From assembly GCA_027366585.1 (NCBI GenBank), contig DAHXNF010000022.1, positions 1 through 64,000 of the forward strand: a DNA stretch of 64,000 nt, given 5' to 3'. Position numbers and translations under genes: made by a program. The notes under the pieces are model-generated. The model had not been told where the DNA came from. It saw only the letters and a program-made list of their open reading frames with translations, and made no database searches. Positions within the stretch are counted from its first letter, which is position 1; each line of letters begins with the position of its first letter. Positions 1 through 64,000 of this stretch are shown here, piece after piece. Source of the stretch: Thermoplasmatales archaeon (GTDB lineage Archaea > Thermoplasmatota > Thermoplasmata > Thermoplasmatales > Thermoplasmataceae).

Positions 1-726
1 TTTATTCCAGATATCCTTTCCTGAACCTCATTTATTATTTTAGAGTTCACTTCTTCCGGTATATCCCTTGACAATTCAACATAACGAGAGGACTTCCTGA
101 ATCTTTCAATAGGATCATGAGAGATGAAATCTCTCTTGAAGTTCCCAACGAGTACTTTTTTGAACGGCATGAATTCCTCGGCAATTGAACTTTCCCTGAA
201 TCGTCTGGGAGAACGTTTGGACAGATCCAGCGGAAAACCATATTCCTCCCTAATTTTCTGGTATGTCTCCCATATCAGCCTTCTCGTGCTGTTTTCCTCT
301 TGTCCTTCATGTCTGGTTTCATTGACCAGGGACATTATAAATTTTCTCGAAACTCTCGCAGCTTCAAGCATCATCTGTCTCCTGTCATTCACAAGATGAA
401 AAACATGCACTGAGATGGATGCATCAAATGACTTGTCCAAGAAGGGTAGTTTCCTGGAGTCACCGATAACCAGGTTTTCAACTCCTTTCTCTTTTGCCCT
501 CTCCATCATTTTTATGGATAAATCAACGCCAGTAACAAGGAACCCTCTCTCTTGGAGAGGCTTCGCAATCCTACCTGTTCCAACACCAATGTCAAGAATC
601 GTTCTGCAACCTTCCAGAGCGGATACAATAGCATCTATCTCTTCATTACGGGCTGCTCCTCTCGTCGCATCATAAGAATCGGCAATATCGTCAAAGATTG
701 GTCGTTCGTCTATCGTAGAAGTACAT
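1..726 (-). CDS. Class I SAM-dependent methyltransferase, 3' part cut by window edge
   Basis: The minus-strand frame reads through to position 1, so the C-terminus lies outside the window. Motif I of the Rossmann methyltransferase fold is clear near 600 (ILDIGVGTGRI), followed by GFLVTGVDLS (motif II) and a post-I region around 480 (ENLVIGDSRKLPF). This is the Methyltransf_11-like pattern; the substrate is unknown. The conserved N-terminus (IFDDIADSYDATRG) is in frame, but no ATG, GTG or TTG lies between the stop at 729-731 and that region. An ATG at 724-726 is one base out of register: skipping one T would give MTSTIDERPIFDDIA. It may be a frameshifted gene, a gene with an unusual start, or hold a sequence error. 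Confidence 0.75.
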
Positions 727-1417
727 GACTAAACATGAATAAAATCATTATGACCCTTCTGAATCAGAAAATAAAATTTATCATTGAAATATAGTTAAGA
801 AGCTTAACCATTTACACTTCTGTATTACCGCCGGTATAAATTATAGAACAGCGTGAACTGCTCTTTCTGCCTGAATAGATATGTTTTCAGTTAATTTTGG
901 TTGATCCACCATTATGTGATCTTCGCAGACCGTTGTAATGTTTCTTTTAGTTTGGGGAAAAAAACACCGCAAGTATGCTGCAGAACATTGGCACATTCAG
1001 CTTCACTGAGACAATGAAACCTTCATGGAAACAGCTATGGAATATAATGGAATGGACAGCGATGAGGGGAAAGGAATGAGCGGCCACTTTACTGTGATCG
1101 GGATAGATGAGAAATCAAGCTGGAAAGGTCACAGATACCTGACGCCTGAATACTACAATTTCACATTCAGTGCAGGTACATTCTATGTAAACCAGACTCT
1201 CGAATTTATTTACTTCTATCCTTAATACTCTGAGGCTTACTGAAAATTCTTGCAGGGTTTTTAGTTATCACTCGCACCTCCTGCATGATAGTTCGGGAAA
1301 GCAACCCGACCAAAGGATTATAACCAATACTATAAGATGAAGATTGGGACAAACCAATCCTTATGAGAAAGTTAGAAGAGTTCAACTGAAGTTAGATAGA
1401 CAACGCATATCCCGTAT
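727..1417. other. Gene-poor stretch with a small degenerate open frame
   Basis: No convincing complete gene is seen. A plus-strand frame at 1025-1225 encodes 66 residues whose last part (GHFTVIGIDE, then YYNFTFSAGTFYVNQTLEF) has the Tyr/Thr/Asn-rich look of Thermoplasmata extracellular proteins, so it may be the remnant of a secreted-protein gene. Two short inverted repeats sit near the methyltransferase 5' side: gttaag/cttaac at 794-808 and taccg/cggta at 826-836. They could be regulator sites, but nothing proves this. Confidence 0.35.
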
Positions 1418-1711
1418 TCAATCCAGCCTGTGGATCCCCTTTGGAACATAGTCGAAGAAACTCTCGACCGTCTTACCTGACGACCATTCAGAGCGCATCC
1501 TCGTCTTTTTCTCAACCCTGCGCATTTCAGATAGTAGCATCCTGTTGAGCTCTCTCGCACTATCTCCCTCAAGCACTGCAATGATTTCAATCACTTCAGC
1601 TTTCCGGGAAACAGTTCCTGTGGTGCCGATGAACTTCTCAACAACAGACATGATGGCTGAAGGATTGTCGCTGCTGACAGTTGCTTTGAGTGTGAACTGT
1701 TTGCTTGCCAA
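1418..1711 (-). CDS. Small conserved-looking protein of unknown function (97 aa)
   Basis: I do not recognise the family. The first ~50 residues alternate strand and helix (FTLKATVSS, then a helix SAIMSVVEKFI, then VIEIIAVLEGD), like a small alpha/beta domain. The second half is strongly basic and helical (LLSEMRRVEKKTRMRSEW), which would suit RNA or protein binding. There are no signal or membrane segments. ATG follows a purine-rich AAGG stretch. Reading-frame composition looks genuine (charged helix, few Cys). It stands alone, convergent with nothing obvious, upstream of the tRNA-Leu in the same direction. Confidence 0.65.
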   Translation of the reverse strand: MASKQFTLKATVSSDNPSAIMSVVEKFIGTTGTVSRKAEVIEIIAVLEGDSARELNRMLLSEMRRVEKKTRMRSEWSSGKTVESFFDYVPKGIHRLD

Positions 1712-2071
1712 ATAATCACCTTCCTTGTGGGAATAGATTAGTCGGCTTATAGCACTTTGTGTTGAACGATTCGGAAATAAACTGTTTTGCGTTCTCTTTC
1801 TTCATGTATAGTACTGTGCCTGCCGCAGCTGTTCATTGAAATATATCATGAAACAATAAGAATTCCCGGAAGAAAGATCTTCAAGCAAGGCTACTTATAT
1901 TGCGATAATCAGGGATACGTAACAAAAGGACAGGTACATCAGGACATCTGGCGAAGTCCTAAATGTGTTCTTTTCAATCACAAGAGATTGAGGAGGATCT
2001 TAAATTCAAGGCTTTTTTAACCCCTCTTATTGCACCCAAGTTTGCCAGGATAGTATAAACCAAAATTAACA
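1712..2071. other. Intergenic stretch between the 97-aa gene and tRNA-Leu
   Basis: Apart from a 77-codon plus-strand frame at 1787-2020, whose product (Cys/Arg-rich, no recognisable motif) gives no reason to call it a gene, nothing is seen here. The 3' side holds the region downstream of the tRNA-Leu gene. Confidence 0.4.
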
Positions 2072-2156
2072 TGCGGAGGGCCGGATTCGAACCGGCGGAT
2101 TCCTACGAAAACAGATCTTGAGTCTGTCGCCTTTAACCTAGCTCGGCAACCTCCGC
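2072..2156 (-). tRNA. tRNA-Leu (anticodon CAA)
   Basis: Reading the minus strand, the acceptor stem GCGGAGG pairs with CCTCCGC and a discriminator A follows; CCA is not encoded. The anticodon stem ACAGA/TCTGT closes the loop CTCAAGA, giving anticodon CAA for UUG leucine codons. The T arm is CCGGTTCGAATCCGG. A long variable arm (class II tRNA) separates the anticodon and T arms, as expected for Leu. Length 85 nt, no intron. A TATA-like stretch (aaaaataaaatag) lies upstream near 2180-2192. Confidence 0.93.
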
Positions 2157-2204
2157 GTGCCTCCAAGATAACTCAGAATCTATTTTATTTTTGCAAGCAA
2201 TATC

Positions 2205-2441
2205 ATGGGTATGCCCGCAAACCAGTGGATCACAGCTACTCTCCATATAGAAATGAGCAATGAAAGGGCAATAGCGTTTCTAGAGAGTCTTAACCCCGAC
2301 AATCAGGGAAAATTAAGTACCAGCCTAAGACCTGATGGTGTCGATATCGTCGTTGAAGATAAGAAAATATCAACTATCGTTAATGTGATAGATGATATTC
2401 TGAGATGTTTTGATGTCTTTGAAAAAATAAATGAGGATTGA
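2205..2441 (+). CDS. pcc1: KEOPS complex subunit Pcc1
   Basis: A 78-residue protein with the beta-alpha-beta layout of the CTAG/Pcc1 family: ATLHIEMS, helix ERAIAFLESL, strand LSTSLRPDGVDIVVE, and a C-terminal helix. Pcc1 dimerises the KEOPS complex, which makes N6-threonylcarbamoyladenosine (t6A) at position 37 of ANN-decoding tRNAs; the catalytic subunit Kae1 is not in the window. Length matches archaeal Pcc1. It is transcribed divergently from tRNA-Leu across a ~48 bp gap that must hold both promoters (ctattttatttttgc), so the mRNA is probably leaderless or nearly so. Confidence 0.85.
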   Translation: MGMPANQWITATLHIEMSNERAIAFLESLNPDNQGKLSTSLRPDGVDIVVEDKKISTIVNVIDDILRCFDVFEKINED

Positions 2442-2443
2442 GC

Positions 2444-3394
2444 TTACTGCTCTTCCTGCTCAACTGCAAGTCCAAGTTTTTCCGTGAGTTCCTTGTACCT
2501 GTTCCTGATGGTTACCTCTGTGACACCAGCTACCTCTGCTACGCTTCTCTGCGTCCTGCGCTCACCGGTTAGAAGAGATGCGATATAAATCGCAGCAGCA
2601 GCTACGCCTGTAGGTCCCTTGCCAGAAGTCAGGTCGTTGTCCCTTGCGAGCTTAAGTATGTCGTTCGCCCTCTTCTTAGCTTCAGCGCTCAGTTTGAGCT
2701 TGCTGCAGAAACGGTTGACGTAATCATCAGGTTTCGACGGAATGATGTTAAGTTTCAGGTACCTGCTCATTATCCTGTAAGTCCTTCCTATCTCTTTCTT
2801 CTTAACCCTCGTCACAGATGCAATCTCATCCAGTGTTCTTGGTACATTCGTGAGCCTGCATGCAGCATAAATGGAGCCTGCAACGACACCCTCAATACTC
2901 CTGCCACGGATCATGTTCTGCTTGACGGCCTTACGGTAAATGACTGCTGCGCTCTCCCTAACATCGTTTGGAATGCTGAGATTAGACGCCATTCTTTCAA
3001 GTTCCTGAAGAGCCTGGGACAGATTTCTTTCCGCAGCGTTCGAGACCTTGATCCTCTTCTGCCATTTCCTGAGCCTGTATAACTGGGCCCTGTTCCTGGT
3101 TGGAATGGACTTTCCATAAGAGTCCTTGTTTTTCCAGGAAATATCAGTAGACAGCCCCTTGTCATGAATTGTATAGGTCATTGGAGAACCAGCTCTGGCC
3201 CTGGACTGGCTCTGGTCGGAGTCGAAAGCCCTCCACTCTGGTCCCTGGTCAATGAATGAGTCATCTATGACAAGCCCGCATGAGTTACAGATAAGTTCGC
3301 CTCGCTCGTAATCGCGTATCAGCTGCACTGATCCACACTCAGGGCACTTCGTAATATTTTCAATGCCTTTCTTTTCCTTCTTCTCTTCCACCAT
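2444..3394 (-). CDS. tfb: Transcription initiation factor TFB (paralogue 1)
   Basis: Archaeal TFIIB homologue of 316 residues that bridges TBP-bound promoter DNA and RNA polymerase. The N-terminal zinc ribbon is intact (CPECGS...CNSCGLV), followed by the B-reader region ([13 protein letters not shown]), then two cyclin folds, each with the family signature ([35 protein letters not shown]) and a C-terminal helix-turn-helix that contacts BRE ([19 protein letters not shown]). It lies 6 bp after gar1 in the same operon, a known archaeal pairing. A second TFB is encoded at 4913-5842 on the other strand. Confidence 0.97.
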
Positions 3395-3400
3395 TTTTAT

Positions 3401-3607
3401 TCACTCCTTTATAAAAAGTTCAATATTTGAACCCTCTTTCGTCCTTAACTTGACGATACCGTAAGGTGACTTGACTGGCCCAAGGATCCTTGTAACTTTC
3501 CCAACCGTGTTTCCGGTGCTATCGACAACCTTCGCGTAAAGGTCGTTCCTTGCAGCTTTGGTTACAATTTCGTCACCTATTGCAAACAATCTTTCAACCT
3601 TTCTCAT
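3401..3607 (-). CDS. gar1: H/ACA RNP protein Gar1
   Basis: A 68-residue single-domain protein matching the archaeal Gar1 core: a small beta barrel with GDEIVTKA, AKVVDSTGNTVGKVTRILGPVKSPYGIVK. Gar1 is part of the box H/ACA ribonucleoprotein that pseudouridylates rRNA, where it binds Cbf5 and helps substrate turnover. It lacks the glycine/arginine-rich tails of eukaryotic Gar1, as usual in archaea. It is the first gene of the gar1-tfb unit; a strong TATA box sits about 27 bp upstream of its ATG, so translation is probably leaderless. Confidence 0.88.
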   Translation of the reverse strand: MRKVERLFAIGDEIVTKAARNDLYAKVVDSTGNTVGKVTRILGPVKSPYGIVKLRTKEGSNIELFIKE

Positions 3608-3628
3608 TCGTTATACTTAATCACAAAC

Positions 3629-3644
3629 ACTATATATATATTTT
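3629..3644 (-). promoter_or_regulatory. TATA box of gar1-tfb
   Basis: Minus-strand aaaatatatatatagtg is centred about 28-30 bp upstream of the gar1 ATG, the spacing expected for a transcript that starts at or next to the start codon. No Shine-Dalgarno sequence precedes the ATG. Confidence 0.6.
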
Positions 3645-3813
3645 GCGTAAATCATAATAATAAATTTAGGGATACATATTAAAATGTTCATATTCGGATC
3701 TGTGCATCGAGAACCTTTGCCAATAAGGTTTTTTTACCTTCCAGAAAAATTTATGCACATCGGATGCCGTATACGATTCGAAAAGCAGTAATCCTTCATG
3801 ACAATACCTCATA

Positions 3814-4773
3814 GTGCCAGTAGATGTTAAGCTGCATGAAGTAAAGATACCAATTAGGGCACTGAAGCTTGCCTCTTTGTATGAGATCAGGTCAGACGGA
3901 TTCGTTGGGCTCGTTGATTCTGGAATGAGTGAGTCATCGGTAAAGATGCTGGAGGCTTCGGGAATGAAGGTTGAAGATATAGATTTGCTGATGCTGACGC
4001 ACCTCCATGTTGATCATGTCGGCGGAGCACTTGCAATCCAGGAGATGTCGGGATGCAGGGTTGCGATGGGGGAACATGATTACCGGATCTTGCGAGATAT
4101 TGCAGAAGATCCGGATGCATTCAAGGCGAGATATGTGAAGCGTGCATTAGAGTACGGTTTTCCTAGTGACCTTGAAACGTCAATCACAAGGGGATTGCCA
4201 TTTGACTCCAACGCTCGAAGGCTCCTGGATCTGAAGGTTGATATAACCATTGTTCAGGATGGCCGTCTCAACAGCGATCTGACATACATGACTGTCCCGG
4301 GTCACTCACCGGGATCGGTGGCTTTCATCGTGGAAGGACAGGGGCTCCTGTTCTCCGGCGATCACGTCCTGGAGAGAATTACCCCCAACATTGGTGTTTA
4401 TGAAGAAAAGCAGGACATGCTTGGAGAATACCTTGAGAGCCTGGACAGGGTCAAAGGCAAAGGATTCAGGGTTTGCCTGCCTGGACATGGAAGGCCTTTC
4501 GCCGGCGTTGACGAGCGAGTCGCCGAAATTAAGGAACACCATTCCTTGCGGCTCAAGGAGATCGAAGAATCATGCACTGATTGGTCAAGTGCTTATACTG
4601 TCGCCTCAAGGATAATATGGAATAGGGGAAGGCATCTTTCTGACATGAACGAGATGGAGAGAAATTTCGCTTTCGGAGAAGCGCTTTCACACCTGATCCA
4701 CCTTTCCAGGACAGAGCGCGTCGCAAGAAAGGAATTTGATGGCATAATAAAGTTCAGGAAAGAAGAGCCATAG
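3814..4773 (+). CDS. MBL-fold metallo-hydrolase
   Basis: A 319-residue metallo-beta-lactamase-fold hydrolase. The zinc-binding HxHxDH motif is at about residues 66-71 (LTHLHVDHVGG), later ligands are in VPGHSPGS and SGDHVLE, and the last histidine in LPGHGRPF. The C-terminal ~80 residues are helical, as in the lactamase-B/SLX-like hydrolases that act on thioesters or lactones; the real substrate cannot be read from the sequence. The GTG at 3814 is the first start after an in-frame stop and gives a normal N-terminus. It sits alone between two divergent tfb genes; a TATA-like aatttatgc lies near 3748. Confidence 0.85.
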   Translation: MPVDVKLHEVKIPIRALKLASLYEIRSDGFVGLVDSGMSESSVKMLEASGMKVEDIDLLMLTHLHVDHVGGALAIQEMSGCRVAMGEHDYRILRDIAEDPDAFKARYVKRALEYGFPSDLETSITRGLPFDSNARRLLDLKVDITIVQDGRLNSDLTYMTVPGHSPGSVAFIVEGQGLLFSGDHVLERITPNIGVYEEKQDMLGEYLESLDRVKGKGFRVCLPGHGRPFAGVDERVAEIKEHHSLRLKEIEESCTDWSSAYTVASRIIWNRGRHLSDMNEMERNFAFGEALSHLIHLSRTERVARKEFDGIIKFRKEEP

Positions 4774-4857
4774 TTTCCAATGAGACCTTGTCTGCTTGCT
4801 TCGTGACATAAATCTTCCCAGTTCCTAATGATAGTCATGAAAAATATCGATAGAAAC

Positions 4858-4909
4858 GGTTTTATATTGCACATAATATGGTGCAGGATTACATTTAGAG
4901 TTTGGTGAG
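4858..4909 (+). promoter_or_regulatory. Promoter and ribosome binding site of tfb2 operon
   Basis: A TATA element (gttttatattgcac, 4858-4871) lies about 45 bp before the ATG, and a Shine-Dalgarno-like ggtgag (4904-4909) is a few bases before it. Unlike the leaderless gar1-tfb1 unit, this operon seems to have a short leader. Confidence 0.5.
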
Positions 4910-4912
4910 TCA

Positions 4913-5842
4913 ATGGAACAGAAGGATGAAAAAAAGGTTTCCAAGCGGTGCCCGGAGTGCAACTCTGAACATTTGGTCAGGGATTATGAAAGGGGAGAGC
5001 TTATTTGCAATGATTGTGGAATGGTCCTCGAGGATTCATTTATAGATCAGGGACCGGAATGGAGAGCATTTGATTCTGAGCAGGATGACAGAAGAGCGAG
5101 AACCGGCTCGCCAATGACTTACCTGAGCCATGACAAGGGATTGGCGACTGAAATATCATGGTCAAACAAGGATTATTATGGCAAGAGAATACCGCACAAA
5201 AACCGCGCACAGATTTACAGAGTAAGAAAATGGCACCAGCGTATAAGGGTCAGCAATGCAGCAGAAAGGAATCTTTCGCTTGCACTGCAGATGCTCAACG
5301 ACAATGGTGCAAAGCTTGGTATTCCGAAAGATATCAAGGAAACTGCTGCCCTTGTATACAGGAAAGCGGTTGAGAAGAACCTCATAAGAGGAAGAAGTAT
5401 CGAGAGCATCGTATGTGCATCGATTTATGCCGCATGCAGGATGGTAAACCTGCCGAGAACGCTTGACGAGATTTCAAAGGCATCTGAGGTCAATAAAAAG
5501 AAGATTGGCAAGGCGTACAGGCACCTGGCAAAGGAGCTGAGCCTGAATATTAAGCCAACTACGCCTTACTCTTACGTGGCGCAGTTCTGCAACAAGCTTG
5601 ACCTGGATAAACAGGCAATAATGATGAGCGAGGATATAGTAAGGAAGTCGATCGAGCTTGGCATATCCTCCGGCAAGGGCCCAACTGGAGTTGCTGCAGC
5701 ATCCATCTACATTGCTTCTGTTGTACTGAAGAAGCCAAGGACACAGAAGGAGATAGCAAAGGTGTCGGGTGTGACTGAAGTCACCATCAGGAATAGATAC
5801 AAGGAGATTAGCAAGTCCCTAGGCCTAGAAGAAGTTGAATGA
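4913..5842 (+). CDS. tfb: Transcription initiation factor TFB (paralogue 2)
   Basis: Second TFB, 309 residues, close in sequence to the one at 2444-3394. The zinc ribbon (CPECNS...CNDCGMV), B-reader ([15 protein letters not shown]), both cyclin repeats ([35 protein letters not shown]) and the C-terminal helix-turn-helix ([19 protein letters not shown]) are all intact, so both TFBs should be able to nucleate transcription. Several archaea use multiple TFBs for condition-specific gene sets. Its last four bases overlap the start of the GMP synthase glutaminase gene, which links the two translationally. Confidence 0.97.
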   Translation: MEQKDEKKVSKRCPECNSEHLVRDYERGELICNDCGMVLEDSFIDQGPEWRAFDSEQDDRRARTGSPMTYLSHDKGLATEISWSNKDYYGKRIPHKNRAQIYRVRKWHQRIRVSNAAERNLSLALQMLNDNGAKLGIPKDIKETAALVYRKAVEKNLIRGRSIESIVCASIYAACRMVNLPRTLDEISKASEVNKKKIGKAYRHLAKELSLNIKPTTPYSYVAQFCNKLDLDKQAIMMSEDIVRKSIELGISSGKGPTGVAAASIYIASVVLKKPRTQKEIAKVSGVTEVTIRNRYKEISKSLGLEEVE

Positions 5843-6411
5843 AGATAGACGTAATCGATAACGGCGGGCAGTGGACCCACCGTGAGTGGAGGGTTCTGAG
5901 GAACCTCGGGGCAGAGAGCACCATTCTTCCAAATACAATAGAAAGTTCCAGGCTTGACGAATGCGACGGCATTGTGCTTTCGGGAGGTGCTCCCAGCATT
6001 AATTCGGAACTATCCAAGCTCGGTAATATCGCATCTTACATCGATGATCACGATTTTCCAATCCTTGGCATATGTGTGGGTGCACAGTTCATTGCCCTTC
6101 ATTTTGGAGGCCAGGTTGGACCTGGAACTGTTCCTGAATATGGCAGGAAAGCCGTGACCATTACGGATAATAACAAACTGTTTCTGGGTGTTCCAGAGCA
6201 TATCAACGTGTGGGAAAACCATAATGATGAGGTGAAGGCACTCCCGGATGAATTTGTAATCGCGGGCACGTCCGATACCTGCAGGATCCAGGCGTTCTAT
6301 CACAAAACAAGACCGATCTGGGGAGTGCAGTTTCATCCCGAGGTCGACAACACGGATTACGGCAAGGAAATGTTTTTGAACTTCCTTGAGGTATGTGGAC
6401 ATAAGATATAG
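5839..6411 (+). CDS. guaA: GMP synthase, glutamine amidotransferase subunit
   Basis: A 190-residue class I glutamine amidotransferase. The nucleophile is in ILGICVGAQFIA and the His/Glu pair in GVQFHPEV; the N-terminus DVIDNGGQWTHREWR matches archaeal GuaA glutaminases, which are separate proteins from the ATP-pyrophosphatase subunit. It supplies ammonia to convert XMP to GMP; the partner subunit is not in this window. The start codon overlaps the tfb2 stop (ATGA), so it is probably co-transcribed with tfb2, and a PRC-barrel gene follows 15 bp later. Confidence 0.93.
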   Translation: MKIDVIDNGGQWTHREWRVLRNLGAESTILPNTIESSRLDECDGIVLSGGAPSINSELSKLGNIASYIDDHDFPILGICVGAQFIALHFGGQVGPGTVPEYGRKAVTITDNNKLFLGVPEHINVWENHNDEVKALPDEFVIAGTSDTCRIQAFYHKTRPIWGVQFHPEVDNTDYGKEMFLNFLEVCGHKI

Positions 6412-6426
6412 TTGGAGAGAGATTCA

Positions 6427-6678
6427 ATGCTTGTTGAAATCACTAAGTTGTTTGGTATAAAGGTATATAGTCACAAGGGCTCTTTTGTTGGGGATATCAG
6501 TGACGTGATCATAGATTTTGATCGCGGGTCGATCTACGGCATTTACGTGGAAGAAAGCAATCCGGATCTTGTGGAGAATGGAGCTGCAATTTCAATCCCA
6601 TTCAGGATGGTAAAATCCGTTGACGAGGTAATGCTGTTGAAAAGCTTCCCGGAAAAGGTCAAAGTAAAATCCACCTAG
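6427..6678 (+). CDS. PRC-barrel domain protein
   Basis: An 83-residue protein consisting of one PRC barrel: ITKLFGIKVYSHKGSFVGDI, then SDVIIDFDRGSIYGIYV, IPFRMVKSVDEVML. Stand-alone PRC barrels of this size are common in archaea, with suggested roles in RNA processing or as cell-division adaptors (the CdpB family); which applies here cannot be told. The ATG at 6427 is preferred over an upstream TTG at 6412 because a ggagag ribosome binding site (6414-6419) precedes it at good spacing. It is last in the tfb2-guaA unit. Confidence 0.85.
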   Translation: MLVEITKLFGIKVYSHKGSFVGDISDVIIDFDRGSIYGIYVEESNPDLVENGAAISIPFRMVKSVDEVMLLKSFPEKVKVKST

Positions 6679-8343
6679 TTACTTGTGTAAAAAATATCCT
6701 TTTTTCCTTTCGAGATCCAGGTTTACGTATCCATATCTCTCGAATTGGGATACGCCCTTCACCTTCGAGAAGAGGGGCTCTATCTTCCCGTTGTCCACCG
6801 TACCGTCTGGTCTCTCAACGGAAAAATCCTGGGAATCTGCAGGGGACCACTGCAATATCCTGATCTTCTTAAGATCCTCGTGCGAGTTATCGGCGTATAT
6901 TATTCCATTATCTTTCCGGATCACGTTGCAGAGATCCTTCAACCTGAATTTTTCCTTATCGGCAATGGTGAGCCAGTCTTTACCCGGAATATAGATCTCC
7001 GGTTCTGCGCCAAGATGGTATACTCTTTCCCCCTCATCAGGGTTCCCCGGGTGAAATGGCGCTTTACTATTCATGTCCCAGCCACCAACGATCCTCAATC
7101 GCACCGGGTCTGGTACAAACCAGAGTCTCTTTGCATGCTGGTCCACGAACTCCTTGTTTATGGAATTGAATATTTCCCAAGAGAATTCTGAATCAATCTC
7201 TCTCATGCCCGAATTTACCCAATACTTCCTGAACGTATCCGGCCGGTAACCTCTCTTCTTCATTGCCAGGAGAGTCTGCAGCCTGATGTCAGACCATCCG
7301 CTGTACGTACCATCCCTGATCCCTTTCTTGATCAGGCTGGTCTTGAGCAAAGCTCCCGGAATATGCACCAAGCCATAATGATAATAGTGAGGTTTTATCC
7401 ATTTCATATAGGTGAAGATATACGATTGTTTTTCCGTGTTGTTCAGGTGGTCCTTGCCCCTTATCACATGCGTGAGTTCAAGGTAGTGATCATCGACTGC
7501 GACACTGAAGTTCATCATTGGGTATGCAAAATAGGTCCTTCCAGTCAATGGATGTGTTTCTTCCTTAACCCTGAAGGCTATCCAGTCCCTGATTGATGGA
7601 TTCGGATGGTTCAGGTCAGTCTTGACAACCGCAGAAACATCGCCCTTCCTGAAGGCACCTGAGATCATCTTTTCAAATGCTTCCATGTTTGTCTCAGGGG
7701 CCCTTTCCCTGTGAGGACAGGCCATGGAGTTAAGCTTGTAATTCTTGAAATCTGCCTGGCTGCATTCGCAGATGTACATTTTCCCCATCTCGATGAGTCG
7801 CCTTGCTTCTTTATAGTATAGGTCCATCCGCTTCGACTGGATCACGATTTCATGTACCTTTACGTCGAGCCACTCAAGATCTTCCGGAATCAGGTGATAG
7901 GAGTCAAGGTCAATGTTAGAGGGATTTGTGTCCTCTATGCGGAGAAAGAGCTTTCCGCCATATCTCTTCACATATTCATCATTGAGGATGGCCATCCGGG
8001 AATGACCGACATGCAGTGGACCGGATGGCGATGGAGCCAGCCTCATCCTGACCTCGCCATTTACATCTTCCAGATCAGGCAGCCTGTGTTCCTGGACGTG
8101 CTTCTCCTTGACTGCCAGTTCCGGAATAAGTGAAACTGCTTCATCCATTACCTTTTGCTTGTCTCTTGAATTTATTTCCTTCACTACTGACGAAACGAGT
8201 GCCGAAACTTCCCTGCCTTTTGTCCTGGCTTCAGGGTATTCCCCCATGATCTTATTGATCACAGATCCAAGGTCGGCCCTGCCTTCATGAAGATAGGCAT
8301 TCCTTAGCGCTATCTTCCTTATCTCCAGCTCATCGGGCAGCAT
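6679..8343 (-). CDS. gltX: Glutamyl-tRNA synthetase (archaeal type)
   Basis: A class I aminoacyl-tRNA synthetase of 554 residues, normal for archaeal GluRS. An N-terminal extension of ~100 residues precedes the Rossmann domain, whose HIGH motif reads PLHVGHS in RLAPSPSGPLHVGHSRM; further GluRS signatures are LRIEDTNPSN and HVIRGKDHLNNT. The KMSKS equivalent reads LKTSLIKKGI, then a beta-barrel anticodon-binding domain of GlnRS-like archaeal form. It charges tRNA-Glu, and in most archaea also tRNA-Gln as the first step before GatDE amidation. Its start overlaps the end of the upstream GTPase gene by 14 bp. Confidence 0.95.
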   Translation of the reverse strand: MLPDELEIRKIALRNAYLHEGRADLGSVINKIMGEYPEARTKGREVSALVSSVVKEINSRDKQKVMDEAVSLIPELAVKEKHVQEHRLPDLEDVNGEVRMRLAPSPSGPLHVGHSRMAILNDEYVKRYGGKLFLRIEDTNPSNIDLDSYHLIPEDLEWLDVKVHEIVIQSKRMDLYYKEARRLIEMGKMYICECSQADFKNYKLNSMACPHRERAPETNMEAFEKMISGAFRKGDVSAVVKTDLNHPNPSIRDWIAFRVKEETHPLTGRTYFAYPMMNFSVAVDDHYLELTHVIRGKDHLNNTEKQSYIFTYMKWIKPHYYHYGLVHIPGALLKTSLIKKGIRDGTYSGWSDIRLQTLLAMKKRGYRPDTFRKYWVNSGMREIDSEFSWEIFNSINKEFVDQHAKRLWFVPDPVRLRIVGGWDMNSKAPFHPGNPDEGERVYHLGAEPEIYIPGKDWLTIADKEKFRLKDLCNVIRKDNGIIYADNSHEDLKKIRILQWSPADSQDFSVERPDGTVDNGKIEPLFSKVKGVSQFERYGYVNLDLERKKGYFLHK

Positions 8344-9301
8344 ATTTCACACCTGGGCTATGGGTGAGCAAATAATCCACAAGTTCATCTAAGCCGTCTC
8401 CAGTAGATGCTGAAATAGCGAATTCTTCCGTCTTCTTGTCAGAAATGTCCAGCTTCGCCTGGACCCTGATCATTTCTTTCTTCATGTTTGCTTTGATCTC
8501 CATGAAAAGCTTCTCCTGAGAGTCCGCATCGTATATTGATTCCCTGCTTTTGTCAAAGAGGAATATGATGGTAGAGTCGATATGCCTTAATGCAAGTATG
8601 GCGTTCATCTCCATAGTATTACGATCAGACATTGGACGGTCGAGTATACCCGGGGTATCGATGATCTGGATCCTCTTTCCATTGCGATCAAGATATCCAA
8701 TATAGATGCTCTGGGTGGTGAAAGGATAAGGCGCAATCCGCGGTGTAGCGGTCGTAATCCTGGAAAGAAGAGAGCTTTTCCCTACGTTTGGCATTCCCGC
8801 TATAATGAATGTGGGCGTCTGGTCATCAATCTGGGGAACCTGTTTCATAAAATCCCTGCACCTGCCAAGAAACGAGAGATCGCTGTCAAGATCACCTATC
8901 AGTGAAGCAACCCTGCCATAGTACTCGCGCATTATCTTGTTCATTTCAGGCACCGAAGGCACATACTTGAGCTGCTTGATCTTCTGGCTGCTGAATTCAG
9001 TGATCTTGTCTGCTGTCCTGTCGAGCTTTGAAAGGCTTATCCTGTACTGATCAAGATCAAACATCATGTCCAGCAGGTTCCTGTAGAATGGGTGCAACGT
9101 ATCGTTTGAAGGAAACTTCTTGACCAGCTTAGTTAGGTTAAAAACCGTGGTTCCCTCAATGCTTGAAATCCTGTCCTGAATTTCCTTCCTGACTCGAGTT
9201 TCCTTGCGGGGGTGGTACGGTTCTTCCACCTTTGAGGCTTTAGAAAACGCCTTGTCAATTATTTCCTGCGATCGAAGAACGGTCGGTATCCTTGCAAACA
9301 T
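8330..9301 (-). CDS. NOG1-type GTPase of the Obg superfamily
   Basis: A 323-residue GTPase with an N-terminal helical domain (~1-160) typical of NOG1, a factor for large-subunit ribosome assembly. G1 is GMPNVGKSS (residues 169-177), G2 includes YPFTTQS, G3 is DTPG (IIDTPGILDRP), G5 is ISAS. The G4 motif, normally NKxD, reads AKLD (VQAKLDISD), so the base-contacting Asn is replaced by Ala while Lys and Asp are kept. It is placed upstream of and overlapping gltX, so the two probably form one transcript of translation-related genes. Confidence 0.9.
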   Translation of the reverse strand: MFARIPTVLRSQEIIDKAFSKASKVEEPYHPRKETRVRKEIQDRISSIEGTTVFNLTKLVKKFPSNDTLHPFYRNLLDMMFDLDQYRISLSKLDRTADKITEFSSQKIKQLKYVPSVPEMNKIMREYYGRVASLIGDLDSDLSFLGRCRDFMKQVPQIDDQTPTFIIAGMPNVGKSSLLSRITTATPRIAPYPFTTQSIYIGYLDRNGKRIQIIDTPGILDRPMSDRNTMEMNAILALRHIDSTIIFLFDKSRESIYDADSQEKLFMEIKANMKKEMIRVQAKLDISDKKTEEFAISASTGDGLDELVDYLLTHSPGVKYAAR

Positions 9302-9326
9302 TAGCTATCTACTGATCCATCCGGTA

Positions 9327-9512
9327 CTATGCCTTTTCCTTGATAGCGCCATCTATTTTCTTTTCAAGCTCCGGAGCCATCTCGAATACGTTATGGGCGT
9401 ACTTGAAATGTATTTTTACCCGGGGCATCAAATCCTTTCTTTCCCTGGCTTCATACTCGAAGGAGCAGTCATATCCAAGATCCTTGCATTTGAACGTGTA
9501 AGACATATCCAT
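9327..9512 (-). CDS. DUF1059 family small protein
   Basis: A 61-residue protein with the DUF1059 signature at its start (TFKCKDLGYDCSFEYEAR) and the histidine-containing second half (KIHFKYAHNV). Function of the family is unknown; the paired Cys and His residues could bind a metal. It lies 25 bp upstream of the NOG1 gene in the same direction and may be the first gene of that operon. Confidence 0.85.
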   Translation of the reverse strand: MDMSYTFKCKDLGYDCSFEYEARERKDLMPRVKIHFKYAHNVFEMAPELEKKIDGAIKEKA

Positions 9513-9588
9513 GTATAGAAGGCGGATATAAAAGCGATTTCTTGTATTCGCACAGAAATAGATTTAAATTTGGTCTCTATCTCTTCTC

Positions 9589-14232
<4,644 letters not shown>

Positions 14233-14604
14233 TGTGCGGAAAGCCTTCTGGGATCAGGAAAGTCTTAACTCTGCCTGGATGCACTTTGAATGCGTGGTCC
14301 CAATCCATGAAAATTTAGATAATGAAATGATTTTTTATTATAATAATAGGGCGTCTCACATTTCATGAAATGTCGCACAGATTTGCACATTATTAGCACA
14401 ATAAGGATTTTTGGACCTGCCTAAACAGCACATATCCCATTGATTATGTAGATCATGGACAATATTGTTTTGCCTGATGATAGAGGAGAAAGTACAAGGA
14501 TCGACAGATCATAAAGGTTCTTGTCCTGATGAAGATCTGTTAATGATTTCAGGATAAGATAATTATGAAATATTTTTCAATTGGATTAAAAAATGACTGG
14601 AGGA
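14233..14604. other. Intergenic stretch after gyrA
   Basis: The 372 bp between gyrA and the surface-protein gene hold repeat copy 1 and AT-rich flanks (ttttttattataataata just before the repeat, which could end gyrA transcription). No gene is seen. Confidence 0.6.
14349..14496 (+). repeat. Direct repeat copy 1 (~150 bp)
   Basis: This stretch (gcgtctcacatttcatgaaa through tgcctgatgatagaggagaa) is repeated in the same orientation at 16591-16740 with roughly 85% identity by eye. It contains the palindrome tttcatgaaa. The two copies bracket the surface-protein gene at 14605-16521. In this copy the internal hairpin seen in copy 2 is degenerate. No open frame is seen in it. Confidence 0.85.
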
Positions 14605-16521
14605 TTATTTGGATCCTCTCTTTCTCAAAATCATTGCTACTGCTGTACCAATAACTGCCAATGCCACAACAACACCGACAATTATGTATAGATCTGTGCT
14701 TGAAATCCCTGATGTTGTTGTTGGTGTTGTAACCTTTGAGAATGTAACAGTCTCCGGCACTGAATGCCCGTTCACAGAGAAAGTTCCGTTTAATGTGTGA
14801 TACGATGTGTTCGTTGAGCTGGCAGTGTACGAGTAAGATCCATTGATCAGGCTCACCGTGTAGGTTGATGCTGTCAATGGACCTGATGAAGGCATGGCGG
14901 TTATATTCAGATACCATGTTGTACCCGACGGCAGTCCTGTTTCCGTGAATGTTACCGAATAGACGACGAGCACGACTGTAACCGACAAGCTTACACTACT
15001 TCCACTAACTGTCTCAGATCCCGTGGATGGAGTTGCACTGTAGTCAGCTGGAACTATGACTGCGAATGAATACGTGCCATTTGTCACAATAAAATTGACA
15101 GTTGATGAGACGGTTGTTGTGGTTATTCCACTCAATGTAACACCCCATTGTGTTCCAGACGGCAGTCCTGTTTCCGTGAATGCCATGGTGTAGGTAGCCT
15201 GATTGGATGCTGCAAATGTAATTCCCTGGTATGCAGGTTGCCCGTCAACTGTTATGCTTCCAGTTGATGGGTAGATCTTGTCAGCAGTGCTGGAAGCAAC
15301 TGTGAAAGCATATGTGCCATTTGGTTCAGAGAACGAAAGAGTGGGAACGGTGGATGATAACAGTACGCTGTCCAGTGTGACATTCCACTGTGTTCCAGAC
15401 GGCAGTCCCGCTTCTGTAAACGTAACTCCATACATCTCAGCAGTTATATTTTGCGTCACTGACGGCGCAGTTATATCATCGGACTGAAGAGTAACAGCGG
15501 TTTGCGCAAGAGCGAGACCGGTCATTGTTGAACCGGTGGCAATTGTAATGGCCGTTTGTGAAAGTATTATTCCATAAAAGGATGCACCAGTTCCTATCGA
15601 CACTCCGCTTGCAACTTGCCAGAATATGTTCTGAGGCTGGGCTCCACCACTCAGAATAATGTGTGCTCCATTACCAAATGTAAGTCCCCCGGATATCTGG
15701 AAAATCCAAACTGAACTTGAATTGCCAGTGAGGGTTACAGATGTTGAGATGGATACTCCAGTTCCCCATTTGTAAAGGCCAGGTACCAGCGTCATACCGT
15801 TTAAATTCCCTGCTCCAAGGTTTACATAATTAGGATTGACTCTTCCTGCTGCATTGGTATATGCTGTCTGCATATCCCCCACAGCAGTTGTCAGTATTGA
15901 AGGTGTAGGTGATGCATATGTGGCTGCGTATACCTTCCCGGAAATCAATGATGAAGTGGAAAACTGTCCGGATGAATTCAATATTAATGAGAAACCTGTT
16001 ATGTAAGTGCTGCTTGCAGGGCTAACACCTATGTTACCTACAATGGAGGATGTTCCCGTGTTAGAGATTCCGGTTTTTGCCAGAATTGTGTAACTGCCTG
16101 CTGTTCCGAGATTCACTGGAGATATAGATACAGGGGCCAGTTTTGTAAATGTTATATTAACTGTAACTGCTGCCCCGCTGACAGTTACTGAACCTGAAGA
16201 TGATGTCGTGCTGAATCCGGACACGTTACCGACTGTGTAGGGGTATGTGCCGTCTGCAACAGAGAAAATGATAGTGCTTGTTGTCGATATTTCAGATGTG
16301 CCGTTCAATGAGACATTCCACTGTGTTCCTGATGTCAGTCCTGTTTCACTGAATGAAACATTGTACTGAGTCCCGGACACATACGGACTGGCCAAAACAC
16401 CAGAGTTACCAGAATTTGTTGACTGGTCCAGGAAGAGCAGACTTGACGACAGAACTAGTACAAAGGATACAAGAATAACTAGCGTTAATTTTATTTTATG
16501 TTTTTTATGTTGTTTTTCCAT
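14605..16521 (-). CDS. Secreted, membrane-anchored surface protein with DUF3494 (ice-binding-like) domain
   Basis: A 638-residue protein with an N-terminal signal segment (~10-30), a first FSETGLTSGTQWNVSL repeat (~50-125), a DUF3494 domain (~135-355), three more repeats of the FTETGLPSGTQW kind (~365-435, 443-520, 523-600), one C-terminal membrane helix (~608-631) and a basic tail. DUF3494 marks are LGTAGSYTILAKTGI, GNIGVSPASSTYITGF, LNGMTLVPGLYKWGTG, VWIFQISGG, AQPQNIFWQVA and SQTAITIATGSTMTGLAL. In other organisms this beta-solenoid fold binds ice or acts in adhesion. The repeats are common in Thermoplasmata surface proteins. The gene is flanked by two direct repeats and looks like an insertion between gyrA and fusA. 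Confidence 0.9.
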   Translation of the reverse strand: MEKQHKKHKIKLTLVILVSFVLVLSSSLLFLDQSTNSGNSGVLASPYVSGTQYNVSFSETGLTSGTQWNVSLNGTSEISTTSTIIFSVADGTYPYTVGNVSGFSTTSSSGSVTVSGAAVTVNITFTKLAPVSISPVNLGTAGSYTILAKTGISNTGTSSIVGNIGVSPASSTYITGFSLILNSSGQFSTSSLISGKVYAATYASPTPSILTTAVGDMQTAYTNAAGRVNPNYVNLGAGNLNGMTLVPGLYKWGTGVSISTSVTLTGNSSSVWIFQISGGLTFGNGAHIILSGGAQPQNIFWQVASGVSIGTGASFYGIILSQTAITIATGSTMTGLALAQTAVTLQSDDITAPSVTQNITAEMYGVTFTEAGLPSGTQWNVTLDSVLLSSTVPTLSFSEPNGTYAFTVASSTADKIYPSTGSITVDGQPAYQGITFAASNQATYTMAFTETGLPSGTQWGVTLSGITTTTVSSTVNFIVTNGTYSFAVIVPADYSATPSTGSETVSGSSVSLSVTVVLVVYSVTFTETGLPSGTTWYLNITAMPSSGPLTASTYTVSLINGSYSYTASSTNTSYHTLNGTFSVNGHSVPETVTFSKVTTPTTTSGISSTDLYIIVGVVVALAVIGTAVAMILRKRGSK

Positions 16522-16549
16522 GCAATATTAATATAATTTATTATATAAA

Positions 16550-16563
16550 CACTTTTATATATT
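16550..16563 (-). promoter_or_regulatory. TATA box of the DUF3494 surface-protein gene
   Basis: Minus-strand aaatatataaaagtg lies about 30 bp upstream of the ATG in a very AT-rich leader with no ribosome binding site, suggesting a leaderless transcript. Confidence 0.55.
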
Positions 16564-16590
16564 TTTTTTGACAATAGACTTAAGTAATAT

Positions 16591-16740
16591 GGTGTCTCGC
16601 ATTTCATGAAAAGGCGCACAAGTTTCGAACATTGTTAGCACAATAAGGATTTTGGGATATGCCCGAAACAGCATATCCCATTGATTATGTAGATCATGGA
16701 CAATATTGTCTTGCCTGATAATCGGGGGAGAAAAGCCAAG
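16591..16740 (+). repeat. Direct repeat copy 2 (~150 bp)
   Basis: Second copy of the element at 14349-14496, starting gtgtctcgcatttcatgaaa. It contains a perfect 9-bp inverted repeat, gggatatgc/gcatatccc at 16654-16662 and 16671-16679 with an 8-nt loop. About 40 bp after the repeat, catgagatac (16771-16780) is close to the reverse complement of the left edge (gtgtctcg), so the full element may reach 16780 with short terminal inverted repeats, as in a MITE. Confidence 0.8.
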
Positions 16741-16805
16741 TGAAATAATGAATATCGTCAGTTGTTAAAACATGAGATACTATATTATAATAAAATAAAT
16801 ATAAA

Positions 16806-19010
16806 TTAGAGTGCTGCGTAATAATTCGCATCGTATGGCTCAGGTTTCAGTCCTTTCCTTTCCCTGATCTTTGCGACAACCTGCGGTTGTAGTTCAGGAG
16901 GAACCCTGTCGTAGCCGGAGTTTTCAGAACTCCAGAGCACCTTTCCGCCGGTGGCTCCCCTGATTGCTGAGGCAAAACCAAACATTCCAGCGACCGGTAC
17001 CTTGGCAACGATCGTGATTTCTTCGCCTTCCTGATTCATTTCCTCAACCACGCCACGTCTCTGCTGTATCTCGTTAGTGACGGAGCCCATTATTTCCTGC
17101 GGCACGCTGATGAAAACCTTCGTAAGCGGCTCCATAAGGATCCTGTTAGCCTGGCACATTGCGCCATATATCGAATTTCTTCCGGCCGGAATGACCTGGG
17201 CGGGACCTCTGTGAATGCTATCTTCATGAAGCTTGGCATCGACCAGGCGCATTTTCAGTCCGTATACTTTTTCATTCGCAAGAGGACCGCGGTTAATCAC
17301 TTCAACAAATGCATCAATGAGCAGCTCCATTGTTTCGTCAAGATACTGGATTCCTTTCGTGACGTCGACCATGACATTCATGCCCTCTACTGCTTCAAGC
17401 CCTCTTGCCTCGTCTCTTGGCAAGCCTGCATTCTGGAGGAGTTCTATGATACCTTTGCGATCCTTGAATTTCGATCCCTGTGGTATCTTTCCATCCTTGA
17501 TTAACTGTATAACCTGTTCCTCGAGTGGTTCAACTTCAAAGTAGAATCTGTTGTGCTTGTTTGGGGACTTTCCCTCGAATGGGCCCCCTTTTCTTGCCAC
17601 TGTCTCCCTGTATACAACGAGCGGCTCGGAAGTGTTGACTTCAACCTTGTAGTCGTTCTTAATCCTGTAAAGAGTGATTTCAAGGTGAAGCTCCCCCATT
17701 CCTGAGATCAGGTGTTCGCCGGTTTCCTGGTTTATATCGATCTGGATCGAGGGATCTGCCTTAGATACATTCCTCAGTACTTCTATGAGTTTAGGAAGAT
17801 CAGCCGTGTGTTTTGCCTCTATTGCGAGCGTAACGACAGGTTCCGTATAATGCACCATTGGCTCAAATGGATCCATGTCCTGGGCTGAAGAGATTGTGGA
17901 TCCGGCAATTGCACCTTTCAATCCAATGATAGCTGCAATGTTTCCAGCAGCTATCTCATCAACCTGGATCCTGTCCGGGCCAACCATCATGGATAAAACC
18001 TGGACCTTGCTCTTGATGCTGCCTGTCCTCGATACATAGACTTCTGTGGACTTCCTGAGAGTCCCGCTGAATACACGGCCCACAGCAATTTCACCGGCAT
18101 GCGGGTCAATGATCATTTTTGTTATCATCATTGTAACCGGTCCATGGAAATCACAGTTGAGCATTGCCTTTCCAGCCTCAGACTCAAGATCCCCTTTCCA
18201 GATTTGTGGTATCCTGTATTTCTGGGCCTGTCTGGGATTGGGCAGGTGGTGTATAACCATGTCGAGCACTGTTTTGTGGAGTGGTGATTTCTTGGCAAGT
18301 TCCTTCTGCTTACCTCCTGCCACGAGGTCGACTACCTCCTTGAATGTAATTTTGTTTGCCTGCATCGAATGAACTGAGATCGCCCAGTTATTAAATGCGG
18401 AACCGAAGGCAACTTTTCCAGCCTGTACACTAAGAGACCATTCATTCTTGAATTCTTCTGCTGCATATTTCGAGATGAGCCTGTTAACGTCCATTATGAC
18501 TTTCTGGAATCTCTTCTGCATCTCTTCAGAGTTTAGCTTGAGCTCATTTATAAGACGGTCAACCTTGTTTATGAATAGAACCGGCTTGACCCGTTCCCTG
18601 AGAGCCTGTCTTACGACAGTCTCAGTCTGAGGCATGACCCCTTCTACAGAATCGACAACTATAACTGCCCCATCGACAGCTCTCATAGCCCTTGTTACGT
18701 CACCGCCAAAGTCTACGTGACCTGGTGTATCAATAAGATTGATCAGGAAATCCTTATTATCCAGCGTATGAACCATTGATGCAACAGCAGCGTTAATTGT
18801 TATACCTCTTGCCTGCTCCTGTTCGTCATAATCGAGCATGAGCTGCTTTCCCGCCAGTTCCTCACTCATCATGCCAGCGCCTGCAATCAGGTTGTCACTA
18901 AGTGTGGTTTTGCCATGATCAATGTGTGCTGCAATATCTATATTCCTGATGAATTCAGGATTTTCGACAATATTCCTGGCTTTCTCTATGTTTTCCTCTT
19001 TTCGACCCAT
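16806..19010 (-). CDS. fusA: Translation elongation factor EF-2
   Basis: The archaeal EF-2 GTPase (734 residues) that moves tRNAs and mRNA through the ribosome. G1 AHIDHGKTT, G3 DTPGHVDF and G4 NKVD are intact. The domain IV loop reads HEDSIHRGPAQVIPAGR, and its His is the expected diphthamide site targeted by Dph enzymes. It is the last gene of tuf-rps10-fusA, starting 16 bp after rps10. It ends ~65 bp from repeat copy 2. Confidence 0.98.
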   Translation of the reverse strand: MGRKEENIEKARNIVENPEFIRNIDIAAHIDHGKTTLSDNLIAGAGMMSEELAGKQLMLDYDEQEQARGITINAAVASMVHTLDNKDFLINLIDTPGHVDFGGDVTRAMRAVDGAVIVVDSVEGVMPQTETVVRQALRERVKPVLFINKVDRLINELKLNSEEMQKRFQKVIMDVNRLISKYAAEEFKNEWSLSVQAGKVAFGSAFNNWAISVHSMQANKITFKEVVDLVAGGKQKELAKKSPLHKTVLDMVIHHLPNPRQAQKYRIPQIWKGDLESEAGKAMLNCDFHGPVTMMITKMIIDPHAGEIAVGRVFSGTLRKSTEVYVSRTGSIKSKVQVLSMMVGPDRIQVDEIAAGNIAAIIGLKGAIAGSTISSAQDMDPFEPMVHYTEPVVTLAIEAKHTADLPKLIEVLRNVSKADPSIQIDINQETGEHLISGMGELHLEITLYRIKNDYKVEVNTSEPLVVYRETVARKGGPFEGKSPNKHNRFYFEVEPLEEQVIQLIKDGKIPQGSKFKDRKGIIELLQNAGLPRDEARGLEAVEGMNVMVDVTKGIQYLDETMELLIDAFVEVINRGPLANEKVYGLKMRLVDAKLHEDSIHRGPAQVIPAGRNSIYGAMCQANRILMEPLTKVFISVPQEIMGSVTNEIQQRRGVVEEMNQEGEEITIVAKVPVAGMFGFASAIRGATGGKVLWSSENSGYDRVPPELQPQVVAKIRERKGLKPEPYDANYYAAL

Positions 19011-19026
19011 AAAACCACTAAAAAAA

Positions 19027-19341
19027 TTAGCTCTTTATCTGTATCTCTATCTGGACACCGTCGGGAATGGGAATACGCATCAATTGCCTCAATGTTCTCT
19101 CATCGGCATCAACATCAATGAGCCTTTTGTGAACCCTCATTTCCCATCTTTCCCAGGTTGCAGAGCCTTCTCCATCCGGACTCTTTCTAACAGGTACCGT
19201 CAGGCGACGGGTAGGAAGCGGTACAGGACCATGGAACTCTACTCCGGTTCTCTTTGCAATACCCTTAATCTCTTCACAAACAACATCAACGACTTTATGC
19301 TGTGTCCCGCTAAGTGAGATCCTTGCCCTGTAAGTAGCCAT
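19027..19341 (-). CDS. rps10: Ribosomal protein S10 (uS10)
   Basis: A 104-residue small-subunit protein with the S10 signatures ([15 protein letters not shown], then [22 protein letters not shown]). It lies in the 30S head. ATG at 19341 is taken rather than the TTG directly before it. The gene is 8 bp after tuf and 16 bp before fusA, the usual archaeal grouping. Confidence 0.97.
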
Positions 19342-19349
19342 CAATGCAC

Positions 19350-20624
19350 CTACTTCTTCTCAAGGTCAATACACTGGCCAGCGGCCACTGTAATACCCAT
19401 GTCCCTAATAGCAAATCTCCCCATCTGAGGTATGTCTGATACCTTCTCAAGCACTATCGGCCTGTCCGGGATGACCTTGACAACGGCAACATCGCCAGTC
19501 TTTATGAAGTCTGGCTTATCCTTAAGGGTAGTTCCATCCTTTGGGTTCAGTGTCTTGATTATCTCCTCAAACCTGCATGCAACCTGTGCAGTGTGCACAT
19601 GGAAGACTGGTTTGTATCCATTGGCTATTACGCTTGGGTGATTGAGTACCACTATCTGGGCGGTAAATGCCTTAACAACTGTCGGCGGGTTCGACGTTAA
19701 TCCGCACACGTCACCCCTCTTTACGTCAGTCTTGGCGATTCCCCGTACGTTGAAACCAACATTGTCTCCAGGTTCAGCCTGCTGCATCTGCTCATGATGC
19801 ATTTCAATGGATTTTACCTCTCCCTGCTTATCCGCAGGTAGGAAAGATACCTTATCTCCAATCTTCATCACGCCGGTTTCGACTCTACCCACTGGAACGG
19901 TTCCAATACCAGTGATCGAATAAACGTCCTGTATTGGAAGCCTCAGAGGCTTATTGGTTGGCTTTTCCGGAACCTTGAGCGAGTCAAGAACCTGAAGAAG
20001 TGTCGGACCATTATACCATTTCATGTTTTCGCTTGACTTTATGATGTTGTCGCCCTTGTATCCGCTTACCGGAACAATCGGGACATTTCTATATCCAATG
20101 GATAGAAGGAATTTTTCAACTTCTGCCTTTACAGTATTGAATCTCTCCTGACTGAATGGTGGTTGAGTTGAGTCCATCTTGTTTGCAACGACTATAAGCT
20201 GAGGCACTCCAAGAGTTTTGGCCAGGAAACCATGCTCCCTTGTCTGTGCCATGATACCTTCTCCTTCCTTGAAGGATATGACTAGCATTGCGGCATCTGC
20301 TTGGCTGGTTCCGGTTATCATGTTCTTGACAAAGTCCCTGTGCCCGGGGGCATCAATAAGTGTAAAGTAATATTTATCCGTCTCGAATTTCTTGTGGTTC
20401 AGGTCAATTGTTACTCCTCTCTCACGCTCTTCTTTCAGTCTGTCCATTACCCAGGCAAACTCAAAAGTTGCTTTTCCCTTCTCAGTAGCTTCCTTCTTGT
20501 ACTCCTCAATAATATGGGCCGGCACTTCGCCGTGCTCGAATAATAGCCTCCCTACCAGGGTAGACTTTCCATGATCGACATGCCCAATCGTTACTAAATT
20601 TATGTGTGGTTTCTGTCCTGCCAT
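19350..20624 (-). CDS. tuf: Translation elongation factor EF-1A
   Basis: The GTPase that brings aminoacyl-tRNA to the ribosome, 424 residues. G1 [10 protein letters not shown]3 DAPGHRDF and G4 NKMD are intact, followed by the two beta-barrel domains ending in [16 protein letters not shown]. Length and motifs are standard for archaea. It heads the tuf-rps10-fusA operon. Confidence 0.98.
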
Positions 20625-21340
20625 TAGTGTTCACCGTTGTGACTTTCCATACGAGATGTATAACGCATATAAGGATTTTCTGAGTGCACTGTATGTCAAA
20701 CCCCTCAGTGCTTTTGAAAGTTGCCGCAGGATTCAATATGCGTTTTTGGTAATACTATATTACCACCGAGTATTACTAAATTTAGAAGGCATCTCTGCCA
20801 AAGAAAATATTGAAACAAAAGAGAATTTGAAGAAACCCTCCTACATAAAATGGAGAGACGTATTTCGGGAGATGCTGAAATCCATGATCACCGAAGATTA
20901 AACCAACAGACAATCTACAGATCTAAATATGATCCGACAAGGCAATCAAACCGCGGAATACATAAGAAGAGGATGGCACAAGGAGTGCTCTTAAAATTCT
21001 GGATGACTGTTCAATCGTTGCCGTTTGAAGTAATCAATGCATTAAGATATAATCCCGTTAATGGCACACATGATCTTCTCAAAATTTATGAGAACACGTA
21101 TTGGCTTCGGGCTACCCTTTTCCTTTGCCTGGAAGGTCTCTTTGTGGATTCATTAAAAACGGCAGCAGAGTGTGGCACAACGGTGAATGCCTCTTCCTAA
21201 CTATCACTCTCAAATTGCAACGATTGTGCGCCATCAAATGCAGTCATTATGCTTTTGGGTAAAATAGGCAAGAACGATCACCTCGAATTCTTGCCTTCTT
21301 GAAAATAAATATTTTGGAAAATAAAATTGTAGTTAATAAA
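20625..21340. other. 716-bp gene-poor stretch
   Basis: Besides the tuf promoter nothing can be firmly assigned. Two overlapping plus-strand frames (20602-20901 and 20850-21200) give products with plausible stretches (KKPSYIKWRDVFREMLKSM; PFEVINALRYNPVNGTHDLL) but in different frames and without known motifs. They may be pieces of one decayed gene. Confidence 0.35.
20664..20677 (-). promoter_or_regulatory. TATA box of the tuf operon
   Basis: Minus-strand aaatccttatatgcg lies ~40-50 bp upstream of the tuf ATG, leaving a leader of about 15-20 nt that contains ggtga near the start codon. Confidence 0.5.
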
Positions 21341-21964
21341 TTACGGGGCATGTTGGATATGCGCTCCCACTGAGGTTAGTCCACCATAAGTGGATGCAGC
21401 AAACGCAAGTATTACTACAATGAAGAATAATACAAGTATCACATTGGCTAAGGCTGGACTCTTGGTCTTCGATGGAAGTATATCGTAAATCAAGCTGACC
21501 GGATAGACAAGTATTCCAAAAGCACCGTATCCGAGGTAGAGCAGGAAGGTCTCCAATGTCGCGCTCGCTGATGGGAGATTGTTGATATAGGCATTGTAAC
21601 CATAAACTATTGCCAGCAACCCAATTGCCATGGCAAAAATCCCCGGAAACTGAAGCTTGTAATCCCTGATGACAGATATAGCGTATAGAAGGGTTACCAT
21701 TCCAAGCATCAGGAAAGGATCTCCATATAGGATGTTGTAGCTGCCCGGAAGCGGCCATACAAATTCCTGGAACAGGCCGATTGCCAATATTACCACACCC
21801 AGAACGAGAAGTGGGAAACCAGCTGGTGCCATAGCTACTCTTAAATTCTTAGTACCATTCTTTCTGTATTCCAGATAGACATAGGCTATTGTATAAAGTG
21901 TTAGCACACTGACCAATGTCACCAGGAAGTATTCCAGAGCCAGATCATCTATAAACGCTGCCAT
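21341..21964 (-). CDS. DUF981 family membrane protein
   Basis: About 207 residues with six or seven hydrophobic helices and the DUF981 hallmark FVWPLPGSYNILYGDPFLMLG. Its function is unknown; DUF981 proteins are found in archaea and some bacteria, often singly. ATG at 21964 is preferred because it puts the first membrane helix close to the N-terminus; an upstream alternative at 21982 would add six residues. Confidence 0.82.
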   Translation of the reverse strand: MAAFIDDLALEYFLVTLVSVLTLYTIAYVYLEYRKNGTKNLRVAMAPAGFPLLVLGVVILAIGLFQEFVWPLPGSYNILYGDPFLMLGMVTLLYAISVIRDYKLQFPGIFAMAIGLLAIVYGYNAYINNLPSASATLETFLLYLGYGAFGILVYPVSLIYDILPSKTKSPALANVILVLFFIVVILAFAASTYGGLTSVGAHIQHAP

Positions 21965-22279
21965 AGGTATTTCATGCAGCAAAGCAATAACTCCATATTA
22001 GCTTTTACACCTGATAAGGAAGTATTATCCTTTACGTGGGCTGTTAGGTATCCCTCCCAGTCCTGATAGGTTATCTAAAAATTATTGCATTTTTTTTTAT
22101 ATTATAAACCAGTTTATTTAGCTAGTCAAATAGGCGGGCTTTATGAAACGTTGCTAATCCTAGAATATACAGTTGTCAATAGATTTGAGGTTGCTAAGTC
22201 CTGTGCATAATAAAAGTTGATAAGGACTTTAAAAGCTAGCAGGGTAAAGCTTCATAACAATTGCCATAATAAGCGATTC
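21965..22279. other. Divergent intergenic stretch
   Basis: Carries the two divergent promoters of the DUF981 and dioxygenase genes. A long AT-rich segment (tttttttttatattataaacc, split around 22090-22105) is the most likely TATA region for the minus-strand gene. No RNA gene is recognised. Confidence 0.4.
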
Positions 22280-23059
22280 ATGGTACTTCAAGGATTATAT
22301 GTCATACCGCATGGCGATGAAATCCTCGATCAGCCCAATGCGGAAAGCGCAAAGATGCATGATTCGATCCATGATATGACATTACTGGATTCCTCGGACA
22401 CAATTGCAATAATATCACCCCATGGACTGATGCTTCCGGATCGGGTAGCAATAATAAATACTGAATTCAGCACCGGGAAGTACGATCTAAAGGGAGGGGA
22501 ACTAAAAAGGAGGTATTCTTTAGATCGTGAGCAGGCACTGGAACTCAAGGAGGCTGCAGGCGATAGAGCTGACCTGGTCGGGTATGTTACTTCTTCTGGT
22601 CCCCTGTCAGATTTTCCACTGGACTTCGGTAGCCTGATACCTTTGACTTTCTTTGGCGAACGAAGACTGGTTCTTATGGGACAGCCCAGACCTAGGAATA
22701 CTGATCGGCTATTCCAGTTCGGTAAGATCCTCTATTCATGGTCCAGGGAAGCGGATACGAAAGTTAGCATAATTTTCAGCGCAGACCAGGCACATACCCA
22801 CGCACGGGATGGTCCTTATGGTTTCTCTGGAGAAGCTGAAAAATATGACTCAGAAATTGTATCCGCCATAGAGGAAAATGATTTTAGTAAAGTGAGAGAG
22901 TTTCAGCCGGATTTCATAAGCAGGGCAAAACCTGACAGTTATTGGAACATGATCGCGTTGGCAGGCTTTCTGGAGGCATCCGGAATGAGTATGAAGGTCA
23001 ACTACTACTATGTTGAGCACTATTTTGGCATGATGGCAGCAAGCGTTAGGTATGCCTGA
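22280..23059 (+). CDS. Class III extradiol dioxygenase (LigB/MEMO) family protein
   Basis: About 259 residues from the ATG at 22280 (an upstream alternative adds 21 basic residues without homology-like features). Histidine motifs that bind Fe(II) in LigB-type ring-cleavage dioxygenases are present: VIPHGDEI, IISPHGL and SADQAHTHA. The same fold is used by MEMO proteins, which are often linked to AMMECR1 and radical SAM genes, but neither is adjacent here. The reaction cannot be decided from sequence. A 34-residue membrane protein gene follows after 36 bp. Confidence 0.78.
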   Translation: MVLQGLYVIPHGDEILDQPNAESAKMHDSIHDMTLLDSSDTIAIISPHGLMLPDRVAIINTEFSTGKYDLKGGELKRRYSLDREQALELKEAAGDRADLVGYVTSSGPLSDFPLDFGSLIPLTFFGERRLVLMGQPRPRNTDRLFQFGKILYSWSREADTKVSIIFSADQAHTHARDGPYGFSGEAEKYDSEIVSAIEENDFSKVREFQPDFISRAKPDSYWNMIALAGFLEASGMSMKVNYYYVEHYFGMMAASVRYA

Positions 23060-23095
23060 GAGAACATTATATAATTTGATATTCTCTCGATTACC

Positions 23096-23200
23096 ATGGA
23101 AGGGGAAACAAAAATAATATTGCTTCTTGTTTTTTCTGCCGTGGTCACAGCTATCTTCGGATATATGGTGGTCGGCGGATACCTTCTCTGGCAACCGTAG
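23096..23200 (+). CDS. Tiny single-pass membrane protein (34 aa)
   Basis: An ATG-initiated frame of 34 codons whose product is one hydrophobic helix (IILLLVFSAVVTAIFGYMVV) between a charged start (MEGETK) and GGYLLWQP. A TATA-like ttatataattt sits about 28 bp upstream, the right place for a leaderless mRNA, and the PGI/PMI gene starts 9 bp after its stop. The promoter position, the composition and the tight spacing argue for a real gene. Function unknown. Confidence 0.55.
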   Translation: MEGETKIILLLVFSAVVTAIFGYMVVGGYLLWQP

Positions 23201-23209
23201 GGATCTGGA

Positions 23210-24124
23210 ATGCTCGAAGAACTTACTAGCCTCAAGGAACAGCTCCTTTTTCAGGGAAAATTTGAACATCAGGAATTCAAGAACATCGTGATAGCAGGAA
23301 TGGGGGGTTCGGGAATAGCAGGATCAATATTTGCAGAAATATTTGACGCTTGTCCCATCGAGACAGTCTCAGATTACTCTGTTCCTGCCTACGTGAACCA
23401 TGATACCCTTTTTATAGCGATAAGCTACTCCGGCAATACAGAGGAGACTATTTCAGCTTTCAGGGATGCTGAGAGAAAAGGCGCACAGACTGCCGCAATT
23501 ACTTCAGGCGGCACCCTCAGTAAAATATGCCGTAACACTCTAATAATCCCCGGCGGACTCCAGCCAAGATCGGCAATTGGGTATATGCTGGCTCCACTGA
23601 TCGCTTCTCTTATCCCGGGATCTTCTGGAGATTTGAAGGAAGCATCAAGGACTGTTGAAAAGATCGATTCATCGAATGCTCAGATAAAGGAAGAAGCAGG
23701 CGTTCTTGTCAGGGAGAAGAAGCTTCCTGTAATATTCGGGTTCAAGCCCTTCGAGTCGGTTGCTTACAGGTGGCAGACACAGTTCAACGAAAACGCTAAG
23801 ATGCTTGCATTCAGCGCATTTTTCCCTGAGCTGGATCACAACCAGATAATGGCTCTTGAAAGCAGCTATGGCAGGGACAGTCTTGCTTATTATTATTTCT
23901 CAGGCGCTTCCGGAAGAGTTCGCGACAGGATTAAGTTCACCATAGATCTTACGGGGATAGAAGCAAGGCAGATACCAGTTGAGGGGAGATCCAGAATTGC
24001 ACAGATCATGCATCTGGTGCATTACGGTGACTATTTTTCATATTATGCTGCAATTGAAAGAAAGATCGAACCCCGTGACGTAACGACAATAGAAAAGCTG
24101 AAAAAGCTTCTTTCACAGATCTAG
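23210..24124 (+). CDS. Bifunctional phosphoglucose/phosphomannose isomerase
   Basis: A 304-residue SIS-domain sugar isomerase of the archaeal PGI/PMI family, converting glucose-6-P and mannose-6-P to fructose-6-P. Signatures are MGGSGIAGS, the SIS core SYSGNTEET and the C-terminal ELDHNQIMALE with catalytic residues, followed by a late His (MHLVHYGDY). Length is typical. Its end overlaps the convergent NFACT gene by 4 bp. With the FBP aldolase/phosphatase at 55.8 kb it supports a gluconeogenic route to hexose phosphates. Confidence 0.93.
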   Translation: MLEELTSLKEQLLFQGKFEHQEFKNIVIAGMGGSGIAGSIFAEIFDACPIETVSDYSVPAYVNHDTLFIAISYSGNTEETISAFRDAERKGAQTAAITSGGTLSKICRNTLIIPGGLQPRSAIGYMLAPLIASLIPGSSGDLKEASRTVEKIDSSNAQIKEEAGVLVREKKLPVIFGFKPFESVAYRWQTQFNENAKMLAFSAFFPELDHNQIMALESSYGRDSLAYYYFSGASGRVRDRIKFTIDLTGIEARQIPVEGRSRIAQIMHLVHYGDYFSYYAAIERKIEPRDVTTIEKLKKLLSQI

Positions 24125-25938
24125 GCAAGTTCCGATGTTCCAGGCGGAAGGAGTCTCTCCACCTCCTCGATCCCGATGTCGAGGAGTTCCCTGACCTTCC
24201 TGGCAATTTCATCACGCCTTGTCTTGCCGGGCGTTATTTCTACAAGCTTTCCAAGTGATTCAAATTGTACCGGAGAAATCATCAGCACGGTTTCATTGGA
24301 ATATGTAATCTTTCCCAGGTAGAGGTGCATTGGAAGATCAAACATGTAGTTCCTTTTCCCCCTGATCACCCAGGATCCCGAAGATACATATTCGCCAGAT
24401 TCAGCTGTCTTTGAAACCTGTTCCGGGAAGACCCAGTAAGCTGATCCCGATAGCTGACCCGCAGGCCAAGCTCTTGAGAAACTGACTGCAAACTGGCATG
24501 CCTCGAAGATGCTCTTCTCCTGCGGCCTGATATTGTCGGCAGCCTTTATGATAGTGCTTGGCGCACCGTAAAGGTCGGCATGAACGTAGAGGTCATACTG
24601 TTTCATGTGCTTCTTTACAACTTTTTCATTGGATTTTCGATCCTTCCCGGCGATTACAAGGTTGCCTTCTGACGTGAAGAACCAACGGTAAGACTCGAAC
24701 CAGAATGTTTTTCTTGCCTTCTTGCGCTTCACCCGCTGTACCGGCACGATCTGCTTCCTGGCTTCCTCGATTGCCTTCTCCGCTCCATCAATCTTAGCTG
24801 CAAAGTCCTTTGACTCCTGGAACGCAATATTGCCGTTCTCGGTTGACCTCCTGTTATAGTGAATGTCCAAGATGTTGCCCTCCACATCTATCCGGCATCG
24901 TTTCCTAGCAGGATCAATCGACTGCACAATGCAGTCATGATTAAGCGCGTAGCTGGCTGTTATCTGGTTTTCTCGGTTCTTGATTTCACCTATGAGGGCA
25001 TCTATCCTGCCAAGATTGGAGAAAATGAATTCTCCCTGCTTCCTGTACATTTCAGACTGGGATCGAAACTCCTCTATGCTTTTCTCAATGGATCTTATCC
25101 TTTTTTCCAGTGGAGACTCTGTGGCTACCGGCTCAGGAAGGTTCTGCAGATAGTATTCCAGGCCTTCGCTGAATGAGTCAAATGATTTGTCCGGTTCCTC
25201 GCCCAGATGCAGCAGCCTGATAGGCGACAATATCGCATGATTAGAGTACAAGAAGGCCTTGTTGCTTGTTGATTCCTGAAGTATCTGCATAATGGTGGAT
25301 TTCATGTCATCGAAGCGACTGAATTCTGCTGCAGGTCTGTTCTTATCTTCTCCAATCCTGAAGACTACCTCTTCAGCCATCTCTCCTCCAAGATTCATCC
25401 TGGTTGCCAGGGTCTGCACAATGTTTGCCTTACTATTTCGAAGAATTGCTGCAAATCCATCAGGCATGAGTTTTATCGGATCATTGGATTCAGGCGGAAT
25501 ATATGGTGATCCTCTCGCTATCTTCCGGTTCTTCCACTCTCTCTGGTTATATGCGAATTTTATCACGCCGTCCTGCAGGACGATCAGGTTGCCTTCCCTA
25601 AAGACTTCCAATATTACCTTCAAGCCACCTGAAAGCTCCATTGCGACGATCCTGTCAAAGTTGATCTGGTATATCGACAGTATCTTCCTATCTTCAAGCA
25701 GGCTGCGAAGCGTCATTGCCATGTTTGAAGGTGTATCTTTAATATCGCCTTCATGAAATGCAATTCCTTTTGAAAGCGAAAGGAAGAGTGGCCTTCTCTT
25801 TACATCGCTGCGGTATATCTGGAAAAAGAATTCATCCCCGGACACCTGGTGCACTTTCTTCACGAACGAGCCTACTATCTCATCCTGATAACATTTCACG
25901 AACGCATAAATGTCTAGCGATGATTCCTTGTATTTCAT
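24121..25938 (-). CDS. NFACT family ribosome quality control protein (Rqc2/RqcH homologue)
   Basis: 605 residues in the order NFACT-N (~1-180), helix-hairpin-helix (~190-260), a long coiled coil (~290-400, ERIRSIEKSIEEFRSQ-like) and NFACT-R (~415-530: KTFWFESYRWFFTSEGNLVIAG, YDLYVHADLYGAPS). Homologues bind stalled 50S subunits with peptidyl-tRNA and add C-terminal tails that mark failed chains for degradation. Older names are fibronectin-binding protein A N-terminal. It is encoded singly and its end overlaps the PGI/PMI gene by 4 bp on the opposite strand. Confidence 0.92.
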   Translation of the reverse strand: MKYKESSLDIYAFVKCYQDEIVGSFVKKVHQVSGDEFFFQIYRSDVKRRPLFLSLSKGIAFHEGDIKDTPSNMAMTLRSLLEDRKILSIYQINFDRIVAMELSGGLKVILEVFREGNLIVLQDGVIKFAYNQREWKNRKIARGSPYIPPESNDPIKLMPDGFAAILRNSKANIVQTLATRMNLGGEMAEEVVFRIGEDKNRPAAEFSRFDDMKSTIMQILQESTSNKAFLYSNHAILSPIRLLHLGEEPDKSFDSFSEGLEYYLQNLPEPVATESPLEKRIRSIEKSIEEFRSQSEMYRKQGEFIFSNLGRIDALIGEIKNRENQITASYALNHDCIVQSIDPARKRCRIDVEGNILDIHYNRRSTENGNIAFQESKDFAAKIDGAEKAIEEARKQIVPVQRVKRKKARKTFWFESYRWFFTSEGNLVIAGKDRKSNEKVVKKHMKQYDLYVHADLYGAPSTIIKAADNIRPQEKSIFEACQFAVSFSRAWPAGQLSGSAYWVFPEQVSKTAESGEYVSSGSWVIRGKRNYMFDLPMHLYLGKITYSNETVLMISPVQFESLGKLVEITPGKTRRDEIARKVRELLDIGIEEVERLLPPGTSELA

Positions 25939-26087
25939 CTTTACTCCGTTCAGCGCGGTCTACCAGACCAGATGACAAAACCGGATATTAAGAAGAACCA
26001 TTCGCTTCACATTATCAATGAAAGAGCCTGCGTTCACACACTAGGCTAATGGCAATCATTATCTTCATTTTGTAATCTGTGAGATGA

Positions 26088-26564
26088 ATGAGGAAACTTC
26101 TCGTGGCCCTTGCCAGTTTACCCGACAGTAAAACAATCTCACGCTTTTCCGAACGTGTGGCGAACGCCGGATTCAAGGCTATTTTCATCGTCGCTCAAGA
26201 CCCTCTAAAGGCGCAACTGGAAGAGCATTGCTCAATCGACCAAGATTGCGTATTGCTAATATCCGGCGTTCTTGTAAAGGATGCTTTGCTAGCATCACTC
26301 AATTTGGGAGGAATTGAAGCAATAATTGCCGTTAATCCAGAATGGAGTCATGATCTGGGACCGGTACTCAGTTCCGTCGTAACCAGGGTGATCATAGTGA
26401 CGGATGGTCCGGAACTTTCCAGTTCCAGGATGCAGGCAATGAAGTACCATGACCGCATTTCTGGGTCAACCATTAACTATCTGCGATTAGATGCGGTTAA
26501 AACGTTGCTAGATCATCCTGAAAGGATGATAAAGATGCTGGAGGATGGCCTGGATGCCAGATGA
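26088..26564 (+). CDS. Unknown alpha/beta protein (158 aa)
   Basis: Not recognised. Alternating strands and helices (LLVALASLP, FKAIFIVAQD, CVLLISGVLV, GIEAIIAVNPE, TRVIIVTDGPE) suggest a Rossmann-like three-layer fold, with an NP and a DGPE loop that might bind a ligand. No catalytic signature is visible. Its last 20 bp overlap the thioesterase gene, so the two are translationally coupled. Confidence 0.7.
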   Translation: MRKLLVALASLPDSKTISRFSERVANAGFKAIFIVAQDPLKAQLEEHCSIDQDCVLLISGVLVKDALLASLNLGGIEAIIAVNPEWSHDLGPVLSSVVTRVIIVTDGPELSSSRMQAMKYHDRISGSTINYLRLDAVKTLLDHPERMIKMLEDGLDAR

Positions 26565-26961
26565 CAGGGTAGAAAAGCTGGAACTGCAGGTCCGATATTC
26601 TGACATAGACTCGTATGCTCATGTGAACAATGCGGTATACCTGTCATACTTTGAACTTGGAAGGGTAGAGTTCCTTAAAAAACACCTGCCGAAGGACAGT
26701 ATAGAGAAGATTGGCATAGTTGTAGCAAGGGTAGAAGTTGACTACCTCAGCGAAATCAAGCTTGGTGACCGGTTAATTTGCGAAACGTGGATTTCGTCTG
26801 TTGGCAGAACAAGCCTTGTTTTTTCTTCACTTTTGAGAAAAAATGATATTGTTGCGGCAAGAGGAAAGATCACCATGGTTCATGTGAATCAACATGGCAG
26901 GCCTGAGCCGCTGCCCGGTTTCTACCGGGACCTTGTTGTTCAGGTGCCTCCCATCACATAG
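26545..26961 (+). CDS. 4HBT-type acyl-CoA thioesterase
   Basis: A 138-residue hot-dog-fold thioesterase. The 4-hydroxybenzoyl-CoA thioesterase signature with its catalytic Asp is present (VRYSDIDSYAHVNNAVYLSYFE), followed by the long helix and strands ending in KITMVHVNQHGRP. It probably hydrolyses acyl-CoA thioesters in the cytoplasm; the chain length is unknown. It is coupled to the unknown gene upstream and converges on the CPBP-like gene with a 22-bp overlap. Confidence 0.9.
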   Translation: MAWMPDDRVEKLELQVRYSDIDSYAHVNNAVYLSYFELGRVEFLKKHLPKDSIEKIGIVVARVEVDYLSEIKLGDRLICETWISSVGRTSLVFSSLLRKNDIVAARGKITMVHVNQHGRPEPLPGFYRDLVVQVPPIT

Positions 26962-27578
26962 GATATCCAGTAGGGTATAGGAGGCGTGAAGTAGATAATG
27001 TCGAATAGTGATATGTGTATTATCAGGTCAATGTAGATTGAATTTCTAAGATATGCAATTACGCCGTAAAGTACACCCATACTGAACAGGTCTAACATAT
27101 ACAGGGGTGCAAAAAGTCCGGGATACCCCTGATGCTCGAAGACGAGGTAGTTCGCGTAAAGCAGCATGAACAGGGCTGCCTGGATAATCACGGCATATTC
27201 CTTTCTTACGTACCTGGAAAGCATTTTGATCATTAAGAATCTGAAGTTGACTTCGTCTATGATAGCAATTCCGTAGAATATGTCTAACGGAGAAAATTTG
27301 TGCAATGCAAAAATATATCCCCAAATGAAAAGCGCGGTGACCAAAAAGACCCAATCCCTGCTTTCAATGCTTTTTATAGCGCTCCTGATAAGATCCGGGT
27401 CGCTTGCGATAGTGATTGCAATCATCAAGGGAACAACAAACAGGTAAAGGTAGTACAGTGTTGCGCTTAAGGAAGGTTGCAGCAAAAAAGCCAGGAAAAG
27501 ATAGAAAAGCAGGAAAACGATTGTCTCAGTTAGCAAGAAAAGTACGAGTGTCCGTCTTCCAGTTTGCATGAACAACAA
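26940..27578 (-). CDS. CPBP (CAAX protease) family-like membrane protein
   Basis: A 212-residue protein with about six membrane helices. The conserved region reads IIDEVNFRFLMIK, close to the EExxxR motif of CPBP intramembrane proteases but with Asp (D108) in place of the first Glu, and a later helix has HISLFD where HxxxN is usual. Substrate unknown; the altered motifs leave activity uncertain. It is the last gene of the oxidase operon and overlaps the 3' end of the gene before it by up to 53 bp (an ATG at 27569 is also possible). Confidence 0.7.
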   Translation of the reverse strand: MLFMQTGRRTLVLFLLTETIVFLLFYLFLAFLLQPSLSATLYYLYLFVVPLMIAITIASDPDLIRSAIKSIESRDWVFLVTALFIWGYIFALHKFSPLDIFYGIAIIDEVNFRFLMIKMLSRYVRKEYAVIIQAALFMLLYANYLVFEHQGYPGLFAPLYMLDLFSMGVLYGVIAYLRNSIYIDLIIHISLFDIIYFTPPIPYWISYVMGGT

Positions 27579-28953
27579 GAGATAGATTCGTGATATACCA
27601 CATTATCGGTAGCGTAACTATGATAAGAATAACGGCAAAATAGAACTGTGATGCAAGTGTAAAGGCATTCCAGACCAGTATATTGAACGAAGCTGCATAA
27701 AGAAGCACTATGCCGGTCATAGAAAACATCATGGAAACATACTCAAGCAGTATTATTCTTGCATTATTCTTAAGTGGAACATACACTGCACCTATCAGGG
27801 CGCCGGAAACCAGGCTGCTGGCATTCATAAGCAGGAAGAAACTTGCGTTCCCGACTGCCAATGTAACAAGACCAGGGACGAACCACAAAAGGAAAAGGAA
27901 TGTTGAAAGTGCTATCCAGAGAAGTGATCTACTCCTGTGCCCGCCTCCTCCAAACATCCCCACCAAGAGGATCAAAATAACGGCACCCTCGATAAACATC
28001 AGGAAATTTATTCCAAAGAAAAAGACTTCATTCTTAACCAAGCCAGCCATTACGCCGAAAATCTCCACGAATGGTAAAGCGATTATGAATATGAACAAAA
28101 TAATCCGAGAAGAAGCGCGGTCTTTAGCCTTACCAGAGAGGACCGGTATATAGCCTCTGCGCCGGTTAAGCAGCAGGTATAGAGTGAGACTGGTTAAAAA
28201 GACGAGTACAACGGACTCCATTAGAAGGGGTATAGCGATTGTTGATATCAGAAGCGCTGCGAAGCTTGGCATTACTGCGGTTATGCTTTCGCACTGACAC
28301 CCAATAACTGCGCCTGCACCTGACATGGCTGAATAAAATCTGCCACTTTTCCCGGAATACAGCCGCACAATCCAAAAGTAATTTTCTGAGATTGCTATTG
28401 AAATCACTAGATAGACAAGCATTGTCGGGAGGCTTAAGGTGAAAACCATCGAAGGAGATTGAAGAACTATTCCATCGTAAAAGAGGAGAGGTACTCCAGC
28501 CGGTCGCTCATCCGCGTAAATGGAGAACATGAGGACATGTGAAGGGATCCCAGGATCGAGCCTGATCAAGCTCGAAATAACTATCATGAAGGTAAAAATA
28601 AACGATGATCCTGCTAGTAACTTCAGTGCATCCCTGTCAGAGCGGCGAACGTAAATTATTGTTATTGCCGCAGCTATCGCTATCCATGGCACGAAAAGTA
28701 CGGTCCCAAACATAAGAAGACCTATGACCAGGTAGAAGATGACGGCAGCACCCGCAGTCAACTTTTTCAGCCTGCCTGGAGCCAGGAAAATAAGGGAAGG
28801 AGTGAGTGCCAATAAGATTTCAAAATACAGGAAAGCCGATCCCGTTCCCGTTCGAATAAAAATGCCGAGAAAATTGATGAAATAAAGAAAGACCACAATG
28901 AGACCGGTAAAGAGTGCTACGAATTCCAGATCCAGTATTCGCCGACCATTCAT
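27526..28953 (-). CDS. Polytopic membrane protein of unknown function in the oxidase operon
   Basis: About 475 residues, nearly all in a dozen or more hydrophobic helices, with no family I recognise. The most distinctive stretch is GAGAVIGCQCESITAVMPS (about residues 213-231), a Gly-rich turn with a CQC pair and an acidic residue, which might bind copper or another metal. The ATG at 28953 is preferred because it overlaps the heme O synthase stop (ATGA). Sitting between ctaB and a CPBP-like gene, it may take part in oxidase assembly, metal delivery or electron transfer. Confidence 0.75.
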   Translation of the reverse strand: MNGRRILDLEFVALFTGLIVVFLYFINFLGIFIRTGTGSAFLYFEILLALTPSLIFLAPGRLKKLTAGAAVIFYLVIGLLMFGTVLFVPWIAIAAAITIIYVRRSDRDALKLLAGSSFIFTFMIVISSLIRLDPGIPSHVLMFSIYADERPAGVPLLFYDGIVLQSPSMVFTLSLPTMLVYLVISIAISENYFWIVRLYSGKSGRFYSAMSGAGAVIGCQCESITAVMPSFAALLISTIAIPLLMESVVLVFLTSLTLYLLLNRRRGYIPVLSGKAKDRASSRIILFIFIIALPFVEIFGVMAGLVKNEVFFFGINFLMFIEGAVILILLVGMFGGGGHRSRSLLWIALSTFLFLLWFVPGLVTLAVGNASFFLLMNASSLVSGALIGAVYVPLKNNARIILLEYVSMMFSMTGIVLLYAASFNILVWNAFTLASQFYFAVILIIVTLPIMWYITNLSLVVHANWKTDTRTFLAN

Positions 28954-29828
28954 AGAATTACAAACCATATTGATACAAGCAATACAAGGAGATAGAAGTT
29001 GGAGAATATGAACGCGCTCCTGAACTGTGCAGGAGCGTATTGCTTGGTGTGTATTTCAATCAGGCGGTAAATCAGGTATGAGTCGAAGATGACTGCTACG
29101 AAGTAATATATTATTCCCACATGGAAAAGCGATGGGAATTTGAAAGCATTGAAGAAGACTGGCAGGAGCGAGAAACCGATAAGTATTATCGTATTTGCAA
29201 GGATCCACTTGTAACCTGCCTTCACGCCTACAATCGCCGGCAGCATCGGTATATTGGCGTTCTTGTAATCCTCGCTCCTATAAGATGCAAGAGACCAGAA
29301 GTGTGTGGGTGTCCACATGAAGACAAGAATAGCGATGAAGAGCGAAGTCACCGATACGTTTCCGCTAACCGCAGCCCATCCTGCAAGTGCCGGAAAACTA
29401 CCCGCTATGCCGCCAATGACAATATTCCATGTCGTCCTTCTTTTAAGTATTACAGTGTAGAGGAGGAAGTAGCTGAGAAAGCCGAGGAATATGAACAGAG
29501 CAGTCAGGTAATTTATCAGGAAATATGAGAGTAACATTGATCCAAGCAGGAATAGCATCGCGATCCCTGCAAGTGCCCTCCTGTTGGCAGGATTTATGAT
29601 ATCTTCGCGATATTTGGTTCGATGCATCTTGCCATCAATATCCATGTCATAGAGGTTGTTCAGGATGCTAGCGGAGAAAGATGCAATGGTGCCTGCAACA
29701 ATAAGTGGAACGAGGTAGATCAGCCTGGAAAGCGCGAGTGGATTTGAGAGGAATCCGGTTATGGCCACGAGCACTACTAAAAGTGTTATTCCGCCCTTTG
29801 AAATCCGGAGGAACTCAGAAAGCTTCAT
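28950..29828 (-). CDS. ctaB: Heme O synthase (protoheme IX farnesyltransferase)
   Basis: A UbiA-family prenyltransferase, 292 residues with about eight or nine helices. The first Asp-rich motif is NLYDMDIDGKMHRT, followed by GIAGSFPALAGWAA and the second acidic region (YRSEDYKNANIPML). It attaches farnesyl (or a longer archaeal prenyl) to heme B to give heme O, precursor of the heme in the terminal oxidase. It overlaps genes on both sides, between the triple cupredoxin and the unknown membrane protein. Confidence 0.95.
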   Translation of the reverse strand: MKLSEFLRISKGGITLLVVLVAITGFLSNPLALSRLIYLVPLIVAGTIASFSASILNNLYDMDIDGKMHRTKYREDIINPANRRALAGIAMLFLLGSMLLSYFLINYLTALFIFLGFLSYFLLYTVILKRRTTWNIVIGGIAGSFPALAGWAAVSGNVSVTSLFIAILVFMWTPTHFWSLASYRSEDYKNANIPMLPAIVGVKAGYKWILANTIILIGFSLLPVFFNAFKFPSLFHVGIIYYFVAVIFDSYLIYRLIEIHTKQYAPAQFRSAFIFSNFYLLVLLVSIWFVIL

Positions 29829-31042
29829 GGATATAATTCGTCTCTGGTTTGTGTACCAGGAATATATGCAGAAGAAGATTGGCTTGATACTAAGCCCGGT
29901 ATGTAGATTACTGCTGATGACGAAGAGGAGTTAGTTACGTTGATGATGCCCACTGCAGTAGAAGGATGATATAGGTCCCAGTAGGTATAGTTGCCAGTTG
30001 ATGTGAATAGATAATATCCCCAGGTCAAGTTGGTGCTAGGATCAACCGAGGCGACGGCAACCGCAGTACTTGAATTCTCTGCATTGCCAAGGTTTATCTC
30101 CAGTACATGTGTAAGATTGTCCTCGTTTATTATAGTGAAATTGACAAGAGTCCCAGCAGATATCGATATAGTAGGGTTCACACCGCTGGACTTGCTGAAG
30201 TTCCATCCATAAACATCTGCGTATAGAGACGTATTTACAAGTGCAGTGTAGACAAATATGGTGCCGAACCTGCTCGTATTATTTGAGTTCCAGTAAACAT
30301 ACTGCCCAGTATTGTTGAATGGGACAGAGACCGTCAGGCTTGAATTAGTTTCATTGATTAAAGTAGTAGAAGTTGTTGCATTAACCTTCGAGCCTGAATT
30401 AATCTTGAATGTGTAGTTGCTGGAGTTAGGATCTTTTATTGTCAGGTTCAGGAGCGTGTTTGAAGCAAGCGCAATGTATGGATAGAGAACACCGTTAGAA
30501 GTCAGGTTGTTCTTCAGCAGTTGAAGAGTCTGGTTTGCATAATGTGCATAATGCACTCCGCTGGTTGTATTGCTAACTGTAGCATTGACGTATAGTGTTG
30601 CAACCATTGTCTCTGGATGAACTGTACACCAGTAAGTATACACACCTATTGTGTCGAAGTATGCCTGAACGTATGATTTATGCCCCGGTATTGTAGTGAT
30701 CTGAGATGTTGAAAGTAATGTATCCTGGTACGTGGATTCAGAGGATCCGGGGTTGATTGTCAAGGTATGCGGTTGGCCGTCTTCCTCGATCACGGTGAAG
30801 TTCACAACAGTATTGTTGGCTATGGTTAAAGTCGGGTTAATTGTCCCATGACCATAATCCCAGCCATTCGCATCAGCGTAGATTGTTATGTTCTCGTAAT
30901 GCTTAACGTTCTTCGACGGTACAGGTGGCAATTGGAAGGCTTTCACCGTAGGCGGATTGAGCATCAATGTCAGTCCTATCGCAACTAAGAGGAGGACTAT
31001 AACAACAAAAACAACGCCAGCTTTATTTCCTTCCATTATCAT
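29825..31042 (-). CDS. Membrane-anchored protein with three cupredoxin-like domains
   Basis: 405 residues: an N-terminal membrane anchor (~9-28) and three tandem cupredoxin-like beta-sandwiches facing outside. Domain 1 (~45-155) has a full type 1 copper set: H92 (GQPHTL), C139, H142 and M146 (YWCTVHPETM). Domain 2 (~165-270) keeps the fold (GQYVYWNSNN) but no ligands. Domain 3 (~272-370) has THVLEI and YWDLYHPSTA, so Cys is replaced by Asp and Met is missing. It plausibly carries electrons to the adjacent oxidase, like sulfocyanin-type proteins. Its coding region overlaps coxA and ctaB by 4 bp each. Confidence 0.88.
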   Translation of the reverse strand: MIMEGNKAGVVFVVIVLLLVAIGLTLMLNPPTVKAFQLPPVPSKNVKHYENITIYADANGWDYGHGTINPTLTIANNTVVNFTVIEEDGQPHTLTINPGSSESTYQDTLLSTSQITTIPGHKSYVQAYFDTIGVYTYWCTVHPETMVATLYVNATVSNTTSGVHYAHYANQTLQLLKNNLTSNGVLYPYIALASNTLLNLTIKDPNSSNYTFKINSGSKVNATTSTTLINETNSSLTVSVPFNNTGQYVYWNSNNTSRFGTIFVYTALVNTSLYADVYGWNFSKSSGVNPTISISAGTLVNFTIINEDNLTHVLEINLGNAENSSTAVAVASVDPSTNLTWGYYLFTSTGNYTYWDLYHPSTAVGIINVTNSSSSSAVIYIPGLVSSQSSSAYIPGTQTRDELYP

Positions 31043-32763
31043 TTGCCTCCCGCGGGAGATGGTGTCTTACTGACCCCAGTATTTTCTTCCTCGAAAGCAT
31101 TATCAGATGAAGTGGAAGGGGCTTTCAGCCAGCTTGTGGCTATATTGTACAGGAATATAAGCTGGCCTATGCCTATTATCACTCCTCCTATAATCGATGC
31201 GTCCTGGTAGCCCTGGAAAAAGCCAAAATAACCTGCCACCGCCCTGGGCATCCCGAGGAAGCCTCCCACTGACCATGCAAATGCCATGAGGTAAGAGCCG
31301 CCGGCGGTTAGCGCAAAGTGCCATCTTGCCAGTGATACATTATACTTTCTGCCACCTGTGAATGTAGGGAAAAGCATATAGAAAGCGGCAAAAGATATCC
31401 CCATTGTTATTCCAATGAATATGAAGTGAAAGTGGCCGGTTACCCAGTATGTTCCGTGCACTTGTTCATTGAATGGAGCAAAGGACTGCATTACACCGGT
31501 TATACCGCCAATTATGAAATCGACAATCCCATTCAATACAAACAACATGGGAACCGTCGTCCTGATTGATTTAGCCGTCCAAAGTGTGCCAATGAAGTTG
31601 AAAACTGTTATTGCAGATGGTATCACGACCAGGAATGACATTGTTGTGAAGAAGGTAATCCAGGCAATTCCAAGCCCGGAGTTAAGAAGGTGGTGACCCC
31701 AAACGAGCTCGCTGAGTATCAAAAGAAGGCCTAGACCCCAAACACCAGAGTTGTAACTGTAAATCTTTGTTCCAGTGAATTTTGGTATAATTTCGTAGAT
31801 CAGCCCAAAAAATGGGATTATTGCCATGTAAACAATAGGGTGCCCCCAGAACCAGAAAAGGATGGTGAAAAGAAGTGTGTTTGTGCCGGTTATGAAAAAT
31901 ATTGGGTTGAAGTAGTCGTAGAAAAGCATACCGAGTCCAACCATCAGCGGCGGTGCAGATGATATCGCCATTATAACGGTGAAGAGTATTGACCAACTGA
32001 ACAGTGACATCTGATTCAGCTTGATATCCGGGGATCGATCGAAAGCTATGATCTTGATTATGACAACAGAAGCTATCATCAGTCCTATGAAAACTAGCTC
32101 CAGGCCAAGCACTGCCAGCCACGCAAACTCACCGCCTCCAGACTGAGTCAGCTCTAGAGACAGTGGAGGATAGAAATACCACCTAAGCGCGGCTCTTGAG
32201 ATCAAGATGAAAATACCACCCGCAAGCCATACCCAGTATGCTATTGAGGAATAGACACCCATGGTGTCTTTTTTGAGCTTGAGGTGTGATGGTAGAAGGT
32301 AAAATCCAAGCCCTAGTGCAGCGCCAAGAGCAAACATGTAAATCATCAGGGTTGCATGCTCCGTCATCAGGACATTGTATTGTGCTGCTCCGATGATCGT
32401 CGGGTTGGGTTCGGTGAGGCTGACTCTCATCAGAACTCCGAATGATCCTGCTATGAAGAGAAAAAGTATGCTTGTAAACAAGTACCTCAGACCAATGCTC
32501 TTAGAGTCATCGTATAGGAAGATCTTCCAGCTCAGTTCCCTGGGCTTGTCCGAGAGCTTATCCCTGACATACTCGTTAGTTCTCTCATAACCAGCATCTT
32601 CTGCCTGCTCCTGAAGGTATTCCTTTGCGGGAACTAGCCTGAAATAGAAATAGAAGAGTATAATTGCAATTATGCCCAGTAAGACAGAAAGATAAAGCAA
32701 TTCAAGATTGGTTCCATTAAGACCTATTGAGGCTAGACTCAATAGAGCATTAAAGGAAAACAT
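31039..32763 (-). CDS. coxA: Heme-copper oxidase subunit I
   Basis: Catalytic subunit of a terminal oxidase, about 574 residues with 12 or more helices. Heme and copper ligands are visible: low-spin heme His in MTEHATLMIYM, CuB His and its cross-linked Tyr in WGHPIVYMAII, two more CuB His in WGHHLLNSGL, and the heme pair in VTGHFHFIFIG. The HPIVY motif lacks the Glu of A1-type enzymes. ATG at 32763 overlaps the coxB stop (TGATG), so the longer upstream extension is not used. It reduces O2 to water and pumps protons. Confidence 0.96.
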   Translation of the reverse strand: MFSFNALLSLASIGLNGTNLELLYLSVLLGIIAIILFYFYFRLVPAKEYLQEQAEDAGYERTNEYVRDKLSDKPRELSWKIFLYDDSKSIGLRYLFTSILFLFIAGSFGVLMRVSLTEPNPTIIGAAQYNVLMTEHATLMIYMFALGAALGLGFYLLPSHLKLKKDTMGVYSSIAYWVWLAGGIFILISRAALRWYFYPPLSLELTQSGGGEFAWLAVLGLELVFIGLMIASVVIIKIIAFDRSPDIKLNQMSLFSWSILFTVIMAISSAPPLMVGLGMLFYDYFNPIFFITGTNTLLFTILFWFWGHPIVYMAIIPFFGLIYEIIPKFTGTKIYSYNSGVWGLGLLLILSELVWGHHLLNSGLGIAWITFFTTMSFLVVIPSAITVFNFIGTLWTAKSIRTTVPMLFVLNGIVDFIIGGITGVMQSFAPFNEQVHGTYWVTGHFHFIFIGITMGISFAAFYMLFPTFTGGRKYNVSLARWHFALTAGGSYLMAFAWSVGGFLGMPRAVAGYFGFFQGYQDASIIGGVIIGIGQLIFLYNIATSWLKAPSTSSDNAFEEENTGVSKTPSPAGGK

Positions 32764-33233
32764 CAGGCCACCACATTCAAGTAACCGCGCATTTCGTAAT
32801 GATCCAGCCCGCAATATTCGACGCATTCAAAGTAAAAGGATCCTATAACCGTGGGTGTAAAACTTAATGAATTATTCTGACCTGGGATAGCATATACCTG
32901 GATTGCAAGTTTGGGTATTGAAAGATCATGTATAACTGCAAATTGCTCTGCGCCTTTTATGGACGTCACAACAAGTACAACTGGTTTACCGACTGTTACA
33001 TTGAGTACATTTGTCGTTGTCGTCCCATTGCTGTAAACAAAAGTCCAGGACCATTGTGTTCCTTCGACATGGACGATGTCCGCATTGCTCGGATAAGTTG
33101 GATGTGCATTGACATTCTGGGCAAAGTTCTGAGAGTGCATAGATATGTATATGACGTTGCCAATTGCAGAGCCGATTAGGACTACAAGGACTGCCACTAT
33201 CCAGATGAACTCTTTTTTAGTTTTATCATTCAT
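32763..33233 (-). CDS. coxB: Heme-copper oxidase subunit II (CuA)
   Basis: A 156-residue subunit with one membrane helix (~9-31) and a cupredoxin domain outside. The dinuclear CuA centre is intact: H102 (IHDLSIP), then C137, E139, C141, H145 and M148 in ECVEYCGLDHYEM. It takes electrons from a donor, plausibly the triple cupredoxin encoded two genes later, and passes them to subunit I. It is shorter than bacterial subunit II with two helices. It overlaps its neighbours on both sides. Confidence 0.95.
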   Translation of the reverse strand: MNDKTKKEFIWIVAVLVVLIGSAIGNVIYISMHSQNFAQNVNAHPTYPSNADIVHVEGTQWSWTFVYSNGTTTTNVLNVTVGKPVVLVVTSIKGAEQFAVIHDLSIPKLAIQVYAIPGQNNSLSFTPTVIGSFYFECVEYCGLDHYEMRGYLNVVA

Positions 33234-33478
33234 CGAAAATCATCCCATTCATAAGAATTGTCTTTCTTCTTTACTACAGGGTAAGCCATTAGAAGAATGC
33301 TGAACAAACCCGCACCAATGCCGGTTCCGATGGTGGGCGCATTGGTGTATGCGGCACTTAGACCAGGGTTACCGACATAGAAAGTTTGCATCCAGAGGAA
33401 TAGAAGCTCGCCGGACACTAAAGCTGCTATTACTCCAATTATGAAAAACTCTATTATTAGTCTTTCACCCTTACTCAT
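33230..33478 (-). CDS. Small two-helix membrane protein at the head of the oxidase operon
   Basis: An 82-residue protein with two hydrophobic helices (FFIIGVIAALVSGELLFLW; TGIGAGLFSILLMAYPVV) and a charged C-terminus. Not recognised as a known family. It starts the seven-gene oxidase operon and overlaps coxB by 4 bp, so an accessory oxidase subunit is the natural guess. Confidence 0.75.
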   Translation of the reverse strand: MSKGERLIIEFFIIGVIAALVSGELLFLWMQTFYVGNPGLSAAYTNAPTIGTGIGAGLFSILLMAYPVVKKKDNSYEWDDFR

Positions 33479-33807
33479 TCTATCGGTTATGGAATCAACT
33501 TATTTAATGCTTATTGGGCCTAGAAAACACAGATATATCTAGCCATATCCTGAGATGTGGTATTAATTTCAAGTATTGAGGTTACGTCTGTCGTTTGCAG
33601 AAGACGGGAAACTTAAAGGATGTTGCTTTCTCAAAGCAAGAGTACAATTAACGATAAACAAACATTGGGCACTGAAGACTGATCATCAGCAGATTGGCTT
33701 TAGATTAGGGATTCCCTATAGGAAAAGAGGAGTGTTGATAATTAATATCGCTTGATCCACTTTCCCCGGCGACCAACCCGCCATGATAAGCAAATTTGGA
33801 AATTTAG
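33479..33807. other. Intergenic stretch between oxidase operon and tRNA-Arg
   Basis: Contains the oxidase promoter at its left side; the rest shows no gene, repeat or RNA I can support. Confidence 0.4.
33500..33509 (-). promoter_or_regulatory. TATA box of the oxidase operon
   Basis: Minus-strand cattaaataag lies ~25 bp upstream of the first ATG, consistent with a leaderless mRNA for the whole operon. Confidence 0.5.
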
Positions 33808-33882
33808 CGGGCACGAGGGGATTTGGACCCCTGATCTATAGCTTAGGAGGCTATTGCCCTATCCAGGCTAGGCCACGTGCCC
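33808..33882 (-). tRNA. tRNA-Arg (anticodon CCU)
   Basis: Minus-strand sequence folds with acceptor GGGCACG/CGTGCCC and discriminator G. Anticodon stem ATAGC/GCTAT closes loop CTCCTAA, giving anticodon CCT for AGG, the commonest Arg codons being AGG/AGA in this DNA. The T arm is AGGGGTCCAAATCCCCT. 75 nt, no intron, no encoded CCA. Confidence 0.93.
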
Positions 33883-33922
33883 TATCCTCGTTGTTCAACA
33901 AGGTTTGTGGGCATTATAACAC

Positions 33923-33935
33923 CGTATATAAATTT
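33923..33935 (-). promoter_or_regulatory. TATA box of tRNA-Arg
   Basis: Minus-strand aaatttatatacgg is ~41-53 bp upstream of the mature tRNA 5' end, leaving a short 5' leader for RNase P to remove. Confidence 0.5.
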
Positions 33936-33964
33936 GAAAATTCCCCAATTCTAAATTACATTTA

Positions 33965-34426
33965 TTACAGATATATCCTTACGTTCCAGGTTGATTTATC
34001 CTGTATGACATCAGCCCTTAATCCCTTGGAGGTTATCTCAACTAAAGCTCTGCCAGCAGCGATTTCGCTGCTATACTGGAGATATACTGAATCGAAACCC
34101 ACTATTGGCACAAATTGCTGTTCTGATAGAATTGCACTTATTTTTTCCATTGATTCCAGGAACTTTTCTTTGGTTATTGTTGAATTCCCAGCCTCTATTT
34201 TTTTTACTCCCTGCTCAATGATGCTGTTGTAGGTCAACGTCGATATTGACTTGCCAGCGATCATTGCCCTGGCGTCTGGATATATGAAAAATGCAGCTAT
34301 TATCAACAGGATTATGCCAAGTATCAGGTTAGACTGCAAAAAAGGGTATAGCGAAACAAGGATTAGTACGATCCCTATTGTCAAGTAAAGGTATTTCATG
34401 ATATCGGAGGAATTGCCTTTTCGCAT
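33965..34426 (-). CDS. Membrane-anchored protein of unknown function
   Basis: A 153-residue protein with two adjacent N-terminal helices (IMKYLYLTIGIVLILVSL and ILGIILLIIAAFFIY) and a soluble C-terminal domain of ~100 residues (helix EKFLESMEKISAIL, then strands FVPIVGFDSVYLQYSS, ALVEITSKGLRADVI). No known family recognised. An ATG ten codons in (MKYLYLT) may be the true start. It lies alone between tRNA-Arg and aIF5A. Confidence 0.65.
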   Translation of the reverse strand: MRKGNSSDIMKYLYLTIGIVLILVSLYPFLQSNLILGIILLIIAAFFIYPDARAMIAGKSISTLTYNSIIEQGVKKIEAGNSTITKEKFLESMEKISAILSEQQFVPIVGFDSVYLQYSSEIAAGRALVEITSKGLRADVIQDKSTWNVRIYL

Positions 34427-34694
34427 TTAAGCATTGCAAGATGCCGAATTGAGCTTATTAAATAGATTTTGCATGGTTGATTACTGAAGGGATTAGGCAA
34501 AATGTGAGTTACCAGTTTTCAGCTTAATCAAGTCAATGTTGAGGGTGACATAAACACAGTATTAATGCTGGTAACTCTAGATATAAGAAATTTAGAAGCT
34601 TGAAAAGTTGAGCACTAACGTCAGCTATATTCTAAAAGCCCAAAGTAATAACAAAAATTAATTATTAACTTACATTTCCGATTTTAGATAAATA

Positions 34695-35084
34695 ATGGGC
34701 TGGCAGGAAGCGGAAGTTAGGGAACTGAAGGTAGGAAGATACATGTTGATAGATGAAGAACCATGCAAGATCATGGAGCTAACTATGTCAAAGCCCGGTA
34801 AACATGGTGAAGCCAAGGCTAGAATAGTTGCCATTGGTGCATTTGACAATCAAAAAAGAAGTGTAGTTTTCCCGGTAAAGCATAAGATCAAGGTACCAAT
34901 TATTGAGAAGAAGACTGCTCAGGTTCTCTCTGTTGCAAACAAGGAAGCCCAGCTGATGGACAGTGAAACGTTCGAGACGTTCATTATTTCACTCGATGAT
35001 GAGATACTTGACAGGGTAAAGCCGGGTACTGAAGTTCCTTATTGGGATACAATGGGTAAGAGGAAGATAGTATTTCAGAACTAA
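34695..35084 (+). CDS. eif5a: Translation factor aIF5A
   Basis: A 129-residue two-domain factor that helps peptide bond formation at difficult sequences. The hypusine loop reads [12 protein letters not shown] with the modified lysine at K36; the modifying deoxyhypusine synthase is not in the window. The C-terminal OB domain follows ([13 protein letters not shown]). The agmatinase gene that follows overlaps its 3' end if the family N-terminus is used; agmatine/polyamine metabolism supplies hypusine, so this pairing is meaningful. Confidence 0.96.
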
Positions 35085-35938
35085 AGCATTTTTTTCAGGC
35101 TGGTGGCCTTCCGGATGCGCTTTCATCGTATGAGGATGCGAGATATGTACTGTTTGGGGTGCCATTTGACAATACGTCGTCTTTCCGGAGAGGATCTAGG
35201 CTTGCACCATCTGCGATAAGATATGCTTACAGGAACCTTGAATCCTATGATACATGGTATAAAACCAACTATCCAGATCTTAAGATTGCAGACCTCGGTG
35301 ACCTTACCGAAGAAGAAGACGCAACCCTGGTTGTAGATACAGTAGAGTCGTTGATTTCCCAGTTGAAAGCAGACGGCAAGGTTCCGATCATGCTTGGGGG
35401 AGAGCATTCGATCACCACAGGTGCAGTCAGGAATTTTAAGGAGTGCAGCATGGTCATCATTGATGCCCATTCAGACTTTCGTAGATCTTATTTTGGCAAC
35501 TTACACAACCATGCCTGCGTAACATACCGATCACTGGAGATCCTTGGCCCAGGCAGGATCTTTTCGGTAGGAACCAGATCCACCTCGAAAGAGGAGTACG
35601 AAGACCTGGATTATAGCAAGGTCCGGTTCTATACCTCAAGGGAAGTGGACAGCCTTGGAATGGAGAAAATTGCTGAAGAGATCGACAAAAAAGCAAGGGG
35701 AAATATTTACTTCTCAATAGATATGGATGGCATTGATCCTGCAGATGCACCGGGTGTTGGAACGCCGGAACCATACGGCATAACTCCAAGGCAGCTCAGA
35801 GTTCTCATCGGCAGGCTAGCCAAGAGAATAATAGGATTAGACATTGTGGAAATGACCCCTCTTTACGACAATGGAAACACTGCAATGCTGGCTGCCAAGA
35901 TAATTCAAGATTTTCTTGGAAACCGGGAAACAAGATAA
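35072..35938 (+). CDS. speB: Agmatinase/arginase family ureohydrolase, start codon unusual
   Basis: A Mn-dependent ureohydrolase that most likely splits agmatine into putrescine and urea. Metal ligands are in [16 protein letters not shown] and [14 protein letters not shown]. The first canonical start (GTG, 35159) would begin at [12 protein letters not shown] and remove the family's first beta strand ([11 protein letters not shown]). The frame stays open back to 35060 with 29 plausible extra residues, but holds no ATG, GTG or TTG. An ATT at 35072, 5-6 nt after gaggaag, is the best candidate and gives ~289 residues, the normal length. A T7 run at 35089 lies inside this region. Confidence 0.85.
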
Positions 35939-35954
35939 TAAAGGAAAACTTGCC

Positions 35955-36485
35955 TTAGAGACCGATCTTGCTCATAGCCTCTTTGCCCTTTACAATTTCC
36001 ACTTTGCAGGGAGTTGGCAATTTGAACGATGCTTTGTGGATGGCGTCTTTCAGGCGTTCAGCCGCATCCAGGTTTACCCTCGCAACCATTATAGTGTCGT
36101 CCTTGCGGACCCTGGCCGCTGTACCTACCGGTCTTCCGAAAGACATGCTCATACCGCTCGATATACGGTCTGCACCCGCTCCGGTGGCCATCTTGTGCTC
36201 CCTGATTACTTGATGCGGGTATGGAATAATCTTGAGGAAATAGTTGTCGACCCCCACAGATTCAAGGAGTTTCCTGTTAACTGATACCCTGGCAGCTTCC
36301 AGTGCAGTGTGCCTGATCTGGCAGGATTCCAACGCAATTAACCTCATCTCGACAGGGAAATCCTTCTTCTGGTTCCCCTGCGTAAAGGTAGTGATTTTTG
36401 GATAAGGAACTCCACCCATGAATTCCCTTCTGGTATAGGCAGGTCCGCTAATTTTACTGTACATTCTCGCCGGCTTTGTTACCAT
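35955..36485 (-). CDS. rpl10e: Ribosomal protein L10e (uL16)
   Basis: A 176-residue large-subunit protein near the peptidyl transferase centre. Signatures are the start KPARMYSKISGPAYTRREF, GQIRHTALEAAR-type region (ESCQIRHTALEAARVSVNR) and GAGADRISSGMSMSFGRP. It is convergent with the agmatinase gene. Confidence 0.96.
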   Translation of the reverse strand: MVTKPARMYSKISGPAYTRREFMGGVPYPKITTFTQGNQKKDFPVEMRLIALESCQIRHTALEAARVSVNRKLLESVGVDNYFLKIIPYPHQVIREHKMATGAGADRISSGMSMSFGRPVGTAARVRKDDTIMVARVNLDAAERLKDAIHKASFKLPTPCKVEIVKGKEAMSKIGL

Positions 36486-36613
36486 GAGTATCTCTGACCC
36501 TTAGAGCAACCAGATATAAAAATGGACCGCATTGAGTACCTGTTACGGTTGAGTCTTTGGCAGGCAAATTTGACTAAATGTAATAAATATAATAAGTGAC
36601 ACTATCCCATGCC

Positions 36614-36778
36614 ATGGAAAAAAAGCAGCTTTTGGAAGTAGCCCATGTAACTATTCGGGGCACTTCTATCCGAATAACCCTGCCAAAGAAGATTGTGAAA
36701 ATACTTGACGTTGAAGAGGGAGATATTGTTGGCTTTTACGAGGAAGATGGATACATCAGGTTGCAGAAGCTGAAATAG
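36614..36778 (+). CDS. AbrB/MazE-type DNA-binding protein
   Basis: A 54-residue swapped-hairpin protein: VTIRGTSIRITLPKKIVKILDVEEGDIVGFYEEDGYIRLQ with the LPKKIV and GD(I/Y) marks of the SpoVT-AbrB fold. Such small archaeal proteins act as transcription regulators or antitoxins; no toxin gene is next to it. ATG at 36614 fits a leaderless transcript with the AT-rich aataaatataataag ~25 bp before. It is transcribed divergently from rpl10e. Confidence 0.8.
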   Translation: MEKKQLLEVAHVTIRGTSIRITLPKKIVKILDVEEGDIVGFYEEDGYIRLQKLK

Positions 36779-36791
36779 AATGTATAAAAAA

Positions 36792-37253
36792 TTATCTAAC
36801 AACAAGAACCGATACAGGTGAGTTTGCAGAGACCCTTTCCGATACTGAGCCTAGCAAAATTCCTTTCTTGAAGCCATGCTTTCTTGTGCCCAATACAATC
36901 AGCCCAGCCTTGAATTCGTCCGCGGAATTTATAATCACGGCCTCAGGATCCCCAAGAATCACAGAGGACTGGACATTGTTAATGCCGTCTTGCTTAATAT
37001 CTGCTACAAGGCTTTCCATCATTGTTTTTCCGCTCTTGATCAAATCATCGTTTTCCTGAATGATGTACTGAGCAGCACCAAAGTCGTCGCTTGAAGGGAT
37101 ATATGACGGCTTTATCGCATAAACTATGTATAGAGTTGATTCCTTGTCCCGAGAGACAAGGGCTTCCGCAAATTTAACAGCCTTGTTTCCTTCCTCTGAA
37201 AAGTCTGTTGCTACGAGAACTCTTTTTAGTTTTTGCACTGAATCATCTATCAT
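36792..37253 (-). CDS. Universal stress protein (UspA family)
   Basis: A 153-residue Usp domain. It starts RVLVATDFSEEGNKAVKFA and ends with the nucleotide-binding pattern VLGTRKHGFKKGILLGSVSERVSANSPVSVLVV, matching G-x2-G-x9-G-S/T closely enough to suggest ATP binding. It is convergent with the AbrB-type gene. Confidence 0.92.
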   Translation of the reverse strand: MIDDSVQKLKRVLVATDFSEEGNKAVKFAEALVSRDKESTLYIVYAIKPSYIPSSDDFGAAQYIIQENDDLIKSGKTMMESLVADIKQDGINNVQSSVILGDPEAVIINSADEFKAGLIVLGTRKHGFKKGILLGSVSERVSANSPVSVLVVR

Positions 37254-37321
37254 CTTACTCCCCCTTCACTTTATATTAATGCCCTCAAGTATAAAAGGAG
37301 TTCCCCTAAAAGTAAGGATAA

Positions 37322-39007
37322 CTATTGAGCGATTAAGGAGCGCCTAAGCCTTTCGTATAGAGAATATAGGAAGACTCCAACAGAAACGCCGGTTATCCCA
37401 TGCCTGTGAGACCAGTCGAGCTCCTTGACCATGTATGTTAGATGCTTGCTCTTGTCTTCGTGGGGAGTGTATTCTCCCCCATTCATATAGCTTATTATAT
37501 TGTCAATTATTATATTCTTCTCACTTTGCTGAATGTAGCCTACCTTGGTTCCAACCTCAACCATCCTGATCCCTGACTCGTAAGTTGCCTCTATCATTTC
37601 CTTTTTTGACATCCATCTGGTTTCGTAATTCAGGAAGTCCTCCCAGGAATTCCCCGTTTCCAGGATGTTATAATAATCAGTTATTTTCCTGGCAAAAATT
37701 TTGAACCCGTATCTATCGGGCATCTCATAGAAAAGGGATCCAGGGTCGAGGAATGGTGCCAGTGGGCTTATGAACCCGAATATGGGCATACTATCCGAAC
37801 CATGATCAGACATCAGCTTTTCCATGTAATTCACGTCCTCAAGGACGTCGCTCTTGGTCTGCAGTGGCAGGCCGATTGAGAAGTAGACGTCGAATTTCCG
37901 CGACCCGTATGACTTTGCAAGATCAATTGATTTCTCAAGGTCGTGATTGGAATAGTATCTTCCCGTCTCTCCCCTGATTTTTTGGTTTGATGAGTCAGGA
38001 GATATCTCGCACATGAACTGTGGGATATCATGAGAAAATTTCTTAAAATATTCTTCACCAGGAGGAGCAAAATATTCAGTGAGCAATGGAAGGTCGATCC
38101 CTCTTTCCTTGATTTCATGGAACAGTGAGGTGTAGTACTTTTCACCCATCAGGTTGATGTCGCCTGCGATGAACACAGGAGAATTTATTGTTTCTTTCAC
38201 CACTTCAATTTCCTCTGCGACCCTGGATGGATCCCGCCTGATTGGGGACGTGAAGTAGTAGCGGTTCTTGTATGCAAAATTTGATCCCCCGCAAAAACCG
38301 CAATTAAGCTGGCATCCATGCTGCACAAGAGTCATCCCAGCAGGATTTGATATCCAGGAATAGTAGGGGAGATGACCCTTGATATCATGATACTTCAACG
38401 AGTTCTTCACAAGAATCTTGAAGTTTATGAACTCTGCTGCAGTGGGATCCGGATCTTTCAATGGAGGATTCCTGACTATCCTGTCGTTTCTCCTGTAAAC
38501 CAGGTTCGGGACTGTCTCCAGGTTGCTTCCTTTCTGAACTGCATCAATGAGAAGGTTCATCTGCTTTTCAAGGAGATCTCCAGACAGAACATAGTCCACA
38601 GCATCGTTTGCCGCTAGGATCTCCTCCGCAAAATAGCTGGAAGAAAATCCTCCAAAAACGATTTTCCTGTCCGGGTGAATCTTCTTTATCAACCGTGCAA
38701 CGTTGAATGCTCCATGTACATGGGGAAGCCAGTGAAGATCAATGCCAAAAAGATCGGCATCAACCCCCTTTATGTAGTGCTCCGCATCAAACGCGTTATC
38801 GGACAGCATCAGGACTGCAAGATTGCATATCCTTCCAGTAAATCCCTCCTCAAGTGCGTGATTCAGCATGCTTACAAAGCCGACAGGGTACATTTCAAAG
38901 AGAGGGGTCGAGGGTATCACATCGCTGATCGGACCTTCCTTCAGCGGTCTGCGCCTGAAGTCGTAAATGCTCGGGGCATGCACGAATGCAATATCCGATT
39001 TCATCAT
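37322..39007 (-). CDS. B12-binding radical SAM protein (Ta0216-like)
   Basis: 561 residues with an N-terminal cobalamin-binding-like Rossmann domain (~1-165; DLFGIDLHWLPHVHG, KIVFGGFSSSYF) and a radical SAM TIM barrel whose cluster motif is CxxxCxxC (C232, C236, C239 in HGCQLNCGFCGG). It resembles the archaeal family named after Thermoplasma Ta0216. Members use a [4Fe-4S] cluster and SAM, perhaps with cobalamin, for methylation or C-C chemistry; the substrate is unknown. The barrel is followed by ~150 helical residues. Single gene. Confidence 0.85.
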   Translation of the reverse strand: MMKSDIAFVHAPSIYDFRRRPLKEGPISDVIPSTPLFEMYPVGFVSMLNHALEEGFTGRICNLAVLMLSDNAFDAEHYIKGVDADLFGIDLHWLPHVHGAFNVARLIKKIHPDRKIVFGGFSSSYFAEEILAANDAVDYVLSGDLLEKQMNLLIDAVQKGSNLETVPNLVYRRNDRIVRNPPLKDPDPTAAEFINFKILVKNSLKYHDIKGHLPYYSWISNPAGMTLVQHGCQLNCGFCGGSNFAYKNRYYFTSPIRRDPSRVAEEIEVVKETINSPVFIAGDINLMGEKYYTSLFHEIKERGIDLPLLTEYFAPPGEEYFKKFSHDIPQFMCEISPDSSNQKIRGETGRYYSNHDLEKSIDLAKSYGSRKFDVYFSIGLPLQTKSDVLEDVNYMEKLMSDHGSDSMPIFGFISPLAPFLDPGSLFYEMPDRYGFKIFARKITDYYNILETGNSWEDFLNYETRWMSKKEMIEATYESGIRMVEVGTKVGYIQQSEKNIIIDNIISYMNGGEYTPHEDKSKHLTYMVKELDWSHRHGITGVSVGVFLYSLYERLRRSLIAQ

Positions 39008-39128
39008 GCATTGTATGCTCCTGCGCCTATTAAAATAATTACCTTGTACGTTTTATTTTCAGCAAGTGCAAAAATAATGTAGATCTTCCTGAATACCTTA
39101 AAATGGCTCAATATGCCGGATCAAGAAG

Positions 39129-40184
39129 CTATATTATTCTCCTGTTCTGAATTATTATATTCATCTTCCCTTCTGTTTCCTTTTCTATGATCTGGTTGCA
39201 TTTGTCGCACTTGAGCGACCCGTCTGGTTCAAGATGAAATTTAGACTCTCCGCAATTGGGACATGTGCTGCGGACCCAGAGCTTTGAATAATCCGTCCCA
39301 TCTATGTATCTTTTAGCCATCTCCTGAGCATGATCCTGGGGGTTTGGTTTCTGCATGGAACCTATCATGATGGATGCTACCCATGAAAATCCAACGAATG
39401 CCCATATTATGAGGAAAACAGTAAGAAGGACGGAGAGCAGGAAACTGCTGAGGACAAGAAATGAGATAACGCTAAACATGGTGGAAATAAAATAAGCAAG
39501 GAGAGCACGCGTGAAACCGGACTTCAAGCAAATGTAATTCAGCAAGATTACAGAGAGAAGCATTGAGAGTGATGCGGGTCCAACAAAAGGAACGAAGTAT
39601 CCTAACACAAGGTCTGCTGCAGCAGCTATAAGCACTATCTCTGCGTTCTTCCATTTCTTTTGCTGGGAGTTGCTCTTTATAATACCTCGTGACTCCAGTG
39701 CCTTGAAAAGATACGACAGCGGATACACGGTGATCAACTGCATGACTAGTGAAAAGAGTATTGCTGAGAATCCAAATACAACGACTGCTGCATTGTTCGG
39801 CATTCCAAGGCTCGAGGGTGCTGTTCCTGCTATTGCGTCTATCTCACTCAAGAATAGATCGAGCAGGGCAAAGGCGGCGAGGTAGGCGGTGAAGGATCTT
39901 GATGAACTCCTCTCTTCCGGTGTACCCCTGGTAAGCGATTTCTTTCCAAACAATACGAAGTAAGTTATGAAAACGACTGCAGCCAGTGTAACTATCCAGG
40001 CGAGGTATACTGAGAACTCATTTACCAGCGAGTAAAGATACGGTGGCGTATACTGATGAATATAGGAGTATGCAGCACCGAGATCGTATGCACCATATGC
40101 GCCGAAACCGATTGCTGCAATTACTGCGAACAAGAAAAAGAGCACTGAGGCACGGATGGACAGGGGAACTCTTTGTGTGTTCAA
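39129..40184 (-). CDS. Polytopic membrane protein with C-terminal zinc ribbon
   Basis: 351 residues with about seven to eight hydrophobic helices up to residue ~275, then a cytoplasmic zinc ribbon (CPNCGESKFHLEP...LKCDKC) near residues 309-331. Family not recognised. The combination suggests a membrane protein with a nucleic-acid or protein-binding tail. It lies downstream of the AlaX-like gene in the same direction, 34 bp away. Confidence 0.75.
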   Translation of the reverse strand: MNTQRVPLSIRASVLFFLFAVIAAIGFGAYGAYDLGAAYSYIHQYTPPYLYSLVNEFSVYLAWIVTLAAVVFITYFVLFGKKSLTRGTPEERSSSRSFTAYLAAFALLDLFLSEIDAIAGTAPSSLGMPNNAAVVVFGFSAILFSLVMQLITVYPLSYLFKALESRGIIKSNSQQKKWKNAEIVLIAAAADLVLGYFVPFVGPASLSMLLSVILLNYICLKSGFTRALLAYFISTMFSVISFLVLSSFLLSVLLTVFLIIWAFVGFSWVASIMIGSMQKPNPQDHAQEMAKRYIDGTDYSKLWVRSTCPNCGESKFHLEPDGSLKCDKCNQIIEKETEGKMNIIIQNRRII

Positions 40185-40217
40185 TTGCTCTTTTTCAGGT
40201 TCCAGGTCTTTCCACCT

Positions 40218-40931
40218 TCAGGATAGTGATAAGCTCAGCCTGTTGTTAATCTTCCCTTTTACCAAAGTAGTTTTTACGTTTATTGTGCCGACCTCGGAAG
40301 TATTCCTTACCTGGGTACCCATGTCAGGGAATTCCGGATATTCGCCGATCTTTACCAGTTTGATTTTTTCAAAGTCCGGAACCTTTCCCTTTGTGAAAGC
40401 CATAAGTTCAGCAGATGCCTGGAATTCCTCCCTTGAAATGAATCTGGAGCTTACATCCGAGGATGCCTCCACTATCGACCTGGCCTTCGCCAGTATCTCG
40501 TTGACTGTGTCTTCGGTAAGGTTGTCCAGGTATATATCTATCCAAGCAGAGTCATCATACGTCTGATTTATCCTGCAGTTTGCAGAATAATCCTTGTAAG
40601 CTATTCCCTGCATGATGTATAGGGCAGTCCTGAAACGCATGTGAAGATACCTGACATTCCAGTCTATAAGCTGCTTTACTTCCTTGCCAATGATGTCGGT
40701 TGGATAAGTGTCAAGTGACATCAGGTGAATCGACTCTCCATCGTTCCAAGCATCAACTATTATGTATTTCTTACCATCTATTATGACGTCGCCCCTGTCG
40801 TTGGGCTGGCCATCGCCTGTGGGAACGAAGACAGTCCTGTCCACCACGAGATCCGTAAACTCCACCTTTACTGCCTTCCCAGTTCCTTCTTTTGCATACG
40901 GATCTTCGACATAGGATCTTTCTGTTACCAT
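40218..40931 (-). CDS. AlaX-family protein with degenerate zinc site
   Basis: 237 residues with the AlaX layout: a barrel resembling the C-terminal part of AlaRS (DRTVFVPTGDGQPNDRG, ~31-47) followed by the editing domain. AlaX proteins remove Ser or Gly wrongly attached to tRNA-Ala using zinc held by HxxxH and CxxxH. Here the first motif reads RTALY (R101, Y105, in HMRFRTALYIM) and the second DMGTQ (D203, Q207, before VRNTSEVG), so all four ligands are replaced. It may bind tRNA without hydrolysis or use a different mechanism. Transcribed divergently from folC. Confidence 0.85.
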   Translation of the reverse strand: MVTERSYVEDPYAKEGTGKAVKVEFTDLVVDRTVFVPTGDGQPNDRGDVIIDGKKYIIVDAWNDGESIHLMSLDTYPTDIIGKEVKQLIDWNVRYLHMRFRTALYIMQGIAYKDYSANCRINQTYDDSAWIDIYLDNLTEDTVNEILAKARSIVEASSDVSSRFISREEFQASAELMAFTKGKVPDFEKIKLVKIGEYPEFPDMGTQVRNTSEVGTINVKTTLVKGKINNRLSLSLS

Positions 40932-41016
40932 TATTTCGATATAGCCTGTTTTTTTAAAACGGTTTCCATTCAGATCGCTGCATTAAAGTTTTAACTTGCG
41001 AGTGATACCGCCCACG

Positions 41017-42294
41017 ATGGATCTGGATTTCCTCTATTCCCTCAAGAGAGAGGGCATCAAGCTTGACCTTGATATAATGCGCGAGTTTGCCCCGCGGCTA
41101 GACAACCCGCAGGATAAGTTCAAGTCCATGCATATAGCCGGGACGAATGCAAAGGGCTCTGTTTCTGCCTTCATATACAACATATTCAGGCAGAGATATA
41201 AAACTGGACTATACACATCTCCGCACCTTGTAAAGTTCAACGAGCGTATCCTCGTCGACCGGGAATTCATCCAGAATGAGTACATGGAAGAATTCATGGC
41301 GAAATACAACCCTGTTATAATTGACCTCATGAAGGAAAAGCGAAACCCTACTTTCTTTGAGGTCACTACTCTGATGGCTTTCGATTATTTTGCAAAAAAG
41401 AAGGTGGAATACGCATCAGTTGAGGTGGGACTGGGAGGCCGGCTTGACTCAACAAACATAATTAATCCAGAGGTCTCTGTGATCTGTAACATCGGATATG
41501 ACCACTTCGATCGCCTCGGGTGCACCCTTGAATCGATTGCGTATGAAAAAGCAGGGATTATCAAGCCAGGCAGACCCGTAGTTCTTTCTGACACAAAGGA
41601 AGAGGTTGTTAGGACTATCAGGAGGGTGTCTGACCTGAGAAATTCCAGGCTTTTCGAGCTTTCAAGGTTCAGTGAGGCAAGCAATGTTGTACAGGGAACC
41701 CACGGAAGTTCCTTTGATGTCAAGGGCATGTCGGATGAATACCATGTGGAGACAAGGTTGCTTGGAGCATACCAGATCCAGAATATCAGAACGGCAATTC
41801 TTGCAGCTGAACTATCAGACGCAAAGGGAATTGGAGGAAAGGAAATAGAGAATGGCATCAGGGAGGCAACCTGGCCTGCAAGGATGGAGATTCTCAAACA
41901 GGAACCATTCTTGCTGGTAGACTGTGCTCATAATCCTCCTGCCGCAAGAGCACTCGTAACTTCTTACAAGCAGATATTCAAGGAAAAGACTGCTGTCCTT
42001 CTCGGAATGCTCTCCGATAAGGACTGGTATACGTTTGCGCATACGATAAGCGAGATAGCTGATGAGGTAGTTTTTACGCGCCCTGATGAGCCTGAGCGTT
42101 CACTTGATCCGAAGATGTTCGATAGATACTGCAGGTCATTCTTCAAGAAAACACGTATAATCGAGAATATAGAGGAAGCTTTCACGTACATGGAGGAGCA
42201 TTATGACAGGATATTGGTCACCGGATCAATCTATCTTGTTGGTAAGATAAAGGAATTGACCGGTTCCAATTTATTTCCTTATATCACTGCTTAA
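41017..42294 (+). CDS. folC: Folylpolyglutamate/dihydrofolate synthase (Mur ligase family)
   Basis: About 425 residues. The ATP loop reads GTNAKGSVSAF and is followed by TSPHLVKFNERI; the Mur-ligase second motif is VEVGLGGRLDSTN, and ligand residues lie in CNIGYDHFDRLG and CAHNPPAARAL. It adds glutamate to folate-type cofactors in the cytoplasm. ATG at 41017 is preferred to the TTG at 40996. It is followed by cdc6 after ~70 bp. Confidence 0.93.
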   Translation: MDLDFLYSLKREGIKLDLDIMREFAPRLDNPQDKFKSMHIAGTNAKGSVSAFIYNIFRQRYKTGLYTSPHLVKFNERILVDREFIQNEYMEEFMAKYNPVIIDLMKEKRNPTFFEVTTLMAFDYFAKKKVEYASVEVGLGGRLDSTNIINPEVSVICNIGYDHFDRLGCTLESIAYEKAGIIKPGRPVVLSDTKEEVVRTIRRVSDLRNSRLFELSRFSEASNVVQGTHGSSFDVKGMSDEYHVETRLLGAYQIQNIRTAILAAELSDAKGIGGKEIENGIREATWPARMEILKQEPFLLVDCAHNPPAARALVTSYKQIFKEKTAVLLGMLSDKDWYTFAHTISEIADEVVFTRPDEPERSLDPKMFDRYCRSFFKKTRIIENIEEAFTYMEEHYDRILVTGSIYLVGKIKELTGSNLFPYITA

Positions 42295-42362
42295 TTATTC
42301 ATTTGGCATTTCATAAAAATACTTATTAGTACTTCGTTATTCTAACCAGTTTTACTGATTCT

Positions 42363-43664
42363 ATGACCAATCCTTTTTTTAAATACAAAGAGAGCGGGGC
42401 GGATGCCGACCTTCGCCTGAGCGTACTTTCCAGCTCATTCATTCCTGACTCCTTCCCGCACAGGTCAGAGCAGATAGACCAGATGGTCAAGATCCTCAGC
42501 AGTGTTATGAGAAACAGCCCGCCCTCCAACCTTCTTCTTTACGGCAAGAGTGGCACCGGAAAGACCTCGATTGCAAAGAAAGTTTCAAACCTCCTGAAGG
42601 AAGCTTTTCCTGAGAAGGTCAAGATAATTTACATTAACTGCCAGCTGAATGATTCCACTTACTCTGTCCTGGTCAATGCAGCTAATTCGATCATATCAAA
42701 TGAAGGAGAAAAGATACCCCTGTCCGGATGGACTGTCGAGCGCATATACAATGAACTTCTCAGGCAGATAGAGAAGTCAGGCAGTTTTATCGTCCTGATT
42801 CTTGACGAGATAGATAAACTTGCCAGGAAGAACGATGGCGATTCCCTGTACATTATTCTGAAACTTACAGATGATTCCACCTCGTCAAGGGTGTCTTTCA
42901 TCGGGATAACTAACTACACTTCATTCCTTGAAACACTGGATGCCCGGGTTAGAAGCAGGCTGAATCAGGAGAGCATTGTCTTTCCTTCCTATAATGCATC
43001 ACAGCTTCGCGATATCCTGCAGGAAAGGCTTAGTCTAACAGGTCTGGGTAACATGGTTGAGGAATCAGCTATCAGCCTGTGTGCAGCCATAGGGGCCAGG
43101 GAACATGGGGATGCGCGGAAAGCGATAGATCTGATGCGTATTTCGATAGAGATTGGAGTTCGCGATTTCATGCAGAGGATCGGGGAAGAAAACGTATACA
43201 AGGCTCGTGACAATTATGAGATGAATGTCCTCCGGGAAAGCATCAATGGGTTGCCTCTCCATTCAAAAATTCTCCTTTTAAGTGCCGTTGTGACGCAGGA
43301 TCAGGATCGGGATCACATGATCACCGGTGAAATCTACGAGAATTACAAGAAGATATGCGACGAACTCAGTGTTCAATCGCTGACTTCTAGAAGAATAGGG
43401 GACCTGCTTTCTGAGCTTGATGATCAGGGACTGATTATAACAGTAACAAAGAGCCTGGGCAGGTACGGTCGCACGAGAGTTATCACGGTTCCAGATCATG
43501 ATGATATGATGAAGAAATACCTGCTTGAGGATGAGGTCCTGAGCACTTTCAAGGGAATAAAGATTGGAAAGCAGCACAGGCTCAAGATGGATCCTGACGA
43601 CACTCGCTCACAATCCGTGAGCGAAGAAGAGTTGAATGATGTCCTTTCCTCGAAAGAGGACTGA
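42363..43664 (+). CDS. cdc6: Orc1/Cdc6 replication initiator
   Basis: A 433-residue AAA+ ATPase with Walker A (YGKSGTGKTS), Walker B (LILDEIDKLARK), sensor 1 (GITNYTSF) and sensor 2 region (EHGDARKAIDLMR), then a winged helix domain (SRRIGDLLSELDDQGLI). It binds origin repeats and loads MCM. The upstream gap is only 68 bp and AT-rich; I see no clear pair of origin recognition boxes there, so an origin next to this gene is not supported by what can be read. Confidence 0.95.
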   Translation: MTNPFFKYKESGADADLRLSVLSSSFIPDSFPHRSEQIDQMVKILSSVMRNSPPSNLLLYGKSGTGKTSIAKKVSNLLKEAFPEKVKIIYINCQLNDSTYSVLVNAANSIISNEGEKIPLSGWTVERIYNELLRQIEKSGSFIVLILDEIDKLARKNDGDSLYIILKLTDDSTSSRVSFIGITNYTSFLETLDARVRSRLNQESIVFPSYNASQLRDILQERLSLTGLGNMVEESAISLCAAIGAREHGDARKAIDLMRISIEIGVRDFMQRIGEENVYKARDNYEMNVLRESINGLPLHSKILLLSAVVTQDQDRDHMITGEIYENYKKICDELSVQSLTSRRIGDLLSELDDQGLIITVTKSLGRYGRTRVITVPDHDDMMKKYLLEDEVLSTFKGIKIGKQHRLKMDPDDTRSQSVSEEELNDVLSSKED

Positions 43665-43684
43665 GTGTTTTCCTGATAGCCCGT

Positions 43685-44311
43685 TCATCTATAGAGGGCA
43701 CAGAGATCATCAACAACTGGTGTGAGGTGCATGTTGTTCCTGGCGGCAAAGAGTTCAGGAGCCTTCGTCCAGTCGTAATTATCCACAAGTATAATGAACC
43801 GATCGCTAAGGTGCGGCAATACAGATTCCAGCTCATACATTACGTGTTCGTGGGTATGTTCAGAATCATGAAAGAATAGATCCACCTGGCCAATCTCATC
43901 CAATTTTTTCCTGAGTGTCAGCTTGCTGTCTCCAATCGTGAGATCCCATTTTTCGCGCATTTTTTGTGGCACTACGAACCCGACAGGCTCAGCCTTATCT
44001 TCATCCCCATATTTTTCTCCTATATCGAAGCTATGGAGGGTTCCGCCTGCTTTCAGAGCGGATAGAAATGCATAGCTGGTCGTTCCTGGTCCAACCCCTG
44101 TTTCGACGACATTCTTCGGTTTAAATGTCCTGGTGATGGAATAAATAAATGTTAACTCATCAGCTGAAACCTGCCAGAATTGCCTGCCGCCAATCTTTAC
44201 CTTAACAAACGAATTGATGCTTTCCGCTTCAAGCGTTACGGCTTCATATTCTCCCTGGTCAATGCCCAGAGCGCTTATGACGGGCTTATAGTTTGTTTCC
44301 ATTCTTATCAA
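43685..44311 (-). CDS. Class I SAM-dependent methyltransferase (Methyltransf_24-like)
   Basis: 208 residues with SAM motif I VVETGVGPGTTSYAFL, an acidic strand end (TLHSFDIGEK) and the metal-site-like LFFHDSEHTHEHVMYEL, as in small-molecule O-methyltransferases. Substrate unknown. Its start overlaps the end of the UPF0173 gene by up to 26 bp, so the two are probably expressed together. Confidence 0.82.
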   Translation of the reverse strand: MIRMETNYKPVISALGIDQGEYEAVTLEAESINSFVKVKIGGRQFWQVSADELTFIYSITRTFKPKNVVETGVGPGTTSYAFLSALKAGGTLHSFDIGEKYGDEDKAEPVGFVVPQKMREKWDLTIGDSKLTLRKKLDEIGQVDLFFHDSEHTHEHVMYELESVLPHLSDRFIILVDNYDWTKAPELFAARNNMHLTPVVDDLCALYR

Positions 44312-44999
44312 ACATGATTGGTTTTTCTATTTCCGCGAGCAGAGCGTGCTGACCGCTTAGTTCCCTGAATCCGTCGACGAACTTGTGCGGATCCTGCTTT
44401 ATTGCGTCAAAAGTGTTGTAGTGCATCGGTATCACGTACTTTGATTTCAGCATCCTTGACGCATACAGTGCCTCCGGGATACCCATGGTGTAGAAACCTC
44501 CTATCGGTAGAAGGGAGATATCTGGCTTATATAGATCATGAATGACTTCCATATCCTTGAAAACACCGGTGTCACCTGCGTGATACAATTTGAGCCCGTC
44601 CGTGATGATTATCCCCATCGGGCTTCCGCCGTATTTCCCGTTGTATCCAGATGAGTGAAATGCCGGGACAGATGTGAACCTGACTCCGTCAATGCTGGTA
44701 GAACCTGAATGGTTGATCCCAACTGCTTTCAGGTCCTTGTTCTCGTCCTGAAGAAGGGATGCGAGTTCAACCATCGTTACAAGGGGAACTGAGTTTTTCA
44801 ATGCTATCTTTACTGCATCTGCTACATGGTCAAAATGCCCATGTGTTACTGCTACCATGTCGACCTTCACTGAATCCGGCTTTATCTTGGCCACCGGGTT
44901 TCCTTCCAAAAACGGGTCAATGATTACTTTCCTGGTCATACCCACCGTGAAGCAGGCGTGACCATGCCAGTTTACCTCAAATTGTTCTGCCATGCCCAT
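44286..44999 (-). CDS. UPF0173 family metal-dependent hydrolase (MBL fold)
   Basis: 237 residues. It starts NWHGHACFTV as in UPF0173, has the zinc motif THGHFDHVADA and further ligands in YHAGDTGVFKDM and IPMHYNTFDAI. Members are zinc hydrolases of unknown substrate. It is upstream of and overlapping a methyltransferase gene. Confidence 0.92.
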   Translation of the reverse strand: MGMAEQFEVNWHGHACFTVGMTRKVIIDPFLEGNPVAKIKPDSVKVDMVAVTHGHFDHVADAVKIALKNSVPLVTMVELASLLQDENKDLKAVGINHSGSTSIDGVRFTSVPAFHSSGYNGKYGGSPMGIIITDGLKLYHAGDTGVFKDMEVIHDLYKPDISLLPIGGFYTMGIPEALYASRMLKSKYVIPMHYNTFDAIKQDPHKFVDGFRELSGQHALLAEIEKPIMFDKNGNKL

Positions 45000-45119
45000 G
45001 AATTACTTCGCTTATATTTAGGTATCTTCCTGCGACAGGTGCATCAACGGCGACAACCGGAATATAGCGGCACATTGCTGGTGTAACCAACATTTATAGT
45101 CAAGAGAATATCCTAGCCA

Positions 45120-45701
45120 TTGGAACTCCTGTTGGATGGAGTGGTAGGAACACTCCTTGGTATTTCACTGGCCGCACCTCCGGGACCAGTAACTGCGATG
45201 ATTGTGCGGAAAGCTGCTTCATCGGTATGGAAAGCGTTCAGCATTGGCCTTGGGGCAATGACTGCGGACCTTACCCTTATGCTTGTAATATTTCTTCTGA
45301 GGAGTGAAGTTAATTTTCTTTATTATGAGAAATACCTCTTCCTTGTCGGCGCAATTTTCCTCTTCTATATCGCATATGAGATGTATTCAAACCGGAATAA
45401 AAGCACGAAGGAAATGACAGGCTCGTATTTACGAGGATTAACAGTCGGCCTCGTAAATCCGTTGCAAATAGGGTGGTGGCTCTCTGTCGGATTGAGCTTC
45501 CTGGCTGCTTTCGGCTATACAGTCTTCTATTTCCTTTTCCTTGGCATAGTGATATGGGTACTTTCGCTTTCTGTTCTAATCAGGATCGGGATCAAGGCAT
45601 ACGGTGAAAAGGGTCAACTGGCAACAAGAATTGTGAGCATCGTCCTATTGGCGGGCTTCGGCTTGTACTTCCTGGTCATTGCCGTAACGAAATTGGCATA
45701 G
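45120..45701 (+). CDS. LysE/RhtB family exporter
   Basis: 193 residues with five to six helices and the LysE start signature GISLAAPPGPVTAMIVR; later the Asn-Pro element GLVNPLQIGWW. Family members export amino acids or related small molecules across the membrane; the substrate here is unknown. The first start is TTG at 45120. Confidence 0.88.
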   Translation: MELLLDGVVGTLLGISLAAPPGPVTAMIVRKAASSVWKAFSIGLGAMTADLTLMLVIFLLRSEVNFLYYEKYLFLVGAIFLFYIAYEMYSNRNKSTKEMTGSYLRGLTVGLVNPLQIGWWLSVGLSFLAAFGYTVFYFLFLGIVIWVLSLSVLIRIGIKAYGEKGQLATRIVSIVLLAGFGLYFLVIAVTKLA

Positions 45702-45883
45702 CGTGGCGTAAAACATATTTCTGGAAGAACTTGATCGTTTCCATGATAGCTATCCAATAGTGAGCACCTCGAAGTCTTCCAACTATTTCCCCAATAATAA
45801 CGTGGAATAAATTGGAATATTGGGCGTCATAGTTCCCGGTCCACTTAAGACCAGATACTCAGTAAATCCCATGCAGGAAATTA

Positions 45884-46807
45884 TTACTGGAGTATCTTGT
45901 CTTCGAATGTATTGGCAGGGTCAACCAGCGATATTCCCTTCTTTTCTACTGCCTGCAATGCAGGAGGGGATTTCAGGTAGTCCTTTACATGCTCGTTTAG
46001 CCTCCTGGGGAAGCTCGGAACAGTGTTGTTTTCAAAGAAGACACCGGTTGGTATTCTCTTGTCCATCTCGAGTGCCTTGATGAAGGCCTTCTGGTAAATC
46101 TCCTCGAAATGATCCAGGTTGCTTTCGTTAACCGTCGGATTCCATGTCTTGTCATCCTCAAGCTTGTATACTTTCTGCCTGTAAACTTCCATCGTGTTTA
46201 TGTTGTTGTAGGTTGGACAGGGCTGAAGCACGTCAATCAGCGATGATCCATCATGCATTATCGATCTCTTGATTATCTCCTTGAGCTGCTTAGTGTCGAA
46301 TGAGAAACCTCTTGCGACGAAGGTATAACCGGATGCAAGAGCCAGCGAAACGGGATTCACCTGGCCAAACACGTTTGGTCTCGTAAGCGACTTTGTCTGC
46401 ATTCCAAGTGCCATTGTGGGTGCTGCCTGGCCCTTGGTAAGCCCGTATACCTGGTTGTCGAAGAGAACCACAGTTATACCCGTGTTTCTTCTCCCCTCAG
46501 CAACAAAGTGTCCCGCCCCGATGGAAAGAAGGTCCCCGTCTCCGCCTGTCAGGACGACCTTAAGATTCGGGTTTGCCAGCTTGATCCCGGTAGCGAATGG
46601 AATTCCCCTTCCATGAAGTGTGTGCATTCCAGCCGCATTAATGTAATGCGGTGTCTTTCCAGAGCATCCAATTCCGGAAATCATTGCCAGGTTCTTTGGA
46701 TCAAGGTTGAGTTCCGTAAATGCCTGCGTAAGAGCCGTCAGGATACCAAAGTCACCGCATCCCGGACACCAGTCTATTGCCACGTCAGTTCTAAAATTAT
46801 GCGCCAT
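45884..46807 (-). CDS. korB: 2-oxoacid:ferredoxin oxidoreductase, beta subunit
   Basis: 307 residues with the TPP-binding subunit motifs DWCPGCGDFGILTAL, GIGCSGKTPHYI, HTLHGRGIPFATGIKLANP and GDGDLLSIGAGHF. With the alpha subunit it oxidises pyruvate, 2-oxoglutarate or other 2-oxoacids to acyl-CoA with reduction of ferredoxin. Its start overlaps the alpha gene end by 11 bp. A Cys set (C-x2-C and a later Cys) can hold the [4Fe-4S] cluster. Confidence 0.95.
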   Translation of the reverse strand: MAHNFRTDVAIDWCPGCGDFGILTALTQAFTELNLDPKNLAMISGIGCSGKTPHYINAAGMHTLHGRGIPFATGIKLANPNLKVVLTGGDGDLLSIGAGHFVAEGRRNTGITVVLFDNQVYGLTKGQAAPTMALGMQTKSLTRPNVFGQVNPVSLALASGYTFVARGFSFDTKQLKEIIKRSIMHDGSSLIDVLQPCPTYNNINTMEVYRQKVYKLEDDKTWNPTVNESNLDHFEEIYQKAFIKALEMDKRIPTGVFFENNTVPSFPRRLNEHVKDYLKSPPALQAVEKKGISLVDPANTFEDKILQ

Positions 46808-48695
46808 TTTCTAACACCACTACCTTTTCTTTTTTCTTTATAATTCTCAGTGCAGCATCGAATACCTCATCCTCGGTAACATGACGACCGTTATACTTCA
46901 GGATAAGATTTTCAATGCTAATCCCTGTATTCATCTTGATAACTTTACATGCCTGCGCTGTCATGTTGCTCTCCACGCCTATTACTGTTTTTGCCTTATT
47001 CAGCACTTCAGAAACGTACTTGGAAGGGAATGGATCAAACATCTTTATGTAAAGGAGATTTGCCTTAATTCCTTTACTCTTGAGATTTTCGATTACGTCT
47101 AGCATAACTCCTTTCTGGCTGCCCCATGTCATGAAAGTTACATCAGCGCTGGAGGGCCCAAAAAGTAATGCCATGTCTGAAACCGGTATTTCCTTCTCCG
47201 CAGTCTCGATCTTATGGAACCTCTTTTCCATCTGCCTGTCTCGCATCCATGTGTCTTCTGTAACATGGCCTTTCTCATCATGCTCATCGCCGGTCAGCCA
47301 GAAAATGTCCTTGCCAAAGTATCCAATTGGAGAAATGCCGTCTTTTGTATCAAGTGTGAAGCGCGAGAATGAATCCTTGCCGTCAGACTTTACCGGGCCT
47401 TCTATCTTCAGGTCCTTAATATCAGGAGCATCTATGAGTTCCGTTGTATTAGCAAGGTTCTTGTCGATCAGATGGATGACAGGCAACTGGTATCTCTGTG
47501 CGTAGTTGAGAGCTCGAATCGAGTCGGCAATACACTCCTGAACGTCACCGGAGGATATCACCATTCTTGGGAATTCACCATGACCGGTATGCAGTGCAAA
47601 CAACAGGTCTGATTGCCCATTTCTCGTTGGCAGACCAGTACTTGGCCCACCCCTCTGGTACAGTGTTACGACAAGAGGTATCTCGTCCATGCCGGCAAAT
47701 GAGATTGCTTCTGCCATAAGCGAAAAACCGGGTCCACTGGTTGCGGTCGCGCTCCTGGTACCAGTCATGGCCGCACCAGAAGCCATGTTTACTGCTGAAA
47801 TTTCGTCCTCAGCCTGGACAACTGTAACCCCGCCTGTGATCAGATTGCTGTTTTCGCCATCGATCCATTTGATGTCTTCATGCTCTTCAAGTATGGTACT
47901 CTCGTCGCTGGCAGGAGTTATCGGGTAATAAGTTTGAAACCTGAGTCCACCGATGACCTTGCCTATGGCCGATCCGTCGTTCCCGGTCAGAAGCATTTTC
48001 TTTCCCATCTCGAGATCAGCAAGAGTCTTTAATCTCAGGTTGTTTTTGCTGCAGTAATCATAAGCTGCATCAACGACCTTGATGTTCGGGGCAATGACTT
48101 TCTCCTTGTTGCCAAAAACACTCCTTATAACTTTTTCCACGTAATTCTTCTCTATGCCCAGTACTGCCAGCGTAACAGCGGCTCCAAATGTGTTGAAGTA
48201 TCTAGTCGGTGTTCCGTCTGAAACAGCAGCAGAAACAACATTACCGAATGAAACCGGGATTGGAACTGCTCCTTTTGCCCTCATGTATTCCAGGACTCCT
48301 TTTATATTCAGGGGATGCCCACCGGCTTCAAGCATCTCCTTGATCCTCCTGGAAGTGTCCCTCATTATCATCCTGGCCTGCGAAAGTTCAGATGTTTCAA
48401 AATCAGAGTCGTACAGGACTCTCGTTCCCTTTGAGATGTCCTCATGGTGTTCAAATATGGTATCTGGATCCAGTGCGACAAGAATGTCGACCGGGTACTT
48501 TAAGGAACGAACCTGGCTGTTCTTTACCCTAAGGTGCACGTAGCTGTGCCTACCCTTTATATTTGAATGGAATTCTCTAACAGAAATTACATTGTATCCT
48601 GAGTATGCGAAGGCTTTGCTGATCATATTAGAAGCGGTATCGATTCCTCCTCCTTGAGGGCCACCGATCACTATGCTTAGATCTACATTTTCCAT
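46797..48695 (-). CDS. korA: 2-oxoacid:ferredoxin oxidoreductase, gamma-alpha fused subunit
   Basis: 632 residues: an N-terminal gamma domain (~1-195, GGPQGGGIDTASNMISKAF) fused to the alpha domain, which opens at LLTGNDGSAIGKVIGGLRF and has the 2-oxoacid signature YYPITPASDE. This two-subunit layout is the Sulfolobus-like OFOR type, with broad 2-oxoacid use. It is the first gene of the pair; a TATA-like attaatatactt lies in the 36-bp gap to the divergent gene at 48732. Confidence 0.95.
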   Translation of the reverse strand: MENVDLSIVIGGPQGGGIDTASNMISKAFAYSGYNVISVREFHSNIKGRHSYVHLRVKNSQVRSLKYPVDILVALDPDTIFEHHEDISKGTRVLYDSDFETSELSQARMIMRDTSRRIKEMLEAGGHPLNIKGVLEYMRAKGAVPIPVSFGNVVSAAVSDGTPTRYFNTFGAAVTLAVLGIEKNYVEKVIRSVFGNKEKVIAPNIKVVDAAYDYCSKNNLRLKTLADLEMGKKMLLTGNDGSAIGKVIGGLRFQTYYPITPASDESTILEEHEDIKWIDGENSNLITGGVTVVQAEDEISAVNMASGAAMTGTRSATATSGPGFSLMAEAISFAGMDEIPLVVTLYQRGGPSTGLPTRNGQSDLLFALHTGHGEFPRMVISSGDVQECIADSIRALNYAQRYQLPVIHLIDKNLANTTELIDAPDIKDLKIEGPVKSDGKDSFSRFTLDTKDGISPIGYFGKDIFWLTGDEHDEKGHVTEDTWMRDRQMEKRFHKIETAEKEIPVSDMALLFGPSSADVTFMTWGSQKGVMLDVIENLKSKGIKANLLYIKMFDPFPSKYVSEVLNKAKTVIGVESNMTAQACKVIKMNTGISIENLILKYNGRHVTEDEVFDAALRIIKKKEKVVVLENGA

Positions 48696-48731
48696 ATCGC
48701 CAAGAATAGCAAATCAATTAATATACTTTTT

Positions 48732-49118
48732 ATGAACACCGTTGCTAAGTTGCTGGAAATCCCTATTTTAGTTGACCTTCATGTATCTGAAAGGATTTAT
48801 TATGTGAACCCCCATTACGGAAACGTGTTTGCCGTCTACTTCCTAAAAAACGAAAACAGGTCTACTCTGGATGCGATGAAAAATGATGACCTGATTGGCC
48901 GTCAGTCAATCATAACAAAGGATGCTGCTGCGTTCAATTTCAAGGAACCCGGGCTTATCGTTCTGGTTGAAGGCTCAGGGGACTCCCTGGAATTGATAAA
49001 AAGCAAATTCGGGGATTTACTAGAACTATTGAAGCAAGAACGTGCTATGGAGATATATACACAAATAAAGGAAGAAGAGAAGAAAGCAGACGAAGGAATG
49101 GGGTTTCTTTTTGGCTAA
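48732..49118 (+). CDS. Unknown small protein coupled to UPF0200 kinase
   Basis: 128 residues with a strand-rich first half (RIYYVNPHYGNVFAVYFLKN) and a C-terminal charged helix (EIYTQIKEEEKKADE). No family recognised. It overlaps the next gene by 8 bp and is divergent from korA. An ATG within the AT-rich promoter gap starts it. Confidence 0.7.
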   Translation: MNTVAKLLEIPILVDLHVSERIYYVNPHYGNVFAVYFLKNENRSTLDAMKNDDLIGRQSIITKDAAAFNFKEPGLIVLVEGSGDSLELIKSKFGDLLELLKQERAMEIYTQIKEEEKKADEGMGFLFG

Positions 49119-49659
49119 GAAAGTTATAGTGGTCACTGGCATGCCCGGAGCCGGCAAGGATGAGTTCATATCGGTTGCAAAAGACTTAGGCTTCGCGGAT
49201 TTCCATATGGGGAACACAGTCAGGAAATTTGCGATGGCAGCAGGCATCCTGTCAACCGACTCGGGAATTGGCGATTTCGCTTCCAGTGAAAGAATGGAAA
49301 AGGGGAGGGACATCTGGGCCAGAAGAACGATCGAGACCATTCAGGACTCGGACAGGACAATAATAGACGGGCTCCGGAACCAGGAAGAACTGGATTACTT
49401 CAAGAGCGTTGAGGGGCACGTGTTTGTTGTTGCTGTATTTGCTAACCGCCAAACCAGGCTTGAAAGGATACTGAAGCGAAACAGGCCAGATGATGTCAGG
49501 AATCTTCAGGAACTGATTGAGAGGGATAATCGAGAACTTTCATGGGGCATTGCAAAAGCAATTGTACTTGCCGATTACCTGATTGTAAATGATACAACAC
49601 TGGAACATTTCAGGGACCAGTCGCTCGGCCTTCTCCAAGATATTTCAAATCTCTCATAG
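49111..49659 (+). CDS. UPF0200 family P-loop kinase-like protein
   Basis: 182 residues. Walker A is GMPGAGKDEF (~9-18); IIDGLRNQEELDYF carries the Walker B-like Asp, and a lid region RILKRNRPDDVRNLQEL follows. UPF0200 proteins resemble nucleotide and dephospho-CoA kinases; the substrate is unknown. Translation starts at TTG, overlapping the previous gene. Its end overlaps convergent purQ by 6 bp. Confidence 0.87.
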   Translation: MAKKVIVVTGMPGAGKDEFISVAKDLGFADFHMGNTVRKFAMAAGILSTDSGIGDFASSERMEKGRDIWARRTIETIQDSDRTIIDGLRNQEELDYFKSVEGHVFVVAVFANRQTRLERILKRNRPDDVRNLQELIERDNRELSWGIAKAIVLADYLIVNDTTLEHFRDQSLGLLQDISNLS

Positions 49660-50436
49660 TGATCTTGCATAGGAGACTATGGAGTCAAAGAACTGCTTAC
49701 CTGCAGTTGGCTTCTCATTTTCAGCTGCCTGGTAATCATAGTAAATCCTCTCAGGGTGTGGCATGAGGCCAATTGCGTTCCCATATGAATTGGATAGGGC
49801 AGCAATGTTTCCATAGGAACCATTTGGGTTCCATGGATATCCGGCTTCTTCCCCCATGCTGTCTATGTATTCGAAAAGTATGTTTCCTCCTTTAACTAAC
49901 TCGATGAATGTGCTTTCCGGATCATCGAGAACTATCCGGCCCTCAGAGTGGGCAACAGGTATCTCCCACCTCTTCCTGCCTGAGTAGGCTTCACCAATCA
50001 TCCTGTTCTTGGCCGAAATCTTCACGAACACTTTTCTGCATTCAAACCTCCCTGAGGAATTAAAAGTGAGTGTTACTTTCTGCCGCAGAACTGGTTCTCC
50101 GGGGAGAATCCCTAATTCGACAAGGACCTGAAAACCATTGCACACGCCGATAATCGGTCTTCGTGATTCATTGAATAGATCCAATTCGCGCCCGGATGCA
50201 ACCTTGAGCCTTGCAGCAAATATCGCTCCTGCTCTAACGTAGTCGCCTGCCGAGAAACCTCCGGGAAAAAAGACAATGTCAAAATCTGATAATCTTTTTC
50301 TGTGGGTTTCCAGTTCCTTTATATGAACATATTGCGGGTTGGCGCCGGATCTTTTGAAGCTCTGGAACGCCTCATATTCGCAATTAGTTCCTTCCATCCG
50401 GACTATTGCTGCAGCAGGAGTACCGGAAGAATCCGT
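49654..50436 (-). CDS. purQ: FGAM synthase glutaminase subunit PurQ, start codon unusual
   Basis: Class I glutamine amidotransferase subunit of phosphoribosylformylglycinamidine synthase (purine synthesis). The nucleophile is in IGVCNGFQVLVE and the His/Glu pair in LMPHPERIY; FFPGGFSAGDYVRAG is typical. The first canonical start, ATG 50397, would begin at MEGTNCE and drop the first strand that family members have before GTNC. In frame upstream, 13 more codons (ending GTPAAAIVR) complete that strand but run directly into the L40e stop codon at 50437-50439 with no ATG, GTG or TTG. Start may be non-canonical (ACG at 50436 follows an agaaggggcgg sequence) or the protein is really short. Confidence 0.85.
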   Translation of the reverse strand, partial: TDSSGTPAAAIVRMEGTNCEYEAFQSFKRSGANPQYVHIKELETHRKRLSDFDIVFFPGGFSAGDYVRAGAIFAARLKVASGRELDLFNESRRPIIGVCNGFQVLVELGILPGEPVLRQKVTLTFNSSGRFECRKVFVKISAKNRMIGEAYSGRKRWEIPVAHSEGRIVLDDPESTFIELVKGGNILFEYIDSMGEEAGYPWNPNGSYGNIAALSNSYGNAIGLMPHPERIYYDYQAAENEKPTAGKQFFDSIVSYARSL

Positions 50437-50586
50437 TTACTGACCGCCCCTTCTCTCCTTAGCTTTCATTCTGAGGTCTGTAGAACCGCACTTCCTGCAC
50501 TTCTTTGCCGTAGGTGCATTTCTCGCATTGCATTTCATGCAGATTTTTTTGTTTAATCTTCTTTCGACTGCTTCTGGAAACGGCAT
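50437..50586 (-). CDS. rpl40e: Ribosomal protein L40e
   Basis: A 49-residue zinc-finger ribosomal protein: [20 protein letters not shown] holds the four Cys ligands, followed by [11 protein letters not shown]. Size and motif match archaeal L40e. Its TAA stop is in the same reading frame as purQ and immediately precedes it. Confidence 0.93.
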
Positions 50587-50671
50587 TTCTAAACACTTCC
50601 CTAAATTATCGTAACTCTGACCTGATTATTTACTCCCTAATAATCCTTGTACTGTGTCTTGCTGGATGCGA

Positions 50672-52231
50672 TTAAATGATTCTTGGTATGAGTAGTTCCC
50701 AGAAGATGAGGAAGATGACGAATAGCCCAACGTAGTTGGATATGAGTCCTGCTGTCTTCTCGTTTGAAAGTAACTTTATTTTTCTCCTGGTTCCAAAAAT
50801 GTAAAGCGTATCCTTGAGGAATTGCCCGCCATCTGTTATTAGTATGGGGAGGGCATTAGTCAGGCCAAGAAGAAAGCTCAGCCAGAATACCCAGAAAAAC
50901 ATGTTTGTTGTGAACCAGAATAATGGGGCATAAAATGGTGCTGCAAACAGGGCAGCGAGACCAGAAGGTACTGGAGATAATCCCTGGAATGGCAGTGAAA
51001 GTGTTGTGAAAAAACCAGCTGTTCCACCGTAGATAGCGTCTGCCCCAAAAACTGTTGATTTCATAAAATCCATGGAGTATCCATCAACGCCGAGGTATGA
51101 GGTGGTAACACCGAGAAAACTCTCGCTCTTGAATGAGGGAGAATTCAGTCCTGGAGCGTATTGCGCATAATAGTCGTATTTAGACGCAGTTGTAAGGTTA
51201 ACCTCGACTTGAGTCACAGTTGTGCTGGAAGAGTTTGCATATAACATTGTTATATGAATCGCTGTACCTGGAGGTATCAAATCCAGGGCATTCGTAAGAG
51301 AGGTTTGGTTGAAAATTGGAGTGGAATTGATATAAGCGATTATGCCTCCAGGATTTATGGCGCTGTATGCCGGATATTTAGCCAATGTGCCGCTTACCAC
51401 TAAGCCGGCAGGTAGAGTTATGTTTCTTAGCGCCCCGCCGTTCATAATTTCTGCCTGGGTTGGGGTTCCGGGGGATATTGTGGAATTCTGAATCTCATTC
51501 AGGATTTCGTTTCCATTGTACTGCCCGAAACTCACAAGCTCAGAGCCAGGAGATATTACATATGACGCAGGAGAGTTCGAACTAACATCTTGAACATACA
51601 TCCCTGGCTGGTAGGCATGCACAGACGGCATGAGCAGAAAAACTAGAATTAGAAAACATATGAGGGCAATAATTATGTTTATCGAGGGGCCAGCAGCAAA
51701 TATGCGTCTCCGCACAACAGGATCAGCTGCCATCATTGCTTCCTGCTCAGGCTCGACGAATGCGCCGATTGGGATTATGAAGAAAAGAGCTCCAACAGAA
51801 CTTACCGGCAGGCCGTGCTTTCTTGCTGTAATACCATGCATAAGCTCATGGATCACGACCGAGAAAACGAGTGCAACGGTTCCATAAAGCAGTGGAATAT
51901 CCTTGTTAATTCCAGGAAGAACCAGGTATTCAGACAATGGTGGTGAAACAACCTCCTTAATCTGAGTGGCAAGGTAACTCTCGTAAAGTAGAAGCACTAT
52001 GCCGCCGATAAGGAATGCAAGCACTATAACAACCGAGATTTTGGAGAAGATTTTAGATGCATTAACTCTAGAAACCCTGTCAAGGACCCCCCGGTTCTTC
52101 ACAGCCTTAAACATAAGAAATGGCCCATAGACCTGGAAATTTTTTGTTTTTCCAATTCTACCTGCGGAGGCGGTTAGAATAGCTATCCATGCTATAATAG
52201 CCAAGATCGCAATTTCTAACCCACTGATCAT
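50672..52231 (-). CDS. Site-2-protease-type membrane metalloprotease (M50 family)
   Basis: 519 residues with several membrane helices. The zinc motif HELMH is in FSVVIHELMHGITARKHG, and the third ligand region NALPILITDGGQFLKD near the C-terminus. Between them is an extracytoplasmic stretch of ~190 residues with a PDZ-like part (INPGGIIAYINSTPI). It cleaves membrane-embedded substrates, often regulators; none is identifiable nearby. Single gene. Confidence 0.92.
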   Translation of the reverse strand: MISGLEIAILAIIAWIAILTASAGRIGKTKNFQVYGPFLMFKAVKNRGVLDRVSRVNASKIFSKISVVIVLAFLIGGIVLLLYESYLATQIKEVVSPPLSEYLVLPGINKDIPLLYGTVALVFSVVIHELMHGITARKHGLPVSSVGALFFIIPIGAFVEPEQEAMMAADPVVRRRIFAAGPSINIIIALICFLILVFLLMPSVHAYQPGMYVQDVSSNSPASYVISPGSELVSFGQYNGNEILNEIQNSTISPGTPTQAEIMNGGALRNITLPAGLVVSGTLAKYPAYSAINPGGIIAYINSTPIFNQTSLTNALDLIPPGTAIHITMLYANSSSTTVTQVEVNLTTASKYDYYAQYAPGLNSPSFKSESFLGVTTSYLGVDGYSMDFMKSTVFGADAIYGGTAGFFTTLSLPFQGLSPVPSGLAALFAAPFYAPLFWFTTNMFFWVFWLSFLLGLTNALPILITDGGQFLKDTLYIFGTRRKIKLLSNEKTAGLISNYVGLFVIFLIFWELLIPRII

Positions 52232-52266
52232 TGCCCGATAATTTCTAACAGATATTACTCTTTTTC

Positions 52267-52434
52267 CTAGATCGTCTTAAAAATCTTGATCCGAGATAGT
52301 GACTTTGAGATCTCTTCCGGGTCAAAGCCAATTTGCTTAGCTCGAATAAAATTATGTTGCGCCTTTCGTTTCAAGTTTCCAATCAACTGGATAAGTGTTG
52401 TTAGAGTGCGCTCCTTAGCTTCCAGGGTCTGCAT
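52267..52434 (-). CDS. Small helical protein (55 aa)
   Basis: A short ATG-initiated frame giving 55 residues, largely helical and basic (MQTLEAKERTLTTLIQLI, then GNLKRKAQHNFIRAKQIG, GFDPEEISKSLSRIKIFK). The composition is protein-like and the opposite frame is not. An in-frame stop lies shortly upstream and AT-rich taaatatta precedes the ATG. No family recognised. It lies between the M50 protease gene and the following membrane protein, same direction. Confidence 0.5.
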   Translation of the reverse strand: MQTLEAKERTLTTLIQLIGNLKRKAQHNFIRAKQIGFDPEEISKSLSRIKIFKTI

Positions 52435-52475
52435 AAACGTTGTAATATTTACTCAACCAATAAGCTAATTCTTGA

Positions 52476-52985
52476 TCAATTCCCTGCCTGGCTTTTTGTT
52501 ATCACATTGTGTCTTCCTTTCTCAATGCCTATAAAATAAAAACCTGCTGCAACGCAAATAAATGTTGATACTGCACTCATTGCCATTCCGATAGAATAGC
52601 CGAAAAACTGATCATAATACAGGAACAGCACTCCGTTGATCAAAGCCCCAATAACGGAAAACATAGTGATAACTGCAACAATCTTAAGATCCCTCATTGC
52701 AAACCTAAAGGTGACCACGACAAGCATAATTGAGGCAAGTAAGATCAGGATTGCATTGCCAGCATGCAGGGCTACGAGAGCATAATTCTGAATATAGTAC
52801 ATGACTGTTTTCATAAATGAACTATGCACAAACTGCAGGTTCAGCTCAAGGTTAATGCTCATCCCCAGCCAGAATTGAATGGCGAGGAGAATTGCTAAAA
52901 TTAAGAGGGTGTTTCTAATCAAATTTATTTGCCTGAAATTTTTGTCAGCAGTTTTCTCTTTCCACATTATATATCCCTTCTTCAA
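52476..52985 (-). CDS. Unknown membrane protein (169 aa)
   Basis: Four to five hydrophobic helices (IRNTLLILAILLAIQFWLG; ALHAGNAILILLASIMLVVV; IVAVITMFSVIGALINGVLF; a final one near SAVSTFICVAAGFYFIG). A His in YALVALHAGNA and basic loops are visible but no known family. An ATG seven codons in (MWKEKTADKN) may be the real start. Confidence 0.65.
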   Translation of the reverse strand: MKKGYIMWKEKTADKNFRQINLIRNTLLILAILLAIQFWLGMSINLELNLQFVHSSFMKTVMYYIQNYALVALHAGNAILILLASIMLVVVTFRFAMRDLKIVAVITMFSVIGALINGVLFLYYDQFFGYSIGMAMSAVSTFICVAAGFYFIGIEKGRHNVITKSQAGN

Positions 52986-53209
52986 ATATAGCAGCTTAAT
53001 TGCAATGAGTCACCACCGAAACGCACTTTTGCTCACATCAATCCGCCTTGGTATGGGATGATATGACTTGCGCGAACTGCAATCACTGCCTGCCATGCCT
53101 TTTGTCTTTCTGAATAACCTGAAAGATATAAGTGTTAATATTTCCGTTTTGCCGGATGCGTTTTGAACAGGGCACTGCTTCATTCCAGCATATCAAGTGC
53201 AGGTTTCCC

Positions 53210-54400
53210 TTAATCGGTCAGCAGATCGTCTATGTTGCTGGGGTAGTAGGTGATGACTTCCGGACCATCTTCATGTATTATGATCGTGTCTGAGTGCCGG
53301 AACCCGCCTAGTCGTGGTACATATAATCCCGGTTCCACTGTAAAGACCATATTATCTCGGATTAGGGAGTCATCGCCAATGTCGAAGAACGGGGATTCAT
53401 GTCCTTCAAGGCCAATGCAGTGCCCGCTGTGATGCAATAGAAGTTGTGATACATCCTTCATTTTTGCAAATGAATTAACCGTTCTATCAATGTCGCTGAA
53501 CTTCGATCCAACCCTCAGTGCAGAGATGGCAGCCTGCTGCATTTCGACCATAATTCCATGATACTTTCGTATCTGCGTTGATACCTTGCCGACAAACATG
53601 TTTCTCTCTATCTCCACATGGTATCCATCAATATTCCCATCTGCACCGGTTCCAAGGATGTCGTCCTTCTTTATTGGCCTATTAATTGAAAGGGAGTGAG
53701 GATAGTAGGAGTGCGTACCAACCTGCCCCCGGAATCCCGCATATAGATCAACTGGATATCTTACCGGCGGGTTTGCGTCTCTTCCGAATGCATTCATAGC
53801 AGCAAGTGTGGCTTCGGAGCTTGCCCTGTGCGATATCTCAAAATCAAAGAGCCCTGGCCTTGTATATTGTTGAAGGAGCCTATGCGCATAGTTTGCCCAT
53901 TTTGCGCTTTCTTTCAATGTAAGCTGTTCATTTTTGCTCTTTATCCTGCGCATGTCGTAAATAGTGGATGAAATATCAACGATATTATAATCCGGCAATG
54001 CCTCGGATACAGGGATTCCCCTAAACCCGTAAATTGATGGGTAGAGTGACGGATTGTCTACTCCGAGATTTCGTCCCGTAATAAGATCGTTAATCCATTT
54101 TGAGAATTGCTTGAAAGGATGAACCCTGCCAGGGTAGTCAAAGTATGAATAAGAATTATTTATTAAGGCCGAAAGAAACATGCAGTGCTCTTCCTCGAGT
54201 TTCGGCCCCATGAAATATACTTCTGTATCCGCAGTGACAAATATCCCCGCAGGCCTCTCTGTCTGTATATACACCATGCCAGTGAAGTACTTGATGTTAG
54301 TCGGGTTTGAAAGAAAAACACCTCCTAGATCCCTCTTCGCCATATGAGATGCCAGTTGTGACAACCTTTTTTTATACTCAGATTCCGGTATAATATGCAT
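53210..54400 (-). CDS. M24-fold (pita-bread) protein, aminopeptidase P/creatinase family, atypical metal ligands
   Basis: 396 residues: N-terminal creatinase-type domain (~1-140; SNPTNIKYFTGM) and C-terminal pita-bread domain. In metal-dependent M24 peptidases five ligands D, D, H, E, E are conserved. Here H327 (HHSGHCIGLEGHE) and E356 (TVEPGLY) are kept, but the first Asp is Thr (T251, ILGTGADGN), the second is Glu (E263, GYHVEIERN) and the last Glu is Ser (S370, GGFRHSDT). The RHSD form occurs in some M24 subfamilies that are not dimetal aminopeptidases. Single gene. Confidence 0.88.
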   Translation of the reverse strand: MHIIPESEYKKRLSQLASHMAKRDLGGVFLSNPTNIKYFTGMVYIQTERPAGIFVTADTEVYFMGPKLEEEHCMFLSALINNSYSYFDYPGRVHPFKQFSKWINDLITGRNLGVDNPSLYPSIYGFRGIPVSEALPDYNIVDISSTIYDMRRIKSKNEQLTLKESAKWANYAHRLLQQYTRPGLFDFEISHRASSEATLAAMNAFGRDANPPVRYPVDLYAGFRGQVGTHSYYPHSLSINRPIKKDDILGTGADGNIDGYHVEIERNMFVGKVSTQIRKYHGIMVEMQQAAISALRVGSKFSDIDRTVNSFAKMKDVSQLLLHHSGHCIGLEGHESPFFDIGDDSLIRDNMVFTVEPGLYVPRLGGFRHSDTIIIHEDGPEVITYYPSNIDDLLTD

Positions 54401-54497
54401 TGTCGTTAAAGATATACCCTGGATTTATAATTTACCAAGACTGGCAAGGAAGCGATGTTGTTCATGTCCAGCGATCCTGAGAGAACAGTAACCAGAT

Positions 54498-55616
54498 TCA
54501 GCCTTTGCTTCGCGAGAATTCTGAGATTCTTTCCACCGCAGTATCAACATCATCTGTCGTGTTATAAAAGTGCGGAGCCACCCTGATGGCTATGTCCCTG
54601 CTCGATGTAATAATTCCAGCCATTCTGAGCCTTTGCTCTATTGCATGCGCCTCTGGTACCATGAATGATACTATGGCTCCCCTTTCCTTCGCCTCCCTTG
54701 GAGTGATTGTAACGAGACCTGCGCTGTCTCCTGCGCTTATTGCTCTTTCAGTCAGTTTCTCAATCCTGGATCTTATAACTGAAATCCCAAGTGAAAGAAT
54801 TGTTTTCATTCCGGTTATGCTCGCGTATATGGAAGGAATGGACCAGGTTCCTGACTGGAATCTGTCTGCAGTATCAGCATAATTGAGCTTTTCAGGCCCG
54901 AAGCCAAATGGATTCTTTTGCGAGAACCATCCAATGAAAGCTGGCTCCATGCCTTCTATAAGATCCTGCCTAACGTAGAGAAATGCAAGGCCTGGAAGAC
55001 CCAGGAGATATTTCAAGGTCCCGGCAGACAGGAAATCAATGTCATCTCTTTTTACATCAAGAGGGCTGTTCCCAACTGACTGATAAGCATCTACGTAAAT
55101 AGCTGCACCGGCATCCCTGGCAACCTCTGTTAATGCACTCAGATCCTGTTTGAAGCCGTTGATTGAACTCACGTGAATTGCGGTTAATAGCTTTGTTTTG
55201 TGCCCGACAGCTGATCTGTACTGATCCGGGGTAAGACGGTAGTTGATGTGCCTGAGAAGCACTTGTTTTGCACCAAACTTTTTCTGCGCAAGAATCAAGT
55301 GGTTTGTAGTAGGATATTCCAGATCTGATGTTACAATTTCCACCCTGTCATGATAAGTGAAGGCGCTTAGAAGTGCTCCAAATGCAGATGAAACAGAAAA
55401 GTTTGGCGAAATCTCCTCAGGATTAGCATGGAGTATTTTAGCAAACAACTTCTTGGCTTCATCTACTTTCTCCCCCCAAAGGTCCCATGGATTTCCCCAC
55501 TCTATCAAGTCATCCTGATACCTGAGTAGTGACTCTCTCATTCCTTTGTAGAAAGGTGAGTGGGAACATGCTGCAAGGTATATTGCCTTGTTTTCCAATT
55601 CGAATTCATTGCTCAT
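54498..55616 (-). CDS. Class V aminotransferase-fold PLP enzyme
   Basis: 372 residues of the cysteine desulfurase/kynureninase-like family. PLP is held by the Lys in SAGTLKYLLGLPG, and the Asp contact is in YVDAYQSVGN. The Cys loop needed for desulfurase activity is not evident. The exact reaction is uncertain; isopenicillin epimerase-like or selenocysteine lyase-like annotations are common for this group. It lies ~100 bp upstream of the M24 gene, same direction. Confidence 0.88.
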   Translation of the reverse strand: MSNEFELENKAIYLAACSHSPFYKGMRESLLRYQDDLIEWGNPWDLWGEKVDEAKKLFAKILHANPEEISPNFSVSSAFGALLSAFTYHDRVEIVTSDLEYPTTNHLILAQKKFGAKQVLLRHINYRLTPDQYRSAVGHKTKLLTAIHVSSINGFKQDLSALTEVARDAGAAIYVDAYQSVGNSPLDVKRDDIDFLSAGTLKYLLGLPGLAFLYVRQDLIEGMEPAFIGWFSQKNPFGFGPEKLNYADTADRFQSGTWSIPSIYASITGMKTILSLGISVIRSRIEKLTERAISAGDSAGLVTITPREAKERGAIVSFMVPEAHAIEQRLRMAGIITSSRDIAIRVAPHFYNTTDDVDTAVERISEFSRSKG

Positions 55617-55786
55617 TATCTAAACAAGATAAGATGACAGGATGTTAACCTTTTTTGTAACTTGTATTTCCAGTTGTCGTGTTTCCTGGATTATATATTG
55701 TATTTTCGAACAGGCAGTATCCCGGCGAATACCAGAATTGGGCGTTCATGATGCGTGAGATTAGACAGTAAAAATCCCATGATAAA

Positions 55787-55797
55787 AGTTATAAAGG
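55787..55797 (+). promoter_or_regulatory. TATA box of the FBP aldolase/phosphatase gene
   Basis: agttataaagg is ~25-30 bp upstream of the ATG at 55818, which implies a leaderless transcript and supports that ATG over the longer upstream frame. Confidence 0.55.
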
Positions 55798-55817
55798 CAG
55801 AGACATATATATGCAAT

Positions 55818-56975
55818 ATGGCAAAAGTTACAATTTCACACATAAAGGCAGACATAGGTAGCTTGCCGGGCCACACAACAGTGTTTGAACCCGTGGTGGA
55901 CGAAGTAAGGAAATATATTCGCGAGCATTCTTCCTCTATTCTAAGTGACTTCTATATTTCCCACATTGGTGATGATATCCAGATTACAATGATTCATGAC
56001 GGAGGAATTGACAACGAAGAAGTGCACCGCATTGCCTGGGATGCGTTCAAGGCTGGCACAGCAGTTGCCAAGAGCTATGGGTTGTATGGCGCAGGGCAGG
56101 ATCTACTGAAGGATGCTTTCTCAGGAAATATCAAGGGAATGGGCCCAGGGGTTGCAGAAATGGAGATTACACCCAGGAAAAGCGAGCCATTCCTTGTTTA
56201 CATGATGGATAAAACTGAGCCTGGCTCATTCAATTACCCCATATTTAAGATGTTTGCTGATCCCTACAATACCCCTGGGCTGGTGATTGACCCGAATATG
56301 CATGAAGGCTTCACTTTCGAGATATGGGACATTGTAGCTGGAAAGAAGATAGAGTTATCCACACCCGAGAGCATTTACGACATTCTCGCAATGATAGGTT
56401 CAAAGAGCAAATATGTCATTAAGCGAGTATACACGAGGGACACCCACGAAAAACTTCCAGATGAAAATGTCGCAGTCATTACAACAGATAAGCTCTCGTT
56501 CATAGCGGGTGAATACGTTGGCAAGGATGATCCTGCGGCGATCGTCAGGATCCAGTCCGGTCTTCCGGCATCTGGAGAGGCAATGGAGGCTTTTAGCTAT
56601 CCGTTCCTGGTCTCCGGGTGGATGAGAGGATCTTTCAACGGCCCGCTTATGCCCGTTGGCATGAAAGACTCAAAGATGACCAGATTTGATGGCCCGCCCA
56701 GAGTGGTCTGCCTTGGATTTGTTCTTAAGGATGGCAGGCTTTCGGGACCGGTTGACATGTTCGATGATCCTGCTTTTGATGGGGCCAGGAGAAAGGCAGG
56801 GGAAATTGCCGATTATGTGAGGAGGATGGGTCCCTTCGAGCCGCACAGGCTTCCCGACGAGGAGATGGAATATACTACTCTTCCCAAGATCCTGGACAAG
56901 TTAAAGGATCGGTTCAAGGAGGTGGATTCTGTCAAGAAGAAAAAGAATCTGCTATCGACGAAGGACACCGATTAG
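55818..56975 (+). CDS. fbp: Fructose-1,6-bisphosphate aldolase/phosphatase
   Basis: The archaeal bifunctional enzyme (385 residues) that joins triose phosphates and dephosphorylates the product to fructose-6-P, making gluconeogenesis one-way. Metal and active-site signatures are ISHIKADIGSLPGH at the start, HIGDDIQITMIHD, YGAGQDLL, and GEYVGKDDPAA with the Tyr and Lys used in the aldolase reaction. Length matches the family. The start at 55818 is supported by the upstream TATA box. Confidence 0.95.
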   Translation: MAKVTISHIKADIGSLPGHTTVFEPVVDEVRKYIREHSSSILSDFYISHIGDDIQITMIHDGGIDNEEVHRIAWDAFKAGTAVAKSYGLYGAGQDLLKDAFSGNIKGMGPGVAEMEITPRKSEPFLVYMMDKTEPGSFNYPIFKMFADPYNTPGLVIDPNMHEGFTFEIWDIVAGKKIELSTPESIYDILAMIGSKSKYVIKRVYTRDTHEKLPDENVAVITTDKLSFIAGEYVGKDDPAAIVRIQSGLPASGEAMEAFSYPFLVSGWMRGSFNGPLMPVGMKDSKMTRFDGPPRVVCLGFVLKDGRLSGPVDMFDDPAFDGARRKAGEIADYVRRMGPFEPHRLPDEEMEYTTLPKILDKLKDRFKEVDSVKKKKNLLSTKDTD

Positions 56976-57012
56976 GCTTTTACCTTACATGTTTTCAGCT
57001 TTTTAGGCTTGA

Positions 57013-58194
57013 TCAGTGCTGCATAGGCTGATTTCTTGACCGGCCAAGCCTTTTCCTGCTTGCTCCCGGTGAATCATCAATGGAGCATGATTCCTCAGGC
57101 TGGTTGAAGAGGTAACGTGCCTGTCCTGCCAGTCCCCAAAGCTGCCTGGGAAACAGGCCATATGTGTAGGAATAACCACGGACACAAGTCCTGACACACT
57201 TATTGCATGTTTCCGCAGATTTTGAATAGGATCTGAAGGCTTCGCTTTTAAAGAACTGATCAAGGGTTCCCTTCTTCAGGTCGTAAGCGTACGAATAGTC
57301 ACAGTTGTAAACCTGCTTGTTTGGTGTCACATATAGAAACATCTTCGGGAAGTGACAAGTCCATGACTTGTTTTCCACGAAATCCTGCAGCACATTTTCT
57401 GTCTCAAGAAGAGGGTAGCCTTCCTTCTTCAATTCAAGCAGTGTTCCATAGAAATCTTTCAGCTTGGCAGGATCAAGGCCTACATCAAAATTTGGCGTTG
57501 TCTCGGAGCTAGTCTGCCCAAAGTCCATGGACTGCTCCACTGAGTTGAACGATATCCCGACTCCCAGATCAGAAGCCAGCTGAGCCATCGGCCTCATTGC
57601 ATTCCAGTTCATCGCACTTATGGTTGTTACAAGTGCGACCTTTGTTTTTCCAATCCTCTTCAATTCGTATATCCCTCTTATGACCTCGCTGAATGTGCCT
57701 GATCTGCCCCGTATTACGTCATCGTAGTCATTGTAGTAGTCAAGAGAAACGAATGCAAAGTCAAGGTTTTTAAGGCTTTTGCCCTTTTTTTCGAGAAGGG
57801 ATCCGTTTGTATTCATTACAGTGACGAATCCCTTTTTCTTAGCATAATCAGTAATCTTGTCAATGTCCTGCCTGATCAGAGGTTCTCCACCGAACATGTA
57901 ATACCCGCGCATTCCTGCGTCGTAGGCCTCATCCAGGAGTTGATATACCTCTTCTGTTTTCAAGTCCTCCTTCATGCGTGGGATGTTTCTCCAGTATGTA
58001 CAGGTCTTGCATCTTGAGTTGCATCCAAATGTCATTGCATGTGCGAGAAAGAAAGGGGTGTGCGTTAACATCCTCGATCTGAACATTGAGTTTAAAGCAC
58101 CAAAATATCTTTTCCAGTCAGCTGTTTTATTTTCCATCTCTGAGTAAAGTGTCGAAGAACCGGTGGAGACAGTTTCAACGGTCATATACATCAA
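57013..58194 (-). CDS. Radical SAM protein with C-terminal SPASM-like Cys region
   Basis: 393 residues. The cluster motif CxxxCxxC is C58, C62, C65 (FGCNSRCKTCTYW), and FGGEPLIR is the SAM-binding GGE motif. After the barrel, Cys residues in WTCHF, YNCDYSY and CNKCVRTCVRG form a SPASM-like region for extra clusters. Relatives act in lipid, cofactor and peptide modification; the substrate is unknown. Start is uncertain among 58194, 58185 and 58137. Encoded singly. Confidence 0.85.
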   Translation of the reverse strand: MMYMTVETVSTGSSTLYSEMENKTADWKRYFGALNSMFRSRMLTHTPFFLAHAMTFGCNSRCKTCTYWRNIPRMKEDLKTEEVYQLLDEAYDAGMRGYYMFGGEPLIRQDIDKITDYAKKKGFVTVMNTNGSLLEKKGKSLKNLDFAFVSLDYYNDYDDVIRGRSGTFSEVIRGIYELKRIGKTKVALVTTISAMNWNAMRPMAQLASDLGVGISFNSVEQSMDFGQTSSETTPNFDVGLDPAKLKDFYGTLLELKKEGYPLLETENVLQDFVENKSWTCHFPKMFLYVTPNKQVYNCDYSYAYDLKKGTLDQFFKSEAFRSYSKSAETCNKCVRTCVRGYSYTYGLFPRQLWGLAGQARYLFNQPEESCSIDDSPGASRKRLGRSRNQPMQH

Positions 58195-58323
58195 TGATGA
58201 CCCTAAATATGAACAAGTTGGGTAACATATATGCCTTTTTGAAGCGTTTCATAAAAATCATTGTCTTGAATTCTCTTCCGGCACCTTAACTTCTCTTAAC
58301 AAATGGGCAGGATAAGACGGCTA

Positions 58324-58767
58324 CTAAACAACATATTTGTCATATATCGATGGAAATTGATCTGCGAGTTTTATGTTGAGATACAGGACATTGACGTAAG
58401 TTGTACCGAAGAAGAAAAGCGAGTACCTTGTGTATTCCTTTATGATTCCATCCAGATATGCAATGCTTATTCCGGTAACATTGTGGATTCTCATTGCCTG
58501 CTGGGAAGCATTCTGAACTGTTATGTCAGGATCCAGGCCGGAAGCAGAGTCATTCCTGGGCTGGAAAAATCCACTGTAGTTAAATTCCTGGGCGATGAGC
58601 GGCGAGCCAATTGTTGTGTTATGGAAGCTGATCAGGGAACCGTTGGCCTGGACAGGCATCGCAAGCTGAGCGATCCCTGTTACAACTCCGGGAAACAGGA
58701 GACCGCATATCGCCAGAGATATGAGAGCTATTCTCAGGGGAACGGTTATAGTACCACTTCGTTTCAT
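58324..58767 (-). CDS. kdpC: K+-transporting ATPase subunit C (KdpC), short form
   Basis: 147 residues with one N-terminal helix (LRIALISLAICGLLFPGVVTG) and the KdpC core (SASGLDPDITVQNASQQ; YVNVLYLNIKLAD). It is shorter than most bacterial KdpC (~190), the loss lying in the extracellular middle. KdpC stabilises the KdpFABC complex. Third gene of kdpABC, 2 bp after kdpB. Confidence 0.92.
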   Translation of the reverse strand: MKRSGTITVPLRIALISLAICGLLFPGVVTGIAQLAMPVQANGSLISFHNTTIGSPLIAQEFNYSGFFQPRNDSASGLDPDITVQNASQQAMRIHNVTGISIAYLDGIIKEYTRYSLFFFGTTYVNVLYLNIKLADQFPSIYDKYVV

Positions 58768-58769
58768 GC

Positions 58770-60911
58770 CTAGATCACCGCCAGGTGTGCTATCAGGAAT
58801 GCTATTGCAGCAATTCCTGCAAAGGGAAGGAGCACGCCTCCAATTCCATAGACAAGGACGTTCTTTAGGAATATACGCATCGCACTCTGCGGCCTGAATG
58901 CAGTTCCCCGGAGAGCGAGAGGTATGAGTGCAGGTATAATGATCGCATTGAATATTAGAGCAGAAATCACGGCAATGTGCGGCGAAAGGTGAAGTATGTT
59001 TAAACCGCTTAGGACGGGAAGTGCAGCGAACATGACCGGGACTATAACGAAATACTTTGCAACGTCGTTAGCTATGCTGAATGTTGTGACTGCACCCCTG
59101 GTCATGAGAATCTGCTTGCCCATCATAACGACGTCTATGATTTTCGCAGGATTTGACTCCAGATCAACCATGTTTGCAGCCTCCTTTGCAGGCTCAGTTC
59201 CAGATGCCATTGCAATTCCGACGTCGGAAGCTGCGAGTGCCGGTGCATCATTGGTTCCATCTCCAATCATTGCGACTATCCTTCCTCGAGCCTGCTCCTT
59301 CTTTACCAGATCGTATTTAGTCTCAGGCTTTGCCCTTGACACGTACTCATCTATACCAACCTCCCTTGAAATACTCGAGGCGGTTGCTTCTTGGTCTCCG
59401 GTAATCATGACGGGCTTAATTCCCATGTTCTTTACTGAGGAAATCCTGCTTTTTACTCCTGGCTTGACTTCGTCCCGCAGCCTAATGAGCCCAAGGATCT
59501 CGCCTCCTTCAGCGATTGTCATTATTGTATCACCGTTCCGTGCTGCTTCATCCACGATGCTGTCATAATTCAGGGGAACGCTCGTCACTATCTGCTTGAT
59601 TGCGTCAGGAGCCCCCTTGATAATATCAATCACGTCTTCATTGCTGTCTGGATCGTACTTTCTCCTTATACGCTTGCGCTGCAGAAGGTCCCTTCCTCCC
59701 TTTGGAAGAATGAAATCAGAGGGTTCTTCCAAGCTTGCCCCGCTTTTTCTCGTCGATGCACTGAATTCCTCGAACTTTACCCTTCCAATTATGGCGAATT
59801 CATGCGGCACAAGCCCTTCCCTGTATGCAAGCTCAACCATGCTCTTCCCTTCCGGTGTCTCGTCGTCCCAAGAACTCATGAAAGCGGCTTCACCCACATC
59901 CTTCTTGGTATGCTTGCCCAGGGGGATGAATTCAATTGCTGTCCTGGAGCCCCTGGTTATAGTGCCAGTCTTGTCCAGGAGCAAGGAGTCGGTGTCACCT
60001 GCAGCCTCTATAGCTTTTCCTGACTTTATGATTATCCTGTTCTGGGACATCCTGTTGATCCCGGATATTCCGATAGCGGGAAGAAGGGCACCTATAGTTG
60101 TTGGAAGAAGTGAAACGTAAAGCGCAATCAGGACAGATAGATCCAGCCCAAGATCGAGTATTACGCCCAGGGCAAGTATGGAAATTATGATGATAGTGAA
60201 AATTGCAGTGAAACCAACAAGCAGTATTGCTATTGCCAGCTCGTTCGGTGTCTTCGGCCTTGAGGAAGATTCTACAAGCTTGATCAACTTGTTAAGGAAC
60301 GTTTCGCTAGGATTTACGCTAACTCTTGCCACAATGCTGTCTGTTGTGATCACAGATCCGCCAAGAACCGTGTCGCCCGAGGATTTCCTTACATTTGCGG
60401 ACTCCCCAGTCAGAAGGGATTCATCGACCATTGCGATCCCCTCGATTACTTCACAATCTATCGGGACGACTTCGCCCTTCCTGACAAGAAGCAGGTCACC
60501 TTTCTTTAGCTGCTTGGATGTTACGTTGGCAAATTCACGCCTGTCTTCGGACAGAACCTTTCTGGCTGGAACTTCTTTCTCAATTCTTCTTAGCGTGGAA
60601 GCGGTGTTCTTGATTTGCGCCTCGGCGATTGAATCAGACAGGGTACTGAACCAGACCGTCAGGATGAGAACTATTGCAACCTCTAGATAGAAGGTTCGTT
60701 CACCTGGGCTTGAGACTTTAGGTATAAGGGAAGGATCGATAGCCATCACTGCGACTATCAGGAAACATATCTCGACGATGAACATTACAGCGTTCTTGTA
60801 AAGCATCTTGGGACTAAGCCTCCTAATCGAGTCTTTCAGGATGGTAATCTTGTATAGCTTTGGCCTTGGATTCTTTATCCTGGTTATGGAAAACTGTGGT
60901 TCAGAATCCAT
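58770..60911 (-). CDS. kdpB: K+-transporting ATPase subunit B (KdpB)
   Basis: 713-residue P-type ATPase. The phosphorylated Asp is in LLLDKTGTITRG, TGES is in SLLTGESAN, and hinge GDGTNDAPALAASDVGIAM. It powers K+ uptake by KdpA. It overlaps kdpA by 11 bp. Confidence 0.97.
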   Translation of the reverse strand: MDSEPQFSITRIKNPRPKLYKITILKDSIRRLSPKMLYKNAVMFIVEICFLIVAVMAIDPSLIPKVSSPGERTFYLEVAIVLILTVWFSTLSDSIAEAQIKNTASTLRRIEKEVPARKVLSEDRREFANVTSKQLKKGDLLLVRKGEVVPIDCEVIEGIAMVDESLLTGESANVRKSSGDTVLGGSVITTDSIVARVSVNPSETFLNKLIKLVESSSRPKTPNELAIAILLVGFTAIFTIIIISILALGVILDLGLDLSVLIALYVSLLPTTIGALLPAIGISGINRMSQNRIIIKSGKAIEAAGDTDSLLLDKTGTITRGSRTAIEFIPLGKHTKKDVGEAAFMSSWDDETPEGKSMVELAYREGLVPHEFAIIGRVKFEEFSASTRKSGASLEEPSDFILPKGGRDLLQRKRIRRKYDPDSNEDVIDIIKGAPDAIKQIVTSVPLNYDSIVDEAARNGDTIMTIAEGGEILGLIRLRDEVKPGVKSRISSVKNMGIKPVMITGDQEATASSISREVGIDEYVSRAKPETKYDLVKKEQARGRIVAMIGDGTNDAPALAASDVGIAMASGTEPAKEAANMVDLESNPAKIIDVVMMGKQILMTRGAVTTFSIANDVAKYFVIVPVMFAALPVLSGLNILHLSPHIAVISALIFNAIIIPALIPLALRGTAFRPQSAMRIFLKNVLVYGIGGVLLPFAGIAAIAFLIAHLAVI

Positions 60912-62586
60912 TCTTGAACCCCTCCAGATAAGAAAGAATCGGCCCCAGCGTCAGGAATGGGAAAAAGGTAAGGACAGCGAGGATGAAGATTGCGACAATA
61001 AGCACGGCGGTAAATGTGAGGCTATCCGTCCGCAACGCCTCGGAGGCATATCTTTTCCTCTGAACCATGTTCCCCGCGATTGCAAGCATGATGGCGATAG
61101 GGACAAATCTCCCAAGCCACATTACTATCCCGGTGCTTACGTTGAAAAAAACAGTATTCCCGGATGATCCGAGGAAATCTGAGCCATTGTTTGCGGCAGC
61201 AGAAGTAAATTCATAGAACACCTCGGTAAAGCCTATCGGTCCTGTACCCAGTCCCGCGGCCCTCTGCGCACCTATTGCGAATGCTATCACCGTTGGTACT
61301 AGAATTATGATCGGATGGCTCAGGAAAGCTATGACGGCCAGCCTAACGTCACTTGCATTGATCTTGGTTCCAAGGTACTCTGGTGTCCTGCCCGCCATCA
61401 GGCCAACTATAAAAACAGCCATAATCACGTACATGAGCATGTACATGGCGCCTACGCCAATCCCGCCTGGCGTGGCCTGTATAATCATCCCAAACATCGC
61501 AGCAAGGATTACCAGTGGGTCATACGCTGACAGGTTTCCATTCATGGATCCAGTTGTGAACGAAGTTGATGTGACTGTCCAGATTACGGAGGATGCTGAA
61601 CCAAATCTTACCTCCATCCCGGCTGCAATTTGTGTTACCGGGATCAGTGCAATTGCAATATCGATGAAATATAGGGAATAGGAGGCAATTATTAGTGTTC
61701 GCCCCTCCTTCATGCTCCCTGCCATCCGTCCAAATAAAAATAGCACTGAAGTTGGGAGAAGCATCATCAGTCCTAGAAGGAACAGGTTTGTAACCTGATT
61801 GGGATTAGCAAGTGGATTCGCGGCGTTTGTCCCAAAATAACCCCCGCCATTTGTGCCTAGCTGCATTATGGCATCGAGAGATGCTATAGGTCCCACCTTA
61901 ACCACTTCAGAAGCTCCAGCCTGAAGGGTATGGAGTATGGCATATCCATTCAGGGACTGAGGGACGCTAAGGAATACCAAGATAAGTGCAGCTATTCCTG
62001 AGAGAGGGATCAGGACACGGACAATGGACCTGGTATAGTCCACATAAAAGTTACCCAGGCCCCTTGTTTTTCCTATAATTCCCCTAAAAACAGCTACTGC
62101 AACACACAGGCCGGTTGCGGCAGAAGTGAACTGCAGGAACTGGATGGATGCCATCTGCGACAGGTATGAAAGCGTACTTCCTCCGTTATAGTGCTGCAGA
62201 TTAGTGTTTGAAGAAAAGGATAATGCTGTATTGAAGGAAAGAGACCAAGAAACATCGGGGAAATGCATTGGGTTAAGGGGAAGACTCCCCTGAAACATCA
62301 GTATAAGGAAAGCGATAATTGCTTCAAATGCGTTAAGGTACAGTAATGCCTTCAGGTAGGATTTCCAGCCCATCTCCTCGTATGGATTGACACCTGCGAT
62401 TCTGTAAATAACGGTTTCAACAGGGCCAAATACCCTGTCAAGCCTTGTTCTCTTGTTAGAAAAAACAGCTAGGAGATACCTAGAGAAAAACCATGCAATC
62501 AGCAATACTGATCCGCTTGTGACAAGGATCACGAAGACGTCGCCTGGTGTTATCAAACTCTCCTCTCCTCCCTTTTGGAAGGGCAA
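60901..62586 (-). CDS. kdpA: K+-transporting ATPase subunit A (KdpA)
   Basis: 561 residues with ~10 helices. Four selectivity-filter loops are visible: SFSSNTNLQHYNGGSTLSY, QLGTNGGGYFGTNAANPLA, TTGSMNGNLSAYDPL and SAAANNGSDFLG. It selects and translocates K+. The start may be a few codons further in than the first ATG. No KdpD/KdpE sensor pair is found in the window; a RAM-domain protein lies 100 bp upstream. Confidence 0.96.
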   Translation of the reverse strand: MPFQKGGEESLITPGDVFVILVTSGSVLLIAWFFSRYLLAVFSNKRTRLDRVFGPVETVIYRIAGVNPYEEMGWKSYLKALLYLNAFEAIIAFLILMFQGSLPLNPMHFPDVSWSLSFNTALSFSSNTNLQHYNGGSTLSYLSQMASIQFLQFTSAATGLCVAVAVFRGIIGKTRGLGNFYVDYTRSIVRVLIPLSGIAALILVFLSVPQSLNGYAILHTLQAGASEVVKVGPIASLDAIMQLGTNGGGYFGTNAANPLANPNQVTNLFLLGLMMLLPTSVLFLFGRMAGSMKEGRTLIIASYSLYFIDIAIALIPVTQIAAGMEVRFGSASSVIWTVTSTSFTTGSMNGNLSAYDPLVILAAMFGMIIQATPGGIGVGAMYMLMYVIMAVFIVGLMAGRTPEYLGTKINASDVRLAVIAFLSHPIIILVPTVIAFAIGAQRAAGLGTGPIGFTEVFYEFTSAAANNGSDFLGSSGNTVFFNVSTGIVMWLGRFVPIAIMLAIAGNMVQRKRYASEALRTDSLTFTAVLIVAIFILAVLTFFPFLTLGPILSYLEGFKNGF

Positions 62587-62687
62587 TTTGCATCATCGTC
62601 GATCGAGCAAATAGGGGAGTGATGGGACAAGCGTAAAAACAAGGACACTGATAAGCGAGCAGTCATGGATCAACTCCCGTAAAAAAT

Positions 62688-62960
62688 CTATTGCCCACTG
62701 GCTGTTTCTGGAGTTCTGTGTGATTTCAGGACTATGGAGCTCACTGTGCTCTTTATTCCCTTTATTTTCATTATTTTATTTTTAAGAAGGTCTCTCAGTT
62801 CCTCTATGTCGTTTGCCTTGGCGAGAATAACAATGTCAAATTCGCCAGTGACCTCGTAGATCTCACTAATGTTCTTTAACTCCTTAAGAGCCGCCACAAC
62901 TTCATCAACGTGTGGCGAATCCACAAAGAGATCTATGAACGCTAAAATAGCACTGTCCAT
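62688..62960 (-). CDS. Stand-alone Lrp/AsnC ligand-binding (RAM) domain protein
   Basis: 90 residues from the ATG at 62960, which has a strong aaggagg ribosome binding site 6-7 nt upstream; the longer frame upstream is rejected for that reason. ILAFIDLFVDSPHVDEVVAALKE and VTGEFDIVILAKANDIEELRDLL are the RAM fold, with no helix-turn-helix. Such proteins bind amino acids or partner with Lrp regulators. It precedes kdpABC in the same direction. Confidence 0.9.
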   Translation of the reverse strand: MDSAILAFIDLFVDSPHVDEVVAALKELKNISEIYEVTGEFDIVILAKANDIEELRDLLKNKIMKIKGIKSTVSSIVLKSHRTPETASGQ

Positions 62961-63163
62961 TCTCAACCTCCTTAGTTTTCTGGCTCCTTCATTCTTATGT
63001 TCTATAAAAACTTCGGCTGTAAAAATCACGCATGATACGGGCGAAAAAGCCTCGCGACACATATTGGAGAAGCTGGAGCCTCAAAAGGTACTGCACGCAA
63101 TGGCCAGGATAATCGGGTTACAGGAAATTAGGAGTTGATCAGGTTTTCTCGAATGACCTTGGA

Positions 63164-64000
63164 TCACGACTCCATTAATGATTCCCTGAGTATCGATGTT
63201 ACGTATCCCTTGACCTGAGTGAAGGCAAGTTTTGGTGGCATCGGCTTCTCGTCTGGATTCACTAGCACCTCGAGAACACCCGCGGACTTCGTGGCAAGGA
63301 ATTCATCAATGGCAGCATCAAGATCTAAAATCTTCTCGACCCTCCTACCGTAAATACCAATCGACTGGGCAAGCTTTGAGAAATCCGGGTTCAACAGATC
63401 CACGCCCCACTCCGGGTATCCCATAACCTCCTGCTCAAACTTGATCATGCCGAGCTTTGAGTTGTTGAATACGACGATCTTGACGTTGCGGTTATACTTT
63501 CTTGCGGTGATCAGTTCCATCATTGTCATAGCAAAGCTTCCGTCCCCTACCATGGCTACAACCTGTCTATCTGTAGCGAATGAAGCCCCAACCGATGCAG
63601 GTATACCTACTCCCATGCTACCTAACCATGGCGAGAAGAGGAAAGTCTTGCCCTCTTCAGTCCTGAAGTTCCGCATGCCCCAAACGGTTACATTGCCTGT
63701 GTCGACGACGATGACTGCATCCTTATTCACCTTCCTGGAAAGGCGGGCTGCGACTACTTCAGGCCTCATTGGTTTCGTAGTGTCTTCTTCCGTCTTCTTA
63801 AGTTCTGAGATCCATGATTCTTTAGCTTGAACCAGCTTCTCATAAAACTTGTCCTGCTTTGCATCAGGTTTGACAGCGTCGAGGAAACCAGATACAGTGC
63901 AAAGGCATTCCAGCGTCGTGATGTACCTCTTCTGCAGGTTGGAAGGATTTGAGTCCACCTGTATTATCGGGATGTCATCGCGTATGAATGCAGTATAGGG
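63164..64000 (-). CDS. TPP-dependent enzyme of the acetolactate synthase/pyruvate oxidase family, N-terminus outside window
   Basis: The frame stays open to 64000 (PYTAFIRDDIPIIQVDSN), so the gene starts outside. The visible ~278 residues are the end of the middle domain and the TPP domain: VVDTGNVTVWGMRN, FSPWLGSMGVGIPASVGA, and the TPP motif VGDGSFAMTMMELITA...FNNSKLGMI. WLGSMG and the overall look favour a pyruvate oxidase or dehydrogenase (quinone) over acetolactate synthase, which is a guess without the N-terminus. Confidence 0.88.
   Translation of the reverse strand, partial: PYTAFIRDDIPIIQVDSNPSNLQKRYITTLECLCTVSGFLDAVKPDAKQDKFYEKLVQAKESWISELKKTEEDTTKPMRPEVVAARLSRKVNKDAVIVVDTGNVTVWGMRNFRTEEGKTFLFSPWLGSMGVGIPASVGASFATDRQVVAMVGDGSFAMTMMELITARKYNRNVKIVVFNNSKLGMIKFEQEVMGYPEWGVDLLNPDFSKLAQSIGIYGRRVEKILDLDAAIDEFLATKSAGVLEVLVNPDEKPMPPKLAFTQVKGYVTSILRESLMES

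Follow-up and report, generated by a model that had tools for sequence, protein, structure and literature searches.

How a gene for a surface protein came to lie between gyrA and the gene for EF-2 (fusA-like), and whether the two direct repeats at its sides record the event, is the question raised by a 64,000-nucleotide stretch of a Thermoplasmatales archaeon contig (DAHXNF010000022.1; hereafter the window). The original prediction described two direct repeats of ~150 bp, about 85% alike, bracketing a single DUF3494 gene, and proposed either a cargo gene carried between two MITE-like elements or recombination between repeats. BLASTN within the window agreed with this description: positions 14344-14491 and 16585-16733 share 85.4% identity over 151 columns (E ~1e-41) in the same orientation, and an open reading frame of 638 aa with an Ice_binding domain (PF11999) lies between them. 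The flanking genes, gyrA (+) and EF-2 (-), are both oriented towards the block. We consider it probable that the 2.4 kb segment 14347-16784 is a decayed, dead, and non-autonomous composite transposon that was inserted as a single mobile unit. The features of the locus are listed below by coordinates and strand.

11830-14232, +, gyrA, the left neighbour of the insertion, which adjoins EF-2 in the relatives G005 and G002
14338-14346, no strand, left copy of the 9-bp target duplication TTATAATAA, an exact match to the right copy
14347-14538, +, copy 1, a left-end IS fragment (IS positions 1-192) that shares 80% identity with the G021 IS in a 194-column alignment
14568-16587, -, cargo segment, made up of the DUF3494 gene, its own promoter side, and its 3' flank
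14605-16521, -, DUF3494/Ice_binding (PF11999) surface-protein gene, 638 aa (open reading frame, Pfam)
16588-16784, +, copy 2, a complete internal-deletion derivative (MITE) with both IS ends present
16785-16793, no strand, right copy of the 9-bp target duplication TTATAATAA, an exact match to the left copy
16806-19010, -, EF-2 (fusA-like), the right neighbour of the insertion

The repeats derive from an IS5-like insertion sequence

In a search of 61 relatives, the repeat sequence turned up in twelve genera, mostly at 72-85% identity, and a second query located it in 28 of the 77 genomes of the family. The repeat thus belongs to a dispersed insertion sequence (IS) family and does not occur only here, the case in which the original prediction would have given up the cassette idea. 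Within the 1.71 Mb assembly itself (85% complete) there were no further copies beyond chance matches of 16-24 nt, i.e., with two copies the repeat is not multicopy in its own genome as a MITE would be. Full IS copies measure 996-1000 bp and run from TAGGGTGTCTCA at the left end to TGAGACACCCTA at the right, and in the aligned copies (n=22) the left tip (TAGGGTGTCTCAcatttcatg) is conserved and is followed by a leader and an open reading frame, which continues for ~305 codons in relatives. Since the repeat aligns with the full-length IS from position 1 and leads into the transposase frame, it represents the left end of the IS.

The transposase domain was identified as DDE_Tnp_1 (PF01609, E 4.9e-25). 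In keeping with the IS5-family insertion sequences (NCBIfam NF033579 and NF033581), the element has this domain, a protein of ~300 aa, terminal inverted repeats, and duplications of 8-10 bp. The transposases score 74-77 bits (best 77) against the two IS5 profiles, below the curated cut-off of 140 and with IS982 close behind, and we therefore call the element IS5-like only. Intact copies with a transposase of ~305 aa were found in G013, G029 (Ferroplasma acidarmanus Fer1), G007, the congener G002, and G015, and none in the assembly of the window, which is 85% complete and in which repeats would assemble poorly.

The two copies in the window are unequal in structure, and their extents differ from those first described: the IS sequence of copy 1 runs to 14538, where a search for a right end found none, and that of copy 2 to 16784. 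The outer end of copy 1 (TAGGGCGTCTCAC) and that of copy 2 (CATGAGATACTATA) are both close to the consensus tip. The short terminal motifs reported for copy 2 proved to be true IS ends, with gtgtctcg (noted near 16592) forming part of the left end that starts at 16588, and catgagatac (noted at 16771) part of the right end that finishes at 16784. Specifically, copy 2 (197 bp) consists of IS positions 1-145 joined to 941-998, and its deletion junction carries GGAGAAA, a sequence present on both sides of the deleted stretch. An internal deletion of this kind is the usual origin of a MITE, and copy 2 resembles one in being short, in retaining the left and right IS ends while lacking a transposase gene, and in having its parent IS in relatives.

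Both copies carry an in-frame TAG (atgTAGatcatg) in the transposase frame and have several other private variants in common in the 22-copy alignment, which indicates that they descend from one copy that was already inactive. The copies have since come to lie 15% apart, so the structure is old. As in a composite transposon, DNA that is not IS lies between two copies of a single IS, although copy 1 is a left-end fragment only, and together the copies provide outer ends that could plausibly act as a pair (left 14347, right 16784). A functional transposase in a flanking IS is lacking, both copies being deleted and carrying the in-frame TAG, and the unit therefore corresponds to no more than a non-autonomous (pseudo-composite) form.

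A target duplication surrounds the whole block

The original prediction suggested looking for target duplications, and an exact one of 9 bp, first found in this analysis, encloses the whole unit (TTATAATAA at 14338-14346 and again at 16785-16793; 9/9 bp), 12 bp from the EF-2 stop codon. This is the single IS-typical duplication expected of a composite. Around copy 2 alone there is none, as its own flanks (CTTAAGTAA and TTATAATAA) agree at only 5 of 9 positions and it thus has no duplication of its own as a MITE would. Among the two-ended IS copies of relatives, 8/15 have exact duplications of 8-10 bp of AT-rich target and 7/15 have no duplication, and the signature is therefore not universal. 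A control combined each left flank with the right flanks of all the other copies, giving 272 mismatched pairings. Two of them matched over at least 7 bp, namely the outer pair of the window and an outer pair in G002 described below, while none of the remaining 270 reached 7 bp. The flanks in the window are very AT-rich, and the chance of the 9-bp match was 1.25e-4 under an order-1 Markov model of the flanks and 5e-4 by base composition alone (0.2% when any length of 8-10 bp is allowed).

The same junction was inspected in relatives for the empty state. In the congeners G002 and G005, gyrA adjoins EF-2 across a gap of 205-270 bp that holds no gene, MITE or IS, i.e., both the DUF3494 gene and the repeat are missing there. 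The joined flanks of the window aligned with the gaps of G005 and G002 no better than shuffled sequences did, the gap sequences being too diverged, and the empty site is therefore claimed at the level of gene adjacency.

The family of the cargo gene has moved among genera

The Ice_binding domain occupies residues 146-351 of the cargo protein (E 1.5e-71; 240.8 bits against a cut-off of 28.7). As read from the sequence, the protein has an N-terminal hydrophobic segment and a C-terminal hydrophobic anchor. It also holds several repeats of the FTETGLPSGTQWNVTL type, which occur widely among the large surface proteins of this family, and part of this repeat region is missing from the homologues of G002 and G003. 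In our own judgement the protein of an acidophile would be more likely to have a cell-surface, adhesin-like role than to bind ice.

The cargo and its Ferroplasma homologue are 79.7% identical in protein, 83.4% in DNA, and 71.9% at 4-fold degenerate sites. By comparison, EF-2, S10, and EF-1a are 33-35% identical to those of Ferroplasma at 4-fold sites, congeners are 27-44% identical to each other, and the chance level is 25-31%. The homologues in a third genus (G066) reach 60-62% and that of the congener G002 46%. The values for the cargo lie far above those of the housekeeping genes, which argues that the DUF3494 family moved among genera well after the genera had split. Judged by synonymous divergence, then, the cargo gene is foreign, in line with the earlier impression of a foreign-looking surface gene. 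A 40-bp stretch (14568-14607) shares 92.5% identity with Ferroplasma and 90% with G066. The distribution of PF11999 is patchy (8/77 genomes and 4/19 genera), and in G002 and G003 the gene sits elsewhere than between gyrA and EF-2. A tree of the DUF3494 domain had weak support and did not itself group the gene of the window with Ferroplasma, and we therefore base the transfer argument on the 4-fold sites. Carriage by a virus was considered and rejected, neither the cargo nor the transposase having relatives in viral_contigs.

Two DUF3494 genes of G066 have decayed remains of the same IS 130-370 bp upstream (L197 6466-6700 and L198 2066-2220). These fragments have the polarity relative to the gene that copy 2 has, and may point to a long-standing link between the IS and the DUF3494 gene. 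No IS fragment was found at the DUF3494 loci of Ferroplasma, G002, G003, and G032, and none of the homologues in Ferroplasma and G066 lies between two IS copies. Inspection by eye suggested an IS-to-gene junction common to the window, G066, and Ferroplasma, but the match was not significant when tested; hence we claim only the nearby presence and the polarity of the G066 fragments.

An apparent second composite in the same genus

On contig C5 of the congener G002 (L104, positions 330-5802), two IS copies of 855 and 999 bp in the same orientation bound a unit of 5,473 bp. This unit has an outer duplication of 8 bp (TTAATAGA) and unmatched inner flanks, and one of its IS copies encodes an uninterrupted transposase of 308 aa. 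Its cargo consists of two GNAT acetyltransferases, a glyoxalase-type protein, a pyridoxamine-oxidase-like protein, and one unknown protein. In G003 and G005, homology to the transporter gene beside the unit breaks off no more than 6 bp from the outer edge of the unit. The flank on the other side, of which 329 bp are available, gave no match, so that the empty site is one-sided. The unit is apparently a second composite transposon of the IS found in the window, with different cargo.

Two larger candidates in Ferroplasma (G013 182732-202260 and G029 1184115-1196193) were rejected as composites, their outer flanks being unmatched. In G029, two decayed IS copies lie 11 kb apart in the same orientation (L202 2117-2519 and 13214-14194), and their outer flanks share no duplication.

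Route of insertion and competing explanations

The cassette idea, i.e., a cargo gene between MITE-like elements, draws support from the dispersed IS, the outer duplication, the adjacency of gyrA and EF-2 in congeners, and the foreign gene. What we infer is a single transposition event, a transposase supplied in trans, and the succession of steps that gave rise to the copies and deletions. In this event copy 1 would have contributed its left end and copy 2 its right end to a legitimate outer pair of IS ends, which a transposase from an intact IS copy would have recognised. The gene would then have moved into the gap between gyrA and EF-2 together with its own promoter and its 3' flank, and the insertion would have duplicated 9 bp of the target (TTATAATAA).

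The recombination between repeats that was raised alongside the cassette idea stands as the main rival to transposition. It would take the form of a Campbell-type integration, in which a resident IS remnant with the TTATAATAA duplication recombined with a molecule bearing an IS remnant and the DUF3494 gene, and the crossover would leave the gene between two hybrid direct copies. The direct orientation, the outer duplication, and the variants common to both copies fit this explanation equally well, and the IS fragments near the DUF3494 genes of G066, with their polarity as in copy 2, make a molecule of IS plus gene plausible. However, such an integration requires recombination over ~150-200 bp of imperfect identity, and no resident remnant is present between gyrA and EF-2 in G002 and G005. 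The fact that the IS makes a like structure in G002 also speaks against it, although that structure is equally ambiguous. On balance we regard a Campbell-type integration as unlikely. A different possibility is that two IS derivatives were inserted independently around a gene which had arrived otherwise, the outer 9-bp match being a coincidence. A preference for AT-rich targets makes neighbouring insertions likely, and the copies are 15% apart and unlike in structure. Nevertheless, independent insertions would have to produce by chance a 9-bp match where 0/270 control pairings reached even 7 bp, and would leave unexplained both the lack of a duplication belonging to copy 2 and the in-frame stop and other private variants common to the two copies. 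We give this explanation little credence.

A reading without any mobile element, in which the repeat would be a conserved structured RNA or a regulatory element of the gene, derives from the strong hairpin in the fold of copy 2. The hairpin (16651-16682), which the original prediction put at 9 bp, is real and comes to 10 bp in the predicted fold (9-10 bp overall). Yet no Rfam match was obtained, copy 1 folds no better than shuffled sequences, and the sequence runs on into the transposase reading frame. Moreover, the hairpin is conserved in the full-length IS copies, where it encloses the start codon of the transposase. These full-length copies refute an RNA element, to which we attach virtually no probability. 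A hairpin over the start codon is a common means by which insertion sequences damp expression from outside transcripts, and its position here suggests translational damping in this IS family as well. Insertion as a composite transposon is the reading we prefer.

Relation to known elements and DUF3494 proteins

Composite transposons are the classic bacterial route for moving resistance and catabolic genes. In the layout of Tn5, related IS copies flank the cargo and their outer ends act as one pair (PMC10969869). The unit in the window is alike in its two IS copies, its outer end pair, and its single bracketing duplication, and it differs in having dead flanks without a transposase, an archaeal host, and a surface-protein cargo rather than resistance genes. 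Composite-like units are also known from the MITE-flanked class 1 integrons of Acinetobacter and the TIME-COMP elements of Pseudomonas (PMC10969869, PMC6382973, PMC4133298). On the one hand, in these as in the window, non-autonomous miniature derivatives flank the cargo, with the transposase acting in trans (as we propose here). On the other hand, both of those systems come from bacteria and the MITEs beside the integrons are identical to each other, whereas the archaeal, IS5-like flanks in the window share 85% identity and differ in structure. IS-type outer ends around passenger DNA are also a feature of mobile insertion cassettes (MICs) and transporter ISs (named in PMC3129680). These possess a single pair of ends, to which copy 2 of the window adds an inner left end.

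A non-exhaustive search of the literature outside subscription journals returned no worked archaeal composite transposon with duplications. As far as this literature shows, the kind of element is known, and what is new is the archaeal host, the occurrence of two cases within a single genus, and the cargo. We have, then, two apparent composites with different cargo from one IS family in one archaeal genus, and composites of this IS offer a concrete route, open to testing, by which surface proteins, DUF3494 genes among them, could have spread patchily in these archaea. More tentatively, the IS5-like family may be a gene-shuttling system in Ferroplasma-related archaea, one that formed composites repeatedly and in which an old pairing of the IS with the DUF3494 gene spread a surface gene across genera; we consider this possible, if rather doubtful.

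Type 1 ice-binding proteins with the DUF3494 domain (PF11999) have spread horizontally (PMC7783341, PMC6892780). The protein of the window is alike in having a full Ice_binding domain. It differs from the known DUF3494 proteins in its host, a Ferroplasma-related archaeon, and in the setting of the domain among FTETGLPSGT-type surface repeats followed by a C-terminal anchor. As a separate observation, the DUF3494 genes of G002 (L070, contig C65) and G003 (L071, contig C12) share 100% DNA identity along 1,425 bp, pointing to either a very recent transfer or contigs common to both assemblies.
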